Both the position numbers and the translations under genes were made by a program. Below are positions 1 to 64,000 of a stretch of 64,000 nucleotides of DNA, in pieces; positions within the stretch are counted from its first letter, which is position 1; the number at the start of each line of letters is the position of its first letter. Origin of the DNA: Chlorobiaceae bacterium (GTDB lineage: Bacteria; Bacteroidota; Ignavibacteria; UBA10030; SZUA-254). The stretch is taken from the NCBI GenBank assembly GCA_013824245.1, contig PNNN01000065.1:62001-126000 (forward strand). The letters run 5' to 3'. The notes below the pieces were generated by a model. That model made no database searches. It was not told the origin of the DNA and worked only from the letters and a program-made list of their open reading frames with translations.

Positions 1-2
1 GA

Positions 3-881
3 AATCCGAATGGTCCGTTTACTGTCTGGGACGACTCTAATAAAATTGCTCAAGGATTTCCGGTGGATCATTGGCGTCGAGCAAACCCCCCTTGTGGTGA
101 AGGAATAGATGAGTGCAGTGGTCACAGATGTATTGGTGATTCACTTCCCGGAGGAAGAATATTTTCGGGTTTCAGGTTATACCGCAGCGAAGAGGTTAAT
201 GAAAATCCACTATTGACTAGTTTCACACTTTTAAAAGAATATTCAATACCGGATTCCGCTAAATTATGGACAATAGAAGAACTAGTTGCAAAATATCTAG
301 ATTCAACATTCGTTGATTCGCCACTTGTACGGGGTAAAAAATATTGGTACTCAGTAACAGCATTCGGTTTACCAGATATTACTATAATTTCAGTTCAGCA
401 ACCAGATAACACAGTCCGTTATGATACACTTTATTCATTAAATAGTGAATCAGACATATCGCAAAATCGGGTCTCAATTGATTTACCATTTGCGCCATCA
501 ACTGAGATTGGAAAAGTTTTAGTTGTGCCAAATCCTTATCGTGTCAATGAAGAGTATACTTATGAAAACGGCGGATGGGAAGGAGTGGCAAAAATGTGGG
601 ACGAATCGAAGCGAAAAGTCAAATTTATTCATCTTCCCACGGGTGAATGGACAGTTAGAATTTTTACGCTTGTTGGAGATCTAATCACTACTATCAAGAA
701 TACACAAGCATCGGGATACACAAAAGGCGATCAATTATTCGGAGAATATCGTCCCGATCGTGGAGAATTTGAATGGGATCTTCTCAGCGAAAGTTATCGG
801 GCGTTAGCTAGCGGAGTATATGTATTCAGTGTTGAATCCTCATTCGGCGCGCAAATCGGTAAATTCGTTTTGATACGTTAA
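3..881 (+). CDS. Secreted protein with C-terminal sorting-type domain (5' truncated)
   Basis: The reading frame is open to the left edge of the window, so the true start lies upstream; an internal GTG at 63 is not a convincing start. The visible part has an FN3-like stretch ('GKKYWYSVTAFG') followed by a C-terminal module beginning 'VVPNPYRVNE' and ending 'GVYVFSVESS...GKFVLIR'. The PNPY motif plus a final basic-aliphatic tail is typical of sorting or anchoring domains in large exported proteins of Ignavibacteria and relatives, comparable to type IX secretion C-terminal domains. Function of the upstream part cannot be seen. The PorV-like gene begins 25 bp downstream, suggesting co-transcription. 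Confidence 0.7.
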   Translation, partial: NPNGPFTVWDDSNKIAQGFPVDHWRRANPPCGEGIDECSGHRCIGDSLPGGRIFSGFRLYRSEEVNENPLLTSFTLLKEYSIPDSAKLWTIEELVAKYLDSTFVDSPLVRGKKYWYSVTAFGLPDITIISVQQPDNTVRYDTLYSLNSESDISQNRVSIDLPFAPSTEIGKVLVVPNPYRVNEEYTYENGGWEGVAKMWDESKRKVKFIHLPTGEWTVRIFTLVGDLITTIKNTQASGYTKGDQLFGEYRPDRGEFEWDLLSESYRALASGVYVFSVESSFGAQIGKFVLIR

Positions 882-906
882 TGAAGAATTCTAGGAGAAT
901 AATACA

Positions 907-1851
907 ATGAAAACAAAATTACAATTCAGAATAACAACGATCCTCATATCATTTTTATTAATTGTCAATCTGAATGTTATAGCTGGCAATCGATCTGGAA
1001 CAGTTTCCGAGCAATTCTTAAAAATTTCTACAAGCGCTCGAGCTGTTGGTATCGGCGGTGCCCAAGTTGCTGTAGCTGAAGGTGTTTCCTCGATAGCATT
1101 CAATCCGGCAGGTATGATGTCGGTAAACGATATGAGCGTTGGAATGTCGTACACGGCATGGTTTGCCGATATTCAGCACAGTTTCGTTGGTGTTGTGAAA
1201 AACATTCCTGGAATAGGCGCGGTTGGGGTTAGCCTTATCATGCTTGTTACCGATGATATGATTGAGACAACTACTGCTTTTCCTGAAGGGACTGGCAGGA
1301 ATTTTCGTGCTAGTGATTATGCCTTCAGTATAGCATATGCAAGGCAAGTTACCGATCAGTTCCGAGTTGGCATTAATGGAAAGTATATTCGTTCCTACCT
1401 TTATAACGATGAGATATCTGCTTCATCTTTTGCGTTTGATATCGGAACACTTTATCATATACCAATGTTAAAAAGTCATATTGGTGTTTCTCTTACTAAC
1501 ATCGGTAAAGATGTTAAATTTGTTCAAGAACAATATTCATTGCCAACTGCCCTACGATTTGGAATACTGCTAGATGTTCTAAAGGAGGATAACAATCAAG
1601 TAATCACCACAATGCAAATTGCTCGTCTAAACGATTCCGATGAACAATATAATTTTGGAGCGGAGTACGTCTTCAATAACTTAGTAGCATTGAGGACAGG
1701 ATGGAAATTTGCATATGATCATGAAAGTTTTACAGGCGGATTTGGTGTGAAAATGGATCATATCGGAATCAACGGTACATTCGATTACGGTTATAATTAT
1801 TTCAAGTATTTACCAGGAACTCATTCATTTACATTTGAACTGCAATTTTAA
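907..1851 (+). CDS. PorV/PorQ-like outer membrane beta-barrel protein
   Basis: The 314-residue protein has a signal peptide (hydrophobic residues about 9-26, ending near 'NVIAG'). The segment 'TSARAVGIGGAQVAVAEG..SIAFNPAGM' is the hallmark N-terminus of the PorV/PorQ (UPF0164-like) family: a glycine-rich start, then 'FNPAG'. The rest alternates aromatic and polar residues and ends in Phe (FTFELQF), as beta-barrels do. In type IX secretion, PorV shuttles cargo with C-terminal signals; many FCB genomes carry several paralogs next to individual cargo genes, so a role specific to the upstream secreted protein is plausible but unproven. A GGAG-type ribosome site precedes the ATG. Confidence 0.75.
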   Translation: MKTKLQFRITTILISFLLIVNLNVIAGNRSGTVSEQFLKISTSARAVGIGGAQVAVAEGVSSIAFNPAGMMSVNDMSVGMSYTAWFADIQHSFVGVVKNIPGIGAVGVSLIMLVTDDMIETTTAFPEGTGRNFRASDYAFSIAYARQVTDQFRVGINGKYIRSYLYNDEISASSFAFDIGTLYHIPMLKSHIGVSLTNIGKDVKFVQEQYSLPTALRFGILLDVLKEDNNQVITTMQIARLNDSDEQYNFGAEYVFNNLVALRTGWKFAYDHESFTGGFGVKMDHIGINGTFDYGYNYFKYLPGTHSFTFELQF

Positions 1852-1888
1852 AAGTTGACCGCTCGCTGTCTTTTTAATGGAGAAAGTA

Positions 1889-3772
1889 ATGAAATCAATT
1901 TTATTATATCTTAATTTAATATTAATTACATCTGCAACTATTATATTCAACGGTTGTGAATTATTCACTAAGCCGAATGGTTCCACCGATGTCATACGGC
2001 AATATGGCGATGATCTTATCATATCGGAGGTCTTTTCTGTCCCGCCTGATAGATATTATGCATATTCATGGATCGAAATCATGAATCCGACAGGGCGGGC
2101 GATTAATTGGGTTGAAAAAAGCTGGCCCGCAACTGGATTCATGGTGGGTGATAACGGAACAATTCTAAATACTACTGATAATGGAATAATTTGGCAATCG
2201 ATTCCATCTGGAGTTATCAGAAATTTTAATGCTGTTAATTTTTCAGAAATCAACTACGGAATCATAGTAGGTGATAGTGGCAAGATTATAAAAATCACTG
2301 GAAACGGAGATGTGTTCACAACTCAAGATATTTCTGACACTAATAAAATAGCAACCGAGCAGAAGAATTTGAATGATGTTGAAATAGGATGGAATAATAC
2401 ATTCGGATACGCTATTGGTGATAGTGGTTTGATTTTGGCAACACTTAACAGAGGGCTCACATGGTCAAAATATCAAACCACAAGGGTTCCTTATAATCTT
2501 CGAGATGTAAGTTTAGAGAATTTTACTCTCGCATGGGTTGTCGGCGATTCAGGTACCATATTAAAATCAACGCGTGCGAGATCTTGGGATCGCAAAAATC
2601 CTCCAGATAAATTCCCAAAAACAAATTTTAAATCATGCACATTTATCAGAGATACCGGCTGGGTTGTTGGAGAGAATGGCGCAATTGCATTCACTAAAAC
2701 AGGGGGTAATATTTTCGCGGAACAATTCCCGCCTGAAGACTTACAGAATGCAAATTTTAACTATGTATTTTTTGGTCATGGGCTTAACGATGATGCAATA
2801 AATAAAACAATGTTTAATCTTCAAGAGGGTTATATAGTTGGCGATGGCGGCGTGATATTACGAACAACAAATTACGGCCAAGACTGGCTACAAATCCCAA
2901 GTCCGACTACCGAAAATCTATATTATATATATTTCACTGACAGCTTAACAGGTTGGATTGTCGGTGCCAACGGTACACTCTTAGTTACTGGATGGGGAGG
3001 AAGTTTTTGGTATCCAATGAAAATTGGAAATACTAATTTGTACTCAGGTCATTTTAATCCAGCAATGGTAACCGTTACAACTAAGTATGGATTGGAAATC
3101 AAAGCAAAAAGAAAAGAATATTATTTTGATCCGGCTACAGATTTAACCAACTATAATGTTTTTGTAAAAATTGATACCGGTTATTTATATTTTGATCCTG
3201 AAAGTCTTGGTATAAACTTAAAACCGATTGTTCCAGGAGGTTTTTGTGTTATAAATAATGATAGTGTTAGATTCGGAAATCACACGAAGGTGGGACCAGG
3301 ACCGCTCACACAGATTAATGCGAGTATTTCCTATTATTTCGATCCAACATCTTCAGATACGTTACGTAGAGTTCTTTGGGATCTTCTTAGTACTGGGGAA
3401 ATTAGATTAGTAAAATATGAAACTGAATATTATGATCCCCCTGGTTATGAGGATGATTCTTTTAAGAGATTCGATAAGAAAATTATAGATGTAGTTAGGT
3501 GGGGTAATTATAATATACCGGATTCAGCTTTCTATGCTAGCGGGTTACAACAAGTTTGGCCACAAAAGAGAGAATTTCTACAAGTGCCATTCCCCGGTGC
3601 CGATCCAATGTTCTCAAATTTATCGGTTGGCATGATACCTGACGGTTACTCAATCGCTCGTTATGCTAATGATTATGGGACTGCAGTTGTGAACAATATT
3701 AATTCTGCAAATTCATTTTATATGGCAGAAATACCATTACCCGGATGGGTCAGTCAACGATTGAAAAAATAA
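1889..3772 (+). CDS. Lipoprotein with BNR/Ycf48-like beta-propeller repeats
   Basis: An ATG at 1877 is in frame, but the one at 1889 is preceded by GGAG at proper spacing and gives a clean lipoprotein signal (hydrophobic stretch, then IFNGC lipobox). The first half holds repeated blades of the form 'G..VGD.G.I..T..NG..W' (for example GFMVGDNGTI, GYAIGDSGLI, AWVVGDSGTI, GWVVGENGAI, GYIVGDGGVI, GWIVGANGTL), about 40-70 residues apart. This is the pattern of Ycf48-like/BNR propellers. The second half resembles a lamin-tail-like beta domain ('ISEVFSVPPD..YAYSWIEIMNPTGR' near the N-terminus and later strands). Probably anchored in the outer membrane. Ligand unknown. A terminator follows. Confidence 0.7.
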   Translation: MKSILLYLNLILITSATIIFNGCELFTKPNGSTDVIRQYGDDLIISEVFSVPPDRYYAYSWIEIMNPTGRAINWVEKSWPATGFMVGDNGTILNTTDNGIIWQSIPSGVIRNFNAVNFSEINYGIIVGDSGKIIKITGNGDVFTTQDISDTNKIATEQKNLNDVEIGWNNTFGYAIGDSGLILATLNRGLTWSKYQTTRVPYNLRDVSLENFTLAWVVGDSGTILKSTRARSWDRKNPPDKFPKTNFKSCTFIRDTGWVVGENGAIAFTKTGGNIFAEQFPPEDLQNANFNYVFFGHGLNDDAINKTMFNLQEGYIVGDGGVILRTTNYGQDWLQIPSPTTENLYYIYFTDSLTGWIVGANGTLLVTGWGGSFWYPMKIGNTNLYSGHFNPAMVTVTTKYGLEIKAKRKEYYFDPATDLTNYNVFVKIDTGYLYFDPESLGINLKPIVPGGFCVINNDSVRFGNHTKVGPGPLTQINASISYYFDPTSSDTLRRVLWDLLSTGEIRLVKYETEYYDPPGYEDDSFKRFDKKIIDVVRWGNYNIPDSAFYASGLQQVWPQKREFLQVPFPGADPMFSNLSVGMIPDGYSIARYANDYGTAVVNNINSANSFYMAEIPLPGWVSQRLKK

Positions 3773-3791
3773 ATTTAGTACATCTTAAATT

Positions 3792-3819
3792 AGCCAGGGA
3801 AAAACTTCCTGGCTTTTTT
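3792..3819 (+). terminator. Rho-independent terminator
   Basis: AGCCAGG (3792-3798) pairs with CCTGGCT (3808-3814) around a 9-nt loop and runs into six T. It lies 20 bp after the BNR lipoprotein stop and closes the first transcription unit. Confidence 0.85.
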
Positions 3820-3988
3820 ATTTTTATATATTGCATCGTCCTGAAATATGTAAACACAAAACGATACAAATATCATAGAATACAAACAATAAAAGCGAAT
3901 ATAAACCTGGATGGGATTTTAATTTCGTTTTTCTTGAAGAATGCTATGCAATGAGTGCTATTAAAGAAGATTTAAATGCGAAATATTG

Positions 3989-4074
3989 TGCTGAAGGTGG
4001 GAGTTGAACCCACACCCGGGGTAAGCCGGACTGGATTTTGAGTCCAGCGCGTCTGCCAGTTCCGCCACTTCAGC
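3989..4074 (-). tRNA. tRNA-Leu (CAA)
   Basis: On the minus strand the 7-bp acceptor GCTGAAG/CTTCAGC closes a class II tRNA of 86 nt with a long variable arm, D-arm sequence TGGCGGAACTGGCAGACGCG and T-arm GTTCAACTC. The anticodon stem CTGGA/TCCAG holds the loop CTCAAAA, giving anticodon CAA. The 3' CCA is not encoded (ACA follows), so a CCA-adding enzyme is needed. Confidence 0.95.
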
Positions 4075-4228
4075 AATCCGAAATTATTCTTAGCAGCTTT
4101 CAGAAAACGCAGGTAAAATATACAAAATAACATATAAAAAACCAATATATTTTCTCAATTTTTATAAATAATTCTTGTAATTGAATGTACATATTTAACG
4201 GAGATATCCAATCAAAAATTCTCAGTGT

Positions 4229-4257
4229 TTGACTTTCATCCCAGCATTTCGTATAAT
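4229..4257 (+). promoter_or_regulatory. Sigma-70-type promoter of sppA
   Basis: TTGACT at 4229-4234, a 17-nt spacer, and a perfect TATAAT at 4252-4257. Transcription would start near 4264, about 24 nt before the sppA ATG. This matches the general bacterial housekeeping consensus rather than the TTTG/TANNTTTG type of crown Bacteroidota. Confidence 0.75.
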
Positions 4258-4287
4258 ATCCTTGATTTTCAATGAGTTAGAAGAATT

Positions 4288-5199
4288 ATGTCGACATCAA
4301 CAAAGTGGTTTTTAATTATTATAGGTTTTCTTTTTGCTTTCGGATTTGGAGTTATGCTCCTTATCTATTTTTCATTAAATGGAATTTCAAATTACGATGA
4401 TGAAATCGTTGTAGGCAGGGGAGAAAAAATTGCGGTCATAGAATTGAAAGGAATAATTCTAACCTCAGAAGACATTGTAAGGCAGTTTAAAAAATTCAGA
4501 GATGATCGTTCAGTAAAAGGAATATTATTTCGTGTCGATTCACCGGGCGGAGGTGTGGTTGCAAGCCAAGAAATGTATCAGGAAGTGAAAGCAACGCGTG
4601 AAAATAGTAAACCGGTTGTCGTATCAATGGGTTCACTTGCAGCCAGCGGCGGTTATTATGTTTCGTGTCCTGCAAATACAATAGTTGCAAATCCCGGAAC
4701 ATTGACCGGCAGCATCGGTGTGATATCACAGTTCATGGAGTACGATTCTTTACTGGGGAAAATCGGTGTTGGCGTTAATACAATCAAAAGTGGTAAATTC
4801 AAAGATGCAGGAAATCCATTTCGTAAAATGACAGTAGACGATAGAAAATATTTCCAAAATCTGATGGATGATGTTCATCTACAGTTCATCGATGCTGTTC
4901 AGGAAGAACGAAAGATTCCGCACGACTCTCTCATCGCATATGCAGATGGACGAGTGTTCACTGGTGAACAAGCATTAAGGATGGGTTTGGTAGACACGCT
5001 GGGAACTTATGAGGACGCAATAAAGATAACGGCAAAATTAGCCGGCATAAAAGGGGAACCATCGATTGTGAAAGAACGAAAACGTGGCATGACTCTCATT
5101 GATTACCTCCTTGGGAATAAACTTGAAGATATCTTAGGTTTAAAAGAAAAATTATTGGAACAACCGATATTGCAATACAGGATGTTGCATGGATTTTAA
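4288..5199 (+). CDS. sppA: Signal peptide peptidase SppA (short form)
   Basis: 303 residues: an N-terminal membrane anchor (about 7-30), then a single S49 peptidase domain. Visible motifs are 'FRVDSPGGGVVAS' (82-93), 'GSLAASGGYYVS' with nucleophile Ser120, 'GTLTGSIGVI' (137-146) and 'KSGKFKDAGNPFR', which carries the general-base lysine (K170 or K172). The family cleaves remnant signal peptides in the cytoplasmic membrane using a Ser/Lys dyad. Length matches the Gram-positive-type single-domain form rather than the double-length E. coli form. It has its own promoter, and HU begins 53 bp after its stop. Confidence 0.92.
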   Translation: MSTSTKWFLIIIGFLFAFGFGVMLLIYFSLNGISNYDDEIVVGRGEKIAVIELKGIILTSEDIVRQFKKFRDDRSVKGILFRVDSPGGGVVASQEMYQEVKATRENSKPVVVSMGSLAASGGYYVSCPANTIVANPGTLTGSIGVISQFMEYDSLLGKIGVGVNTIKSGKFKDAGNPFRKMTVDDRKYFQNLMDDVHLQFIDAVQEERKIPHDSLIAYADGRVFTGEQALRMGLVDTLGTYEDAIKITAKLAGIKGEPSIVKERKRGMTLIDYLLGNKLEDILGLKEKLLEQPILQYRMLHGF

Positions 5200-5252
5200 T
5201 TTCGACTCATCGTTCAGCGGTGAGATTCAATCATAATAAAAGGAGAAATACA

Positions 5253-5561
5253 TTGACCAAAGCAGACATAGTAGATCATATCGCTTCCGGAACCGGTTTA
5301 ACGAAAGTTGAAACAGAGGCTGTGGTTGATGGGTTTATTCAAACTGTCATTGAAGCGCTTAAGGATGGGAAAAATATTGAGATCCGTGGATTTGGAAGTT
5401 TTAAAACAAAAAAAAGAAAAGGCAGAATCGCCCGGAATCCGCGTACTGGCGCCCAAGTTCAAGTGGATGAACATTTTGTGCCATTCTTCAAAGTGTCAAA
5501 AGAATTAAAAGGCGTTGTCAACGACAATTTAAAGAAAAAACAATTTCCAACATCTCTCTGA
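5253..5561 (+). CDS. HU/IHF-family nucleoid DNA-binding protein
   Basis: A 102-residue protein. The frame extends to a GTG at 5220, but AAAGGAGA at 5239-5246 sits just before a TTG at 5253, which gives the normal HU N-terminus (TKADIVDHIASGTGLTK). The family signature 'GFGSFKTKKRKGRIARNPRTG' is intact and contains the proline-tipped DNA-bending arm (RNP). It binds DNA as a dimer and organises the nucleoid. The C-terminus has a short basic tail (KKKQFP). It is followed by a tiny basic protein gene, an arrangement that fits Bacteroidota-like genomes. Confidence 0.93.
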   Translation: MTKADIVDHIASGTGLTKVETEAVVDGFIQTVIEALKDGKNIEIRGFGSFKTKKRKGRIARNPRTGAQVQVDEHFVPFFKVSKELKGVVNDNLKKKQFPTSL

Positions 5562-5615
5562 CATTTTTTTAAAAAAAGAATAACAATCAAATAACTAAAA
5601 ATAAAAAGGAGCCAT

Positions 5616-5711
5616 ATGCCAAGTGGTAAAAAACGCTTGCGAAGGAAGATGGCGACACATAAACGTAAAAAGCGTTTAAGAAAAAGCAGACACAAGAAGA
5701 AAAATCGATAA
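5616..5711 (+). CDS. 31-residue Lys/Arg-rich protein, possible ribosomal protein bL38-like
   Basis: ATG at 5616 with AGGAG five bases upstream; stop TAA at 5709-5711. Eighteen of 31 residues are Lys or Arg, plus two His, beginning MPSGKKRLRRK. Proteins starting MPSGKK and containing THKRKKR occur widely in Bacteroidota beside the HU gene and are usually missed or called hypothetical. The cryo-EM structure of the Flavobacterium ribosome revealed a small extra protein, bL38; this could be its equivalent, but I cannot confirm the sequence match here. An rRNA-binding role is the natural reading of such composition. The perfect hairpin at 5721-5747 follows its stop. Confidence 0.7.
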   Translation: MPSGKKRLRRKMATHKRKKRLRKSRHKKKNR

Positions 5712-5720
5712 TCGTCGCTT

Positions 5721-5747
5721 CTCCCCGTATTAATATGATACGGGGAG
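5721..5747 (+). terminator. Strong hairpin, probable terminator
   Basis: CTCCCCGTAT (5721-5730) and ATACGGGGAG (5738-5747) form a perfect 10-bp stem with a 7-nt loop. The downstream tract is only moderately T-rich, so termination or 3'-end protection are both possible. Confidence 0.6.
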
Positions 5748-5792
5748 ATATTCCTTCCAATTTAATACGATATTTCAGAAAGAATTTGAATC

Positions 5793-7310
5793 ATGTACAA
5801 ACAGAAACTTAGTGTTTATCTGCTGACTGCATTTTTAATGTTAACAGGTTTTACTTCACTTTACTGCCAACCAAAAACTATTACAATTATTCACACAAAC
5901 GATATACATGCTGCTTTTTTGCCGCATGAAGCTGGATGGGTTCGCTCAGATCCGAAACCATTTGTCGGAGGCTTTGCGGAATTGGGTTATTTGATCGATA
6001 GCATCCGTAATGCAAAAAATAATACGCTTGTTGTTGATGGCGGTGACGTAATGACCGGAAATCCAATTGCTGAGTTGGATTATAAGGGCGCACTGGGTGG
6101 TGCATTATTCGAAATGATGAATATGATGGGATACGAAGCGTGGACTATCGGTAATCACGATTTAGATATTTCTCAAAGCAATCTTAAACGACTTACAGAA
6201 TTAGCTGAGTTCCCAACAATAAGTGCCAACCTCGTAGATTCATCAGATAAATTCCCATTCAACAACAAAGAATATATCATCGTTAATAAAAACGGAATTA
6301 GAATCGGCATAATCGGAATCATGTCGAAAAGTCTATTTGAATTGACAAATACAAATAATCTTCGCGGTATCAAACTGCTTCCTCCGATAGAAACGCTGCA
6401 AAAAGTGATAGATAAGATAGATTCGGAAACAGACTTGATAATTGCAATAACTCATCAGGGGGTTGATGAAGATTCAATTATGGCTACTAAGATTCATGAT
6501 CTTGATGTGATCATCGGTGCTCATAGCCACACTCGCTTAAAAACTCCCAAAAATGTTAATGGAATTATTATTGCACAAACCGGGGCAAACGCCGAAAATC
6601 TTGGTGAATTAGAACTGAACGTTGAAAATGATCAAGTCGTTTCCTCAAATGGGAAATTGCACAATCTTTGGCAAAGATCGGAATATCCTCAAAATAAGTT
6701 AACGAATTTTATCAAACAGTGGAAAGATAAAATAGAAAAAGATTATAATACGGTTATTGGAAAAGCTGAAAAAGATATTAAACGATCTCGCAACGGTGAG
6801 AGTGCAATAGGTCATTTTATTGCAGATGCTATCCGTGATGAGACATCAGCCGACATTGCGATTACAAACAGCAGTGGAATAAGAAAAGATATTTTGGCAG
6901 GCGATATTAAAAAAGTAGATTTGTTTGAAGTCGCTCCTTTCAGAAATTATCTTTGTACCTTTCCGATGAAAGGATCAGAGGTCAGGGCTCTTGTTGAAAG
7001 ATATGTTCAAGGTATTAACCATGGGAGAACATCGATTGACATATCTGGTATTGATTGTTCATGGAAAAGGGAAAATGGATCTGTAGTTCTTAAGTCAATA
7101 ATAATTAATGGATCAGACTTAGAAGACTCTAAAGTATACCAGTGTGGGACAATCGATTATGTTGTCAACCAAGCCGAGCGTTATTTAGAGTTTATACCCG
7201 TGGATGTTATAAATGGGGAAGTGCTTTTATACGATGCGCTTGTAAAAAAAGTATCGAAAGAAAAAATCATAAATAGTACAATAGAAAATCGATTTAAAGA
7301 AATTCAATAG
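5793..7310 (+). CDS. 5'-nucleotidase/UshA-family metallophosphoesterase
   Basis: 505 residues with a signal peptide (to about residue 25, mature N-terminus probably QPKTIT). The metallophosphatase domain shows HTNDIH, 'VVDGGDVMTG', 'GNHDLD', 'ITHQG' and 'GAHSHT', the metal-binding and catalytic set of the UshA/5'-nucleotidase family. The C-terminal 5'-nucleotidase domain follows (about 320-500), including 'ADIAITNSSGIRKDI' and 'VAPFRNYLC'. It would hydrolyse extracellular nucleotides or UDP-sugars in the periplasm for salvage. Substrate preference cannot be read from sequence. The P-loop gene starts 10 bp after its stop, so the two are probably co-transcribed. Confidence 0.88.
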   Translation: MYKQKLSVYLLTAFLMLTGFTSLYCQPKTITIIHTNDIHAAFLPHEAGWVRSDPKPFVGGFAELGYLIDSIRNAKNNTLVVDGGDVMTGNPIAELDYKGALGGALFEMMNMMGYEAWTIGNHDLDISQSNLKRLTELAEFPTISANLVDSSDKFPFNNKEYIIVNKNGIRIGIIGIMSKSLFELTNTNNLRGIKLLPPIETLQKVIDKIDSETDLIIAITHQGVDEDSIMATKIHDLDVIIGAHSHTRLKTPKNVNGIIIAQTGANAENLGELELNVENDQVVSSNGKLHNLWQRSEYPQNKLTNFIKQWKDKIEKDYNTVIGKAEKDIKRSRNGESAIGHFIADAIRDETSADIAITNSSGIRKDILAGDIKKVDLFEVAPFRNYLCTFPMKGSEVRALVERYVQGINHGRTSIDISGIDCSWKRENGSVVLKSIIINGSDLEDSKVYQCGTIDYVVNQAERYLEFIPVDVINGEVLLYDALVKKVSKEKIINSTIENRFKEIQ

Positions 7311-7320
7311 AAAGGTGCAT

Positions 7321-8034
7321 ATGAATAATAATTTTGATGTTATAATATTAATCGGAAGACCAGCAGCAGGGAAATCAGAAGTTATTGATTTTTTGAAAAA
7401 AACCCCTGCATCTGAGCGATCTAACCGTTTTCATATTAATGAATTTGAAGAGATCGATGATTTTGTTTATGTATGGGAAACATTTGAGATCGATGATATC
7501 CTCACAAAAAACGGAAAAGCACGAATATGGTCGGACGAAAAATACTGGTTCAAAGATCCATTCATCTGGAATCTGTATATCGAAAGAATCTCCTTAACAT
7601 ATCGAAAAAAAATTGCTGTCGATCAAAATTATCATCAGAAAATGACTACAATTGTAGAATTTGCACGTGGCGGAGAAAACGGATTTTCAGAAGCATTTTC
7701 TTATCTGCACGAAGATTTACTAAAAAGAGCTTGCATTATTTATATCAAAGTACCGTACGAAGAATCAGTTCGAAAAAATCGACGGCGTGCCAGACCTGGA
7801 ATGGAAGATTCTATCCTCTACCATTCACTTCCAGATGAAAAGATGGAATATTATTACAAGACAAATGACTGGGAAAAATTGACTGCGACAGATCAAAACT
7901 ATATTAAGATAAAAGGAATAAATGTTCCATATGCAGCATTTGAAAACATGCCGGAGAAGACCGATGATCCGGCAAAGTTAGGTGATGAGTTAGAACGTGT
8001 TACAAAAAAGTTGTGGAGTGTATTGAAGAAATAG
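7321..8034 (+). CDS. P-loop NTPase of unknown function
   Basis: A GTG at 7315 is in frame, but the ATG at 7321 has AAAGG at 7311-7315 and is preferred (237 residues). The protein opens with 'DVIILIGRPAAGKSEVIDF', a Walker A/P-loop as in small kinases. No classical lid or nucleoside-kinase signature is evident. A 'VPYEESVRKNRRRARPG' segment resembles an arginine-rich lid. It has no signal peptide, so it is cytoplasmic. Following the nucleotidase suggests a nucleotide or phosphotransfer role, but that is only context. I do not recognise the family. Confidence 0.7.
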   Translation: MNNNFDVIILIGRPAAGKSEVIDFLKKTPASERSNRFHINEFEEIDDFVYVWETFEIDDILTKNGKARIWSDEKYWFKDPFIWNLYIERISLTYRKKIAVDQNYHQKMTTIVEFARGGENGFSEAFSYLHEDLLKRACIIYIKVPYEESVRKNRRRARPGMEDSILYHSLPDEKMEYYYKTNDWEKLTATDQNYIKIKGINVPYAAFENMPEKTDDPAKLGDELERVTKKLWSVLKK

Positions 8035-8074
8035 TTCGTTCAGTTTAATAGTAGAAAAATCGAGAACAATTTTC

Positions 8075-8116
8075 AAAAATAGAGGGCGAGAAATGAATAT
8101 CTCGCCCTCTATTTTT
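8075..8116. terminator. Bidirectional terminator between convergent genes
   Basis: AAAAATAGAGGGCGAGA (8075-8091) is the exact reverse complement of TCTCGCCCTCTATTTTT (8100-8116), with an 8-nt loop. A-run on one side and T-run on the other make it work for both converging genes. Confidence 0.92.
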
Positions 8117-8123
8117 GAAATGT

Positions 8124-9209
8124 TTATTTATGATTGTTATTCCCGCTTGTGGTGAGTTCGAGCGTTCTTTTTCTCTCGGCAATTGAAAGAAATCCCACTG
8201 CTACAAAAATAAAAATTAAAGATACCCAATCTTGCTGTTTCGGATATTTACCTCCATACCATACCGCAAAAATTAATGTTGCCATTGTTCCTGCAACCAA
8301 AGATGTGAGTCTGTTTACCAAACCTGCAAAAGTTGCAGTACGTCCTTTGTACATGAAAATAAAAACGGAAAAAAAGGCAACCATGCCAAAAGCCACGCCT
8401 GCAAGGGTAGCGGGGAACCATAATGAATGCGGTGTTATAAATGCATTCCTAAAAATTGAAATCTGCTCGGTTTGTGCATTAAACCAAGTCGGGGAATTAA
8501 AAATAAATATTGCAACAATCACGATGACTATTGTGGCAGTTATTTGTTCTATTGCAAAAAATCCATTGTTATCCAAAGCAACGCCGGGAGCTCGCGTGTT
8601 TTTATAATAATTCATGATGTATATTCTGAATGAATATGCAACGATATAACTGATTAGGATAATAACGGCAGGCAGCGAGTTAACAAAATCGAAATCAGTA
8701 TCGCCGACCCAATATAGATTTACGCCTGCCGCTATAAGGGCAAAGGCAACAGCTATATTTTCTTCAGCATAAACTTTTTTCTTAAGTATATTTTGTTTTA
8801 TCTGGATCGCATCAACAACTCGACTGATTACGATTACGCTTGCTCGCATGATTACCATGGCAACCATTACAGAAATGGGTAGCGTATACATCAATGTTGT
8901 TGTGGGAATGACGATTGCTGTGAAGATACCTGATGGTATAATGTAGAGTAATTCATAAGGCAGCTTAAAATGTCCCACTTTAACTAATTTATTTGTTTTT
9001 ATTCTATACCACCTGAATGCCAACACAACCAGCAGGCAGATAGCGTTACCGCCAATAGTGCTAAAAACTAAAAATTCGGTTTCTTCCATTCCACCAAAGC
9101 CACTGCCGGTGAAGTATTTAACGGTTATTCCAGTTATTACATAAAATACAAAATAAGCCATGCACAGTTGTAATAACCGTGCGGTGCTTCCTTCTGAAGA
9201 TTTAAACAT
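8124..9209 (-). CDS. Multi-pass membrane protein, EamA/DMT-like
   Basis: 361 residues with about ten hydrophobic segments, including 'AYFVFYVITGITVKYF' near the N-terminus and 'WVSLIFIFVAVGFLSIA' near the C-terminus. The arrangement of two halves of about five helices resembles the drug/metabolite transporter superfamily, but it lacks the clear EamA motifs seen in the gene at 27889, so substrate is unknown. It is the only gene in its transcription unit and faces a convergent neighbour across a bidirectional terminator. No good ribosome-binding site is seen before the ATG. Confidence 0.65.
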   Translation of the reverse strand: MFKSSEGSTARLLQLCMAYFVFYVITGITVKYFTGSGFGGMEETEFLVFSTIGGNAICLLVVLAFRWYRIKTNKLVKVGHFKLPYELLYIIPSGIFTAIVIPTTTLMYTLPISVMVAMVIMRASVIVISRVVDAIQIKQNILKKKVYAEENIAVAFALIAAGVNLYWVGDTDFDFVNSLPAVIILISYIVAYSFRIYIMNYYKNTRAPGVALDNNGFFAIEQITATIVIVIVAIFIFNSPTWFNAQTEQISIFRNAFITPHSLWFPATLAGVAFGMVAFFSVFIFMYKGRTATFAGLVNRLTSLVAGTMATLIFAVWYGGKYPKQQDWVSLIFIFVAVGFLSIAERKRTLELTTSGNNNHK

Positions 9210-9413
9210 TTCGTTTTACGAGATTTATTATTAAAAATAAACTTCATAATAAAACATATATGATACAAATCCAAATCCAAATTGAAAGTTGAACGTAAGA
9301 AATTAATTGAGTATTGGGATCCTGCTAAATACTTGATTTTGATGTGCATTATTGGTAATTTAATCTTTACGTAACAGAATCGTCGAATCATAACATTTTT
9401 GAAAGGAAGAGAT

Positions 9414-9806
9414 ATGACAAACGAAAAAAGCGGTGTGGCAAAAGGTTTATTGTTAGGATTCTTGATTGGTGGTGTTGTAGGCGCTATAACAGCATTGCTA
9501 TATGCTCCGAAGAGTGGAAAAGATTTAAGGACTGAAATAAAAAAGAAAGCAACCGATATTGCAGAAGAAGCATCCGAATATCTTAAATCTACAAAATCAA
9601 AATCTCAAGATTTTATGAATGCCGGTAAAAGTCGTTCAGAACAAGTTGTTTCGGATGTTCGAGAAAAGGCAGAACACCTTATGGGAGATGCTGATAAAAT
9701 GTTATCAGAAATACGCGAAAGAGCCGGCAGCGAGAGTGGTAAGATAAAGGCAGCGTTTAAAGCGGGTGTGGACGCGTATCGAAATGAAAAAGAAAAAGAT
9801 ATTTAA
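9414..9806 (+). CDS. YtxH-domain membrane protein
   Basis: 130 residues from the ATG at 9414, preceded by AAAGGAAGAG; a TTG at 9399 is in frame but less likely. A single N-terminal glycine-rich membrane helix ('GLLLGFLIGGVVGAITALLYAPKSGKDLR') matches the YtxH (GvpP-like) family, followed by a charged helical or coiled-coil tail. Related proteins are general-stress or envelope-associated, with no known biochemistry. The next gene, DUF948-like, begins 32 bp downstream; the YtxH plus DUF948 pair is a recurrent combination in bacteria. Confidence 0.85.
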   Translation: MTNEKSGVAKGLLLGFLIGGVVGAITALLYAPKSGKDLRTEIKKKATDIAEEASEYLKSTKSKSQDFMNAGKSRSEQVVSDVREKAEHLMGDADKMLSEIRERAGSESGKIKAAFKAGVDAYRNEKEKDI

Positions 9807-9838
9807 CGGATTTTGAAAAATCAGTAGGGAAACCGAAA

Positions 9839-10225
9839 ATGGATACATTGCTCGTTCTAATGGAGATTATTGCGCTCGCAGCTCTTACAGTGTTGTGTAT
9901 TTATCTCATCACAGTATTTATACGCGTAAAAAGTATCCTCCAGATAATTGAGAGTGAAACTAAAACGGTCGTGGCAAAAGCGATTCCTGTTTTAAATAAC
10001 ATCGAGATTATCACAGAGAAAATTAAGAGTGTAACAGAAAATATTGATGAACAGGTTGTTCTGGTTAAGAGTTCAATAAGTTCGATCAAAGAAATTGCAG
10101 ATAATATTGTAAATCTCGAAAGAAGAGTGCAAGAGCGTATCGAAGAACCTGTCATGGAGACGGTTGGAACGCTTGCCGCAGTCGTTAGTGGTATTCGCGC
10201 ATTCATAACCCGCTTGCGGGCATAA
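9839..10225 (+). CDS. DUF948-like membrane-anchored coiled-coil protein
   Basis: 128 residues: one N-terminal membrane helix (about 4-27), then a heptad-like helical region ('VLNNIEIITEKIKSVTENIDEQVVLVKSS' region) and a short amphipathic C-terminus ending FITRLRA. The layout is that of DUF948 proteins found beside YtxH genes, presumed to act together at the cytoplasmic membrane. Function unknown. The 137-bp gap to EF-G carries a long imperfect hairpin. Confidence 0.72.
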   Translation: MDTLLVLMEIIALAALTVLCIYLITVFIRVKSILQIIESETKTVVAKAIPVLNNIEIITEKIKSVTENIDEQVVLVKSSISSIKEIADNIVNLERRVQERIEEPVMETVGTLAAVVSGIRAFITRLRA

Positions 10226-10277
10226 CTGCGCAGCCGCATCAACAAGATAATAAGCCATAATTCATACAACATCGAAA

Positions 10278-10335
10278 GACAGTATCCTCTGCCCAGAGCA
10301 GCGAGAAAATGTTCAGATGGGCTGAGAGTATTGTC
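10278..10335 (+). promoter_or_regulatory. Leader hairpin upstream of EF-G gene
   Basis: An 18-nt arm at 10278-10295 pairs with 10318-10335 (two G-U wobbles, two mismatches) around a 22-nt loop, ending in GTTTTCGTT. It lies just before the AAGGAG ribosome site (10345-10350). It could terminate upstream transcription or regulate EF-G expression; sequence alone does not decide. Confidence 0.45.
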
Positions 10336-10362
10336 GTTTTCGTTAAGGAGTAATTTTTTATT

Positions 10363-12462
10363 ATGAAAGAATATACGTCAGAATTAATTCGCAATATCGC
10401 CTTAGTAGGGCACGGTGGCTCTGGAAAAACATCATTTGCCGAAGCTTGTTTGTATACTGCCGGTACTACAAATCGCCTCGGAAAGGTTGAAGAGGGAAAT
10501 TCTCTTTCCGATTACCGCGCCGATGAAATCGAGCGTCAAATTTCAATAAACTCATCTCTTCTCTTTTGCGAATGGAAGGGATTTAAAATTAATATTATTG
10601 ACACACCCGGATATACAGATTTTACGGGTGAGGTGAGAAGCGCACTCCGCGTGTCGGATACAGCATTAGTATTTCTAAAAGCTGTTGAAGGTGGAGAAGT
10701 TGGGACTGAAGTTGTATGGAAATATACTAAAGAGTTGAATAACGGTTCAATATTCATTGTAAACAAACTTGATAACGAAAACGCTAATTTTGAAAATGTT
10801 ATTTCAAAGGCAAAAGATCAATTTTCACACGATCTGATTCCGGTTCAATTTCCGGTATCGCAAGGGTTGGCGTTCGAAGCGATAGTCGATATCTTGCATA
10901 TGAAGGTGTTGAAGTATGCCCGTGATGGAAAAGGAAAATACACTGAGGCAGAAATACCCGCTGACCTCAAATCGAAAGCTGAGAAAATGCGAGAGGAATT
11001 AGTCGAAAAAGTTGCCGAGGCAGATGAAAAATTGCTTGACACATTTTTCAACAATGGAACGTTGACCGAAGATGAGATAAAGAAAGGGCTACGATTAGGA
11101 ATCAAATCTCGAAAAATATTTCCAGTATTATGTGCTGCTGGATCGCACACAATTGGAATAGCTTCAGTACTAGATTTTATCAGCGACTATTGTCCAAACC
11201 CCGCCGATATGATTCAACCGGAAGCAAACTTAGGCGGTGGAAACGATAAGAAGGTTACACTAAAATGCGATCCAAACGGCCAACCTGTTATGTTCGTCTT
11301 TAAAACCGTTTCCGAGCCACACGTAGGCGAATTATCTTATTTCAGAGTATTTTCCGGTACTATATCTCCAGGACTTGATCTTCAAAACCATCACACGAAC
11401 AAACCCGAGAGATTAGCACAATTATTCTTAATGAATGGAAGGGAAAGAAAAGAAATAGGCAAGATATTAGCGGGCGATATTGGAGCGGTTGTGAAGTTGA
11501 AGGATACTCATACTAACGATACTCTCAGCTTGAAATCGTTCTCAGTTCAAATGCCGCCTATTACATTCCCCGATCCTGTAATCACCATGGCAATAGCTCC
11601 GAAATCAAAGGGAGACGAAGACAAGATCGCTAACGGATTGCATAGTTTACACGAGGAAGATTCAACATTTATTATGACCGTTGATCCTGAACTTCATCAA
11701 ACAGTGATAAGCGGACAGGGTGAACTGCATCTTCAGATCATGATCAATCGATTAAAAGCAAAGTATGGGGTTGATGTTGATTTAGCGGAACCGAAAATTC
11801 CTTACCGCGAAACCATTCGCGGAAAAGCGAATGAAGTCGAATACAAACACAAAAAACAAACTGGTGGCAGAGGACAGTATGGCCACGTGGTGCTCAAAAT
11901 CGAACCACTACCGCGAGGCGGCGGCTTTGAATTTGTGGATGCGATTGTTGGAGGTGTTGTTCCTGGAAGATTTGTACCAGCCGTTGAAAAAGGTATTATT
12001 GAAGCGATGGTGGGTGGAGTAATTTCAGGATGCAAGGTTGTTGATGTTAAGGCGACTTTATTTTACGGATCATATCATGATGTCGATTCTGATGAGCATT
12101 CATTCAAGATTGCCGGACGAATGGGTTTCAAAAAAGGATTTAAAGAAGCTAAACCGATTCTCCTCGAACCGATATATGAAATTGAAGTTGCTGTTCCTGA
12201 AGATTATATGGGTGATGTAATGGGTGATATATCGAGCCGGCGGGGAAAAATATTAGGAATGGATTCAGACGGATCGCACCAAATCATAAAAGCGCTTGTA
12301 CCTTTGAAAGAGTTGCACCGGTATTCTACCACTCTCAGATCGATGACGCAGGGACGTGGTATGCACAAACAAAAATTCGATCATTACGAAGAGATGCCGC
12401 GTGAAGTTGCAGAAAAAATAATTGCAGAGCACGATAAACAGAAAGTCGAAGAAGAAGCATAA
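10363..12462 (+). CDS. Elongation factor G, divergent EF-G-like paralog
   Basis: 699 residues in the EF-G order: G domain, domain II, III, IV, V. The G1 loop is GHGGSGKTS (16-24) in place of the usual GHVDAGKT, G3 is DTPGYTDF (79-86) and G4 NKLD (133-136). Switch I reads 'SDYRADEIERQISINSS' instead of the EF-G 'DWMEQEQERGITI' type. These features mark the second EF-G-like class found in many bacteria rather than the canonical fusA translocase. Domain IV ('GGRGQYGHV') is present. Role may be translocation, ribosome recycling or conditional translation. No rpsL/rpsG neighbours, which also argues against the main str operon copy. The ribosome-site spacing is long (12 nt). Confidence 0.88.
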   Translation: MKEYTSELIRNIALVGHGGSGKTSFAEACLYTAGTTNRLGKVEEGNSLSDYRADEIERQISINSSLLFCEWKGFKINIIDTPGYTDFTGEVRSALRVSDTALVFLKAVEGGEVGTEVVWKYTKELNNGSIFIVNKLDNENANFENVISKAKDQFSHDLIPVQFPVSQGLAFEAIVDILHMKVLKYARDGKGKYTEAEIPADLKSKAEKMREELVEKVAEADEKLLDTFFNNGTLTEDEIKKGLRLGIKSRKIFPVLCAAGSHTIGIASVLDFISDYCPNPADMIQPEANLGGGNDKKVTLKCDPNGQPVMFVFKTVSEPHVGELSYFRVFSGTISPGLDLQNHHTNKPERLAQLFLMNGRERKEIGKILAGDIGAVVKLKDTHTNDTLSLKSFSVQMPPITFPDPVITMAIAPKSKGDEDKIANGLHSLHEEDSTFIMTVDPELHQTVISGQGELHLQIMINRLKAKYGVDVDLAEPKIPYRETIRGKANEVEYKHKKQTGGRGQYGHVVLKIEPLPRGGGFEFVDAIVGGVVPGRFVPAVEKGIIEAMVGGVISGCKVVDVKATLFYGSYHDVDSDEHSFKIAGRMGFKKGFKEAKPILLEPIYEIEVAVPEDYMGDVMGDISSRRGKILGMDSDGSHQIIKALVPLKELHRYSTTLRSMTQGRGMHKQKFDHYEEMPREVAEKIIAEHDKQKVEEEA

Positions 12463-12487
12463 CGTCATCAAGAAAATGAATTCATTA

Positions 12488-12520
12488 AGAGAAGCAATCC
12501 AGTTAACGGATTGCTTCTCT
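12488..12520 (+). terminator. Stem-loop terminator after EF-G
   Basis: AGAGAAGCAATCC (12488-12500) pairs perfectly over 13 bp with GGATTGCTTCTCT (12508-12520), 7-nt loop, followed by a weak T/A stretch. Confidence 0.7.
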
Positions 12521-12552
12521 CATTTCAAAAGATAAATTTAGAAAGTCAATTT

Positions 12553-13050
12553 ATGGAACGATTATTTTCTCCCTGGCGCTCGAAATACATAGAATCATTT
12601 TCAGCAAAATCGGATGAAGGATCTGAATGCATTTTATGTTCGGCTCTTCAGGCAAACAATGATGAACAGAGATTGATTGTTCATAGAGGGAATTATAGCT
12701 TTGCCATTATGAATTTGTTCCCGTACAATAGCGGTCATTTGATGATTGTTCCCAACCGACACATTGCAAGTATGACCGATCTGACCGACGACGAATCATT
12801 AGAAATAATGAAGAATGCCAAAATATTAATAAAAGCGCTTCAACATATTATGCGACCGGATGGTTTTAATTATGGTCTAAATTCAGGTAGATCAGCCGGC
12901 GCTGGGATAGATAAGCATATCCATTTCCATCTTGTTCCAAGATGGCATGGCGATACCAACTTCATGCCGATACTTTCTGACACAAAAATTGTTTCGGAAG
13001 ATCTAAAAGATACATGGTGTAAACTTACAGACTACTTAAAGACGATCTAA
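12553..13050 (+). CDS. HIT-family nucleotide hydrolase/transferase
   Basis: 165 residues from the ATG at 12553; an in-frame TTG at 12511 lies inside the terminator hairpin and is rejected. The catalytic histidine triad is HIHFHLVPRW (122-131, middle His124 as nucleophile). A CxxC pair (C26, C29), together with downstream histidines, suggests the zinc site of the Fhit/HINT-like branch, and 'GHLMIVPNRH' (61-70) is conserved. The N-terminus 'LFSPWRSKYI' resembles the AP4A phosphorylase-like subgroup. Likely cleaves dinucleoside polyphosphates or nucleotidyl adducts. Confidence 0.88.
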   Translation: MERLFSPWRSKYIESFSAKSDEGSECILCSALQANNDEQRLIVHRGNYSFAIMNLFPYNSGHLMIVPNRHIASMTDLTDDESLEIMKNAKILIKALQHIMRPDGFNYGLNSGRSAGAGIDKHIHFHLVPRWHGDTNFMPILSDTKIVSEDLKDTWCKLTDYLKTI

Positions 13051-13145
13051 TCTTGCTAATTCTATCATATATGAATAATAAGTGAATAGCAATTAAACCT
13101 TATTCAAAGAAATTCGTCTAAATTTCAGAAATAATAAATGCACGG

Positions 13146-13700
13146 ATGGAGCAGAAATTAGATCACGAACTGGTCGATGAAATACTGCGAGGAAACAACC
13201 AAAGTTTCAACCAGCTTGTGAAAAGATATCAAGAAAGGATTTACTGGACAGCTCGACGGATCGTCAATTCACATGAGGATGCTGACGATGTTGTTCAAAA
13301 TGTGTTTTTGAAAATGTACGAAGGATTAAAATATTTCAGGGGAGATTCGAATCTATTTACTTGGCTTTACAGGATAACAGTGAACGATTCATTGAATCTC
13401 TTACGGAAAAAAAGATTTTTACAATTTATCCCTTACGAAGAATATTTCGAAGATAAAATGCAAACGTCAGAATCTGCTCATGATAAAGTGATTCGGCAGG
13501 AATACCAAACGTCGCTCGAACGTGCAATTGAAAAACTTCCGCCAAAACAACGGGCGGTGTTTAGTATGCGATATTTTAATGAAACACCTTTTGAAGAGAT
13601 GGCAAAAATATTAAAAAAATCTGTCGGGGGGACAAAAGCAAATTATTTCCAAGCCGTAAAAAAAATATCGGGAATGATGAGAAAGGAATTGACAGGATGA
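13146..13700 (+). CDS. ECF sigma factor (sigma-70 family)
   Basis: 184 residues: region 2 (about 20-95, with 'DADDVVQNVFLKMY' and 'FTWLYRITVNDSLNLLRKKRR'-type sequence) and region 4 (about 125-180, 'LPPKQRAVFSMRYF'). No region 1.1 or 3, hence ECF class. It directs RNA polymerase to a dedicated regulon. Its stop overlaps the start of the next gene by ATGA (13697-13700), the usual tight coupling of a sigma factor with its anti-sigma factor. Confidence 0.92.
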   Translation: MEQKLDHELVDEILRGNNQSFNQLVKRYQERIYWTARRIVNSHEDADDVVQNVFLKMYEGLKYFRGDSNLFTWLYRITVNDSLNLLRKKRFLQFIPYEEYFEDKMQTSESAHDKVIRQEYQTSLERAIEKLPPKQRAVFSMRYFNETPFEEMAKILKKSVGGTKANYFQAVKKISGMMRKELTG

Positions 13701-14302
13701 AATGCAGCGATGTTGTGATTATGCTCCCGGAATATTTTCGTGGGAAAACGAGCGAAGCAAGTAGCGGTAACATTTCGGAACATCTTAATACTTGTTCATC
13801 GTGCAAAGCTGAATCAATTCATGTTCAAGCAATGGTTGATTTAATCCGAAAAGAAAAAGCGTGGGAGCCGGATTCGTTTTATTGGAATAGCATTATACCA
13901 AAGGTTCAGGATCGAATAGAGCAAAGGCGAAATCGCTCAAGATTCGAGTGGATAATACGCTTTATTATGCCGGCTGCTGCTGCAGCAAGTGTACTTATCA
14001 TCCTTTTAACAAGTTTGAATATGCCTAATTCGGATAACCGATATACTGACAATTTAAATTTAAATTCGATTCCGGTATCGGAATTGAGTGAATATTATAC
14101 CGTACAATCCGCATTTAGTGAATTTAATCAGTTAAGTCTTGACAGTTCAGGAAACGAGGAATCGGCAGATACAGAAATTCTGAAAGAAATTGTAGCGCAG
14201 GATGATAATAATATCGTCTCATCATATTTTGACGATAAGGAGATACTCGATTTAATAAGTCAAGAAAATGAAACTGCAATTGTAGCAGCACTTCAGAAGT
14301 AG
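13697..14302 (+). CDS. Putative zinc-finger anti-sigma factor
   Basis: 201 residues. The cytoplasmic N-terminus carries C3 and the H29-x3-C33-x2-C36 pattern of zf-HC2 (ZAS) anti-sigma domains, which sequester ECF sigma factors. One membrane helix (about 85-107, alanine-rich then 'VLIILLTSL') separates it from a periplasmic tail of about 95 acidic or Ser/Asn-rich residues with no recognised domain. Four-base overlap with the sigma gene supports a cognate pair. Release would be by proteolysis or a redox/metal effect on the zinc site; which signal is unknown. Confidence 0.85.
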   Translation: MKCSDVVIMLPEYFRGKTSEASSGNISEHLNTCSSCKAESIHVQAMVDLIRKEKAWEPDSFYWNSIIPKVQDRIEQRRNRSRFEWIIRFIMPAAAAASVLIILLTSLNMPNSDNRYTDNLNLNSIPVSELSEYYTVQSAFSEFNQLSLDSSGNEESADTEILKEIVAQDDNNIVSSYFDDKEILDLISQENETAIVAALQK

Positions 14303-14339
14303 TAAAGATAAAAATGTTAATAAGTTCATGGAGTATAAA

Positions 14340-14837
14340 ATGAATAAATATTCAATTATTCTTATTGTTGTAATAGCATTGCTATTCAGTGCAGAATCAA
14401 ATGCTCAGCGGCGCTGGAAGAACGAACCGCACGGTGGCGGTAGGCCTGAGCAGTTAGAGAAATATCGGAAAATGCGTTTGATAGAATTCTTGAATTTGAA
14501 TGAGGAAGAATCGATTAGGTTTTTTGCCAAGCACAAGATTCACGAAGATAAAATTCGAGATATGATGGAACGAAGAAATCAAACGATTGATGATCTTGCT
14601 GATCTGGTTCAAAAGAAAGGCGCTGTTCAAGAGATCGGAAAAACAACCGAAATAATTCGAGCCATTGATCGGGAAATATTTGATGAAAGGCAACGCTTTC
14701 AGGAAGAAGTGAAGCAGTTAGTAACGCCAATCCAGTTTGCCAAATTTATTATGTTCGAACGAGATTTCGGACGAAAGGTGAGAGAAGCCATCCAAGGATT
14801 GCGTCCCGAACCACAGAATCCTGAACCCCAAGAATAG
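14340..14837 (+). CDS. Spy/CpxP-like periplasmic protein
   Basis: The ATG at 14340 is preferred over 14328 because GGAG at 14330-14333 fits it. The signal peptide ends 'AESNA' and the mature protein begins QRRWKN. The rest is a charged, helical protein with 'LNLNEEESIRFFAKHKIHEDKIRDMM', the metal-resistance/Spy-like arrangement: an LxLTxeQ-like helix followed by a long helix. Such proteins are periplasmic chaperones or metal-stress sensors. Being third after a sigma/anti-sigma pair, it may be an output or feedback element of that envelope-stress module. The C-terminus is Pro/Glu-rich. Confidence 0.7.
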   Translation: MNKYSIILIVVIALLFSAESNAQRRWKNEPHGGGRPEQLEKYRKMRLIEFLNLNEEESIRFFAKHKIHEDKIRDMMERRNQTIDDLADLVQKKGAVQEIGKTTEIIRAIDREIFDERQRFQEEVKQLVTPIQFAKFIMFERDFGRKVREAIQGLRPEPQNPEPQE

Positions 14838-14915
14838 TTCTTTAAAAAAATCCGTTCATCTTAAAATCCTGAATAGCAGTTTTATCTATTCGTCTGAATC
14901 CTTTATATTCCATTT

Positions 14916-16079
14916 ATGTCAAAAATATATTTAGATTTCGCCGCCACAACACCTTGCGATCCTCGTGTTGTAGATGTCATGAAAGATTATTGGAATCGGA
15001 AATTCGGTAATCCATCTTCAATCCATTCTTATGGAAGGGAAGCCCGTGCGGCACTGGATGAAAGCAGAGAAATAATTTCATCTGCAATTAATGCACATCC
15101 GTCTGAAATATATTTTGTCAGCGGAGGAACGGAAGCAGACAATTGCGCTCTTAAAGGGTTAGCTGCAGAGATGATGAAACATGGAAAGAATCATATCATT
15201 ACTTCTGCGATAGAACACCCGGCAATTCTAGAAACTTGTTCTTATTTAGAAAAACATGGATTCAAAGTAACATATCTTCCGGTGGATGGGAATGGCTGCA
15301 CTGATCCTGAAAATATACGAAGAGAGATAACCGGAAAAACCGGTTTAATTTCTATTATGCACGTTAACAACGAAATCGGCGTAATTAATCCTCTTGAAGA
15401 AATATCCCGCATTACAAAAGCACAAGATATTATTTTTCACACCGATGCTGTACAATCGTTTGGAAAAATACCGGTGGATGTTAATCAATTGGGTGTTGAT
15501 TCACTTTCTATTTCAGCCCATAAAATTTACGGACCAAAGGGAATCGGGGCAGTTTATTTACGACGTGGTGCATCAATCGAAAAATTAATCCACGGTGGTG
15601 GGCAGGAGAGAGGCAGACGTGCAGGAACGGAAAGTGTTCCACTTGCCGCCGGTTTTGCCGAAGCTGTTAAATTGATTGCTGAACATAAAACGCAATCTTC
15701 AAATTTGATTTCATCGTTGCGCGATAAATGCGAAATATTACTTGGCGAAAGATTTCCGCAAATAATTATTAATAGCAAAAGGGATAACGCTGTTCCACAT
15801 ATTCTTAATTTTTCATTTGACTCATCAAAAATTGAAATCGACGGCGAGGCAATATTATATAATCTTGATCTTGCAGGTATCGCGGTTACAAGCGGCTCCG
15901 CGTGTGGGTCGGGGACTCTAAAACCTTCTCCTGTTTTACTCGCCATGGGAAAAGATGAATCGACTGCACGTGCCTCAATACGCATTTCTTTCGGCAGAAT
16001 CACTGAAAACGAAGAAATCAAAGAGTTTATAGAGAGGTTGAGTGAAATAGTGAGTAGAATCGGGAAAAAACGTATGTGA
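14916..16079 (+). CDS. Cysteine desulfurase (NifS/IscS family)
   Basis: 387 residues of fold-type I PLP enzyme. 'YLDFAATTP' at the N-terminus, 'SGGTEADN' (69-76), H101-less 'AIEHPAILE' (98-106), PLP lysine K203 in SISAHKIYGPKG, and catalytic Cys330 in SGSACGSGT. Removes sulfur from L-cysteine for Fe-S clusters or tRNA thiolation. No iscU or mnmA neighbours in the window, so the partner cannot be assigned. The Cys loop (SGSACGSGTLKPS) is of the IscS/NifS group I type. The 3' end faces the ppx/gppA gene 7 bp away with no terminator between. Confidence 0.93.
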   Translation: MSKIYLDFAATTPCDPRVVDVMKDYWNRKFGNPSSIHSYGREARAALDESREIISSAINAHPSEIYFVSGGTEADNCALKGLAAEMMKHGKNHIITSAIEHPAILETCSYLEKHGFKVTYLPVDGNGCTDPENIRREITGKTGLISIMHVNNEIGVINPLEEISRITKAQDIIFHTDAVQSFGKIPVDVNQLGVDSLSISAHKIYGPKGIGAVYLRRGASIEKLIHGGGQERGRRAGTESVPLAAGFAEAVKLIAEHKTQSSNLISSLRDKCEILLGERFPQIIINSKRDNAVPHILNFSFDSSKIEIDGEAILYNLDLAGIAVTSGSACGSGTLKPSPVLLAMGKDESTARASIRISFGRITENEEIKEFIERLSEIVSRIGKKRM

Positions 16080-16086
16080 ATCTTTT

Positions 16087-17013
16087 CTATTCAAGCTCTG
16101 ATTTTATTTTCCATTCTTTCAGCACCATACCATGTCGCAAACCGCGTTCGCTTACAATGATATCTTGAAATCCAAACTTCTTTATCATCTCATCTAAGAT
16201 TAATGCGCCTGTGCCAATTATATCCACCCGCCCGATCGTTGCATCTGAGAGTTTCAATATTTCCGTCGGCACCAGCGAAAGTAGTGTGGCTGTCCATAGA
16301 TCAACGTTTCTCGGCGATAAATGATATCCCCTGATTTTTTCTATCTGAAAATGTTTTATTCCTTGAGCAAGGCAAGCGAGAGTTGTTAATGTGCCGGCAA
16401 CTCCTACGACGAATTTTAAAGATGACGGTGGATTTTGAATTAAGGAAAGATGTGCTGCAATATCTTCCTTTGCCGATTTAATTTCTAAGTTAGTTGGAGG
16501 AGAATGTAAGAAAAATCGTTCGGTTAAACGAACCGCTCCTATTTGCAAGCTTTCACCCTTTAATTCGCCGGAGATATATTGAGTGATTTCGGTGCTTCCA
16601 CCTCCGATATCCAACACAACCGTCTCTTCCGGCGGAAATCTGAATCCACTTGTGCCGCCGAGAAATGTTAATTCGGCTTCTTCTTTACCTGATAGAACCA
16701 TTATCTTGCATCCGCATTCAGACTCAATAAAATCTAAAAATATATTTTGATTTGCCGCATCACGGACTGCACTGGTGGCGCAAACTATGAATGAATCTAC
16801 ACGCAGATTGTGGGAAATGGTTTTGTAGTCGTTGATAATAGAGGCAACTTTATCGAATATTTCGGGGTTAATGATTTGCGATCCGTCTACATTACTTCCT
16901 AATCTTGGGAATTGTTGTTGATGATCGAGCAAATGAATATTTCCGTTATCATCAACATCTGCAATAAGAAGCAGGATTGTATTTGTTCCAATGTCAACTG
17001 CGGCGATCCGCAT
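16087..17013 (-). CDS. Exopolyphosphatase/GppA-family phosphatase
   Basis: Start at 17013, where the prmA stop and this ATG share one base (TAATG), gives 308 residues beginning MRIAAVDIGTNT. An upstream in-frame ATG at 17043 lies inside prmA and is less likely. The ASKHA phosphate-binding motifs 'DIGTNTILLLIAD' and 'VLDIGGGSTEI' are both present, plus 'GTGALILDEM' near the C-terminus. The family hydrolyses polyphosphate or pppGpp, linking to the stringent response. The short length, without the C-terminal HD domain, fits the compact Ppx/GppA form. Last gene of a three-gene minus-strand operon. Confidence 0.9.
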   Translation of the reverse strand: MRIAAVDIGTNTILLLIADVDDNGNIHLLDHQQQFPRLGSNVDGSQIINPEIFDKVASIINDYKTISHNLRVDSFIVCATSAVRDAANQNIFLDFIESECGCKIMVLSGKEEAELTFLGGTSGFRFPPEETVVLDIGGGSTEITQYISGELKGESLQIGAVRLTERFFLHSPPTNLEIKSAKEDIAAHLSLIQNPPSSLKFVVGVAGTLTTLACLAQGIKHFQIEKIRGYHLSPRNVDLWTATLLSLVPTEILKLSDATIGRVDIIGTGALILDEMIKKFGFQDIIVSERGLRHGMVLKEWKIKSELE

Positions 17014-17861
17014 TATATCTTTTGAGCAGCTATGGCAATCCACTCGTTCTCGAAAAGCCGTTCTATGATCTCAAACGAATTCTTCATCAAATGTTCTTCC
17101 ATATTCGGTTGGTCTGTAACTATCAATCCAGAAAGAATAATCTTCCCTCTGTTTCTTAATAACCGGTAAAAATCTTTCATCATTTCTATGTTTGTGTTCA
17201 ATGTAAGATTTGCCGTAATCATATCGAACGATTCGTCCTTGAATTCTTGAAGTTCTTTTTTATTGATCTGAATCTGAGATGTAACGTCATTAAGCCGAAT
17301 ATTCTCTTCTGCATTTTCAATCGACCAATCATCATTATCAATTCCAACTGAAGATTGTGCGCCTAATTTGATCGCTGCAATTGCTAAAATGCCTGTGCCT
17401 GTCCCAACATCGAGAACTTTATCATTTATCTTCATGAATGATTCGAGCAATTGCAAAGATAATCTCGTTGTTTCATGATATCCGGTTCCAAACGACATCT
17501 TCGGATCGATATGCAGAATAATCCGGTTTTCTACATTGTTATATTCAGACCAAGTAGGTTTAACAACGAATCTTTTTCCGATTTCAATCGGCTGAATGGT
17601 TTTCTCCCATTCAGCATTCCAATTTGTCTCTTTGATAAGTTTGATTTCGATTACGGCATTTGAGGAAATATGTTGTATCAATTTGCGTATATCCTCGGTA
17701 AAAACTTTTCCGTTATTAGGAATCAAATCATGCTTCAAATAACAAATCAAAGCAGAATCTGTTTGCTCGAAACCTTCGCAGCCAAGCTCAATCATTGTTG
17801 GCAAAAGCATTTCTTGCTGAGCTTCTGTTGAACTGATCGATATCTGTAAGTATGATTTCAC
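17013..17861 (-). CDS. prmA: Ribosomal protein L11 methyltransferase
   Basis: GTG at 17861 lies one base after the upstream gene's stop and gives the usual PrmA N-terminus (MKSYLQISISSTEAQQEM). Starting at 17906 would overlap the upstream gene and add 15 unlikely residues. 282 residues; the SAM-binding motif 'KVLDVGTGTGILAIAAIKLGA' is intact, followed by 'GIDNDDWSIENAEENIRLN' and 'MITANLTLNT'. It trimethylates ribosomal protein L11. Tight packing on both sides indicates translational coupling. Confidence 0.88.
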   Translation of the reverse strand: MKSYLQISISSTEAQQEMLLPTMIELGCEGFEQTDSALICYLKHDLIPNNGKVFTEDIRKLIQHISSNAVIEIKLIKETNWNAEWEKTIQPIEIGKRFVVKPTWSEYNNVENRIILHIDPKMSFGTGYHETTRLSLQLLESFMKINDKVLDVGTGTGILAIAAIKLGAQSSVGIDNDDWSIENAEENIRLNDVTSQIQINKKELQEFKDESFDMITANLTLNTNIEMMKDFYRLLRNRGKIILSGLIVTDQPNMEEHLMKNSFEIIERLFENEWIAIAAQKI

Positions 17862-17862
17862 T

Positions 17863-18831
17863 TTATTTTTGATATGTGTATATAACGTGCAAAAGAACTT
17901 TACCAACTGCTTCTAAACTTTCGGGACTGCATTTGTCCGGTGTATCTTCCGAAGTATGCCAATATCTATTAGAAGCATCAGGATAATTAAAATCAATAAT
18001 ATCAATTGTTGGAATTCCAACATCATTCAGTGGTAAGTGGTCGTCCATTACCCAATTTTGAACGTCATCGCGAAACTGCTCTATGCCAAGATCGCGGGCA
18101 GTATTCCAAACCAACTCAACAATGTTTGGTGCATAATCGATAGAGTAGCGTTCTTTTAAAAGTTCAAGCTGTGCGTCACCAACCAGATCGAGTAAAATAC
18201 CGAAAACCGGTTTATAACCAGGGGGTAAATTTTTCGAAAAATATCGAGCGCCGAGTAAGTAGTTCTTTGTATCGCCTTCTTTGCCGTAATCTTCGCCATC
18301 TGTAAATAATATATCGATGCCGATTGCAGGTTGTTTTGCTTTGAGTTGACGAGCAATTTCCATTAGAACGGCAACGCCGCTTGCTCCATCATTCGCTCCT
18401 AAAATAGGCAGAGATCGTTTATGCAGATCTGGATCCTGGTCTGCTCTTGGTCTTGAATCCCAATGTGCAAGTAATAATATTCGGGTATTTGCTTTTTCAT
18501 TAAATGATGAAAAGATATTAGTGAGTTTTAAAATCTCTCCATTATATCCCTGGTGCGAAAATTCCTGTAAACTAACTTTATCGGCATATTTTGATATTTC
18601 CACATTTAAGTAGTTCAGACACTCATTATGTGCTTTGCTCCCGGGTGCACGTGGTCCAAAATCTGTTTGTTTTTTCAGGTATTCAAAAGATATTTTACCA
18701 TCAAATTTTGGGACGATTATTTGTTCTTTTACCACGGATTTGGTTTGAGTATTTTTTGAAGAATTATCGCGATCCGAGCCGCAACCGCTGATTGCAAATA
18801 ACAGTAAGATAATCGAACTAAATATTTTCAT
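17863..18831 (-). CDS. Glutaminyl-peptide cyclotransferase (M28-type), lipoprotein
   Basis: The ATG at 18831 gives a lipoprotein signal with lipobox 'FAISGC'; an upstream ATG at 18912 would bury it. The core 'LAHWDSRPRADQDPD', 'ILGANDGASGVAVLMEIAR', 'DILFTDGEDYGKEG' and 'GILLDLVGDAQL' match the M28-like glutaminyl cyclases of Bacteroidota (Porphyromonas QC type) rather than aminopeptidases. The zinc ligands D and H are retained ('HWDSRP', 'GED', 'RYWHTSEDTPDK'). The enzyme converts N-terminal Gln to pyroglutamate. In Bacteroidota this acts on exported proteins after signal peptidase cleavage (the 'Q-rule'). Many secreted proteins in this window have Gln at the predicted mature N-terminus. First gene of the operon with prmA and ppx. 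Confidence 0.85.
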   Translation of the reverse strand: MKIFSSIILLLFAISGCGSDRDNSSKNTQTKSVVKEQIIVPKFDGKISFEYLKKQTDFGPRAPGSKAHNECLNYLNVEISKYADKVSLQEFSHQGYNGEILKLTNIFSSFNEKANTRILLLAHWDSRPRADQDPDLHKRSLPILGANDGASGVAVLMEIARQLKAKQPAIGIDILFTDGEDYGKEGDTKNYLLGARYFSKNLPPGYKPVFGILLDLVGDAQLELLKERYSIDYAPNIVELVWNTARDLGIEQFRDDVQNWVMDDHLPLNDVGIPTIDIIDFNYPDASNRYWHTSEDTPDKCSPESLEAVGKVLLHVIYTYQK

Positions 18832-18966
18832 AGAAAAATGTAATATATGATTATTCGTCAATCTACTAAAAAGTGCAACCATTCGCAACGAACCCAGTGA
18901 AACTTTTATCAAACTTTCTCGTTCAATAAAGCAAGAATTTTATTATCTGTAGTTAAGGAAATATTT

Positions 18967-19926
18967 ATGAAACCATTAAGCGTTAGTACTCGGCTATCCA
19001 TCTTGCTATTTCTTGCTGTAATTTTTGGTGCAACAATGATTGCTCTATCAATAAAAAACAAGCCGGTGGGAAAGGCATACAGTTACGATTCCGATGGTGA
19101 TAAAAAATATGAACAGTCATATGATGTCCAGGCAGGCGGTAATTTGATAGTCGAATCTGATGTTGGGAATATTACAATTTCGAGTGTTGAAGAAGATAAG
19201 GTGTCTGTCACGGTTGTAGCCCGTGGTTCTGAAAGATTCATTAATAGATTTACAGTGGAATCCGTTCAGGAAGGGGCTGATATTAAAGTTCTAGGGCGTG
19301 TAAAGCAGTCTCATTTTCAATTTTTTAATTCGGGCTGGACAGATGTACTTTTTGATATAAAGGTGCCGAAAAATTTTAATCTTAATCTGAACACAGCAGG
19401 CGGAAATATAGAAATCGAAAATGTTAAGGGAAAGATCGATGGTGAAACTTCCGGCGGAAATATTGAGTTGATGGATATCGAAAGCGATTTAAAAATGTCG
19501 ACCTCTGGTGGTAATGTCAAATTAAGAAATTGTGTCGGCTCGTATCATGTTGAAACGTCTGGCGGAAATATGTATGCCGATAAAGTAGTTGGACCAATAA
19601 ATTTTGAAACATCAGGCGGTAACATCGGCATTGCTGATTCGGATGGGAAAATTTATGCTTCAACATCAGGTGGAAATATTGACATCTCCTTAGCCGACAA
19701 TAAAGGTATCGATCTTTCAACGTCCGGTGGAAATATAAATGTTAAAATTCCTAAAACTATTTCGGCAGATGTTAAAGCCGAAGCTTCCGGTGGAGATGTA
19801 AGTTGCGAGCTTGAGTTCTCGGGAAAAATTAAAGACGGGAAAATGAAAGCAAAAATTAACGGAGGAGGCAATCAAATAAATTTAGAAACTTCTGGGGGGG
19901 ATATAGTAATCACGCCGAATGATTAA
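18967..19926 (+). CDS. DUF4097-like repeat protein (membrane-anchored or exported)
   Basis: 319 residues. A hydrophobic segment (about 10-29) anchors or exports it. A beta-rich domain (50-140) leads into a run of 'TSGGN[IVM]' repeats; from residue 143 to 250 the spacing is exactly 18 residues (143, 161, 179, 197, 215, 233), then looser copies at 252, 273 and 308. This is the pattern of DUF4097/putative-adhesin proteins, in which each turn forms one coil of a beta-solenoid. Function unknown; often linked to envelope-stress operons. AAGGAA precedes the ATG. A terminator follows. Confidence 0.8.
   Translation: MKPLSVSTRLSILLFLAVIFGATMIALSIKNKPVGKAYSYDSDGDKKYEQSYDVQAGGNLIVESDVGNITISSVEEDKVSVTVVARGSERFINRFTVESVQEGADIKVLGRVKQSHFQFFNSGWTDVLFDIKVPKNFNLNLNTAGGNIEIENVKGKIDGETSGGNIELMDIESDLKMSTSGGNVKLRNCVGSYHVETSGGNMYADKVVGPINFETSGGNIGIADSDGKIYASTSGGNIDISLADNKGIDLSTSGGNINVKIPKTISADVKAEASGGDVSCELEFSGKIKDGKMKAKINGGGNQINLETSGGDIVITPND
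19393..19716 (+). repeat. Six tandem 54-bp coding repeats (18-residue units)
   Basis: Residues 143-250 of the DUF4097-like protein consist of six units of exactly 18 residues, each starting T[AS]GGN. DNA copies are diverged (codon-level variation) while the Gly-Gly-Asn core is kept, so selection acts on protein rather than DNA identity. Confidence 0.85.
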
Positions 19927-19949
19927 ATCATTCTGTGGATTAGGTGAAG

Positions 19950-19981
19950 GTCCGTTCGGTGGTGCTGAACGGACTTTTTTT
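19950..19981 (+). terminator. Rho-independent terminator
   Basis: GTCCGTTC (19950-19957) pairs with GAACGGAC (19967-19974), followed by seven T (19975-19981). It overlaps the last codons of the convergent dacB-like gene. Confidence 0.88.
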
Positions 19982-21434
19982 ATTTTACAGACATTCTGGC
20001 AAGCAAATCTATTATGCGATCTTCAACATCACGCATTACTCTCTGGCTGGCTGGACAGTGATTAATTAATATGCTGAATGCAACCATTTTATTATCCGCA
20101 GTCCGAACATACCCGGAAACGCAATTATTGCCGGTTAGAGTCCCTGTTTTCGCATGAACGTTATTCTCAGCCGATGTGCCTTTCAATCGATTCTTCAATG
20201 TCCCGTCAACTCCCGCTATCGATAAAGTCTCAAAATATCTTTTGAAACTTGTTTTTTTGTATTCAGAGCAAAGCAAAGTTACAATTGATTTTGGCGATAG
20301 TGCGTTATACCACGAAGCTCCAGAACCATCGGCGAGAAACATAAGTGATGTATCGATTTGCGATTTGTACAGAAAATCTTTTAAGAGATTTATACCGTCA
20401 CTCGTAGATCCGGGTTTATGCAAAACTTCCGCTGATATAGTTTTTAAAAGATTCTCGGCACAAAGATTATCGCTCATTTTATTCGCTTGGTGGAGGACAG
20501 AATCAATACTACGTGATAATGAAAATATTTGCCGCGTTTTATTATTTTGTGAGTGGGTAATCTTACCAAGCACTTCAATCTTTGCTGATTTCAATTTATC
20601 GGTGAGAAGATGCAAAAAATAATTTTGTGGTTCCCTTAAACTAATATGAAATTCTTGGGAAGAATCATTCGATGCAATACGTCCATTAAGCAAGATAGTG
20701 TCTGTCCCACGTATCCGTGTTAAAGTAATCTTGGGTAATGATGTATCGTTAGAAGTATAAGCTCCGTTCATGGTTCGAAAATAATCTGAAGGCGGAGAAA
20801 ATTCAATTAATGGAGCGTTGCTTAGAATTTTATTCGGTGATACTTTTATCTTAACTGTATTTTGATCTATACAAATCGGTGAGATTATGGGGGCAGTCGG
20901 ATCAGGTTCGTCGTCCCACATCCAACCGCGTCCCCACTTAAGTGAATCAAAATAACTTCCATCGAGTATGATATTTCCATTGATTTGATGAATGCCAATT
21001 ATTTTTATCTTAAAAACGATTGAATCAAGGTCGGTATTGCTGAACAGCGGATCGCCGAATCCGCTTATTATTAAATCGCCCTGAACCGAACCTGAATTAA
21101 GGGTACCATTGATAGAAATTATTGTTTTAAATTGAAATTTGGAAGGAAGAAGGTGAATTGCGGCGGCAGTTGTGAGCAATTTCAGGTTAGACGCCGGATG
21201 AAACAATTTTTCACCGTTCAATGAATATAAAACTTTGTCTGATTCAACATCTACAATTTCTATCCCGATTGAGCAAACATTCAAAGATTTATCGTTTATA
21301 ATATTATCGATTTTATTTTGCAAGGATGTTTGAGTATTATTTTGACCTGCAAAAATAAATTCTGATGCTAAAATCAGGAGCAAGATTAGAATCTGTAAAG
21401 TTTGTTTTAATAGCGAAAAATAGTTAGATTTCAT
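19980..21434 (-). CDS. dacB: D-alanyl-D-alanine carboxypeptidase/endopeptidase (PBP4, S13 family)
   Basis: 484 residues with signal peptide (hydrophobic 12-29, cleavage near IFAG|QNN). Catalytic motifs of peptidase S13 are present: SxxK as S82-x-x-K85 (PASNLK), SxN in 'KMSDNLCAENLLK', and KTG in 'HAKTGTLTGNN'. The long insert between SxxK and SxN holds the extra domains of class C PBPs. It trims peptidoglycan cross-links in the periplasm. Divergent from secA with 29 bp between the start codons. Confidence 0.9.
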   Translation of the reverse strand: MKSNYFSLLKQTLQILILLLILASEFIFAGQNNTQTSLQNKIDNIINDKSLNVCSIGIEIVDVESDKVLYSLNGEKLFHPASNLKLLTTAAAIHLLPSKFQFKTIISINGTLNSGSVQGDLIISGFGDPLFSNTDLDSIVFKIKIIGIHQINGNIILDGSYFDSLKWGRGWMWDDEPDPTAPIISPICIDQNTVKIKVSPNKILSNAPLIEFSPPSDYFRTMNGAYTSNDTSLPKITLTRIRGTDTILLNGRIASNDSSQEFHISLREPQNYFLHLLTDKLKSAKIEVLGKITHSQNNKTRQIFSLSRSIDSVLHQANKMSDNLCAENLLKTISAEVLHKPGSTSDGINLLKDFLYKSQIDTSLMFLADGSGASWYNALSPKSIVTLLCSEYKKTSFKRYFETLSIAGVDGTLKNRLKGTSAENNVHAKTGTLTGNNCVSGYVRTADNKMVAFSILINHCPASQRVMRDVEDRIIDLLARMSVK

Positions 21435-21463
21435 TCCAATTATATAATATTAGTGGCTAAAGA

Positions 21464-24400
21464 ATGTTTAATATCCTATCAAAAATATTTCCCAGTAAAT
21501 CAGAAAAAGATGTAAATAGAATTCTGCCAATCGTTAAACAAATTAACGAGTATTTTGAAGAATATCAAAAATTGAATGACGATGAGCTGCGTGCCAAAAC
21601 CGTTGAGTTTCGAGGGCGAATTACAGAAGTGATAAGGGAATATGAAGAAGAAATCTTTTCAAAAAAAGAATCTCTGAAATCGGGTGAAGATTTATCTCTG
21701 GAAACTCGTGAAGCTATTTATACCGAAGTCGAAGAGCTTCAAAAAGATCGAGATGCGATGATCCAACAAGTGTTAACCGAAATCCTACCCGAAGCATTTG
21801 CCGTTGTGAAGGAGACGTGTCGAAGACTTGTAGGGCAATCGTGGGAAATAATGGGACACAAAATTTTATGGGAGATGGTTCCGTTCGATGTCCAACTCAT
21901 TGGCGGAGTTGTTCTGCATGAAGGTAAAATAGCCGAGATGGCAACGGGCGAAGGTAAAACATTGGTTGCCACGATGCCGCTTTATTTGAATGCGTTGCCG
22001 GGTCGCGGTGTTCACCTTGTTACAGTAAACGATTATCTCGCCTTGCGCGATAGTTTATGGATGGGGAAAGTTTTTGAGTTCCTCGGTTTGACTGTTGGAT
22101 GTATTCAAGCGCAAATGGATCCATCACAAAGGAAAAAACAATACGGCTGTGATATAACTTACGGGACAAATAACGAATTCGGTTTTGATTACCTGCGCGA
22201 TAACATGGTGATATCTCGCGATGAACTTGTTCATCGTGAATTTTATTATGCTATAGTCGACGAAGTCGATTCCGTGCTTATAGATGAAGCACGAACCCCT
22301 CTCATCATTAGCGGACCTGTAGCCACTGAAGATCATAAATTTTCTGAAATGAAGCCGAGAGTTGAGCGACTTGTAAACGCTCAACGGAATTTCATCACGA
22401 AAATTGTTGCGGAAGCGGAACAATATATCTCTGAAGGAAAAACGGAGGAAGCAGGTGTCCAAATTCTTCGCGCGTTTAGAGGATTACCGAAACATAAACG
22501 ACTTGCAAAAGTGCTTTCTGAACCGGCAAACAAGAAATTGATGCAGCAAACTGAGATGGAATACATGCGCGATCAATCACGGCGGATGCATGAGATCGAT
22601 GATGAACTTTATTATGCTATCGACGAACGGAATCATACGATTAATCTTACAGATAAGGGCCGTGACCTGCTTGCCGGATCATCGAACGATAAAGATTTTT
22701 TTATATTACCCGATATCGGTACAGAGATCGCTGTGTTCGAAAATAATTTGGAGATGCCCGCCGAAGAAAAACAACTGAAGAAAGACGAATTAAATTTTCA
22801 ATATGCAGAAAGAAGCGATCGCATTCATACTGTTACCCAACTGTTGCGTGCATATTCGCTTTACGAAAAGGATGACGAATATGTTGTAACAGACGATGGC
22901 AAAGTTATGATCGTCGATGAGTTTACCGGACGTATGCTTGCGGGTAGAAGATTCTCCGATGGTTTACATCAGGCAATCGAGGCAAAGGAAGGCGTCCGCA
23001 TCGAGCGCGATATGCAAACGCTCGCTACAATCACTCTGCAAAATTATTTCCGTCTTTATAAGAAACTTGCGGGCATGACAGGAACTGCAGAAACAGAAGC
23101 GTCAGAGTTTTTCGATATTTATAAACTCGATGTAATCGTCGTTCCCACCAATCAAGATATGGTTCGAGACGACATCGAAGATGTAATTTATAAGACGAAG
23201 CGCGAAAAATTTAACGCGGTAATAACAGAGATCGAAGCGCTTCGTAAGGCAAACCGTCCTGTTTTAGTAGGTACAACGAGCGTTGAAGTTTCGGAAACAT
23301 TAAGCAGAATGCTTAAGCGTCAAGGTGTCCCACATAATGTATTGAATGCGAAGCATCATCAACGTGAAGCGGAAATTGTTGCTCATGCCGGATTGCCCGG
23401 TGGCGTTACAATCGCAACAAACATGGCGGGACGCGGCACAGATATTAAACTTGGTCCCGGTGTTGCAGATTCGGGCGGTTTACATATCATCGGAACCGAG
23501 CGGCACGAAGCGCGTCGTATAGATCGACAGTTGCGCGGCCGTGCTGGTCGTCAGGGTGATCCCGGTTCCTCAAAATTCTATCTTTCCCTGGAAGATGACC
23601 TGATGCGTTTATTTGGAAGCGATAGAATTGCAGGTATTATGGAACGGTTGGGATTAAAAGAGGGAGATGTTATTCAGCATTCTATGATTAGCCGTTCAGT
23701 TCAGCGTGCCCAGAAGAAAGTTGAAGAAAATAATTACGCTATCCGCAAACGACTTCTTGAGTATGATAACGTAATGAACCAACAACGTGAGGTAATTTAT
23801 TCACGCAGGCGCCACGCACTATTTGGTGAACGTCTCAGAGAAGATATTTTTGAAATGCTCGATGATTTTCTTGATACTACTATCGAAAAACATTACGAGC
23901 ATGGAGAAGTTGATGAATTTCGCGAGGCAATGCGAACTAATTTATTAGTTGATTTTGCTGTTACACCTGAACAATGGGATAAACTTGGTAAAGAGGGGTT
24001 GAAAGAAGCGGCATACAAAGCATCTATCGAGTTTTATAAACGTAAAGAAGAGCGCATCGGTTTAGAGAATATGTCGATGCTTGAAAAAATGGTAGCTCTT
24101 CAGGTTATCGACGAGCGATGGAAAGATCATTTACGAGAGATGGATGATTTAAAAGAAGGGATTCATCTTCGCGCGTATGGACAGAAAGATCCGATCATCG
24201 AATACAAAACCGAAGCGTTCAGGATGTTTGTTGAATTGCTCGATTTAGTCCGTAACGAAACGGTGAATCTGGTATTTAAATTATTTCCTCAACAAACGCA
24301 GGAAGCGCCGGTATTACGCCAACCCAAAATTAGTAGACCACAAAATATGACGATGACGCATGAATCATCTATGGGCATGGGATTGCAAGCAAGCCATGCA

Positions 24401-24553
24401 CCTAGCGGAGATTCTACAACCGGCGAACAAAAAGGAGCTCCTAAATCTAGCGCGGCTAAACCGCAACCTGTTCATGTTGGCGATAAAATTGGGCGCAACG
24501 ATCCTTGTCACTGTGGAAGTGGAAAAAAATATAAACAATGTCATGGGAAATAA
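21464..24553 (+). CDS. secA: Preprotein translocase ATPase SecA
   Basis: 1029 residues. Walker A is MATGEGKTLVA (159-169) and the DEAD-type box DEVDSVLIDEARTPL (from 266). The preprotein cross-linking domain, helical wing/scaffold ('ERWKDHLREMD' style) and the C-terminal zinc motif (D-P-C-H-C-G-S-G-K...C-H in the last 17 residues, C1015, C1017, C1026) are all present. It drives post-translational export through SecYEG and is the entry point for the many Sec-dependent proteins seen here. An extended insertion of about 150 residues (roughly 280-440) between NBD1 and the cross-linking part is longer than in E. coli but usual for this phylum. Promoter region is the 29-bp AT-rich gap shared with dacB. 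Confidence 0.97.
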   Translation: MFNILSKIFPSKSEKDVNRILPIVKQINEYFEEYQKLNDDELRAKTVEFRGRITEVIREYEEEIFSKKESLKSGEDLSLETREAIYTEVEELQKDRDAMIQQVLTEILPEAFAVVKETCRRLVGQSWEIMGHKILWEMVPFDVQLIGGVVLHEGKIAEMATGEGKTLVATMPLYLNALPGRGVHLVTVNDYLALRDSLWMGKVFEFLGLTVGCIQAQMDPSQRKKQYGCDITYGTNNEFGFDYLRDNMVISRDELVHREFYYAIVDEVDSVLIDEARTPLIISGPVATEDHKFSEMKPRVERLVNAQRNFITKIVAEAEQYISEGKTEEAGVQILRAFRGLPKHKRLAKVLSEPANKKLMQQTEMEYMRDQSRRMHEIDDELYYAIDERNHTINLTDKGRDLLAGSSNDKDFFILPDIGTEIAVFENNLEMPAEEKQLKKDELNFQYAERSDRIHTVTQLLRAYSLYEKDDEYVVTDDGKVMIVDEFTGRMLAGRRFSDGLHQAIEAKEGVRIERDMQTLATITLQNYFRLYKKLAGMTGTAETEASEFFDIYKLDVIVVPTNQDMVRDDIEDVIYKTKREKFNAVITEIEALRKANRPVLVGTTSVEVSETLSRMLKRQGVPHNVLNAKHHQREAEIVAHAGLPGGVTIATNMAGRGTDIKLGPGVADSGGLHIIGTERHEARRIDRQLRGRAGRQGDPGSSKFYLSLEDDLMRLFGSDRIAGIMERLGLKEGDVIQHSMISRSVQRAQKKVEENNYAIRKRLLEYDNVMNQQREVIYSRRRHALFGERLREDIFEMLDDFLDTTIEKHYEHGEVDEFREAMRTNLLVDFAVTPEQWDKLGKEGLKEAAYKASIEFYKRKEERIGLENMSMLEKMVALQVIDERWKDHLREMDDLKEGIHLRAYGQKDPIIEYKTEAFRMFVELLDLVRNETVNLVFKLFPQQTQEAPVLRQPKISRPQNMTMTHESSMGMGLQASHAPSGDSTTGEQKGAPKSSAAKPQPVHVGDKIGRNDPCHCGSGKKYKQCHGK

Positions 24554-24601
24554 AATAACAATTAAAAAATATTTCAATCATTTTATTTTTGGAGGTTTCA
24601 A

Positions 24602-25225
24602 ATGACGCGAGTGTCAAGCGTAATCATAGCCATTATTATTTTCTCTTCACAACTATTTGCGCAGGAAGATACAACTGCAAGGAAACATTCTTTGTACAAA
24701 GGGGCATGGGCGCTGCAGTTTGGAGTAAGTTCATATTTATCATTTCAATCATTTCAGTCTGGACAGTTGTCTGCAAAAAAACAAATTTCAGATAATTCTG
24801 CTATCCGGGCAAATATAGGATTTAATTCATCTGTTACAGACGAGAATGGAATTTATGATCATCTAGATTACAGTATTAATCTTTCAGGACAATATATATA
24901 TTATACTGCGCCTCACTCGGTTTTAAAATTTTACTATGGAGGCGGACCATCTTTTAATTATTTTTGGGAAAAAACTACTGATCCATCGTATACTAGGCGT
25001 TCTTATTATAAGCAATATGGTTTCGGTATTGGAGCTCTAGGTATGGTTGGTACTGAATGGTTTGCAACTGCATCGATAAGTTTTTTCGGTGAATATTATA
25101 CATTGATCAATTACAGTTGGTCAAAAACATTTTCTACTCAAAATTCAATAGATTATATCGATAAAAGAGGCTATTTTAGAATTTACCCTGTGAATGCCCG
25201 CTTTGGTATCTCATTATATTTTTAA
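24602..25225 (+). CDS. Predicted outer membrane beta-barrel protein
   Basis: 207 residues with signal peptide ending 'QLFA' before QEDTTARKH. The remainder alternates Tyr/Phe/Trp with polar residues ('YKGAWALQFGVSSYLSFQ') and ends in Phe ('FGISLYF'), as do beta-barrels inserted by BamA. No family assigned; similar short proteins are common in FCB genomes. GGAGG lies 6 bp before the ATG. Follows secA by 48 bp and precedes an amidase. Confidence 0.65.
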   Translation: MTRVSSVIIAIIIFSSQLFAQEDTTARKHSLYKGAWALQFGVSSYLSFQSFQSGQLSAKKQISDNSAIRANIGFNSSVTDENGIYDHLDYSINLSGQYIYYTAPHSVLKFYYGGGPSFNYFWEKTTDPSYTRRSYYKQYGFGIGALGMVGTEWFATASISFFGEYYTLINYSWSKTFSTQNSIDYIDKRGYFRIYPVNARFGISLYF

Positions 25226-25265
25226 TGAAACAATTTAGAATTTTATATTGGAAGGGGGTTTGAAG

Positions 25266-26930
25266 ATGAAGAAAAAATATTATTTAATCATAGTGGCCAT
25301 CGTAGGAGTGATTGCTTTTTATGCTGGTGCATATCTTCAATCGCAATCTTCCAATCCAATAACAAAAGAGATTATTGCTTCAGCAGAAAAGATTCTCGGT
25401 TTATCATTCTTAGATGCCAAACGAGATTCAATGCTTAGTGGCTTAAGTGATCAACTTAAAAGCTACGAAAGTTTACGCCAAATATCTTTGCCGAATGAAA
25501 TACCTCCGGCACTCGGTTTCAATCCAATACCTGTTGGATTTCAGTTTGAGAAAAGAAAGAAATCATTTAAACTTGGAAAGCTCGGTCGTATTGAACTGCC
25601 TAATGATGAAAACGAGCTGGCTTTTTATTCGGTTGCTCAATTGGCTAAATTAATTAAATCAAAAAAAATCTCATCCGAAGATTTAACAAAGTTATATATC
25701 AACCGGCTCAAAAAGTACAACCCTAAACTAGAATGTGTTATCACATTAACCGAGAGTTTGGCTCTTGAGCAAGCCCGTCGTGCAGATAGAGAGATTATGC
25801 TCGGCAAGTATAGAGGACCTTTGCACGGAATTCCGTATGGCGCCAAAGATTTGTTAACAACCAAGGGAATTAAAACAACTTGGGGATCGGTACCGTTTAA
25901 AAACCAAATGATAGATCAAAATGCAACCGTAATCAGTAAATTAGAAGAAGCAGGCGCTGTGCTTGTGGCAAAATTAACTATGGGTGAGCTTGCATGGGGC
26001 GATGTTTGGTTTGGCGGGAAGACGCGAAATCCTTGGAACATACTCGAAGGATCGAGCGGATCATCTGCCGGTGCTGCATCTGCAACATCTGCAGGTTTGG
26101 TCGCGTTTGCAATCGGAACGGAAACGTGGGGTTCAATTGTTTCGCCATCCACCGTTTGTGGTGTAAGCGGTTTGCGCCCAACTTATGGACGCGTGAGCAG
26201 GAACGGCGCGATGGCATTAAGCTGGTCGATGGATAAAATTGGTCCCATTTGTCGCACAGCAGAAGATTGCGCAATTGTTTTCAATTCAATTTACGGTCCT
26301 GATGGAATCGATCAAAGCGTTTTCGATTATCCTTTCTCTTATGATACGAATGTCAAACTAAGCGATTTGAAGATAGGTTATCTAAAAGTAGAATTCGACA
26401 GCATTAAGGAAAACAAAAATATTTATAATCAAACACTAGAAACGCTACGATCATTGGGTGCAAATTTGGTTCCGATGAGTTTGCCTAAATATCCTGTGAA
26501 TGAGCTTTCGTTTATATTAAGCGCTGAAGCCGGAGCCGCATTTGATGAGTTAACCCGAAACGGTCAGGATGATTTATTAGTTCGGCAGATTAAAGATGCT
26601 TGGCCCAATGTGTTCAGATTATCGCGCTTTATTCCTGCAGTTGAATATATTCAGGCGAATCGTCATAGATTTGTTCTGATTCAGGAGATGGAAAAAATAT
26701 TTGAAGAAGTGGATTGCTACATTGCTCCGCCGTTCGAAGGAGATAATCTTCTATTAACGAATCTCACCGGTCATCCATGTGTTGTAATTCCAAACGGTTT
26801 CTCAAAATCAGGAATGCCAACAAGTATAACATTCATCGGAAAGTTGTTCGATGAAGGAACAATTCTAACGGTAGCAAAACAATATCAAGACGCGACCGAT
26901 TTTCATCATAAACATCCAAAAATAAAATAA
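25266..26930 (+). CDS. Membrane-anchored amidase-signature enzyme
   Basis: A TTG at 25248 is in frame, but the ATG at 25266, with GGAAGGGGG upstream, is preferred (554 residues). The N-terminal helix 'YYLIIVAIVGVIAFYAGAYL' anchors it, followed by a linker. The amidase-signature domain keeps the catalytic lysine (about K194, in YGAKDLL), the cis-Ser region 'GSSGSSAGAAS' and the nucleophile Ser in 'ETWGSIVSPS', where Trp replaces the first Gly of the usual DTGGS. Canonical GatA is soluble, so this is a secreted or periplasmic amidohydrolase rather than the tRNA amidotransferase subunit. No gatB/gatC nearby. Substrate unknown. Confidence 0.82.
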   Translation: MKKKYYLIIVAIVGVIAFYAGAYLQSQSSNPITKEIIASAEKILGLSFLDAKRDSMLSGLSDQLKSYESLRQISLPNEIPPALGFNPIPVGFQFEKRKKSFKLGKLGRIELPNDENELAFYSVAQLAKLIKSKKISSEDLTKLYINRLKKYNPKLECVITLTESLALEQARRADREIMLGKYRGPLHGIPYGAKDLLTTKGIKTTWGSVPFKNQMIDQNATVISKLEEAGAVLVAKLTMGELAWGDVWFGGKTRNPWNILEGSSGSSAGAASATSAGLVAFAIGTETWGSIVSPSTVCGVSGLRPTYGRVSRNGAMALSWSMDKIGPICRTAEDCAIVFNSIYGPDGIDQSVFDYPFSYDTNVKLSDLKIGYLKVEFDSIKENKNIYNQTLETLRSLGANLVPMSLPKYPVNELSFILSAEAGAAFDELTRNGQDDLLVRQIKDAWPNVFRLSRFIPAVEYIQANRHRFVLIQEMEKIFEEVDCYIAPPFEGDNLLLTNLTGHPCVVIPNGFSKSGMPTSITFIGKLFDEGTILTVAKQYQDATDFHHKHPKIK

Positions 26931-26939
26931 TTAAATTAA

Positions 26940-27851
26940 ATGGAAGAAGTTCAAAAAAAGATATTTCATTGCGGCTATGTCGCAATAATCGGTGCGCCGA
27001 ATGTTGGCAAATCAACTCTCATTAATCAACTTGTCGGCAGGAAAATTGCCGCTGTGACGCGCAAGCCACAAACCACACGACATAAAATATTGGGAATCAT
27101 GACGAGCGATGAATTCCAGATAATATTTGTTGATACACCTGGAGTAATGAAGCCGGCTTACCTGTTGCATGAGGTGATGATGAAGCAAACAATTTCCGTG
27201 ATTGGGGATGCTGATGCAATCATCTTTATGCTCGATGCCTCTATGGATGAGAGAAGCGATAAGGTGCAGCAAACATTAGCATACAATCTTCTGAAAAAAA
27301 CCGGAGCACCAGTTATACCCGTACTCAACAAAATTGATCTTTTAGATCCAACAATTCTTGATCGGCGGATACGACACGCCAAGGAGATGTACGGTTTTGA
27401 AGAAATATTCTTAATATCGGCGTTGACGAATACTGGAATCCCTGCCATGCTCAGTGCTGTATCGAGTAAATTGCCGGAACACCCGGCATTTTATCCGGCA
27501 GAAGTGATCAGTGAACAACCGGAAAAATTTTTTGTCGCAGAAATTATTAGAGAAAAAATTTTCGAACAGTACGAAGAAGAAATACCATACTCCAGTTCAA
27601 TCGATATAGTCGAATTCAAAGAGCAGGATGGTCGCAAAGATGTGATTCATGCTGAAATTTATGTTGAGAAGGAACAGCAGAAAGGAATCATCATTGGCAA
27701 AAAAGGCCTCGCCCTGAAAAAAGTTGGAGAAGAAGCCCGCAAAGATATCGAATTATTCTTAGGACGTCCGGTTTATTTGCAACTGTATGTTAAGGTGCGG
27801 GAGAAGTGGCGTGAACAACATAAATGGCTTAAGCGTTTAGGATACGAGTGA
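26940..27851 (+). CDS. era: GTPase Era
   Basis: 303 residues with G1 GAPNVGKST (18-26), G3 DTPG (65-68), G4 NKID (130-133) and the C-terminal KH domain ('GIIIGKKGLALKKVGEEAR'). Era binds the 3' end of 16S rRNA and acts in 30S assembly. Starts 9 bp after the amidase stop, so the two are co-transcribed. The next gene begins 37 bp downstream. Confidence 0.96.
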   Translation: MEEVQKKIFHCGYVAIIGAPNVGKSTLINQLVGRKIAAVTRKPQTTRHKILGIMTSDEFQIIFVDTPGVMKPAYLLHEVMMKQTISVIGDADAIIFMLDASMDERSDKVQQTLAYNLLKKTGAPVIPVLNKIDLLDPTILDRRIRHAKEMYGFEEIFLISALTNTGIPAMLSAVSSKLPEHPAFYPAEVISEQPEKFFVAEIIREKIFEQYEEEIPYSSSIDIVEFKEQDGRKDVIHAEIYVEKEQQKGIIIGKKGLALKKVGEEARKDIELFLGRPVYLQLYVKVREKWREQHKWLKRLGYE

Positions 27852-27888
27852 ACGATTATTTTTATTATAAAATAGTGAAAAGACATTT

Positions 27889-28818
27889 ATGATGAAGAGT
27901 GAAAGATCACTGATTATCGGCGGCTTTATACTTATTTCAATTATCTGGGGCTCAACATGGTTTGCAATAAAAATCGGGTTGGCAAGTATTTCACCGTTTT
28001 ATGGTATCTTATTCCGTTTTATGATTGCCGCTGCCATTTTAGCGGTATTGATGAAATTAAGAGGTGAAAAGCTATCATTCGATAAAAAGTCGATTGTGCA
28101 GTATTTAAATCTTGCAGTTCTTTCTTTCAGTTTTCCATTTGCGTTGGTTTATTGGGGAGAACAATATATCGCGTCTGGTTTAGCATCAGTATTATTTGGT
28201 GCATATCCATTTGTTGTTGCTTTCGGATCACACCTGTATCTTCCTGCAGAGAGATTGAATATATTTAAGTCAATAGGGATTGTCATTGGGTTCTTTGGAA
28301 TCATTATTATATTTTGGTCAGATTTGCATCTTGGATCGGCTAATGTTTTAGGAATGTCTGCTATACTCGTGAGTACATTGATGCAGGGATCCTCATTAGT
28401 GATATTGAAAAAGATAAATCATCCGATGAGTCCAACAGCATTAAGTTTGGGTGGAATGTTGTTTGGTTTGCTAATAATGATTCCGCTTGCAATTATTTTT
28501 GAAGATATCTCGTATTTAAAATTCGATGCCTCAGGTGTTGGTTCGATTCTTTATCTTTCAACATTCGGAACTGTTGTTACCTTTGTAACATATTATTGGT
28601 TGATGAAGAGAGTGGAAGTTGTCTATCTGTCACTCGTATCGTTTGTAACCCCGATTTTAGCGGTTGCCTTAGGAAGTATTTTGTTAAACGAAATACTTTC
28701 AGCCCAGATGTTTCTTGGAGCCGGATTGGTGCTGCTTGGAATATTAACGGCAAATGGAGGTGATTTAAAAGAGCAGGTGAAAAAAATGCTAGATCGGAAA
28801 AGAAATAACGGGAAGTAA
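27889..28818 (+). CDS. EamA-family (DMT) transporter
   Basis: 309 residues with about ten membrane helices in two EamA repeats: the first with 'SIIWGSTWFAIKIGLASISPFYG', the second with 'YYWLMKRVEVVYLSLVSFVTPILAV'. Likely exports a metabolite or amino acid across the inner membrane; the substrate is not readable from sequence. Starts at ATG 27889 (a second ATG follows immediately at 27892). Sits between era and uvrC. Confidence 0.85.
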   Translation: MMKSERSLIIGGFILISIIWGSTWFAIKIGLASISPFYGILFRFMIAAAILAVLMKLRGEKLSFDKKSIVQYLNLAVLSFSFPFALVYWGEQYIASGLASVLFGAYPFVVAFGSHLYLPAERLNIFKSIGIVIGFFGIIIIFWSDLHLGSANVLGMSAILVSTLMQGSSLVILKKINHPMSPTALSLGGMLFGLLIMIPLAIIFEDISYLKFDASGVGSILYLSTFGTVVTFVTYYWLMKRVEVVYLSLVSFVTPILAVALGSILLNEILSAQMFLGAGLVLLGILTANGGDLKEQVKKMLDRKRNNGK

Positions 28819-28828
28819 GTCAAGCGTT

Positions 28829-30706
28829 ATGGCCGAAAATGTTTCTATCAATCCGCTGCAATCACATTTAAAGAACAAATTATCCTCACTTCCCAAAAAT
28901 CCGGGTGTTTATCAGTTTAAAAATGCTGACAATGATATTCTATACATCGGTAAAGCGATAAACCTTCGGAATCGTGTTCGTCAATATTTCCAAAGAAGCG
29001 GAAATATTTCTTCCCGTATCAAGGCAATGATCTCAAAAATTGCCGATATAGAACTTATAATCACAGACTCAGAAATTGAAGCGTTGATCCTTGAAGCAAC
29101 TCTCATCAAAAAACACAAACCACATTATAATATCGACCTTAAAGATGATAAAAGTTATCCGTACATCGTAATTACCAAAGAGCCATTCCCCCGCGTTTTT
29201 GTAACAAGAAGAATTACAAATGATGGCTCAAAATATTTTGGTCCGTACACTGATGTTGGAGCGATGAGAGAATCTCTCAAAATGATAAAGGATATTTTTA
29301 AAGTACGGAGCTGTAATTATTTTATTGATGCCGAATCAATTGCGAAAAAAAGATATAAATTATGCCTTGATTATCATATCAATCAATGCGATGGTCCGTG
29401 CGAGGGATTGGTTTCAGTAGAAACATATAATGAAATGATTGACAGCGTTGCACTTTTATTGAAAGGGAAGACGGCAAAACTGATTTCTGATTGGGAGACA
29501 CGTATGAATTTAGCGGCAGAACGATTGCATTTCGAAGAGGCGAAACGTTATCGTGATGGTATAAATCAATTGAAAGTATACAGTGAAAGACAGAAGATAA
29601 TTGAACCGACCCTTACCGACAGAGATATAATTGCACTCGTGAAGGATGTTGATGATGCATGTGGTGTAATATTCAATGTTCGTGAGGGGAAGATTACTGG
29701 TAAAAAGCATTTATTGATAAGCAAAGTTGAAGGAAAAACAGAAGAAGAAATTATTGAACAGTTGGTGCCAAATTATTATTTGGATGAAGCTGAGATTCCC
29801 AATGAAATATATCTGTCGCATCGACCTCAAAATATATCGGTCATTCAAGAATGGCTAAAGTCTAAAAGGGAAGGCGGATTAAAAATAATCATTCCACTTG
29901 CGGGCGAGAAGGTGCGTTTAATTAACATGTGCAAATTGAACGCAAAGATGATACTTGATGAATATATGATGGAGAAAAGTTCGAAGAAAAAGATGATCCC
30001 CGAGGCATTGTTAATGTTGCAAAAACATTTGCAACTCAATGCAATTCCGCATAGAATCGAGTGCTTTGATATATCAAATACACAGGGAACAGATTCGGTC
30101 GCGTCCATGGTTGTTTTCCTCGATGGCAGACCCCGCAAATCCGAATATCGAAAATTTAAAATAACAACAGTATTGGGGGCTGATGATTATTTGAGCATGA
30201 AAGAAGTGATTAACAGAAGATACAAGAGAGTGCTTGACGAAAAATTATCTATGCCCGATTTGATAATGGTTGACGGAGGTAAAGGTCAACTATCAAGTGC
30301 AATTGAAATATTAAAGTCACTACAATTATGGAAGGGTGATAGAACAGGAGTAAGTATAATTGGACTTGCAAAAAAATTGGAGGAAGTATTTCTTCCTTTA
30401 TCATCAGATCCTCAAAATATTCCAAAAACTTCTCCGGCTCTCCGTTTACTCCAGAAGATCAGAGATGAAGCGCATCGATTTGCGATTTCATATCATAGAC
30501 AATTACGCACAAAACGCACGCTTAAAACAGAAATTGAGCTGATAGAGGGAATCGGGAAAAAACATTCAAAAATATTGCTCGAAATATTTGGCTCAGTAAA
30601 AGGTGTGCAAGAAGCATCTTACGAAAAGATATCAAGTGTTGTGGGAACCAAAAATGCGAGCAAAATTAAACAATATTTTGGTCAGAATGATCAAAATAGC
30701 GACTAA
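28829..30706 (+). CDS. uvrC: Excinuclease ABC subunit C
   Basis: 625 residues: the GIY-YIG nuclease domain (26-43 GVYQF..DILYIGKA), a UVR motif ('LHFEEAKRYRDGINQL', about 225-240), the RNase H-like 5' nuclease ('FDISNTQGTDSVASMVVF', 'LIMVDGGKGQLSSA', 'DEAHRFAISYHR') and tandem HhH motifs at the C-terminus ('IEGIGKKHSKILLEIF'). Makes both incisions in nucleotide excision repair with UvrA/UvrB, which lie elsewhere. Starts 10 bp after the EamA gene stop. Confidence 0.97.
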   Translation: MAENVSINPLQSHLKNKLSSLPKNPGVYQFKNADNDILYIGKAINLRNRVRQYFQRSGNISSRIKAMISKIADIELIITDSEIEALILEATLIKKHKPHYNIDLKDDKSYPYIVITKEPFPRVFVTRRITNDGSKYFGPYTDVGAMRESLKMIKDIFKVRSCNYFIDAESIAKKRYKLCLDYHINQCDGPCEGLVSVETYNEMIDSVALLLKGKTAKLISDWETRMNLAAERLHFEEAKRYRDGINQLKVYSERQKIIEPTLTDRDIIALVKDVDDACGVIFNVREGKITGKKHLLISKVEGKTEEEIIEQLVPNYYLDEAEIPNEIYLSHRPQNISVIQEWLKSKREGGLKIIIPLAGEKVRLINMCKLNAKMILDEYMMEKSSKKKMIPEALLMLQKHLQLNAIPHRIECFDISNTQGTDSVASMVVFLDGRPRKSEYRKFKITTVLGADDYLSMKEVINRRYKRVLDEKLSMPDLIMVDGGKGQLSSAIEILKSLQLWKGDRTGVSIIGLAKKLEEVFLPLSSDPQNIPKTSPALRLLQKIRDEAHRFAISYHRQLRTKRTLKTEIELIEGIGKKHSKILLEIFGSVKGVQEASYEKISSVVGTKNASKIKQYFGQNDQNSD

Positions 30707-31037
30707 TCAAAATAATCGGAGTCGCATGTGTGTAGGAATATATCCTACAAAATTTATATGCTAATTCTGATTATATATTTTATTGGAATATATTATATTA
30801 AAACAGCTTTATTCAATGTGTGTCTGGTTCCCGCTTCGAAATCAAGGCCCTCCCACTTGGTTTCACCGCCAGGCACACATTTTTTATTTATCTTTCTGCA
30901 TGCTCATTTCAATAAAATTCAAACGGCAAATGTTAAAATATTTCATCTTTGGTCGAGATATAAATTACTATTACGATCATAGCATAGCGGAACAAGTTTG
31001 TTTATTTCTTGACAAATAATTAGATTATTCAGCGTTA
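30707..31037. other. 330-bp gap between uvrC and tRNA-Val
   Basis: Contains no coding signal. Carries a small hairpin TGTAGGA/TCCTACA (30731-30737/30743-30749), a candidate ncRNA (30815-30885) and AT-rich sequence. The uvrC tail itself contributes GCGACT/AGTCGC arms (30699-30704/30720-30725). I could not place a convincing promoter for the tRNA. Confidence 0.6.
30815..30885 (+). ncRNA. Candidate structured RNA or elaborate terminator with CCCUCCC loop
   Basis: Outer helix 30815-30827 with 30869-30881 (13 bp, one G-U), internal loop, inner helix GAAATCAAG (30838-30846) with CTTGGTTTC (30856-30864, one G-U), and a 9-nt apical loop GCCCTCCCA. Six T end the element (30880-30885). A CU-rich loop complementary to Shine-Dalgarno-like sequence recalls small regulatory RNAs. 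No homology recognised; it may be simply a terminator. Confidence 0.45.
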
Positions 31038-31111
31038 GGGCGATTAGCTCAGTTGGTTGGAGCGCACGGTTCACATCCGTGAGGTCATAGGTTCAAGTCC
31101 TATATCGCCCA
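31038..31111 (+). tRNA. tRNA-Val (CAC)
   Basis: 74-nt tRNA with acceptor GGGCGAT/ATCGCCC plus discriminator A, D-arm AGCTCAGTTGGTTGGAGC, anticodon stem CACGG/CCGTG with loop TTCACAT (anticodon CAC), T-arm GTTCAAGTC. CCA not encoded (ACA follows). Confidence 0.95.
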
Positions 31112-31138
31112 CAAAAAATATAATTTATAAACCTTTAA

Positions 31139-31229
31139 CCCGTTCCAGAGAGATCGGAAAGGAAACTATCATGAGACATATTATTTCATTAAACCTCCAC
31201 CTTTATCGAAGGGCTGGAGGTTTTTTTTT
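31139..31229 (+). promoter_or_regulatory. PyrR-type transcription attenuator leader of pyrRBC
   Basis: Sequence CCAGAGAGATCGG (31145-31157) fits the PyrR-binding loop (conserved GAGAG next to a helix formed by GTTCC at 31142-31146 and GGAAAC at 31161-31166). A terminator follows: AACCTCCA (31192-31199) with TGGAGGTT (31215-31222), inner CCTT/AAGG helix, and nine T (31221-31229). In the known mechanism, UMP-bound PyrR binds the leader and favours termination, so pyrimidine excess turns the operon off. Directly upstream of pyrR itself. Confidence 0.82.
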
Positions 31230-31243
31230 AGTTGGGGATTAAC

Positions 31244-31789
31244 ATGACACGCAAAATTATTGATGAAATCGGGTTTGGACGAACGCTCACACGCCTTGCT
31301 CATGAAATTTTAGAACGAAATAAAGGCGCCGGCAATATAGCCATAATCGGAATTCGAACTCGCGGAGAATATTTAGCTAAGAGAATTGCAGATATAATAT
31401 TTTCAATCGAGAAGAAAGAAATCAAAATTGGATTATTAGATATAACTCTATACAGGGACGATCTAAAAGAAATCCAATATCAACCGTTGTTGAAAGGTAC
31501 AGAGATAGATTTTGATCTGAATAAAAAAGATATCATCCTAATAGATGATGTGCTGTTTACCGGTAGAACTGTTCGTGCCGCACTCGATGAATTAACCGAT
31601 CTTGGTAGACCGGCAAGCATTCAACTTGCTGTGTTAATCGATCGAGGACACCGTGAATTACCAATCAGGGCAGATTTTGTAGGAAAGAATCTGCCGACAT
31701 CGTTGGATGAAGAAGTAAAAGTCTTAATGAAAGAAATAGATCCAGAAGATTCAGTCGTGTTAAAATCTCTGAAGGAAGGAGGGAATTAA
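31244..31789 (+). CDS. pyrR: Bifunctional pyr operon regulator/uracil phosphoribosyltransferase PyrR
   Basis: The in-frame TTG at 31232 is rejected; ATG 31244 gives 181 residues, normal for PyrR. The PRPP loop '[18 protein letters not shown]' (97-114) is intact. PyrR binds the attenuator RNA in the leader upstream and also has weak uracil phosphoribosyltransferase activity. The TAATG overlap with pyrB (31787-31791) couples their translation. Confidence 0.93.
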
Positions 31790-32709
31790 TGGCACTTCAA
31801 AATCGTCATCTGCTTGGTTTGGAAGGTGTGTCGAAAGAGGAGATAAAATTAATACTCGATACTGCTACAACATTCCGAGAAGTTCTGGAAAGACCGATAA
31901 AGAAAGTTCCAACGCTTCAAGGAAAAACAATCGTAAATTTATTTTTTGAAAGCTCCACTCGAACAAGAATATCGTTCGAATTGGCTGAAAGGCGTTTATC
32001 AGCAGATGTTGTAAATTTTTCTGCTGATATGAGCAGTTTGAAAAAAGGGGAAACATTGAAAGACACTGCGCGCAATATTGAGGCGATGAAAATAGATATG
32101 GTAGTAATGCGTCATGCCTCACCTGGCGCCGCGTTGTTCCTAAGTCGTGTCATAGATTCTGTAATAATTAACGCCGGAGATGGGGGGCACGAACATCCCA
32201 CGCAAGCTCTCCTCGACCTTTATTCAATCCAAGAAAAACATAAAAGAATCGATGGTTTAAAGATTTGTATTGTTGGCGATATATCTCATAGCCGTGTAGC
32301 TTTATCAAATATTTACGGACTCAAAACAATGGGCGCAGAAGTTGCTGTTTGCGGACCTGCTACTTTAATTCCATCCGAAATTGAAAAACATGGGATAGGA
32401 ATATTCAATAAAATCGATGATGCTATTGCTTGGGCAGATGTTTTAAATGTATTGCGAATACAACTTGAACGTCAAGACAGGAGTTACTTTCCATCGCTGA
32501 GAGAATACAGAAAATATTTTGCTGTAACCAAAGAGAGAATTGAGAGAGCTGAAAAACAAATAACTATTATGCATCCGGGTCCAATAAACCGTGATGTGGA
32601 ATTGTCGGCAGATGTTGCCGATGGGAAGCATTCAATAATTCTACAACAGGTTTTGAATGGAGTGGCGGTTAGAATGGCAGTTCTTTATTTATTAGGGACA
32701 AGGAGTTGA
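31789..32709 (+). CDS. pyrB: Aspartate carbamoyltransferase catalytic subunit
   Basis: 306 residues. The carbamoyl-phosphate loop is 'LFFESSTRTRISFELAERRL' (51-70), with 'HPTQALLDLYSI' and 'GDISHSRVALSN' also present. It makes carbamoyl aspartate, the committed step of UMP synthesis. There is no PyrI regulatory subunit in the operon, so allosteric control is probably by the attenuator rather than by nucleotides. One base overlaps pyrR and two bases separate it from pyrC. Confidence 0.96.
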   Translation: MALQNRHLLGLEGVSKEEIKLILDTATTFREVLERPIKKVPTLQGKTIVNLFFESSTRTRISFELAERRLSADVVNFSADMSSLKKGETLKDTARNIEAMKIDMVVMRHASPGAALFLSRVIDSVIINAGDGGHEHPTQALLDLYSIQEKHKRIDGLKICIVGDISHSRVALSNIYGLKTMGAEVAVCGPATLIPSEIEKHGIGIFNKIDDAIAWADVLNVLRIQLERQDRSYFPSLREYRKYFAVTKERIERAEKQITIMHPGPINRDVELSADVADGKHSIILQQVLNGVAVRMAVLYLLGTRS

Positions 32710-32711
32710 AT

Positions 32712-33995
32712 ATGAAATATCTCTTTAAAAATACAATCATAATTGATCCTGCTAATTTAATTGAAGAACCAGTGGATGTTCTTATCGTGGATGGCCGGAT
32801 TGAAAAAATCAGACAATCTTTGTCGGCATCAAAAAACGATCAGGAGATTGACTTAAGAGGAAATATCATTGCGCCTGGTTTTATAGATATGCATGTACAT
32901 CTTCGCGAACCCGGTTTTGAATATAAAGAAACCATTGAAAGCGGCTCTATGGCTGCTGCAGCTGGTGGATTTACAACAGTTTGTTGTATGCCTAACACTA
33001 ATCCGGTTATCGACGATGATTCTATGGTTCGGTGGATTATTGAGAAAGGAAAAAGCGTTAACCAAGGAATTGTTGATATTTATCCGATTGCCACAATAAC
33101 TAAATCGCGCCAGGGGAAAGAACTTTCACCAATGATGGAATTAGCTGATGCCGGAGCAGTCGCTTTTTCTGATGATGGTTCATCTGTTGATAATGCTGAG
33201 GTATTAAGACGCGCAATGGAATATTCGGCTATGATCAACAAGCCGATAATACAACATGCTGAAGAGCCGAATTTGGCGAAGGGCGGCGTAATGAATGAAG
33301 GTTTTGTTTCAACATCGCTTGGGATGCCGCCGATACCGTCAATCTCTGAAACGGTTGTTCTTGCGCGCGATCTTTTAATCGCAAACTATACAAAAGGTAA
33401 ATATCATGCTGCGCATATAAGCACACGAATATCTGTTGAGTTGATTCGAGACGCGAAGAAACGTGGAACGTCTGCGAGCTGTGAAGTTACACCCCATCAT
33501 TTTACGCTCACAGATGAAGCCGTCCGTTCATTCGATACAAATACTAAAATGAATCCACCATTACGAGCGTATGATGATTTGATATCTCTCAAAGAAGGAT
33601 TACGGGATGGGATTATTGATGTGATTGCCACCGATCATGCGCCGCACTCTTTCGATGAAAAACAGGTCGAATACCTTTTTGCACCCTTCGGAATTGTGGG
33701 GCTTGAAACTGCAATCGGTTTAGCAATAACAGAGTTAGTGCAAACAGGGTATCTGTCTCTCAATCAACTTGTTGAAAAATTATCTGTTAATCCGAGAAAG
33801 ATCCTGAATCTGCCACAGGTAACGATAAGAGAAGGTGAGAAGGCAAATCTGACTATACTTAATCCGGAATTAAGATGGATTGTCGAAATTGAAAAATTCA
33901 AATCGCGATCGGTAAATACTCCTTTCAATGGTCGGAAGTTAATTGGAAGAGCAATTGGAATTTTTAACAATGGGCAACTTCTACTAAACGATTAA
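32712..33995 (+). CDS. pyrC: Dihydroorotase
   Basis: A TTG at 32706 is in frame, but the ATG at 32712 follows AGGAG at proper spacing (427 residues). The metal ligands are H61 and H63 (DMHVHLREPG), with 'QHAEE', 'AAHIST' and 'ATDHAPH' further down. This is the class I type, usual in PyrR-controlled operons. It closes carbamoyl aspartate to dihydroorotate. The operon ends here; pyrD, carA/B and pyrE/F are not in the window. Confidence 0.95.
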   Translation: MKYLFKNTIIIDPANLIEEPVDVLIVDGRIEKIRQSLSASKNDQEIDLRGNIIAPGFIDMHVHLREPGFEYKETIESGSMAAAAGGFTTVCCMPNTNPVIDDDSMVRWIIEKGKSVNQGIVDIYPIATITKSRQGKELSPMMELADAGAVAFSDDGSSVDNAEVLRRAMEYSAMINKPIIQHAEEPNLAKGGVMNEGFVSTSLGMPPIPSISETVVLARDLLIANYTKGKYHAAHISTRISVELIRDAKKRGTSASCEVTPHHFTLTDEAVRSFDTNTKMNPPLRAYDDLISLKEGLRDGIIDVIATDHAPHSFDEKQVEYLFAPFGIVGLETAIGLAITELVQTGYLSLNQLVEKLSVNPRKILNLPQVTIREGEKANLTILNPELRWIVEIEKFKSRSVNTPFNGRKLIGRAIGIFNNGQLLLND

Positions 33996-34137
33996 GAATA
34001 GTGTCTAAAATTATGAACTAATCTTTCAATATTTTGGACAGTACTAAATATTAAACTTCGATAAAATATCAGGATGAGGGAATTCTTCTGGCATGTTCTT
34101 TGGTCTGTTAATGAATAACGAATAAAGGAGATTTGTC

Positions 34138-34950
34138 ATGAGAACAATAATTGTTATTCTTAGTGCGATCGTTACATTTACTTACATCGGCTGTGAGGAT
34201 CATTTCTTACAAGTTGAAAACAACCCACCCCTTTCACCCAAAGGATTATATGCATTTGCGGCAGATGGTTATGTTGAATTATCTTGGCTGGCAAATGGTG
34301 AAGATGATCTGGATGGATATAACATTTTTGTCAGCGCAAGTCCAAGTGGTCAGTTTCAGTATATCGGTTCCACAAAAAATGAGGTATATATTGACAGAGG
34401 TGCGAAGAATGGCATCACTTATTATTATAAACTTTCTGCATACGATTTCAGTGGAAATGAGAGCGTCCTTAGCAAGGGATACGCATATGCAACTCCGCGC
34501 CCCGAGGGATTTGATGTTAATTTGAAAAATTATCGTGACACTCCGAACATGGCAGGGTATGATTTCTCCTCAAACACAATAGGACCTTATGACGATCAAT
34601 ACACCGATCTCTTCTTCGAATATTACGACGGCATTTATTACTTCGACGTTTGGAATGATACAGAAATACAAGATATGGGTTATACAAGTTCACTTGATGA
34701 AATTGTGAAATCTCCGACTCGCGGGTGGTCTCCAACCGGAGATGTTCGTTTAATTGCCGGACATACATATGTGTTAAGGACATGGGATTATCACTATGCA
34801 AAAGTTCGTGTAATATCATTATCAGCGAATCAGGTGGTCTTTGATTGGGCGTATCAATTGCAGTCAGATAATACTTTTTTAAAGAAAAACCTTGCAAATG
34901 AAAGAGGAAAACTCATTGCCGGGAAAGGATCGCTTGAAAGGGATAAATAA
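34138..34950 (+). CDS. Lipoprotein with fibronectin type III-like domain
   Basis: 270 residues: lipoprotein signal with lipobox 'TYIGC' and mature Cys followed by Glu-Asp. An FN3 domain (about 30-115, 'GYVELSWLANGEDDLDGYNIFVSASPSGQFQYIG' region) leads into a beta-rich C-terminal part with no recognised name. Such proteins are surface-attached scaffolds or carbohydrate-binding parts. AAAGGAG precedes the ATG. No obvious partner next door. Confidence 0.72.
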   Translation: MRTIIVILSAIVTFTYIGCEDHFLQVENNPPLSPKGLYAFAADGYVELSWLANGEDDLDGYNIFVSASPSGQFQYIGSTKNEVYIDRGAKNGITYYYKLSAYDFSGNESVLSKGYAYATPRPEGFDVNLKNYRDTPNMAGYDFSSNTIGPYDDQYTDLFFEYYDGIYYFDVWNDTEIQDMGYTSSLDEIVKSPTRGWSPTGDVRLIAGHTYVLRTWDYHYAKVRVISLSANQVVFDWAYQLQSDNTFLKKNLANERGKLIAGKGSLERDK

Positions 34951-35002
34951 CATTATGCGCCACGCGTTTGACTTTATACTTTCTTTCGAGTATTTTTGAG
35001 TT

Positions 35003-35452
35003 ATGCGCGATCTCAATAAAACATTAATAACCCTATTAATTCTACTCTATGTTTTGATTATGACGGTTGAAGCATCGGCTCAACCATCTCTCAAATTATC
35101 ACCAACTTCTTCAGATGCCAAAAAATTAATTGAACTCATCGAACTGGCTATCAAGGGAGGTGAAATAAACAATATATCTTCAGCATTGGCTCGTGAGGTA
35201 ACAGTAAATATCCGCAATGCCGAAACCGGGTTGTTCAGTTCGAATCAATCTGTTGTTATTCTTCAAAATTATTTTTCCTCAAGAAGAATTCTGCAATTTG
35301 AATTTACAACGAAGCAAAATGAGCACGAGCCATTTTACGCTACAGGAGGAGGCAGTTTTGCAATCAAAGGTCGTCGGGAACATTTCCAGATTTACGTTGG
35401 ACTTACGATTAAGGATGGCCGTTTAATGATTTCCCAATTCAACGTTTATTGA
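35003..35452 (+). CDS. DUF4783-like small exported protein
   Basis: 149 residues: signal peptide ends 'EASA' before Gln (QPSLKL), followed by a compact alpha/beta domain ('LARE VTVNIRNAETGLFSSNQSVVILQNYF' region, 'GRREHFQIYVGLTIKDGRLMISQFNVY'). The layout matches DUF4783, a family almost confined to Bacteroidota-like genomes and often near a two-component kinase. Function unknown. The kinase gene starts 30 bp after its stop. Confidence 0.6.
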   Translation: MRDLNKTLITLLILLYVLIMTVEASAQPSLKLSPTSSDAKKLIELIELAIKGGEINNISSALAREVTVNIRNAETGLFSSNQSVVILQNYFSSRRILQFEFTTKQNEHEPFYATGGGSFAIKGRREHFQIYVGLTIKDGRLMISQFNVY

Positions 35453-35482
35453 TGATTTGAATTTAGAATCACTTTCCTAATT

Positions 35483-38400
35483 ATGGGAAAAATTATCAAG
35501 AAATATTCATTAATTCTTACCATTTGCCTCATCTGTATTTTTGCGGCTACATTCATGTATGAATATATCTTCGCTGATGCTACAGCAAGAAATTGGGATA
35601 ATATATCTTCCGAGATAAAGGAGAAGCAGACATTATATATTCAAAATGAATTCATTGAATTTCAACAATCAATTCTTAATCAATTAAAAAAAATATCTGA
35701 TGACAAATATGTTGTTTTAGGAATAAACAGAAATGGTAGTAGAGACTCTCTTTTTGATTACCTATCGCAGATTCAAAGTAATGGAACTTCAATTGAGATT
35801 TTCGATAGCAGCAAGAATTCGGTTGCGTGGGTAAACAATTATGGTCCCCACATTCCTCTCAAAAATATTGTTGATAGTATCTCAGTCATCATTCTACAAA
35901 AACCTTTATTTACTTATCTTGCCATAATACAACCGATCAGCTCTGGCGGCAAGATATCAGGTTATATAGCTGGGAAACGCTTATTCGATGTAAATCTACC
36001 GTTAAGTAACAGATTCATAAATAAAAATAGTTTCAGCAATACTTTTGCAGGGAAATTATCAATCACACCGGAATTTCAATTCTCAGCAACAAATCATAAA
36101 ACAACTGTAAACAACATTTACTCGATTCCGCTTATTGGCATCGACCGATCCATTTTAGGTAATGCTCTTGTGCCATATCTGGTTGTTGATGAATATCGGG
36201 AAGAATTATCGAATACAATTGAGTTATTCAGATCTATTATAGGGATAATTATTTATTTATTGGTGACTGTTGTTTTAATAACTGCCATGAAAAAATATTC
36301 TAAGGCAGTTCAATTCATCGTCATTACAATTTTAGTATGGTCAGCACGTTATTTATTGATTTGGTTGAATGTCTCAAATCAATTATTCCCGGATTGGTTT
36401 AGCCCGATCTATTATGCTTCGCCATTTGGACTTGGCATTGTTCGATCTCTTGGCGATCTGTTTATATCATCAATTTTTATATTCATCAATGTATTTTCAT
36501 TATGCTATTTTTATCTCAAATCATATAGTGCTCACGATAAGATAAACCGCACAGGGAGTAAATTCTTAAAGATTATTGCTGTTGCATTACTTTCCATTTC
36601 CTTTTTTTTATTATTCAGAGCGATGGCGGCAATATTCCGCAGCGCCGTACGGGATTCAACCATTTCATTAAACGATTTAACTACATTACTTCCCAACTCT
36701 GAATTGACGGTTTTATTATTTGGATTGTTCATGACTGCGGTTTCTTTTGTTCTTCTCCAGATAGTTATAATTGATATAATTCGTCGATACATCAATAATA
36801 TTTTTAGCAAAAATCATTCTGAGAAATTTGTATGGGCTATAACGGGAATTATTTTAGTTATGGGAGGAGTAATCTTTGGATTACTTCAGCGGTCGCCGTT
36901 ATTATCACTTGAAGCGAGAGCCGCTCTAACGCTTGGACTCATTGGAGCGACATTGTTATCAAGAAATGGATATTTGAATAAAGGGGAGAATAGATATTTA
37001 AGAATTGGTTTAGTTGTATCTATCACAACTGTTCTATTTATGATTCCCGCATTGCGTGCTGAGATGGAATACAAGGAACGTTCATCGGTTGAGAATTTCT
37101 CAAGAACCGTAATAAAACCGACTAATGCATGGATATCGTATCTGGTCGACCAAACGATTTCAGAGTGCATTGATGAGGAGGCGGTGAGGATTATTAAAAC
37201 TAACAATCGGCAAGAATACTCGGCGCTCGCGTTTAAAAAATGGGCAAGAAGTTTACTGAGCGAGGAAGGAAATAATTGTGTCATCAGATATTATAATTCG
37301 ATGGGAGGACCGATCAGCACATTCAAAATTGGGACTGTTGCATCGATTACTGAAGAATCAATAATTCGAGATTCAATCTCTCATTCCACACTATATCAAG
37401 TAGATAAGAATATCCGAGGTGTAAATACAAGATGGCAGATTAGAACCTCGGTTCTGACTGATGTTAATGGTGATACTATCGGTTCAGTTAGGGTAGAGGT
37501 AACCGGTAACAAATTAACTCTCTTAAAAGGAGAGATCCCAGAGATATTGCGAAGTAAAACAAAACAAACACAAGTGGGATTAGAACAACCATTAATGCTA
37601 ACTGAATATTTCAGGGATACAATCGTTTCTTCTTCTGAGGAAACATTTTATGCAAAGAGAGCACTGCCGAATGATATCGCAGAACAAGTTCGAAAACATA
37701 ACAATCTTTGGACTGAAGAAGATTTTGACGATAAATATTACGAAAGTTTTTATTTCAGAGATGAAAATGAGAGTTCAGAAGGATCGGTTTATTGTTTAGC
37801 TCGGCAAAAACCGGGATTCTTTCTCAGCTTTTTCTGGTTCTTAAGGATAGGATTTATATTTCTCATATTTGCTGTATTTATTTTTACGGTCAAATATCTC
37901 TGGAATATTTTACGTAAGAAAAATAAAATGTTTAGTTTTGCAGAGAAATTGTTAATATCTTATCTCATTGTGGCAACCTTCCCGGTTTTATTTTTTAGTT
38001 ATTACAATAAACAAACATCAAGCAACAGGGCTGAGGAAGAGCTGCTTTCTCAATTACAAGATCAGACAGAGATAGTTGTCACCGAACTTAAGCGGAGGTT
38101 CGATGTCAGCACTCCTGTGTCTATATCCCGGGTTTATGATTCCGATTGTTCCAATATCGCGGAAGACATAAATATCGATTTTGATATTTATTCATCAGCC
38201 GAGTTAAGTTCGACGAGCAAACCGGAATTATACGACGCTGAACTTCTCGATTCACACCTCGACGCATCGGCTTATCGCGAGTTATTCCTCAGAGAGCGTT
38301 TATTCTATTCACAAAAAAAGGAACTCGGGAATCTGGCTTATGTTGTTGGTTACAGACCGTTACGCTCTGTTGATGGCAGGATTATCGGTGTAGTAAGTGT

Positions 38401-39355
38401 ACCTACACTCCTTAAACAAAGTCAGCGAGACATGGAAATGGTGCAATCTAACGCTGTTTTATTTTCAATCTTTGGAATTGGTTTTGCAATCTCGATTGCT
38501 TTGGGTTTAATATTATCGCGTCAATTTGGTGCTCCAATCCGAAGTTTGATCGATGCAACACGTGAAATTGCTCGCGGTAATTTATCATATAAAAGAACGG
38601 CAGACCGAGCCGATGAATTTGGTGAGCTTGACCGCGCTTTCGAGAAGATGTCTCATGATTTAAGAAACAAACAAGATCAATTGTTAACAGCACAGAGGGA
38701 GGCGGCATGGCGTGAGATGGCAAAACAGGTTGCCCATGAAATCAAGAATCCGCTTACTCCGATGAAATTATCGCTTCAGCATTTGCGTGCTGCATTTCAT
38801 GATCGCGCAAAAAATTTAGAAGATATTTTAGAAAAAGTTACTAATACAGCATTGGAACAGATCGAAACGCTCAGTAGGATCGCCACAGAATTTTCGCATA
38901 TGGCAAAAATGCCGGAAAGAAATGTTAAACCTATCGATCTTCATCAAATTCTAAAAGAGACGAAAAATCTTTTTGACGAATATGAAAATATCAATTTTGG
39001 TCTCTATCTTAACGCTTCGCATTCTACGATTCAAGCTGATCATGATGAGATTCGTAGGGCATTCGTTAACATTTTAAAGAACAGTGTGCAGGCATTGAAC
39101 GAGAAAGGTAAAATTACAATCACTTCGGAAGATCATAAAAAATATATCCACGTTAACATAGTTGATGATGGTCCGGGAATGAATCGAGAGGCGCTTGAAC
39201 ATTTGTTTGAATTAAATTTTTCAACAAAGTCGGAAGGTATGGGAATTGGTTTGGCAATTGTGAAAAAAACAGTAACCGATTTCGGCGGCACAATAGATAT
39301 TAAGAGCAAAATAGGTGGCGGAGTGGTCGTCTCGATCATTTTTCCACTGATTTAA
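35483..39355 (+). CDS. NtrY-like sensor histidine kinase with many membrane segments
   Basis: 1290 residues. One N-terminal membrane helix (about 8-28) and a periplasmic sensor (30-245) precede a block of some eight helices (about 246-520). A second soluble region and two further helices (about 790-850), a third sensor-like region (855-1000) and a final helix feed into a HAMP domain ('AREIARGNLSYKRTADRADEFG'). HisKA has phospho-acceptor H1085 in HEIKNPLTPMKLSLQHLR. HATPase_c shows 'NILKNSVQAL', 'DDGPGMNREA' and 'SEGMGIGLAIVKK'. The kinase part matches NtrY-like proteins, but the sensor is unusually large. No response regulator is adjacent. It is separated from pgeF by only 2 bp. Confidence 0.88.
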   Translation: MGKIIKKYSLILTICLICIFAATFMYEYIFADATARNWDNISSEIKEKQTLYIQNEFIEFQQSILNQLKKISDDKYVVLGINRNGSRDSLFDYLSQIQSNGTSIEIFDSSKNSVAWVNNYGPHIPLKNIVDSISVIILQKPLFTYLAIIQPISSGGKISGYIAGKRLFDVNLPLSNRFINKNSFSNTFAGKLSITPEFQFSATNHKTTVNNIYSIPLIGIDRSILGNALVPYLVVDEYREELSNTIELFRSIIGIIIYLLVTVVLITAMKKYSKAVQFIVITILVWSARYLLIWLNVSNQLFPDWFSPIYYASPFGLGIVRSLGDLFISSIFIFINVFSLCYFYLKSYSAHDKINRTGSKFLKIIAVALLSISFFLLFRAMAAIFRSAVRDSTISLNDLTTLLPNSELTVLLFGLFMTAVSFVLLQIVIIDIIRRYINNIFSKNHSEKFVWAITGIILVMGGVIFGLLQRSPLLSLEARAALTLGLIGATLLSRNGYLNKGENRYLRIGLVVSITTVLFMIPALRAEMEYKERSSVENFSRTVIKPTNAWISYLVDQTISECIDEEAVRIIKTNNRQEYSALAFKKWARSLLSEEGNNCVIRYYNSMGGPISTFKIGTVASITEESIIRDSISHSTLYQVDKNIRGVNTRWQIRTSVLTDVNGDTIGSVRVEVTGNKLTLLKGEIPEILRSKTKQTQVGLEQPLMLTEYFRDTIVSSSEETFYAKRALPNDIAEQVRKHNNLWTEEDFDDKYYESFYFRDENESSEGSVYCLARQKPGFFLSFFWFLRIGFIFLIFAVFIFTVKYLWNILRKKNKMFSFAEKLLISYLIVATFPVLFFSYYNKQTSSNRAEEELLSQLQDQTEIVVTELKRRFDVSTPVSISRVYDSDCSNIAEDINIDFDIYSSAELSSTSKPELYDAELLDSHLDASAYRELFLRERLFYSQKKELGNLAYVVGYRPLRSVDGRIIGVVSVPTLLKQSQRDMEMVQSNAVLFSIFGIGFAISIALGLILSRQFGAPIRSLIDATREIARGNLSYKRTADRADEFGELDRAFEKMSHDLRNKQDQLLTAQREAAWREMAKQVAHEIKNPLTPMKLSLQHLRAAFHDRAKNLEDILEKVTNTALEQIETLSRIATEFSHMAKMPERNVKPIDLHQILKETKNLFDEYENINFGLYLNASHSTIQADHDEIRRAFVNILKNSVQALNEKGKITITSEDHKKYIHVNIVDDGPGMNREALEHLFELNFSTKSEGMGIGLAIVKKTVTDFGGTIDIKSKIGGGVVVSIIFPLI

Positions 39356-39357
39356 AT

Positions 39358-40092
39358 ATGGTTATTAAACCGAAAATATTCAGCATCAATAAAAAGTTGA
39401 TCTGCGCGGTAAGCACCAGAGCGGGAGGTGTTTCACCGGAACCGTTTGGTATGAATCTTAGTTATCAAGTTGGTGATCGGGACGAAAATGTTACAAAAAA
39501 TCGTGAATTATTTTTTAATCGTTTAGGGATTCCATTGTCGTCGGTTGCGATACCCGGTCAAATTCATAGTGATCATATTCAATATATCTCAGAAGCAGGA
39601 GAATATCCCGACTGTGATGCGGTAGTTACAAATAAAAATAATCTATTTTTAATTGTTACTGTGGCTGATTGCATTCCAATATTTCTTTATGACAGTAAAA
39701 CACAGGCATATGCTGCGATACATGCAGGATGGAGAGGTACTGAAAAGAGGATATTAAAAAAAGGGATCGAGATGATGCGTTCAACATTTTCGACAGAAAT
39801 AAACGATTTGTTTGCATACCTTGGACCCTCTGCAAGAAAATGCTGTTATCAGGTTGGTGAAGAGGTCGCTGATAAATTTAATAAAAAATATTTGATACAT
39901 TCAGAAGGAATGAATCCCAAGCTTGACTTAATTACGATGAATTATGATATGCTGATAGATTCAGGGATTGATAAAAATAAAATTGAAATATCTGAGCAAT
40001 GTACAATTTGCAATCCGTCGTTATTTCATTCCTATCGTAGAGATAAAGATTTATCGGGCAGGATGATGGCTGTGATTGGAATAAGAAGTTAA
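39358..40092 (+). CDS. pgeF: Peptidoglycan editing factor PgeF/YfiH laccase-domain protein
   Basis: 244 residues. The metal/His-Cys site is visible as 'PGQIHSDHI', 'VADCIPIFLYD' and 'AAIHAGWRGTEKRIL'. Family members act on purine nucleosides or remove wrongly incorporated L-Ser in peptidoglycan; formerly called polyphenol oxidase/laccase. Overlap-close start after the kinase gene. Cytoplasmic, no signal peptide. Confidence 0.9.
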   Translation: MVIKPKIFSINKKLICAVSTRAGGVSPEPFGMNLSYQVGDRDENVTKNRELFFNRLGIPLSSVAIPGQIHSDHIQYISEAGEYPDCDAVVTNKNNLFLIVTVADCIPIFLYDSKTQAYAAIHAGWRGTEKRILKKGIEMMRSTFSTEINDLFAYLGPSARKCCYQVGEEVADKFNKKYLIHSEGMNPKLDLITMNYDMLIDSGIDKNKIEISEQCTICNPSLFHSYRRDKDLSGRMMAVIGIRS

Positions 40093-40187
40093 GTGCAATG
40101 GTCTGATTCTGAAGATTGTTATTGATTGGATATTTTCATACATTTTTTCAGGCATAAAAAATAAATTATTAAAAATAGAAAACGAAT

Positions 40188-42020
40188 ATGTGCGGAATTA
40201 TAGGATATATCGGGGAGAAAAATTCTTTACCCATCCTAATTGAAGGATTAAGACGATTGGAATACCGCGGGTATGATTCTGCTGGTGTGGCGTTAATTCA
40301 GGGTAAAGAATTAGTCTTACACAAACAAGCCGGGAAAGTAAACGAATTAGCCCGGCTGGTTGAAGGACAAAATATTTTCGCTTCTTTGGGAGTTGGTCAT
40401 ACCAGATGGGCTACGCATGGTGAGCCGAATGATATAAATGCTCATCCGCATGGCGATTGCAAGGAGGAAATTGCTGTGATTCATAATGGTATCATTGAAA
40501 ATTATGCAACACTAAAAAGAAAGTTAGAGCGCGATGGTCACATTATGCGCACAGATACTGATACAGAAGTAATTGCGCATCTTATCGAAGAATTTTATAA
40601 AACCGAAAACGATCTATTCAAAGCCACACGATTAGCTTTACTTGAAGTCCAAGGTACCTATGGATTGCTTGTTATTTCTAAAAAGGAACCTGATAAAATT
40701 ATTGCCGCTCGCAAGGGAAGTCCGCTGATGCTTGGTATCGGACAGGGAGAAAATTTTATTGCCTCGGATGCTGCTGCCCTTATCGACCATACGAGAAATG
40801 TTATTTATTTGAACGATGACGAAATTGTATCAGTTGCAAGGAACTCATTTTTTATTAAAACAATTCACGATAAAGAGATAATCAAAAAAATAGAAAAAAT
40901 AACATTCGATTTAGAGCAGATTGAAAAAGGTGGATTCGAACACTTCATGCTGAAAGAAATTCATGAGCAGCCGGAGTCGATTCGCAATTCAATCCGTGGT
41001 CGTCTGCTTGTTGATAAAGGTAAGGTTAAATTAGGCGGTCTCGAACGTGCGATGGATAAATTGTTGCAGGCACATAGAATTTTAATAACTGCGTGTGGCA
41101 CGTCGTGGCATGCCGCGCTGGTTGGAAAATATATGTTCGAGCAATTAGCAAGACTTCCGGTGGAAGTAGATTATGCATCAGAATTTCGATATAGAAATCC
41201 GATAGTTCATTCAGATGATGTTTTGCTTGTGATAAGTCAGAGTGGAGAAACTGCCGATACGTTAGCAGCGCTTCGCGAAGCAAAATCGAAAGGGGCATCT
41301 GTGCTGGGGTTGGTGAATGTAGTTGGCAGCACCATAGCGCGCGAGACAGATGCAGGCGTATTCATTCATGCGGGTCCGGAGATCGGTGTGGCTTCAACAA
41401 AAGCATTCACTTCACAATTGGTAGTTTTGTCTTTGATTTCTATTTTACTCGGTCGGCATCGGGGAATGCCTGATGATCAGGCAAAAACATTAGTGGAAGA
41501 TCTCGCATCTATTCCGTCAAAAATACAAAAGGTGTTAGATAAAGTAGATCAAATAAAAGTGATCGCAAATGAGTTTAAAGATGCCAAGAATGTTCTTTTC
41601 TTAGGACGAGGAATAAATTTCCCAACAGCGTTAGAGGGCGCGCTCAAGTTGAAAGAGATTTCATACATTCATGCCGAAGGATATCCCGCGGCTGAAATGA
41701 AACATGGTCCGATTGCTCTTATCGATGAAAAGATGCCTGTTGTTTTTATCGTTCCGAAAGATGCGATATACGAAAAAGTTTTAAGTAACATGCAAGAGGT
41801 TCGAGCACGAAAAGGGCGGATAATCGCGATTGCAAATGAGGATGATGATGAAGTTGAGAAACTTGCCGAGTTCGTAATTAAAGTACCGCGTACTTACAGT
41901 TATTTTGGCCCGATAGTCAATGTGATACCACTTCAACTGCTGGCATATTATATAGCTGTTGCTCGTGGCTGCAATGTCGATCAACCCCGCAATTTGGCGA
42001 AAAGTGTTACGGTTGAATGA
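40188..42020 (+). CDS. glmS: Glutamine--fructose-6-phosphate aminotransferase (isomerizing)
   Basis: 610 residues. The N-terminal glutaminase begins MCGIIGYIG (Cys2 nucleophile exposed after Met removal), with 'RWATHG' and 'HNGIIENY'. Two SIS domains follow ('ACGTSWHAALVG', 'SQSGETADTLAALR', 'LGRGINFPTALEGALKLKEISY'). Ends in 'LAKSVTVE', the canonical C-terminus. First step of UDP-GlcNAc synthesis for cell wall and lipid A. No glmS ribozyme is visible in the 95-bp leader. Confidence 0.97.
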   Translation: MCGIIGYIGEKNSLPILIEGLRRLEYRGYDSAGVALIQGKELVLHKQAGKVNELARLVEGQNIFASLGVGHTRWATHGEPNDINAHPHGDCKEEIAVIHNGIIENYATLKRKLERDGHIMRTDTDTEVIAHLIEEFYKTENDLFKATRLALLEVQGTYGLLVISKKEPDKIIAARKGSPLMLGIGQGENFIASDAAALIDHTRNVIYLNDDEIVSVARNSFFIKTIHDKEIIKKIEKITFDLEQIEKGGFEHFMLKEIHEQPESIRNSIRGRLLVDKGKVKLGGLERAMDKLLQAHRILITACGTSWHAALVGKYMFEQLARLPVEVDYASEFRYRNPIVHSDDVLLVISQSGETADTLAALREAKSKGASVLGLVNVVGSTIARETDAGVFIHAGPEIGVASTKAFTSQLVVLSLISILLGRHRGMPDDQAKTLVEDLASIPSKIQKVLDKVDQIKVIANEFKDAKNVLFLGRGINFPTALEGALKLKEISYIHAEGYPAAEMKHGPIALIDEKMPVVFIVPKDAIYEKVLSNMQEVRARKGRIIAIANEDDDEVEKLAEFVIKVPRTYSYFGPIVNVIPLQLLAYYIAVARGCNVDQPRNLAKSVTVE

Positions 42021-42099
42021 TAATTTTTGATATTACCCCAAATATTCCTATTTTATACCCCGTTGTCTTAATTAATTTTATTTAGAAAGGGATGTGTCA

Positions 42100-42945
42100 A
42101 TGACACGAGAACCGAGATTTAAATCGTCGGAGTGGGCGCTTATTTTAGGCGCTTCGAGCGGGTTTGGCGGTGCAACCGCTGTTGAACTTGCAAGGAGAGG
42201 AATGAATATTTTTGGTGTTCATCTCGACCGGCAGGCAACAATGCCCGCCGTTCAACAAATTCTAAAAGAGATTAAACATGCCGGGGCAAAAGCGGTATTT
42301 TTTAACATCAACGCCGCCGATGCCATTAAGCGAGCAGAAACGTTAGATGAAATCAAAGAAAGATTCAATGTTGAAACAAATAACACCGTAAAAGTTTTAG
42401 TGCATTCTTTGGCGTTTGGGACTTTGAAACCTTTCATCAGTAAAAAAGTTGAAGATGAAATAACACAAGCACAAATGGAGATGACCGTTGATGTAATGGC
42501 ACACAGTTTAATCTATTGGGTGCAAGGATTGATTAACAGGAATTTAATGCGCTCAGGCGCAAGAATTTTCGGATTAACAAGTTCAGGAGCGCATTCGGTA
42601 ATTCCAGCATACGGAGCGATTTCTGCAGCCAAGGCAGCACTTGAATCGCATATCCGACAACTCGCTATGGAATTAGGACCATTAGGTATTACTGCAAATG
42701 CCATTCTTGCCGGTGTAACAGAGACACCAGCTTTGAAAAAAATACCTGCCGCCGCGAGTATGGTTCAAGTGGCAAGGTTGAAAAATCCACAACATCGTTT
42801 AACACTTCCCGAAGATGTTGCACGCGCCATTGCATTGTTATCGCAAGAAGAATCTTATTTTATCTCCGGTAATGTAATCGGAGTTGACGCCGGCGAGGAT
42901 AAGGTAGGATATGTTAGCTTGAAAAGTAGTTCACACTCTGAATAA
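42100..42945 (+). CDS. FabL-like enoyl-ACP reductase (SDR family)
   Basis: A GTG at 42094 is in frame, but the ATG at 42100 with AAAGG upstream is preferred (281 residues). The cofactor loop is GASSGFGGATAVELARRG (classical SDR TGxxxGxG form). The active-site pattern is Y-x6-K ('AYGAISAAKAALE') rather than the usual Y-x3-K, which is characteristic of FabI and FabL enoyl reductases. The glycine loop is FabL-like. It probably reduces trans-2-enoyl-ACP in fatty acid synthesis, with another SDR role as alternative. The acyl-CoA dehydrogenase gene lies 30 bp downstream. Confidence 0.78.
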   Translation: MTREPRFKSSEWALILGASSGFGGATAVELARRGMNIFGVHLDRQATMPAVQQILKEIKHAGAKAVFFNINAADAIKRAETLDEIKERFNVETNNTVKVLVHSLAFGTLKPFISKKVEDEITQAQMEMTVDVMAHSLIYWVQGLINRNLMRSGARIFGLTSSGAHSVIPAYGAISAAKAALESHIRQLAMELGPLGITANAILAGVTETPALKKIPAAASMVQVARLKNPQHRLTLPEDVARAIALLSQEESYFISGNVIGVDAGEDKVGYVSLKSSSHSE

Positions 42946-42975
42946 TCAAACAAAAAAATTAATAGAAGAGATATT

Positions 42976-44118
42976 ATGATCCAATTTGATTTTACCGATG
43001 AACAAAAAATGCTTCGCGATATGGTTCGCGATTTCACAAATACCGAGATAAAACCAATCGCCTCGAAGATGGATGAAGAAGAACAGATGTCGAAAGATCT
43101 GATCGATAAAATTAGAGAAACAGGATTATTGGGAACAGTTTTCCCCACTGAATACGGTGGCGGCGGTTTTGGTGAAGTTGGATATTGCATTGCGCAGGAA
43201 GAGATATCGCGTGGATGTTTAGCAACCGCGACTTTTATAGGTGCACATCAATCTATAGGGGCGAATGCAATTTATATCGGTGGAAGCGAAGAGTTGAAAA
43301 GAAAATATTTGGTTCCGCTTGCAGAAGGTAAGTATATCGGTGCATTCGGATTAACCGAAACTCAAGCCGGCTCCGATTCGTTCAACCTGCGAACCAAAGC
43401 TCGAAAAGACGGCAACGATTGGATAATAGATGGTGAAAAAATATGGATAACTAATGGACCGTTCGCAGATATAGTTTCTGTTTTTGCCCGCACAGAAAGA
43501 GGGATCACCGGGTTTGTTGTTGAAACGAAATCTCCCGGTTTCAAAGCAGGCGCGAAAGAGAAAAAGATGGGATTAAAGGCAAGCGCAACATCCACATTAA
43601 TGCTTGAAAACGTTCGTGTTCCAAAAGAAAATATGATTGGAGACGACGGACGGGGTTTTCTCATCGCAATGAAAACTTTAGATGCCGGTAGGTTGGGGTT
43701 AGGCGCATGTTGTGTGGGTGCATCAAAAGAGTTAATGGTATTGTCCACTAAATTTTCTAAAGAACGAAAGCAATTCGATCAACCAATCTCACAATTTCAG
43801 GCGATTCAATTTATGCTTGCCGAAATGGCAACATTAATTTACGCGATGGAATCAGTGGTTTATCGCACTGCTGCCGCATATGACCGTGGAGAACAAATTT
43901 CACGTTATTCAGCAGCAGTCAAATTATTCTGTTCAGAAGGACTTGATAAGATAGCCGATATGGCTGTGCAGATTCATGGCGGTATGGGATATTCGCGCGA
44001 ATTGCCCATTGAGCGCTTTTACCGCGATTCGCGCATCAACAGGATATTCGAAGGGACGAGTGAAGTCCAAAAATTAATAATGGGACGCGAAATTTTAAAG
44101 CGGAATGGATTGTTCTAA
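42976..44118 (+). CDS. Acyl-CoA dehydrogenase
   Basis: 380 residues of the usual three-domain ACAD: N-terminal helical part, beta middle with 'GAFGLTETQAGSDSFNLRT' and 'IITNGP'-type FAD segment ('WITNGPFADIVSVFART'), and C-terminal helices with 'HGGMGYSRELPIERFYRDSRINRIFEGTSEVQKLIMGREIL'-type family ending. The catalytic Glu is expected in the C-terminal segment 'IFEGTSEVQ'. Substrate chain length not readable. Close to the enoyl reductase gene, so fatty-acid or branched-chain metabolism is likely. Confidence 0.92.
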   Translation: MIQFDFTDEQKMLRDMVRDFTNTEIKPIASKMDEEEQMSKDLIDKIRETGLLGTVFPTEYGGGGFGEVGYCIAQEEISRGCLATATFIGAHQSIGANAIYIGGSEELKRKYLVPLAEGKYIGAFGLTETQAGSDSFNLRTKARKDGNDWIIDGEKIWITNGPFADIVSVFARTERGITGFVVETKSPGFKAGAKEKKMGLKASATSTLMLENVRVPKENMIGDDGRGFLIAMKTLDAGRLGLGACCVGASKELMVLSTKFSKERKQFDQPISQFQAIQFMLAEMATLIYAMESVVYRTAAAYDRGEQISRYSAAVKLFCSEGLDKIADMAVQIHGGMGYSRELPIERFYRDSRINRIFEGTSEVQKLIMGREILKRNGLF

Positions 44119-44237
44119 AACTTTGTTTTTTTCGTTCAACTTTTGTATATTCAAAACGATATTTGATAACTATTCTATCCCATCCATCAGACTGGTGATC
44201 AAAGTAAATATTTAACGACTTCCATCAAGGAATCATC

Positions 44238-45383
44238 ATGGCACAAAAGACAAAAAAGAAAGTACAGGTAAAGCGGCCAGTAGCTAAACCGGAGCCGAAA
44301 GAATTTTCGATTGTCGATTTAGCGCGTGAGCTTAATTCCTTTAATGTTGATAATTATTGGGACCTTGGCAGATTTTTGGTCGATAAAGTTATGACGACCG
44401 CGCGAAAGCAAGGTATGTTCGAAGATCAGGTACTCAAGATGATATCTTCTCAACCCGGGATTAAATTTCCATTCTCGGTATTGAAACAGTGCCAGCAATA
44501 TTATTCATATTATCCCGACGTAAAAAAACGCGCGTTACCGGAAGTATTCTATTTTGATTTAGCTACAAAAATTGATGAATCAAAGCGTCGCGATCAATAT
44601 GAAAAGATGGCGCTCGATTTTAAATGGACGATTTCTGATCTGAGGAAAAAGATTCATGATGACGATCTTGCAAGACGGTTGGATGAACGAACGAAGTACG
44701 GATTCGATTTAAAAGAACGGAATGTGTGGTCATTCGACGCTCCTGATCCAAGATTTGGTAAAGTAAATTTCAAAGGTAGGTTACCCGGACAAATAATTGC
44801 CAACGCACTTTTTTATTACACAAAAAGCGGTGATTACATTGTCGATCCGTTTGCAGGTAGTGGTACGTTAGCTGATATTATTGATTCAGTTAGTTACTAT
44901 CAGGATAGAAAGTATAAGTTATATGATTCGAACCCTGTTGATGAGAGGATATCCAGAAATAATATTCTGCTCACAGGAATTCCGGAACAATCGTCAGCAG
45001 TTGATTATATATTCTTAGATCCGCCGGCAGAGTTTACACAAAAAGACACATCGTCTGATTTTGAAGTAAGTATGGATGCGGCACGAGCAGATTTTCTATT
45101 GAAGTTCAAGGGCATTATCAGAGAATGCGGCCGCGTTCTAAAATCAGGTGGAAAAGTTTCTATAATCATGGAGCCGGCATTTGCCGGAAAAGAATTTATA
45201 GATTTTCCAAACGAAGTAACTCATCTTTTCCGCGAGATGGGTTTTAAAGGAATCGGAAAAGTTTATATGCCCAAACGTTCAAGCGAAAGTGCCGTTAAGA
45301 TGGCGGCAGGTATTGCAGAAGTAAAAGGTATTAGAGCGTTAACTTCTGATTGCCGCGAAATGCTGACGTTTCAAAAATCATAA
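44238..45383 (+). CDS. Orphan methyltransferase-like protein with DUF1016_N-like region
   Basis: 381 residues. N-terminus is Lys-rich (MAQKTKKK). Residues about 25-130 resemble the DUF1016_N fold ('NVDNYWDLGRFLVDKVM', 'FPFSVLKQCQQYYSYYP'). The C-terminal half has a SAM-binding motif I-like 'VDPFAGSGTLADII' (about 211) and a motif IV-like 'FLDPPAEF' (about 263), in the order of gamma-class amino-methyltransferases. The usual aromatic after DPP is replaced by Ala, so activity is uncertain. 'RVLKSGGKVSIIMEP' fits the Rossmann core. No restriction enzyme or specificity subunit lies nearby. Confidence 0.6.
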   Translation: MAQKTKKKVQVKRPVAKPEPKEFSIVDLARELNSFNVDNYWDLGRFLVDKVMTTARKQGMFEDQVLKMISSQPGIKFPFSVLKQCQQYYSYYPDVKKRALPEVFYFDLATKIDESKRRDQYEKMALDFKWTISDLRKKIHDDDLARRLDERTKYGFDLKERNVWSFDAPDPRFGKVNFKGRLPGQIIANALFYYTKSGDYIVDPFAGSGTLADIIDSVSYYQDRKYKLYDSNPVDERISRNNILLTGIPEQSSAVDYIFLDPPAEFTQKDTSSDFEVSMDAARADFLLKFKGIIRECGRVLKSGGKVSIIMEPAFAGKEFIDFPNEVTHLFREMGFKGIGKVYMPKRSSESAVKMAAGIAEVKGIRALTSDCREMLTFQKS

Positions 45384-45424
45384 ATTAGTTAAAGCACTTA
45401 ACTACTCAAGTACTTATATACTCT

Positions 45425-45497
45425 GGACAGGTAGCTCAGTTGGTAGAGCAACGGCCTGAAAAGCCGTGTGTCGCCAGTTCAATTCTGGCCCTGTCCA
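45425..45497 (+). tRNA. tRNA-Phe (GAA)
   Basis: 73-nt tRNA with acceptor GGACAGG/CCTGTCC, anticodon stem ACGGC/GCCGT with loop CTGAAAA (anticodon GAA), T-arm GTTCAATTC. CCA not encoded. A bidirectional terminator follows immediately. Confidence 0.96.
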
Positions 45498-45501
45498 CAA
45501 C

Positions 45502-45535
45502 AAAAAAAGTGTTAGTTGTAACTAACACTTTTTTT
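45502..45535. terminator. Bidirectional terminator after tRNA-Phe
   Basis: AAAAAAAGTGTTAGTT (45502-45517) is the exact reverse complement of AACTAACACTTTTTTT (45520-45535), so it can terminate on either strand. Confidence 0.85.
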
Positions 45536-46146
45536 ATTAGGAGGCGTTCCCAGATATTCTCACCTAAGTCCACCTCATTGTCATACCCGATTTGAAGTAG
45601 ATACACAAATCCAGCAAGATTAATCTAAATTATCAATAAAATCGACTTGGTGCGAAAGTTAGACAGAATCATTTTCTGCAATTTATGTCATTCGTGTAAA
45701 TAATCTAATATACCCCAGAATCAAACGATAATTCGCAAATATAAAAATATTATCACCGTTTCAACAGTAATTTATCTATTGAAACATTTAGTCCTAAATT
45801 GTCCAGTAAAAATATTTTTAAATATCAAATAATTTTTGCTAATGCAATTTTTGTCTTGACTTTTATATAAAAGGTGTTTACATTTTAAGCATAATATTTA
45901 GCCATGGGAAATTAGAGCTGGTTTTACTGTTGAGAAGAGTGACTATCTTCAAATCTAATTGCCAATCTGAAAAGTAGTTTATCAAAAGAATATAAAATAA
46001 TCTCATCCCAATATTGCGTGTTTTTTAAAAAAACGCATTCGTGCTAATTTTTATCTGTAAAAATTGATTTGGGAGAGTTAGATCGAACATAGAGGGTAAT
46101 TCTATTTAACTAACAATATCAATAACAATTTCATGGGGGTAATAAC
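45536..46146. other. 611-bp intergenic region before the giant secreted protein
   Basis: No coding signal. Carries a GTTTCAA/TTGAAAC hairpin (45758-45764/45779-45785), the likely promoter at 45856-45884 and a leader of about 255 nt. Within the leader, an imperfect GCGTGTTTTTT/AAAAAAACGC hairpin lies near 46017-46038. Confidence 0.6.
45856..45884 (+). promoter_or_regulatory. Candidate sigma-70-type promoter for the 46-57 kb cluster
   Basis: TTGACT at 45856-45861, exact 17-nt spacer, TACATT at 45879-45884 (four of six matches to TATAAT). It implies a 5' UTR of roughly 255 nt before the ATG at 46147. Confidence 0.5.
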
Positions 46147-49100
46147 ATGAAACGTTTTTTCTTTTTTCTTTTTGTACTCATTCTGGTACAATCTCTGGCT
46201 ACATTTACATTGTGTGCTCAGCAAAAACCGGGGGTAGCATCACCAATGTCAGATATCGCAATGCCATCTACAAATACGATGGAAATAAATAAACAAAGTG
46301 TGCCTTCGGAGTTGAACTCTATTTTGAGTGTTTCGTCTGTGTCGATAGCAGGCGGTGACAGACTTGTTGCGACTCAGTATACTGATGGTAGCTGGGGATG
46401 GCCTCTTACCGCGCCGCCAACGTATCCAAACATCATTGGACCAATCGCGATGGGTCTTGCGCAAGCGTACCAGCAAACCGGACTCTCAAACCATCGCACA
46501 GGTCTGGCAAACGCAGGTACATATCTTCTTTCAAAAACTAATAACTTTTCACCGTCTGACGGTTACCTTGCTGCACAGCTTGATAAAATCTTTGGGGTAA
46601 CAACATATATAAGTCATGTGAAGACTAACTTCTATGATAAACTTGCAACAGGAACATATGACCGTTTGGGATTAGGAACACTATACACAACCGCGAGTTA
46701 TGTAAGCAAGATTCGCACTGATCGGGCAAACCAAGGTATCCCTAATATGGCAGCGTGGGATATTGGGATGGGTCTCGTTGGTGCAGCGATGTGTAATGTA
46801 GGCACTTCAGAATGGATCGCTGGTGTCAAGGCAGAAATCGATGAACTGAATGGCGCCGCATGGTACGATGTCATTGGTTTAGCTGGAGCGGTGTACGGTC
46901 TAGCGTACGTCAACGAAGACTTCGACCCCACTGCGGGTGAGCACGCTGCCGCAAGTAATATCAATGACCTTGCCGCTATTCTTGCAGGATACCAAATTGA
47001 AGGCGGCGGTTTCACTTGGAATTCTAATTATGTAATTCCCAATGATGGGAACGAAACGATTCAGGAAACAGGATATTCTATCCTTGCCCTTAATGAAGTA
47101 AACCGTGCAACGTATCTCACGAACATTGCGGGTGCTGCGGATTACATGATGGGCGTACAGTTAGGGACAGGGGGTTGGGAAAATTATACCGGCTCCGGAG
47201 AGAATAATGAGGTAACAGCCGAAGCATTATGGGGAATTTCTGCCGCTTACCCGGCGCCTGTTTATAATGTTACCAAGGATGTTTATTATCCAACAATTCA
47301 AGCAGCGGTAAACGACGCCTCAGCCGGTAATTTAATTGAACTTGCAGCAACAACACACCCTTCTGGCGGAGTAACGATCACTATCGATAAATCTCTTACA
47401 ATCATTGGTGTCGGCGAGGCGAGCACTTTCATAGATGTCAGTACTAACGGAGCTGCATGGGGAATACATGTAAAAAGTTCAAATGTAACGATGAAGAAAT
47501 TTACCATAATACCTGCAACTGCAGCAACTAACGGTGGATATCCAATTCATGTTGCACCTGAGCCACCTGTTCCCGGTTCGGAATTAAGTAATCTTATATT
47601 ACAAAATATTTCAGTGAATGGTTCAAAGAGAACCGGCATAGACGTGCATGGTGTAAATAATGCGAATATCAGTTTTATCAACTCAACGAATGCCACCGGT
47701 GGAAATGGTTTGCAATTAACCGGAGTTGTTGGCGCTAATCTATCGAATATCACAACATCAGGAAATGCGTGGGGAGGAGTTGCAGTTTATAATTCAGGTC
47801 CGACGCTTTTAAACAGAGGATCAAGTAATATTACAATCGACGGTATTACTTCGAGTATATCGGAACTAAATAAATTTTATACTCAAGCCGATTACGGTTT
47901 ATTGATTACTAATATTACCGCAACTGGTTTTAATTATAAGGTGAGGAATAGTTCAACAGTTGCATTATCTGCATACATTTGGTATCAAATCACTCAATTG
48001 AATGCATTAGCATTAGCGGTTGCGTTACCTTCGCCGTCCTATTCTACAATTCAATCGATTGCCGATAATAGTTGGTTCGTAGGACCGGGATTGACTATCG
48101 GCGCGGCGATTAATGCAGTTCTAACCGGGGATTTAATTAATATTGCTTCCGGCATTTACATCGAAGGTAATCCTCAGATAGTAATAAATAAAAATATTAC
48201 GATCGTGGGTGAGAACAAAGCTTCAACAATTATTATTCCGGCTCAAAACACCGGAAATAGCGGAGACTCGCGTGGATGGTTCTTAATAAATTCCGGGTAT
48301 AATTTTAATCTCAGTAATGTAACACTCGATGGTTCAGGAAAACTTATCAACATAGGAATTCTTTCGCGAGGAACAGGAACGATAAATAACAACATATTTA
48401 AAAATATCGGTTATAATCCAAGTGGTCCTGATTATGCAGGTCGAGGTATAGCATTTTACAATGTAAATATGTCTATTACAAACAACACCCTGATAAACAT
48501 CGGACGCATTGGAATTTACATGTACGGTTCAAGTGTTACAAACGGTATAATCTCAGGTAACAACTTTACAGGAAAAGGTGATGGTAATTGGCTGGATTAC
48601 GGTATTGAAATTGAAGGCGGCGCTCATGCAACAATTACTGGTAACACGATAACTAATTGCACAGGTGTTGCATCGGTTGATGGTTCAACTTCTGCCGGCA
48701 TGTTAATAACAACTTACTTTACTCTTGGCGCGCAAGCAACTCTCACCGACAATACTTTCAACAATAATTACGTTGGTGTGGCAGTTGGTTATCTACCAGA
48801 TGACCAAAGTACTGTTGTGGCTCACAATAACAATTTTTCAGGGAATACCGGTTATGGAATTTTCAGCACAAATCCATTTGTCAACGCAACATATAATTAT
48901 TGGGGAACCCTCCATGGACCGCAAGACAACACTGGTACATTAGAAGTTCCACGACATCCGAAGCCAACGGTCGCTGATATGAAAAACGCTGTACCGGCTC
49001 CGAACCTCGGTAATGCTGTGAGTGAGAATGTTGACTACTTCCCATGGATAGGACCTGCGAGTCAGAACGCACAAGGAGGCGGGATATGGGCAGCAGGTTT

Positions 49101-51096
49101 TGTTAATCCGACATCAAATCCAATATTTGCCGGATTTGATCCAGCAGCGCTTGATGGTGTAGACGGTAGAGATACAGTTGCGCCACCGCCACCACCGAGT
49201 GATTATCTCTATCTGTATTTCCTACTTGCGCCGGGACAACCATTGGAGAACTATTCTCATGACGTCAAGAAGGAAGAAGCAAGTCTCGCAACCGTGGCTA
49301 AACATTGGGACCTGAAGGCATTAACAGATCACACAAGTGAACTTGTTACTATAGAATTCCCTATAGTGGGATTACCAAGTGGATTCAAACCTACATTGTA
49401 TGAACTCGCAACAGGTAAATATAGAAATCTAAGAGATGATCCATTTTATGAATATACATCGCCAGCGACAGAAACACCGTCAAGTTTCCTTATTTTGATC
49501 GGCGATAGCACGAAACCAACTGTAACAGTGGCAACACCAAATGGTGGAGAGTTCTTGGTAGTAGGTCAACCTTATAACATCACATGGACTTCAAGTGATG
49601 GTACTGGTGTACTCAGACACTACATTTACTATTCGCTAACAGGGGCAGCGCCTTATACATTCATAGACTCTACAAACGGCAATGTCTATTCCTACAACTG
49701 GACACCGGACGCAGCATCGAGCGGTGCAAGCATAAAAGTTATAGCACGCGATTCAGTAATGAATGAAGAAAGTGATATAAGCAATCACACATTCCAAATT
49801 CTTGCGACAAATAGTATCGCATACAATGCTGTTGCTGGATGGAACTTAGTAAGCCCTGCAATGCAGCAAACCGACATGACACCTGTTGGAATATTCGGTG
49901 ACGACTATAGTGTACCATATTATACATTTCAGTACAATCCTTTGTCGGGTTATTCCGTTCCATCAACATTAAATATGGGACAGGGATATTGGCTCGGATC
50001 AAATTCTTCGGCAACTATCGATGCAGTGGGAACACCGTTGATAACTGTAAATCGTTTGCTATCAAATGGTTTCAATATTATCGGTAATCCATTTGCTGTC
50101 ACTATGCTGAAAGATAGTTTGAAATTCACAAATGGAGTTATTACTAAAACGATGGTGGAAGCAGCCGTAGCGGGTTGGTTATCGAATGTACTATACGGTT
50201 ACAATGGAAGCGGATATATAGTTGAAAACTCAACTCTTGGCATCTGGAAAGGTTATTGGATACCTATGCTGAGCGATGGTATTACGATACAATATACACC
50301 GAGCGTTACTACTCCGACTCCAAAGATATCTACTGTAATTGCAGAAGCCACACCAACCAATTGGAATATTGATCTTGAAGCTAAATTAACAATACAAAAT
50401 GATAGTTACTTAGATAACATAGCTTCATTTGGAGTACATGAAGAGGCAACCGATGGATTCGATCCGATATACGATGCACCTCGCCCACCGCGAAGTCCAT
50501 CGAATGAATTTATCGAAATCAGTTTCCAGATCAACGCACAGAATTATCCAATGCTTGTTGGAGCAAATTATGCGCGTGATTATAAAAAATCTGATAATCC
50601 TATTTGGGAATTCGTGGTTGCAAATTCCAAAGAAGGAACGATCAATCTTCATTGGGACAACGAAGCTATCAGTAAATTAACTTCAGATGTTAAAATTGAA
50701 TTGTATGATGTTAGCGCAAATCGCGTTATTGATATGAAGAAAGTGAATTATTATTCGTACGAACAAATCGGTACGAACAGAAAATTCACGATAAATAAAA
50801 TCGATCGGGTAATTCCAACTGCATTCGAACTTATCCAGAATTATCCGAATCCATTCAATCCGACAACAACTATTAGATATGCATTGCCTTTCAATGCGAA
50901 CGTAAGTGTACAGGTTTATGATTTTGTGGGTCGTAAAGTTGCCACTTTGGTAGAAGCAAGACAAGAAGCAGGATATCACGAAGTGAAATTCGATGCATCG
51001 CAGATATCAAGCGGATTATATTTCTATCATATGATTGCAATTGGTGAGAATGGCAAGCAATTCAATGATTCAAAGAAGATGATGCTGCTGAAATAA
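46147..51096 (+). CDS. Giant secreted multidomain protein with alpha-toroid, beta-helix and sorting-type C-terminus
   Basis: 1649 residues. Signal peptide ends 'TLCA' before QQKPG. Residues about 60-375 are terpenoid-cyclase/prenyltransferase-like toroid repeats ('DGSWGWPL', 'GTGGWENYTGSG'). From about 379 a DUF1565/pectate-lyase-like right-handed beta-helix starts ('YPTIQAAVNDASAGNLIEL', 'SLTIIGVGEAST'); a second begins near 655 ('LTIGAAINAVLTGDLI'). An Ig-like domain ('PNGGEFLVVGQPYNITW') begins near 1125, then a 'GWNLVSPAMQ' module, and a domain shared with the two following genes (nucleotides about 50370-50690). The tail is a sorting domain with 'NYPNPFNPTTTI' (near 1566) ending KKMMLLK. 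Likely surface-attached, binding or processing polysaccharide. Confidence 0.82.
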   Translation: MKRFFFFLFVLILVQSLATFTLCAQQKPGVASPMSDIAMPSTNTMEINKQSVPSELNSILSVSSVSIAGGDRLVATQYTDGSWGWPLTAPPTYPNIIGPIAMGLAQAYQQTGLSNHRTGLANAGTYLLSKTNNFSPSDGYLAAQLDKIFGVTTYISHVKTNFYDKLATGTYDRLGLGTLYTTASYVSKIRTDRANQGIPNMAAWDIGMGLVGAAMCNVGTSEWIAGVKAEIDELNGAAWYDVIGLAGAVYGLAYVNEDFDPTAGEHAAASNINDLAAILAGYQIEGGGFTWNSNYVIPNDGNETIQETGYSILALNEVNRATYLTNIAGAADYMMGVQLGTGGWENYTGSGENNEVTAEALWGISAAYPAPVYNVTKDVYYPTIQAAVNDASAGNLIELAATTHPSGGVTITIDKSLTIIGVGEASTFIDVSTNGAAWGIHVKSSNVTMKKFTIIPATAATNGGYPIHVAPEPPVPGSELSNLILQNISVNGSKRTGIDVHGVNNANISFINSTNATGGNGLQLTGVVGANLSNITTSGNAWGGVAVYNSGPTLLNRGSSNITIDGITSSISELNKFYTQADYGLLITNITATGFNYKVRNSSTVALSAYIWYQITQLNALALAVALPSPSYSTIQSIADNSWFVGPGLTIGAAINAVLTGDLINIASGIYIEGNPQIVINKNITIVGENKASTIIIPAQNTGNSGDSRGWFLINSGYNFNLSNVTLDGSGKLINIGILSRGTGTINNNIFKNIGYNPSGPDYAGRGIAFYNVNMSITNNTLINIGRIGIYMYGSSVTNGIISGNNFTGKGDGNWLDYGIEIEGGAHATITGNTITNCTGVASVDGSTSAGMLITTYFTLGAQATLTDNTFNNNYVGVAVGYLPDDQSTVVAHNNNFSGNTGYGIFSTNPFVNATYNYWGTLHGPQDNTGTLEVPRHPKPTVADMKNAVPAPNLGNAVSENVDYFPWIGPASQNAQGGGIWAAGFVNPTSNPIFAGFDPAALDGVDGRDTVAPPPPPSDYLYLYFLLAPGQPLENYSHDVKKEEASLATVAKHWDLKALTDHTSELVTIEFPIVGLPSGFKPTLYELATGKYRNLRDDPFYEYTSPATETPSSFLILIGDSTKPTVTVATPNGGEFLVVGQPYNITWTSSDGTGVLRHYIYYSLTGAAPYTFIDSTNGNVYSYNWTPDAASSGASIKVIARDSVMNEESDISNHTFQILATNSIAYNAVAGWNLVSPAMQQTDMTPVGIFGDDYSVPYYTFQYNPLSGYSVPSTLNMGQGYWLGSNSSATIDAVGTPLITVNRLLSNGFNIIGNPFAVTMLKDSLKFTNGVITKTMVEAAVAGWLSNVLYGYNGSGYIVENSTLGIWKGYWIPMLSDGITIQYTPSVTTPTPKISTVIAEATPTNWNIDLEAKLTIQNDSYLDNIASFGVHEEATDGFDPIYDAPRPPRSPSNEFIEISFQINAQNYPMLVGANYARDYKKSDNPIWEFVVANSKEGTINLHWDNEAISKLTSDVKIELYDVSANRVIDMKKVNYYSYEQIGTNRKFTINKIDRVIPTAFELIQNYPNPFNPTTTIRYALPFNANVSVQVYDFVGRKVATLVEARQEAGYHEVKFDASQISSGLYFYHMIAIGENGKQFNDSKKMMLLK

Positions 51097-51111
51097 AATT
51101 AGGTGGATAGG

Positions 51112-51143
51112 AATCTTCCCCCGCAGAAATGCGGGGGAAGATT
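51112..51143 (+). terminator. 14-bp hairpin with GAAA tetraloop between secreted genes
   Basis: AATCTTCCCCCGCA (51112-51125), loop GAAA, TGCGGGGGAAGATT (51130-51143). No long T-run follows, so it may be a partial terminator or mRNA stabiliser tuning the ratio of the first gene to those downstream. Confidence 0.55.
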
Positions 51144-51179
51144 TGTTCTATTTGTTGGTCCATTAACTATAATTCAGAT

Positions 51180-52847
51180 TTGAAAAAATTCTTTATCATA
51201 TCAATTGCGATTATCATATTTCAGTCTCAAGGGACTGGTTATGTACTTACATCAGGAATCGTATCTAAAAATAACATCGATTCGTTCACTATATCATCAT
51301 GGGCGTTGAGGTTGGTTGCAAATATCGGTTCGCTTAAAGATTCATCAACACAATTTGGTGTACAAGCCGATGCGACTCAGGAGTATGACATAGCTTATGA
51401 TATTCCTAAACCTCCCGATCCACCCGGAAATTTTATTCAGGCATATTTTCCACACTCTGGAGGCAATTGGCCCGATATGCTCGGTTCAAAATATTCAACG
51501 GATATTGTTGGTCCGTTAAAACCAAGTTGGCTATTAGAGGTTGTTACTACTTTGCCTTCCGGCAATGTTAGCTTAAGTTGGGACACAACAGAAATTAATA
51601 AATTGCCGTCAGGGTATAATTTGATAATGAGAGATTCATCTTCCGATTCCATAATATCACTCCGTTCTGTTTCATCATATAATTTTTTCTACGATAGACC
51701 TCGATTGTTTGTAATATGGATTGATTATTCTCAGAGTATCATTAATGTTGACGCCCAGTGGAATCTTATTTCAATTCCGAGGTTAATGCAGAATTGCATA
51801 AAAGCGGAATTGTTTCCGGATGCAATTTCAAAAGCGTTTTATTATGATGGAAGATATATTGCGCAGGAAACGCTCGAAGTAGGGAAAGGTTATTGGTTAA
51901 AATTTGCCGAGGCAAAATCTGTTGCAGTATCAGGAATCGCAATATCATCAAAAGAAATATCTCTCAATGAGGGCTGGAATTTGATAGGCACAATAGATAA
52001 AAATATCCCGGCACCATACGGTTACAATATCCCGGGTGGTTTTTTTCAATATCATCACGGTTATTCATTGGCAGATACATTAATACCGGGTAAGGGATAC
52101 TGGGTAAAAGCAAATCAAGCGGGGAGCATTGTTCTTAATTCTCAGTTATCTAATTCGAATTTGTTTTTAGTTGACAAGATTCGAGATAAATTTAATAAAC
52201 TCATTTTTAAAGATGATGTCGGTAACACTCAAGAACTTTATTTTGGTAAATCCCCGGATAATATCTCTCCCGAAATATTTGAACTTCCACCCGAGCCGCC
52301 GGATGGAATATTTGATGTTAGATATGCCTCGGGAAAATATCTCGAAACAATCGAAGAGGATCATCTCAAAGATATTTCGATAACGATATCATCCGGTAAC
52401 TATCCAATAACATTGATATGCGAAAATCACCAGCCCGGTGTTATAGCTGAAATAGATATTTGCGACGAAATATTTAAAAGTGATATGAGCAGTTCGATCG
52501 TAATCCCTTATCCTGTATCTGTTATTCGATTAAATATAATTGATGCAATTATTACTCCTGAAGATTTCAAGTTAAATCAAAACTATCCAAATCCATTCAA
52601 CCCCTCAACAACGATTGATTATGCAATTGCGGAAAAATCAATAGTCACTTTTAGCATTGTTGATATTTTGGGTAAGGAAATATCCAAATGGGAAAAAGGG
52701 TTGCTTCCTGCCGGGCAATACAGACATGTTATTGATGGAGACAAATTGCAGTTGAAAAGTGGTGTTTATTATTTTGTGGGCAAAACTCAACTACTAAGTA
52801 GCGGAAAGAATCAAACGATAACAAAAAAACTCATTTTTTTAAAATAA
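51180..52847 (+). CDS. Secreted protein with PNPF sorting-type C-terminus
   Basis: An upstream ATG at 51129 lies inside the hairpin and gives a poor N-terminus. TTG at 51180 gives a clean signal peptide (KKFFIISIAIIIFQSQ) and 555 residues, but has no clear Shine-Dalgarno, so the start is uncertain. Residues near the N-terminus carry the domain shared with its neighbours ('QFGVQADATQEYDIAYDIP'). Two 'WNLISIP/GWNLIGT' modules follow, then a second, weaker FELPPEPP-type copy. The sorting domain 'NYPNPFNPSTTI' and end KKLIFLK match the upstream protein. Function unknown. Confidence 0.75.
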   Translation: MKKFFIISIAIIIFQSQGTGYVLTSGIVSKNNIDSFTISSWALRLVANIGSLKDSSTQFGVQADATQEYDIAYDIPKPPDPPGNFIQAYFPHSGGNWPDMLGSKYSTDIVGPLKPSWLLEVVTTLPSGNVSLSWDTTEINKLPSGYNLIMRDSSSDSIISLRSVSSYNFFYDRPRLFVIWIDYSQSIINVDAQWNLISIPRLMQNCIKAELFPDAISKAFYYDGRYIAQETLEVGKGYWLKFAEAKSVAVSGIAISSKEISLNEGWNLIGTIDKNIPAPYGYNIPGGFFQYHHGYSLADTLIPGKGYWVKANQAGSIVLNSQLSNSNLFLVDKIRDKFNKLIFKDDVGNTQELYFGKSPDNISPEIFELPPEPPDGIFDVRYASGKYLETIEEDHLKDISITISSGNYPITLICENHQPGVIAEIDICDEIFKSDMSSSIVIPYPVSVIRLNIIDAIITPEDFKLNQNYPNPFNPSTTIDYAIAEKSIVTFSIVDILGKEISKWEKGLLPAGQYRHVIDGDKLQLKSGVYYFVGKTQLLSSGKNQTITKKLIFLK

Positions 52848-52861
52848 CATAAGACATATTT

Positions 52862-53899
52862 ATGAAAAAACGGTTATTTATTTTCCTTATTCCGATCATA
52901 ATGATTCTCGATGTCGAGCTTGTCAATGCTCAGCCGACTTATGATCATTGGAATATTTTAATCAAAGCGCAAAATAGCCAGATTAATGATTCGTTGGCGA
53001 ATTTTGGTATTCGTCCGGATGCAACCTCAGATTTCGATAATGCATACGATATACCTCGGCCTCCACGTGCACCATCGGGTAATTATCTCGAAGTATATTT
53101 CCCGCACTCTGGTTCTAATTTTCCGCCTCTTTTAGGAAGTAAATATGCCGTCGATTTTCAGGGACCTATCGATCCAACCTGGAATTTTAGTGTTGAAGCG
53201 TCTCTTGCCGGTCCAATATCGTTAACCTGGGACATGAGTTATTTAAACTCGATTGAGGAACGGCTTCAATTATTTCTGCTCGATCTTACAAACGGGAATC
53301 TGATCGATATGCGAGCAAATGAAATTTATACATTTAGTTATACTGCCAAGCGAGACTTTCAAATCATTGGTGCTGTCAATGTTGGATTTAAATATATTAT
53401 GGAAGGATTCTGGAATGGTACTGCCCAAGTCAGAGATACAGTTTCCGGTTATCTGGCTCAATCGGTTTTTCCATTTTCGTTTATAGATTCATCACAATAT
53501 TATTTATCATCTTCCGGAACAGGAAGATTTATATTTAAAAATGCCGTATCGGGAAATTATTATTTCGTTATCCGTCATAGAAATCATATTGAAATTTGGA
53601 CTTCCATCAGTTTGGACATTGTAAAAGGAACAACCTCATTTACAGAGTACGACTTCACAAATCATGCTGACGCCGCTTTTGGTAGTGGAGCGTTAAAGCC
53701 GATCGGTGCGGTTTATGCAGCATGGGGTGGTGATGTTAATCAGGATGGAGTTATAGATTATTTAGATAGAAACATAACATGGAATAACCGCGGAATTAAT
53801 GGTCGATTGTCATCGGACTGTAATGGTGATAATAACACCGATGCAACTGACCTTGATATTGTTTTGAATAACAGGTACAAAACGATTCAAAAACCATAA
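52862..53899 (+). CDS. Secreted protein with dockerin-like calcium repeats
   Basis: 345 residues. Signal peptide ends 'VNA' before QPTYDHW. The domain shared with its neighbours ('NFGIRPDATSDFDNAYDIP') covers about 25-140. The C-terminus has two dockerin-like EF-hand loops, GDVNQDGVIDYLD and SDCNGDNNTDATD, each with the D-x-[ND]-x-D-x5-D spacing of calcium-binding dockerin repeats. It lacks the PNPF sorting tail of the other three proteins in the cluster. It starts 14 bp after the preceding stop. Dockerins dock onto cohesin domains; the next gene has a possible cohesin-like N-terminus. Confidence 0.72.
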   Translation: MKKRLFIFLIPIIMILDVELVNAQPTYDHWNILIKAQNSQINDSLANFGIRPDATSDFDNAYDIPRPPRAPSGNYLEVYFPHSGSNFPPLLGSKYAVDFQGPIDPTWNFSVEASLAGPISLTWDMSYLNSIEERLQLFLLDLTNGNLIDMRANEIYTFSYTAKRDFQIIGAVNVGFKYIMEGFWNGTAQVRDTVSGYLAQSVFPFSFIDSSQYYLSSSGTGRFIFKNAVSGNYYFVIRHRNHIEIWTSISLDIVKGTTSFTEYDFTNHADAAFGSGALKPIGAVYAAWGGDVNQDGVIDYLDRNITWNNRGINGRLSSDCNGDNNTDATDLDIVLNNRYKTIQKP

Positions 53900-53944
53900 A
53901 ATAAAAAAATCAGTCACCATGTGGATAAAAGCGAGATATCATTT

Positions 53945-56900
53945 ATGAAAACATTCAGATACTTTCTAATCGCAATAATTGTATCGGTAACTTTTTCAAT
54001 AAGCATTGGACAAACCATACCTCAGTATGAACTCACTATTCAGAATCCCGTGTTAATTGGTACTGATTATCAATTTGATATTTATATTAAAAGGATTGGC
54101 GCCACGAATTTCCACATCGGAAATAGTCAATTCATATTGAATTTTAATAGCAGCCAATTTTTATCTCCGAGCATCTCCCGAGTCTTATCGTCGGAACAAA
54201 TAGGGAGTGGTTTTTTCTTCGACCAAATAATTGCAGATAATAGAATGCTAATAACTTTAGGAGGGAACGGAGTCTACGCAAGTGCAACCGACATCTCAAA
54301 TCTGGCAATAGGAACAAGAATTTCAACTTATCAAATAACCGGAGTAAATGTTCCCATGTTGTCGCCGCAATTAACGTGGATAAATCTTCCCGAACTTATT
54401 CGTACGGGAGTAAGCGAGATAGATGCTGGTGATAATTATCGCGATATAACAGATGTTACCGGAACATCGCATATCAATGGAGGAAGTGAGTTCGGGAAAA
54501 TATCGGGTTACAAGTTTAACGATCTTAATGGAAATGGATTCTGGGATCAAGGTACAGAACCACCGCTCGATGGATGGAATATAACTTTAATTGGAATGAG
54601 TTCTTCGCTATCGGCATTGACCGGTTATGGCTCTTGGGCTGACGGATATTTTGAGTTTGTGAATTTATCCCCCGGTGAATACACTATTGATGAAGTGTCG
54701 CAAGCAAACTGGTCTAAAACTATCTCACCATCCAATCCGATTATTATAGCATCGGGTGACGATCTGCTGAATTATAATTTCGGTAATTATAATGGACCCG
54801 CTCTTCTGGGTGTTGTGTTTAATGATAAAAATGGAAATAGATTGAAAGATATTAATGAAGGTGGGTTAAGCGGTTGGACGGTAACTGCAAATAAAGTCGG
54901 AGGCGGAGGATCTAAAACTATAGTTACAAACAGCAACGGTGAATACTCATTTGTTTTCTCTCCGGCTGAGGCAGGTAGTTGGGAAATTAATCAACTAATA
55001 CAAAGTGGCTGGCTCCAAACATTACCATATACAACCACAAGTTATTCTGTAGAAATCCAATCAGGTGTTTATCTGACAGGTAAAGATTTTGGAAACTTTA
55101 AAGAATGCGAAGTCTCAGGGTATAAGTTTAACGATTATAACCGCGATTCGATAAAAGAATCATTTGAACCGTACATGAGTGGCTGGATAATCCGGCTATT
55201 TAAAAACGGAATAGATTATGAGAGTATGATGACTGATGCAAATGGTATGTACAAGTTTTCATCTCTTCTCCCCGGTTCTTATTCTGTGATTGAAGAAAAC
55301 GTGCCGGGATGGTCGCAGACTTATCCTCCGCCGCCGGGTATTCACACGTTCATCATTGATACCGGTGGTGTGGTAATTACAGAGAATAATTTTGGTAATT
55401 TTCATATAATTCCCATTGGAGGTATCGGACGAATTATGGGAAGAAAATTTGAAGACAAAAATCAAAATGGACAAAAAGATATAGATGATATTGGTATTTC
55501 GAACTGGCGCATTCGTCTCTCGGTAGGGAATACCGTGGTTGATTCAGTATTAACCAATCTTAGCGGTGATTATATTTTTGAAGATTTGGACGATGGAATA
55601 TATACCGTTTCTGAGGGATCATCTATCGATTGGACTCAAACTTTTCCGGGTGGGCAAGGAACACATGAGATTATGTTAGATCCGGCACAGAGACTCGTTG
55701 TAGATAAAGATTTTGGCAATTATCGTTTCGGTTCAATATCAGGAACGGTGTACAACGATGTAAACCATAATGGTCAATTAGATACGGGCGAACCGGGTTT
55801 AGCAGGTATTCAAATTAATCTAAACGGAGAATCATTCTCTTTGCAAGCCATCACACCTGCGGGAGGTGCGTGGTCGTTCTCAAATCTTCCGGCGGGTCAA
55901 TATTCGATCAGTGAATCAATCCCGAATGGATATCACATAACTGAACCTACTACCGGTATTCACGAAGTTCAAATATTAAGTAGTTCAAATATTACCGGTT
56001 TGCGCTTTGGTAATAGTGTCGCGACAGATACTATTAAGTTTCGCTCGATCAGTTACGATAGCTTGGCATATGGAAGAGATAATAAAGGAAAACTCGGCAA
56101 GTCAATAAAAAAGAAAGCTGATAAGGTTGAATTTATAGCTGAAATAACGAATAATACCGGTGTCGCAGTTTCGGGTTTGCATCTCCATTTTTCGCCGTAC
56201 CTAATCACGGGTGATACTAATTACAAATTTATAATTACACCTACTCCGACGAAAATCACATATAATGCATCTCCTAAAATTCATGGAGCAGAAATAATCT
56301 GGGATGATAGTTTACAAACTGATGATATCATAACGATATATGGTTGGGGAGAGCGTGGGAAACCGGAAAAAATAACTTATGCTTGGAATTCAATACGAGG
56401 GAACAAGCATTATGAACCTGTGTTCATTCTGAATCAACCCAGATTGCCTATGCCGAATGTTCTAAATGTTCGAGATGAGTTGTACAAAGTTAGCGGATTT
56501 GGCGATAACGGATTAGTCATCGGAGTTCCCGATATCGCAAATCAAAATATTGTCGGCTGGGTACGATTGAGAACGATCTCTACAATGCAGAACTCATTTA
56601 TTAATAAAATGGTAATTCACTCAACAGTTGGGAGAGGTTTTAACATTTTTGAAACCGGCAGAGCATTTATTAAAGAACAGAAAAAACTTACTCCGCAAAA
56701 ACATAATAATCGTTTGTTCGCCGATGTTGCGGCATTGAAAATAAATATCGCAGCAAGCGAATTCCAGATAACGCCAGTAGGTTTTGGCGAGCTTATTTTT
56801 GATGATGCTGTAAATCCTCTGAGCGGATCTTCATTGAGGGCTATTGCTGATAAAGTAGATAGCGCATTAACTTATTGGCGGGACTACAGACCTGAAAATT

Positions 56901-57385
56901 ATACCAACTTAGATACAACAATCAGAAAAATCCTTTCGGCTTTTGAAGGACCAATAGACACAATTAGTTTTGGTACACAATTGATGCTTACAGGTGTGAA
57001 AAAATTAATTGAGGTTCCATTCTTGCGCGCGATAGCTGGGGCGACACCGGTAACTAAAGAACCGATTGCAACCTCCGAATCAGCTATGTTATTCCCTGGA
57101 GAGATCCGGCTATACCAGAATTATCCAAATCCTTTCAATCCAACTACGAATATTTCATTCGATTTGCCGGAAGAAATGAGTGTAACTCTGAGAATATTTA
57201 ACACACTCGGCCAGGAAGTAGCCACTCTTTTAAATAGAGAAGTTTTAGATGAAGGCACTCAGGAGATAGAGGGCGACTTTGAATATCTTGCGACAGGAAT
57301 ATATTTTTATAAGTTAGATGCTACATCGGTTGAAGAACCAATGCGCTACTTTACAAGAGTCATGAAGATGATACTTTTGAAATGA
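53945..57385 (+). CDS. Secreted SdrD-B-repeat protein with cohesin-like N-terminus and sorting-type tail
   Basis: A GTG at 53921 is in frame; ATG 53945 gives a proper signal peptide (KTFRYFLIAIIVSVTF..SIG|QTI) and 1146 residues. Residues about 25-180 form a beta-sandwich pattern resembling cohesin ('TNFHIGNSQFILNFNSSQF'). Four to five SdrD B/Cna-B-like repeats follow, each opening with a calcium-type loop: 'YKFNDLNGNGFWD', 'VFNDKNGNRLKD', 'YKFNDYNRDSIKE', 'KFEDKNQNGQKD' and 'VYNDVNHNGQLD'. The tail has 'NYPNPFNPTTNI' and ends MKMILLK. Probably an extended surface stalk. Last gene of the cluster. Confidence 0.8.
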   Translation: MKTFRYFLIAIIVSVTFSISIGQTIPQYELTIQNPVLIGTDYQFDIYIKRIGATNFHIGNSQFILNFNSSQFLSPSISRVLSSEQIGSGFFFDQIIADNRMLITLGGNGVYASATDISNLAIGTRISTYQITGVNVPMLSPQLTWINLPELIRTGVSEIDAGDNYRDITDVTGTSHINGGSEFGKISGYKFNDLNGNGFWDQGTEPPLDGWNITLIGMSSSLSALTGYGSWADGYFEFVNLSPGEYTIDEVSQANWSKTISPSNPIIIASGDDLLNYNFGNYNGPALLGVVFNDKNGNRLKDINEGGLSGWTVTANKVGGGGSKTIVTNSNGEYSFVFSPAEAGSWEINQLIQSGWLQTLPYTTTSYSVEIQSGVYLTGKDFGNFKECEVSGYKFNDYNRDSIKESFEPYMSGWIIRLFKNGIDYESMMTDANGMYKFSSLLPGSYSVIEENVPGWSQTYPPPPGIHTFIIDTGGVVITENNFGNFHIIPIGGIGRIMGRKFEDKNQNGQKDIDDIGISNWRIRLSVGNTVVDSVLTNLSGDYIFEDLDDGIYTVSEGSSIDWTQTFPGGQGTHEIMLDPAQRLVVDKDFGNYRFGSISGTVYNDVNHNGQLDTGEPGLAGIQINLNGESFSLQAITPAGGAWSFSNLPAGQYSISESIPNGYHITEPTTGIHEVQILSSSNITGLRFGNSVATDTIKFRSISYDSLAYGRDNKGKLGKSIKKKADKVEFIAEITNNTGVAVSGLHLHFSPYLITGDTNYKFIITPTPTKITYNASPKIHGAEIIWDDSLQTDDIITIYGWGERGKPEKITYAWNSIRGNKHYEPVFILNQPRLPMPNVLNVRDELYKVSGFGDNGLVIGVPDIANQNIVGWVRLRTISTMQNSFINKMVIHSTVGRGFNIFETGRAFIKEQKKLTPQKHNNRLFADVAALKINIAASEFQITPVGFGELIFDDAVNPLSGSSLRAIADKVDSALTYWRDYRPENYTNLDTTIRKILSAFEGPIDTISFGTQLMLTGVKKLIEVPFLRAIAGATPVTKEPIATSESAMLFPGEIRLYQNYPNPFNPTTNISFDLPEEMSVTLRIFNTLGQEVATLLNREVLDEGTQEIEGDFEYLATGIYFYKLDATSVEEPMRYFTRVMKMILLK

Positions 57386-57722
57386 TAATCCGGGAAAGAT
57401 AAATCTATTCTGAGATTCATTGGGTTATTAAGAGGAGTATCTTTATCGCGACCATGGAGGTCGCACCGGAAAAATGTGGAGGAAATGTAGGGCGGAGAGT
57501 TATACATTCGGAGGCAGTATAAAAAAATAGATTTCGAATGTAAATCGAACTTTAGTTCGATGAAATCAGATATAAAAAGCGAACTGAAGTTCGCTCTACA
57601 ATACCAACACTTACCAAATAATGCAACATTCCCTTTTTTGAAACGTAATTTCTATTCCGTAATTTAGACTACATCGCTTGAAAATATCAATTTAAATGAA
57701 ATAAAATGAGAATGAGGAGTAA
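57386..57722. other. 337-bp intergenic region with short palindromes
   Basis: Non-coding. Contains GCGACC/GGTCGC hairpin (57448-57464) and the paired palindromes at 57544-57595. GAGGAG before the ATG at 57723 is a good ribosome site for the next gene. Confidence 0.6.
57544..57595. repeat. Pair of related REP-like palindromes
   Basis: ATCGAACT-TT-AGTTCGAT (57544-57561) and AGCGAACT-GA-AGTTCGCT (57578-57595) share the CGAACT/AGTTCG core 16 bp apart. Their form suggests members of a dispersed repeat family, but copies elsewhere cannot be checked here. Confidence 0.5.
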
Positions 57723-59111
57723 ATGACAATCAGAAGTTTATCACGAATAGGTTATTTAATATTCGTTTCTTTTTTAATTATACAAAGTATACAAGCACAA
57801 ACCTCAACCAAAAAGCCGCTCAGTTTGCAAGATGCAATTCAAATTGCAATGGTTCATAATCCTGATCTGAAAACGGCTCAACTTGAAATAGAGCGGTCGA
57901 GTGCCCGCGTGCTTGAAGCATGGGGAAATGCAATGCCTTCGCTGGATGTATCGGGACGTTTCACTCGCGCGTTGAAACTACCCGTATTCTTTTTGCCCGA
58001 TTTTTCGGACCTGAATAGCGGTCGTACCGTGCCTATCAGAATAGGATCGGACTTCTCGCTGGATGCTACACTAACTGCACGGCAAATACTTTTTAACGGT
58101 GCAGTTATTGTTGGGGTTGGTGCGGCGAAGGTTTATTCAAATCTTGCTCAAGATCTTTATGAAAGCAAACGGGTTGAGACCGTTGCAAAAGTGCGTAAAG
58201 CATATTACACCGCACTACTTGCCGATAAGGTTGTTGAGATGATGAGATCGAGCTTAAAAAATGCTGAGGATAATTTTAACAATGTGCTTCTTATGCGAAG
58301 GCAAGGTATTGTATCTGAATATGATGAACTGCGCGCCTCTGTGCAAGTAGAGAATCTTCGTCCTTCGGTAATCCAGAGTGAAAACAATTTCGAACTTTCG
58401 GTTGACGCATTGCGAAACGCTATCGGCGTTGATAAGAATGAGAATTATATTATGACAGATTCAATGAAGATTGAGTTCATAGAAGAATCTGTTATCGAAA
58501 GCGCTGAAGAGATTGTTGTAAAATCTAACCCAAATCTTAAAGCAGTGAACAGGCAGATAGAACTTAACAACGCGGCTGTTTGGGCAGAGCGTTCAAGTTA
58601 TATGCCCACTATTGCGGCGTTCGGACAATATCAATATCAGGCGGCAAAGAATGAATTTAAATTCTCCACGAATGATTTGATATCAAGCTCAATGGTAGGA
58701 CTTACCGTCTCAATGAATTTATTCCAAGGATTGCAAACACGTGCGCGCGTTGAACAAGCTCAGGTTGAGCAGATGAAAAGCGAAGAGCAAAAAGTAAGTT
58801 TGGAACGGAATCTAAAAACGGGGCTTCATTCAATTATCGGAAATTTACGGCATGCGCGAAAGCGAGTTGATGCTCAGCAAAAAACCGTTGAGACAGCCGA
58901 ACGTGGTTATAAAATAGTGTCTGCACGTTATTTGGCTAATGCCGCGACACAACTTGAAGTGAACGATGCCGAAGTTGCACTCACGCAGGCAAAAGTCAAT
59001 CGCATTCAGGCGATATACGATTATCTGGTTGCATCAGCAGACTTCGATCAATTGCTTGGTCGTGTGCCAAATTATTTAGTGGAATCAAATAGTTCAGAAA
59101 ATTTGAAATAA
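57723..59111 (+). CDS. TolC-family outer membrane efflux protein
   Basis: 462 residues. Signal peptide to about 'QSIQA', mature N-terminus QTSTKK. The long paired helices of the TolC fold are visible ('LSLQDAIQIAMVHNPDLKTAQLEIERSSARV' region and the equivalent second half), with 'SLERNLKTGLHSIIGNLRHARKRV' as the coiled-coil. Forms the outer membrane exit duct of the RND pump encoded by the next two genes. First gene of a three-gene operon. Confidence 0.88.
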   Translation: MTIRSLSRIGYLIFVSFLIIQSIQAQTSTKKPLSLQDAIQIAMVHNPDLKTAQLEIERSSARVLEAWGNAMPSLDVSGRFTRALKLPVFFLPDFSDLNSGRTVPIRIGSDFSLDATLTARQILFNGAVIVGVGAAKVYSNLAQDLYESKRVETVAKVRKAYYTALLADKVVEMMRSSLKNAEDNFNNVLLMRRQGIVSEYDELRASVQVENLRPSVIQSENNFELSVDALRNAIGVDKNENYIMTDSMKIEFIEESVIESAEEIVVKSNPNLKAVNRQIELNNAAVWAERSSYMPTIAAFGQYQYQAAKNEFKFSTNDLISSSMVGLTVSMNLFQGLQTRARVEQAQVEQMKSEEQKVSLERNLKTGLHSIIGNLRHARKRVDAQQKTVETAERGYKIVSARYLANAATQLEVNDAEVALTQAKVNRIQAIYDYLVASADFDQLLGRVPNYLVESNSSENLK

Positions 59112-59122
59112 GGAATTGAACA

Positions 59123-60169
59123 ATGAAAATGTTAAAACGAATAAGATTATTTTACATCGCTCCTTTAATGGTATTATTCTTACTGGCATGTAATAAAGGT
59201 GAAAATCAAAATCACGCACAAAATATTCAACCTGTTGATGTGCAGATAGAAATTGTGAAGCCCGCGAAGTTCACTGTTTCTATTCAAGTATCGGGATCTG
59301 TTAAAGCATACGAAGATGCGAAATTAAGTCCTGAAGAAGGGGGCGTAATCAAAGAATGGAAAGCAAAAAAGGGTCAGCATGTAAAGCGGGGAGATGTTAT
59401 TGCGATATTAAATGATGATATGATTAAAGCTGGTTACGATGCGGCAGAAGCACAGTACAAAATGGCTGAATTAAATCTTGAAAAACAGAAAGAAGTATAT
59501 GCCCAGCAGGGAATCAGCGAGCTTCAATATAAAAACATTCAATACACGCGCGATGCTGCAAGAGCCAATGCCGATTTAATGAAAGCCCGATGGGAACGTA
59601 CTCAGATTCGCAGTCCTTTTGATGGAGTTGTAGATAACACGTTGCCGAATGAGGGAGAATTTGCACCTCCGGGTGTTCCAATTACAAGAGTTGTAAACAT
59701 GTCTCAAATAAAAATTCAAACAGAAGTTCCTGAGATAGATGCGGGTTCAATATCGGTTGGATCAGATGCTATTATTACTTTTGACGCAATACCTGATCTA
59801 ACGTTGAAGGGGAAAGTATCTTTCATCGGTTCAACATTGTCACCTGCGAACCGGACGTTGATGGTAGAGATTACACTTTCAAGTAATCATCCCAAATTAA
59901 AATCTGATATGATGGCAAAGGTGAAGTTACCGCGGGAAACGAAATCGAATGCTTTACTTGTCAGCGAAAATATTATTCAGCTTGTAGATCGTGACCGCGC
60001 CATAGTTTATGTTGAGAAGGATGGAAAAGCGGAAGAGCGCAGGTTGAAATTGGGCGCACGTCAGGGAAACAAGATAGATGTATTGGAGGGATTGAGAACC
60101 GGAGATCGAATAATTATAGCCGGATATCAGAAGTGTATTAACGGAACACCCGTTATAGTTACCCGCTGA
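59123..60169 (+). CDS. RND efflux periplasmic adaptor (membrane fusion) lipoprotein
   Basis: 348 residues. Lipobox 'LLAC' at about residue 23 anchors it. The lipoyl half-motif 'PEEGGVIKEWKAKKGQHVKRGDVIAIL' and the mirrored 'SPFDGVVDNTLPNEGEFAPPGVPI' flank a helical hairpin, followed by beta-barrel and membrane-proximal domains. It links the inner membrane pump to TolC. Starts 11 bp after the TolC-like gene. Substrate unknown. Confidence 0.92.
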   Translation: MKMLKRIRLFYIAPLMVLFLLACNKGENQNHAQNIQPVDVQIEIVKPAKFTVSIQVSGSVKAYEDAKLSPEEGGVIKEWKAKKGQHVKRGDVIAILNDDMIKAGYDAAEAQYKMAELNLEKQKEVYAQQGISELQYKNIQYTRDAARANADLMKARWERTQIRSPFDGVVDNTLPNEGEFAPPGVPITRVVNMSQIKIQTEVPEIDAGSISVGSDAIITFDAIPDLTLKGKVSFIGSTLSPANRTLMVEITLSSNHPKLKSDMMAKVKLPRETKSNALLVSENIIQLVDRDRAIVYVEKDGKAEERRLKLGARQGNKIDVLEGLRTGDRIIIAGYQKCINGTPVIVTR

Positions 60170-60183
60170 ATGGAGATTGAAGG

Positions 60184-63100
60184 ATGAATATTTGGAGTTT
60201 AGCAGTTGATAATAAAGTTGTAGTGTACATTCTTATCGCGATGATAGTTTTATTCGGATGGGCGTCCTACAACCGCTTACCGCGTGAAGCAACACCTGAA
60301 GTTTTAATTCCGTGGATAATTGTTGCAACACCTTACGTCGGTGTTTCTCCGGTCGATATCGAGGGATTGATTACGAAACCGTTGGAACGAACTTTGAAGG
60401 GATTAAAAGATGTAAAGCAAATAACCTCCGTATCGAAGGAAGGACTTTCGACCATCCGTGTTGAATTCAATACCGGAATTGATATTGATGAAGCGTTGCG
60501 CCGTGTTCGCGATAAAGTGAACACAACGCGTTCTCAGCTTCCGGCAGATATTCTTGATCCGATTATCAGCGAGATAAATATCAGTGAGTTCCCCATTCTG
60601 TTTGTAAATGTGGGTGGCGATGTTGGTTTAGCACGTTTAAAAAATATAGCAGAAGACGTGCGCGATAAGATTGAAGGAATTCCGGGAGTTCTCAGGGCAG
60701 ATGTTTCGGGTGGCTTAGAACCGGAAGTGCAAATCAACGTTGATGTTTATCGGATGAATGCATATCAAATCAGCTTCGATGATATTGCGAATGCTATCCG
60801 CAGTGAAAATTTATCCATTCCCGGCGGATCAATCGATACGAAAGAAAAAAATCTGACTATTCGAATACCGGGTGAATTTAAAGATGTCATTCCTCTTGAA
60901 AATATCGTCTTAAAGATTCAACACGATAAGCCGATTTATTTGCGCGATGTTGCAAAGGTGAATTATTCTTTTGAAGACCGCCAATCGTATGCTCGTTTGA
61001 ATGGAACGGAAGTCGTCTCTTTGGCTGTCAGAAAGCGTGCGGGTGAAAATCTTTTGCGCATTACCGACGAAGTAAAAAGAATTGTTAAAGAAGAACAAGT
61101 TCAGTTGCCTAACGGCATAATATTAACCGTCTCCAATGAGCAGGCAACTTTTGTAACGAGGATGGTTAAAGAGTTAGAGAACAGCATTATGACCGGAATG
61201 TTTCTTGTGGTTCTGTCTCTTTTCATGTTTTTTGGATTCAAAAATTCTTTGCTGATATCAACAGCGATTCCGTTATCCATGTTCGTGGGTTTTGTCGTTA
61301 TTTCAATGCTCGGTATAACTCTAAACATGGTAGTATTATTTTCTTTAGTTATGGTACTTGGAATATTAGTCGATGATGCCATTGTGGTAATCGAAAATAT
61401 TTACCGTCATCAGCAAGAGTATAACGAACCACCACTTGTGGCGGCGAAGAAAGCGGCAGGGGAAGTGTTTGTTCCTGTTCTTACTTCGACAATCACAACA
61501 CTATCGGCATTTCTTCCATTAGCTTTTTGGCCCGGAATAGTGGGCGATTTCATGAAGTATTTTCCGTTTACGCTAATCATTACGTTGACTGCTTCTCTCT
61601 TTGTTGCTTATGTCATAAGTCCGGTGCAGGGTGCGCAATGGATCAATTATAAGAAAGAGATAATCAAAGCGAAGAAAAATCTTGCCCACCCTCATTGGTA
61701 CCGGAAATATAATCCATTTACAATACTATATCACAAAGTCGATGAACTATTTTTCCCTTGGATGCAGAAGGAGTATGTGAGAACTCTCAGGTGGACATTG
61801 AACCGTAAAGGACTTACGGTATTGGCTTCTTTCGTATTTCTAATTTTCGTGATAATATTATTTGCATTATTCAACAAAGGTGTTGAATTCTTTCCAACGA
61901 CAGAGCCGGCGCAAATGAGCATTAACATAGAAGCGCCTTCGGGAACATCACTCGATGTTACTAATGGTATTTCAAAAATCATAGAAGAACGATTAAACCA
62001 AATTCCCGGTAAGCACGATGTTGAGTTTGTAGCAACAAGTATCGGAACGTCAGATGATCCGTTCGACTTTGGCGGACAGGGAACATCAAATAAAGGTCAG
62101 ATCGCGATTAACTTCTTTGAAAAAATAAAAAGAAAGCAGAGTACATTTCAAACTCTTGAAGAAGTCAGAAAAACTACTGTTGGAATTGCAGGTGGTGACA
62201 TCCGAGTTGTTAAGGAGGAGATGGGACCTCCGGTGGGCGCACCTGTGAGCATAGAAGTGTCGGGTGAAGATTACAGCCAATTAGCGTCTCTTAGTAAACT
62301 AATCAGAGAAAAAATAAAAAATGTTACTGGTCTTGTTGACTTAAAAGATGATTACAACACTGGAAGGCCGGAAGTTGAAATAATTATTGACAGAGAGAAG
62401 GCAGGACTTCTTTGGACGAGTACCGGTCGTATTGCATCTACTGTTAGAGCTGCTATAGCCGGAGTTGAGGCGTCAAAGTATCGCGTAGGAGAGGATGAAT
62501 ATAAGATACGTGTACGATTGCGCGAAGATCAACGCACATCGCAAACAGATCTTGAGAATCTTCGGATAAACTTCATGAACCAAAAGGGACAGTTACTTTC
62601 AATTCCGCTTACGTCTGTGGCTACAATTAGCAGAACAACGGCTGTTACAGATATAAGGCGCAAAGACCAGAAGCGTGTAATTACTGTTTCTGCAAATGTT
62701 GAAGGGCGTGTACAATCTGAGGTAATAAATGATGTGAAGAATAGAATTGCGGGGATTAATTTCCCTGCCGGATATAACATAAAGCTCACCGGCTCGGAAG
62801 AAGAACAACAGGTTGCCGCGGCATTTCTTACAAACGCATTTGTGATTACATTGTTGTTAATATTTTTAATTATGGTGGCAGAATTTAATTCACTCAAAGT
62901 GCCTTTTGTAATTATGCTATCAGTTATCTTATCTCTCATCGGTGTGCTTGTAGGATTACTTATTACACAAACACCGGCAAGCGTAATTATGACTGGTGTT
63001 GGCACGGTGGCACTTGCCGGATTGGTTGTCCGTAACGGCATTGTGCTGCTCGATTTTGTAAAACATAAATATAAAGAAGGAGAAGTATCATTAGATGATG

Positions 63101-63408
63101 CGTTGGTAGAAGCGGGTCGCGTTCGTTTGAGACCGGTTTTACTTACAGCCGCCGCCGCTGTACTTGCCGTTCTCCCAATGGCAACCGGTTTCGATTTTGA
63201 TTGGCGCGAATTTCATTTTGTCATAGGTGCTGAAAGCGCTGGATTTTGGCGACCACTTGCGGTGGCAATCATATTCGGACTTACAATATCTACCGTGTTA
63301 ACGCTCGTTGTGGTTCCAACTGCTTATTCGTTGCTTGAAGAATGGCATATCAAAATTAAAAAACGATTCTATTCTTTCTTAAATAATGATGAAAAGAATC
63401 CTGGCTGA
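60184..63408 (+). CDS. RND multidrug/solute efflux permease
   Basis: 1074 residues with twelve membrane helices and two large periplasmic loops. N-terminal 'VVVYILIAMIVLFGWASYNRLPREATPE', then the HAE1-type porter region. The proton-relay aspartates fall in helix 4 ('GILVDDAIVVIENIYRH'). The protein lacks the CzcA-type metal motifs and fits the drug/hydrophobe branch, but substrate is inferential. Starts 14 bp after the adaptor gene; the gene to its right is unrelated. Confidence 0.93.
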   Translation: MNIWSLAVDNKVVVYILIAMIVLFGWASYNRLPREATPEVLIPWIIVATPYVGVSPVDIEGLITKPLERTLKGLKDVKQITSVSKEGLSTIRVEFNTGIDIDEALRRVRDKVNTTRSQLPADILDPIISEINISEFPILFVNVGGDVGLARLKNIAEDVRDKIEGIPGVLRADVSGGLEPEVQINVDVYRMNAYQISFDDIANAIRSENLSIPGGSIDTKEKNLTIRIPGEFKDVIPLENIVLKIQHDKPIYLRDVAKVNYSFEDRQSYARLNGTEVVSLAVRKRAGENLLRITDEVKRIVKEEQVQLPNGIILTVSNEQATFVTRMVKELENSIMTGMFLVVLSLFMFFGFKNSLLISTAIPLSMFVGFVVISMLGITLNMVVLFSLVMVLGILVDDAIVVIENIYRHQQEYNEPPLVAAKKAAGEVFVPVLTSTITTLSAFLPLAFWPGIVGDFMKYFPFTLIITLTASLFVAYVISPVQGAQWINYKKEIIKAKKNLAHPHWYRKYNPFTILYHKVDELFFPWMQKEYVRTLRWTLNRKGLTVLASFVFLIFVIILFALFNKGVEFFPTTEPAQMSINIEAPSGTSLDVTNGISKIIEERLNQIPGKHDVEFVATSIGTSDDPFDFGGQGTSNKGQIAINFFEKIKRKQSTFQTLEEVRKTTVGIAGGDIRVVKEEMGPPVGAPVSIEVSGEDYSQLASLSKLIREKIKNVTGLVDLKDDYNTGRPEVEIIIDREKAGLLWTSTGRIASTVRAAIAGVEASKYRVGEDEYKIRVRLREDQRTSQTDLENLRINFMNQKGQLLSIPLTSVATISRTTAVTDIRRKDQKRVITVSANVEGRVQSEVINDVKNRIAGINFPAGYNIKLTGSEEEQQVAAAFLTNAFVITLLLIFLIMVAEFNSLKVPFVIMLSVILSLIGVLVGLLITQTPASVIMTGVGTVALAGLVVRNGIVLLDFVKHKYKEGEVSLDDALVEAGRVRLRPVLLTAAAAVLAVLPMATGFDFDWREFHFVIGAESAGFWRPLAVAIIFGLTISTVLTLVVVPTAYSLLEEWHIKIKKRFYSFLNNDEKNPG

Positions 63409-63423
63409 TAATTATCAGATAAT

Positions 63424-64000
63424 ATGAAATCAATACCAGCAATATTCAGCAGTAATTGGTCGGCAATATTAATATTGGTCGGTGTAACTGCTATTGCTTT
63501 CTTTCCGATACTTCATAATAGCTTTATCAATTACGATGATCCGGGATATATAACACTGAATGAGAATGTTAAGTCCGGCATCTCACTAAAAACTATTGTT
63601 TGGGCGTTCACATCATATGAACAATCAAATTGGCACCCGCTAACCTGGATATCTCATGCAGTTGATTGTGAGTTGTTTGGATTAAATCCAACATATCATC
63701 ATCTCATGAATCTTTTATTACACATCATTAGTTCTATTCTCCTTTTCATATTTCTGAAAAAAGCAACCAATTCACATTGGCAAAGCTTGTTTGTTGCTTT
63801 TGTATTTACAATTCATCCTCTACATGTGGAGTCGGTCGCTTGGGCATCGGAGAGGAAAGACGTATTGAGCGGATTATTCTGGATGCTTACGATGTTAGCG
63901 TACTTACGATATCGCCGCGCACCCGGCTTGTACAAATACCTATCTGTATTGTTATATTTTGTGTTAGGACTTCTATCAAAACCAATGATGATCACGCTTC
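63424..64000 (+). CDS. Multi-pass glycosyltransferase-like protein (3' truncated)
   Basis: The frame is open to the right edge (192 codons seen), so the protein is incomplete. The ATG at 63424 is 15 bp after the RND stop. 'NYDDPGYITLNENVKSG' and 'WHPLTWISHAVDCELFGLNP' followed by 'HPLHVESVAWASERKDVLSG' are the N-terminal signature of the bacterial TMTC-like/tetratricopeptide O-mannosyltransferase family: membrane glycosyltransferases that often carry C-terminal TPR repeats. Those lie beyond the window. Probably glycosylates exported proteins. Confidence 0.78.
   Translation, partial: MKSIPAIFSSNWSAILILVGVTAIAFFPILHNSFINYDDPGYITLNENVKSGISLKTIVWAFTSYEQSNWHPLTWISHAVDCELFGLNPTYHHLMNLLLHIISSILLFIFLKKATNSHWQSLFVAFVFTIHPLHVESVAWASERKDVLSGLFWMLTMLAYLRYRRAPGLYKYLSVLLYFVLGLLSKPMMITL

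Follow-up and report, generated by a model that had tools for sequence, protein, structure and literature searches.

Directly behind the gene for an HU-type DNA-binding protein, the 64,000-nucleotide stretch of DNA analysed here (the window) carries a very short and very basic open reading frame, which raises the question of whether this frame is a gene and, if so, what its product does. The frame runs from an ATG start to a TAA stop on the forward strand and specifies 31 residues, MPSGKKRLRRKMATHKRKKRLRKSRHKKKNR, a short peptide of low complexity in which lysine and arginine make up 58%. In a script count over the window, this share was the highest among 519 open reading frames of 25–60 amino acids, the runner-up reaching 32%. 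The frame and the other features of the window that are considered here are as follows:

5616–5711, + strand: coding sequence assigned to ribosomal protein bS22 from PDB matches and conservation, 31 amino acids plus stop
5606–5611, + strand: Shine-Dalgarno-like motif AAGGAG, at a spacing of 4 nt from the bS22 ATG
5253–5561, + strand: gene for an HU-type DNA-binding protein, TTG start (Pfam PF00216, E = 9.4e-31)
5720–5748, + strand: 13-pair, terminator-like hairpin just 3′ of the bS22 stop (z = −5.5)
4288–5199: S49 peptidase gene, upstream of HU
5793–7310: 5′-nucleotidase gene, downstream of bS22
3989–4074, − strand: tRNA gene (Rfam)
31038–31111, + strand: tRNA gene (Rfam)
45425–45497, + strand: tRNA gene (Rfam)

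The HU stop codon and the ATG of the short frame are separated by 54 nt, and we infer that the two genes are co-transcribed in the window. The ribosome site mentioned in a preliminary description of this DNA is indeed present as the AAGGAG motif, and the stretch that contains it, aaaaaggagccat, also occurs in a genome of the same genus (L002). The hairpin that follows the stop codon is probably a transcription terminator, since hairpins stand at the same spot in L002 and L031 (z = −5.3 and −3.7) and the one in L031 is followed by a T run. The HU gene itself starts with TTG (5253–5255) behind a GGAG-type site, and L002 and L031 share both this start codon and this site.

A phmmer search of the PDB with the window protein returned three sequences, 9i5v_10 (E = 8.2e-8), 7jil_5 (E = 3.9e-7) and 8fmw_V (E = 1.6e-4). 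With a profile, the E values for these sequences lay between 7e-15 and 1e-12, figures that are partly circular as all three are members of the profile. Ungapped alignments of the window protein to 9i5v_10, 7jil_5 and 8fmw_V each outscored all 2000 composition shuffles. A bS22 protein of this type would be expected to be helical and to have about 28–35 residues, over half of them lysine or arginine; the window protein, with its 31 residues, has the corresponding composition, and its predicted model consists of one helix (residues 5–29, mean pLDDT 88) and no strand. We are highly confident that the product of the open reading frame is a bS22 of the Bacteroidota/spirochaete type, and the 31-residue gene is an ordinary ribosomal protein gene of the kind known from Flavobacterium and Borrelia ribosomes. 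The rRNA-binding type of composition that had been claimed for the peptide agrees with a small basic protein of ribosomal kind, akin to chains of solved ribosomes; by analogy with these, it would bind rRNA. A Foldseek search with the model gave no match in the PDB, a result that is hardly informative at 31 residues, and one degenerate pattern, which more divergent forms would escape, found no viral bS22 in viral_contigs.

Of the 296 phylum genomes searched, 288 gave a match to bS22 at E ≤ 0.01; these represent 138 of 139 genera, and the gene is nearly always present in single copy. The true peptide matched all 61 phylum genomes used for a control, and a composition-preserving shuffle of it matched none of them. 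Among 44 distinct bS22 coding sequences, the mean pairwise differences at codon positions 1, 2 and 3 were 4.7, 1.9 and 15.7 of 29 codons, with 13.9 synonymous codon differences per pair against 2.7 non-synonymous ones; six loci missed by the script pattern (L003, which has a GTG start, and the more divergent L046–L050) were left out of this count. The gene is under purifying selection. The variant found in the window occurs in eight named loci, all in metagenome genomes, six of them titled Ignavibacteria, Ignavibacteriae or Ignavibacteriales and two Bacteroidota or Bacteroidetes.

A chance or non-coding basic reading frame might well look like this one in being short and low in complexity. It would not be expected to persist in 288 of 296 genomes, to lose all its matches upon shuffling, to accumulate an excess of synonymous changes or to have a ribosome site, and we consider such an origin vanishingly improbable. 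The reading frame, its conservation, the codon pattern and the shuffle control confirm as a real gene the basic 31-residue protein beside HU that had been proposed from the window. That its position next to HU recurs in Bacteroidota, as had also been proposed, is borne out by 42 of 50 bS22 loci with an HU gene upstream on the same strand and within 1.3 kb, in a non-random sample made up of the 30 best loci of a genome search, the eight named loci and 12 loci hand-picked from other families. Two of the other loci have less than 400 nt of upstream DNA, and six have no HU in the 1.5 kb available; among the 12 loci from other families, HU lies upstream in seven. Such linkage, combined with the strong positive charge, could suggest that the peptide works with HU as a nucleoid-associated or DNA-binding protein and has no part in the ribosome. 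However, gene linkage is no proof of a common task, and the nearest relatives of the peptide are chains of solved ribosomes, bS22 being modelled in the 30S subunit, which makes a role as partner of HU extremely unlikely. HU and bS22 are directly adjacent in both genomes of the window's genus; many relatives have another gene in between. A variable gene of about 200–290 amino acids lies between HU and bS22 in L013, L018, L021 and L022. On the 3′ side, 13 of the 50 loci (L018, L022 and L042 among them) have an RNase G-like gene, a neighbour that could point to a possible link of bS22 to 16S rRNA maturation.

The remaining alternative concerns the name of the protein. The preliminary description had suggested bL38. 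That protein belongs to the 50S subunit and lies near H95, the helix of the sarcin-ricin loop. The PDB does list the matched Flavobacterium sequence under the name ‘50S ribosomal protein L38’, but also under a second one, ‘30S ribosomal protein S22’. According to PMC10618245, Borrelia bS22 resembles Flavobacterium bS22, and Flavobacterium bS22 and bL38 are two proteins, bL38 being a separate component of the 50S subunit at 23S helix H95 with a similar location in Borrelia and Flavobacterium. The comparison made in that paper also implies β-strands in Flavobacterium bL38, whereas the model of the window protein is predicted to be a single helix. We prefer the name S22 over L38 because the Borrelia homologue is named bS22, because the paper separates bL38 from it and because of the predicted helix. 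On these grounds bL38 was set aside as very unlikely, and the identity suggested earlier is most likely wrong; bS22 is most likely the right name, with bL38 set apart by its published description and not by alignment.

This correction of the name is one gain of the analysis. No model in Pfam-A or NCBIfam matched the window protein up to an E value of 10. Borrelia bS22 and the common form of this phylum had no match in Pfam-A or NCBIfam either, and the Flavobacterium sequence had none in NCBIfam, the sequences tried, including that of the window, being three in Pfam and four in NCBIfam. As a positive control, M. smegmatis bS22 matched both actinobacterial models, PF08213 and NF047430 (‘30S ribosomal protein bS22’), whose curated cut-offs the window protein does not reach; a search of the window's own genome with PF08213 found nothing. 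Since the bS22 of this phylum is unmatched by the copies of Pfam and NCBIfam tried, a pipeline relying solely on such models would leave it unnamed. Certain relatives do carry an annotation, as seen from 9i5v_10, which is named ‘AURKAIP1/COX24 domain-containing protein’ in the PDB.

A role for the protein can be proposed from papers on other ribosomes, from which we infer the 30S location, the contacts and the function of bS22 in the organism of the window. By this analogy, bS22 would form a bent, basic helix inside the 30S subunit, buried between h2, h27, h44 and h45 and close to the decoding centre. When the subunits join, it would touch 23S rRNA, the contact being to H68 in Borrelia and to H67 in C. 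acnes, and it may thus serve both as rRNA glue and as an extra inter-subunit bridge that steadies the upper part of h44. The published accounts place Borrelia bS22 in a 30S pocket formed by the 16S rRNA helices h2, h27, h44 and h45, where it meets H68 (PMC10618245), and report that C. acnes bS22 forms a new inter-subunit bridge (PMC10085706) and that yeast mS38, which is likened to bS22, stabilises h44 (PMC6582356). PMC10085706 further reports that both bacterial growth and cell-free translation are inhibited when bS22 is added, an activity that might reflect a second role of the protein. The protein of M. smegmatis likewise lies near the decoding centre and is termed Mycobacteria-specific in PMC6133939, a label that our data do not support for the bS22 family as a whole.

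Some lineages of the phylum have no match to the gene. In the eight of 296 genomes without a match, the profile found nothing at E ≤ 10 in seven and had a best E value of 1.07 in one. Within one family (f30), 80 of 92 genomes match bS22; seven of the 12 misses belong to a single genus (g90), in which five of 12 genomes have a match and seven have none, and the other five misses are genomes that are 57–86% complete. In the order that contains genome G147, 81 of 99 genomes match, and 17 of the 18 misses belong to family f40, which comprises G147 and its relatives and whose high GC and size might hint at kinship with Salinibacter. Only three of the 20 genomes of f40 match, all in genus g172, and 12 of its 17 misses are at least 90% complete.

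The HU locus of g90 allows the change to be followed directly. HU and a convergent downstream gene are kept in all eight g90 genomes examined, and the distance between the two is 291–395 bases in the five genomes with bS22 (L071 and L108–L111) compared to 105–181 bases in the three without it (L074, L104 and L105). The locus shows that bS22 has been lost from behind HU in these three genomes. In the best tree of HU and the downstream protein for the eight genomes, the three that lack bS22 do not form one clade; a single origin of the loss is compatible with the tree. Two lineages appear to have lost bS22, one of them from its position behind HU. Given the absence of a match in eight of 296 genomes and in most members of two lineages, bS22 is not indispensable in the phylum. 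We lean towards regarding it as a near-universal yet dispensable 30S protein that some members of one genus have lost by deletion behind HU and that most of another family lack. If true, the lineages without bS22 would be natural knock-outs, in which it can be asked what bS22 adds to the ribosome. The titles and abstract openings that were searched mention no such loss of bS22, which is not proof of its absence from print.

A full 16S rRNA was found in five of 16 genomes, three without and two with bS22. Among these five g90 sequences, eight of 1543 alignment columns separate genomes with bS22 from those without, and two of the eight lie beyond the start of h44; other positions of h44 vary without separating the two groups. 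The stretches corresponding to h27 and h45 are identical by eye in the five genomes, and no change in them tracks the loss, given the helix limits assumed for h27, h44 and h45. A script applied to the RNase G neighbourhood of the eight non-matching genomes and of four others taken for comparison detected HU at none of the 12 loci. The idea that loss of bS22 tracks an acidic (salt-in) proteome was dropped, as the ratio of D+E over K+R on stretches of 12–20 kb from 18 loci gave no clear difference; this count is crude and unreliable at high GC, where wrong-strand reading frames were probably picked.

Comparison with known systems places the window protein at different distances from its counterparts. 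Mitochondrial mS38 (AURKAIP1/COX24) and eukaryotic eL41 occupy a place equivalent to that of bS22 according to PMC10618245, PMC10085706 and PMC6582356, and neither gave a PDB sequence match with the window protein or its profile. The actinobacterial bS22 proteins of M. smegmatis and C. acnes, at 33 amino acids, are similar to the window protein in length and charge and sit in the same 30S pocket according to PMC10618245 and PMC10085706. Both are identical to it at 10 of 31 positions, but 66 of 2000 shuffles score as well in the case of M. smegmatis and 54 of 2000 in that of C. acnes, and hhalign gives a probability of 7.8% for window-type against actinobacterial bS22. Homology to the actinobacterial proteins is thus not borne out by sequence alone, the similarity being hardly above that due to composition.

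The bS22 of Borrelia burgdorferi (8FMW chain V) comes from another phylum, and its gene starts with GUG according to PMC10618245, whereas the window gene starts with ATG. Its chain is three residues shorter than the window protein, with which it shares 18 of 28 residues in an ungapped alignment, including the THKRKK core, and none of 2000 shuffles scored as well. Closer still is 7JIL chain 5, which, following PMC10618245, we take to be the bS22 of Flavobacterium johnsoniae. The ungapped alignment has 23 of 30 residues identical, with differences at positions 8, 10, 12, 21, 23, 24 and 30, and again no shuffle among 2000 was as good; the window protein is one residue longer. Locus L042 encodes the 30 residues of this chain letter for letter. 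By eye it has no Shine-Dalgarno-like site, in contrast to the window gene, but HU lies just upstream, as it does in the window.
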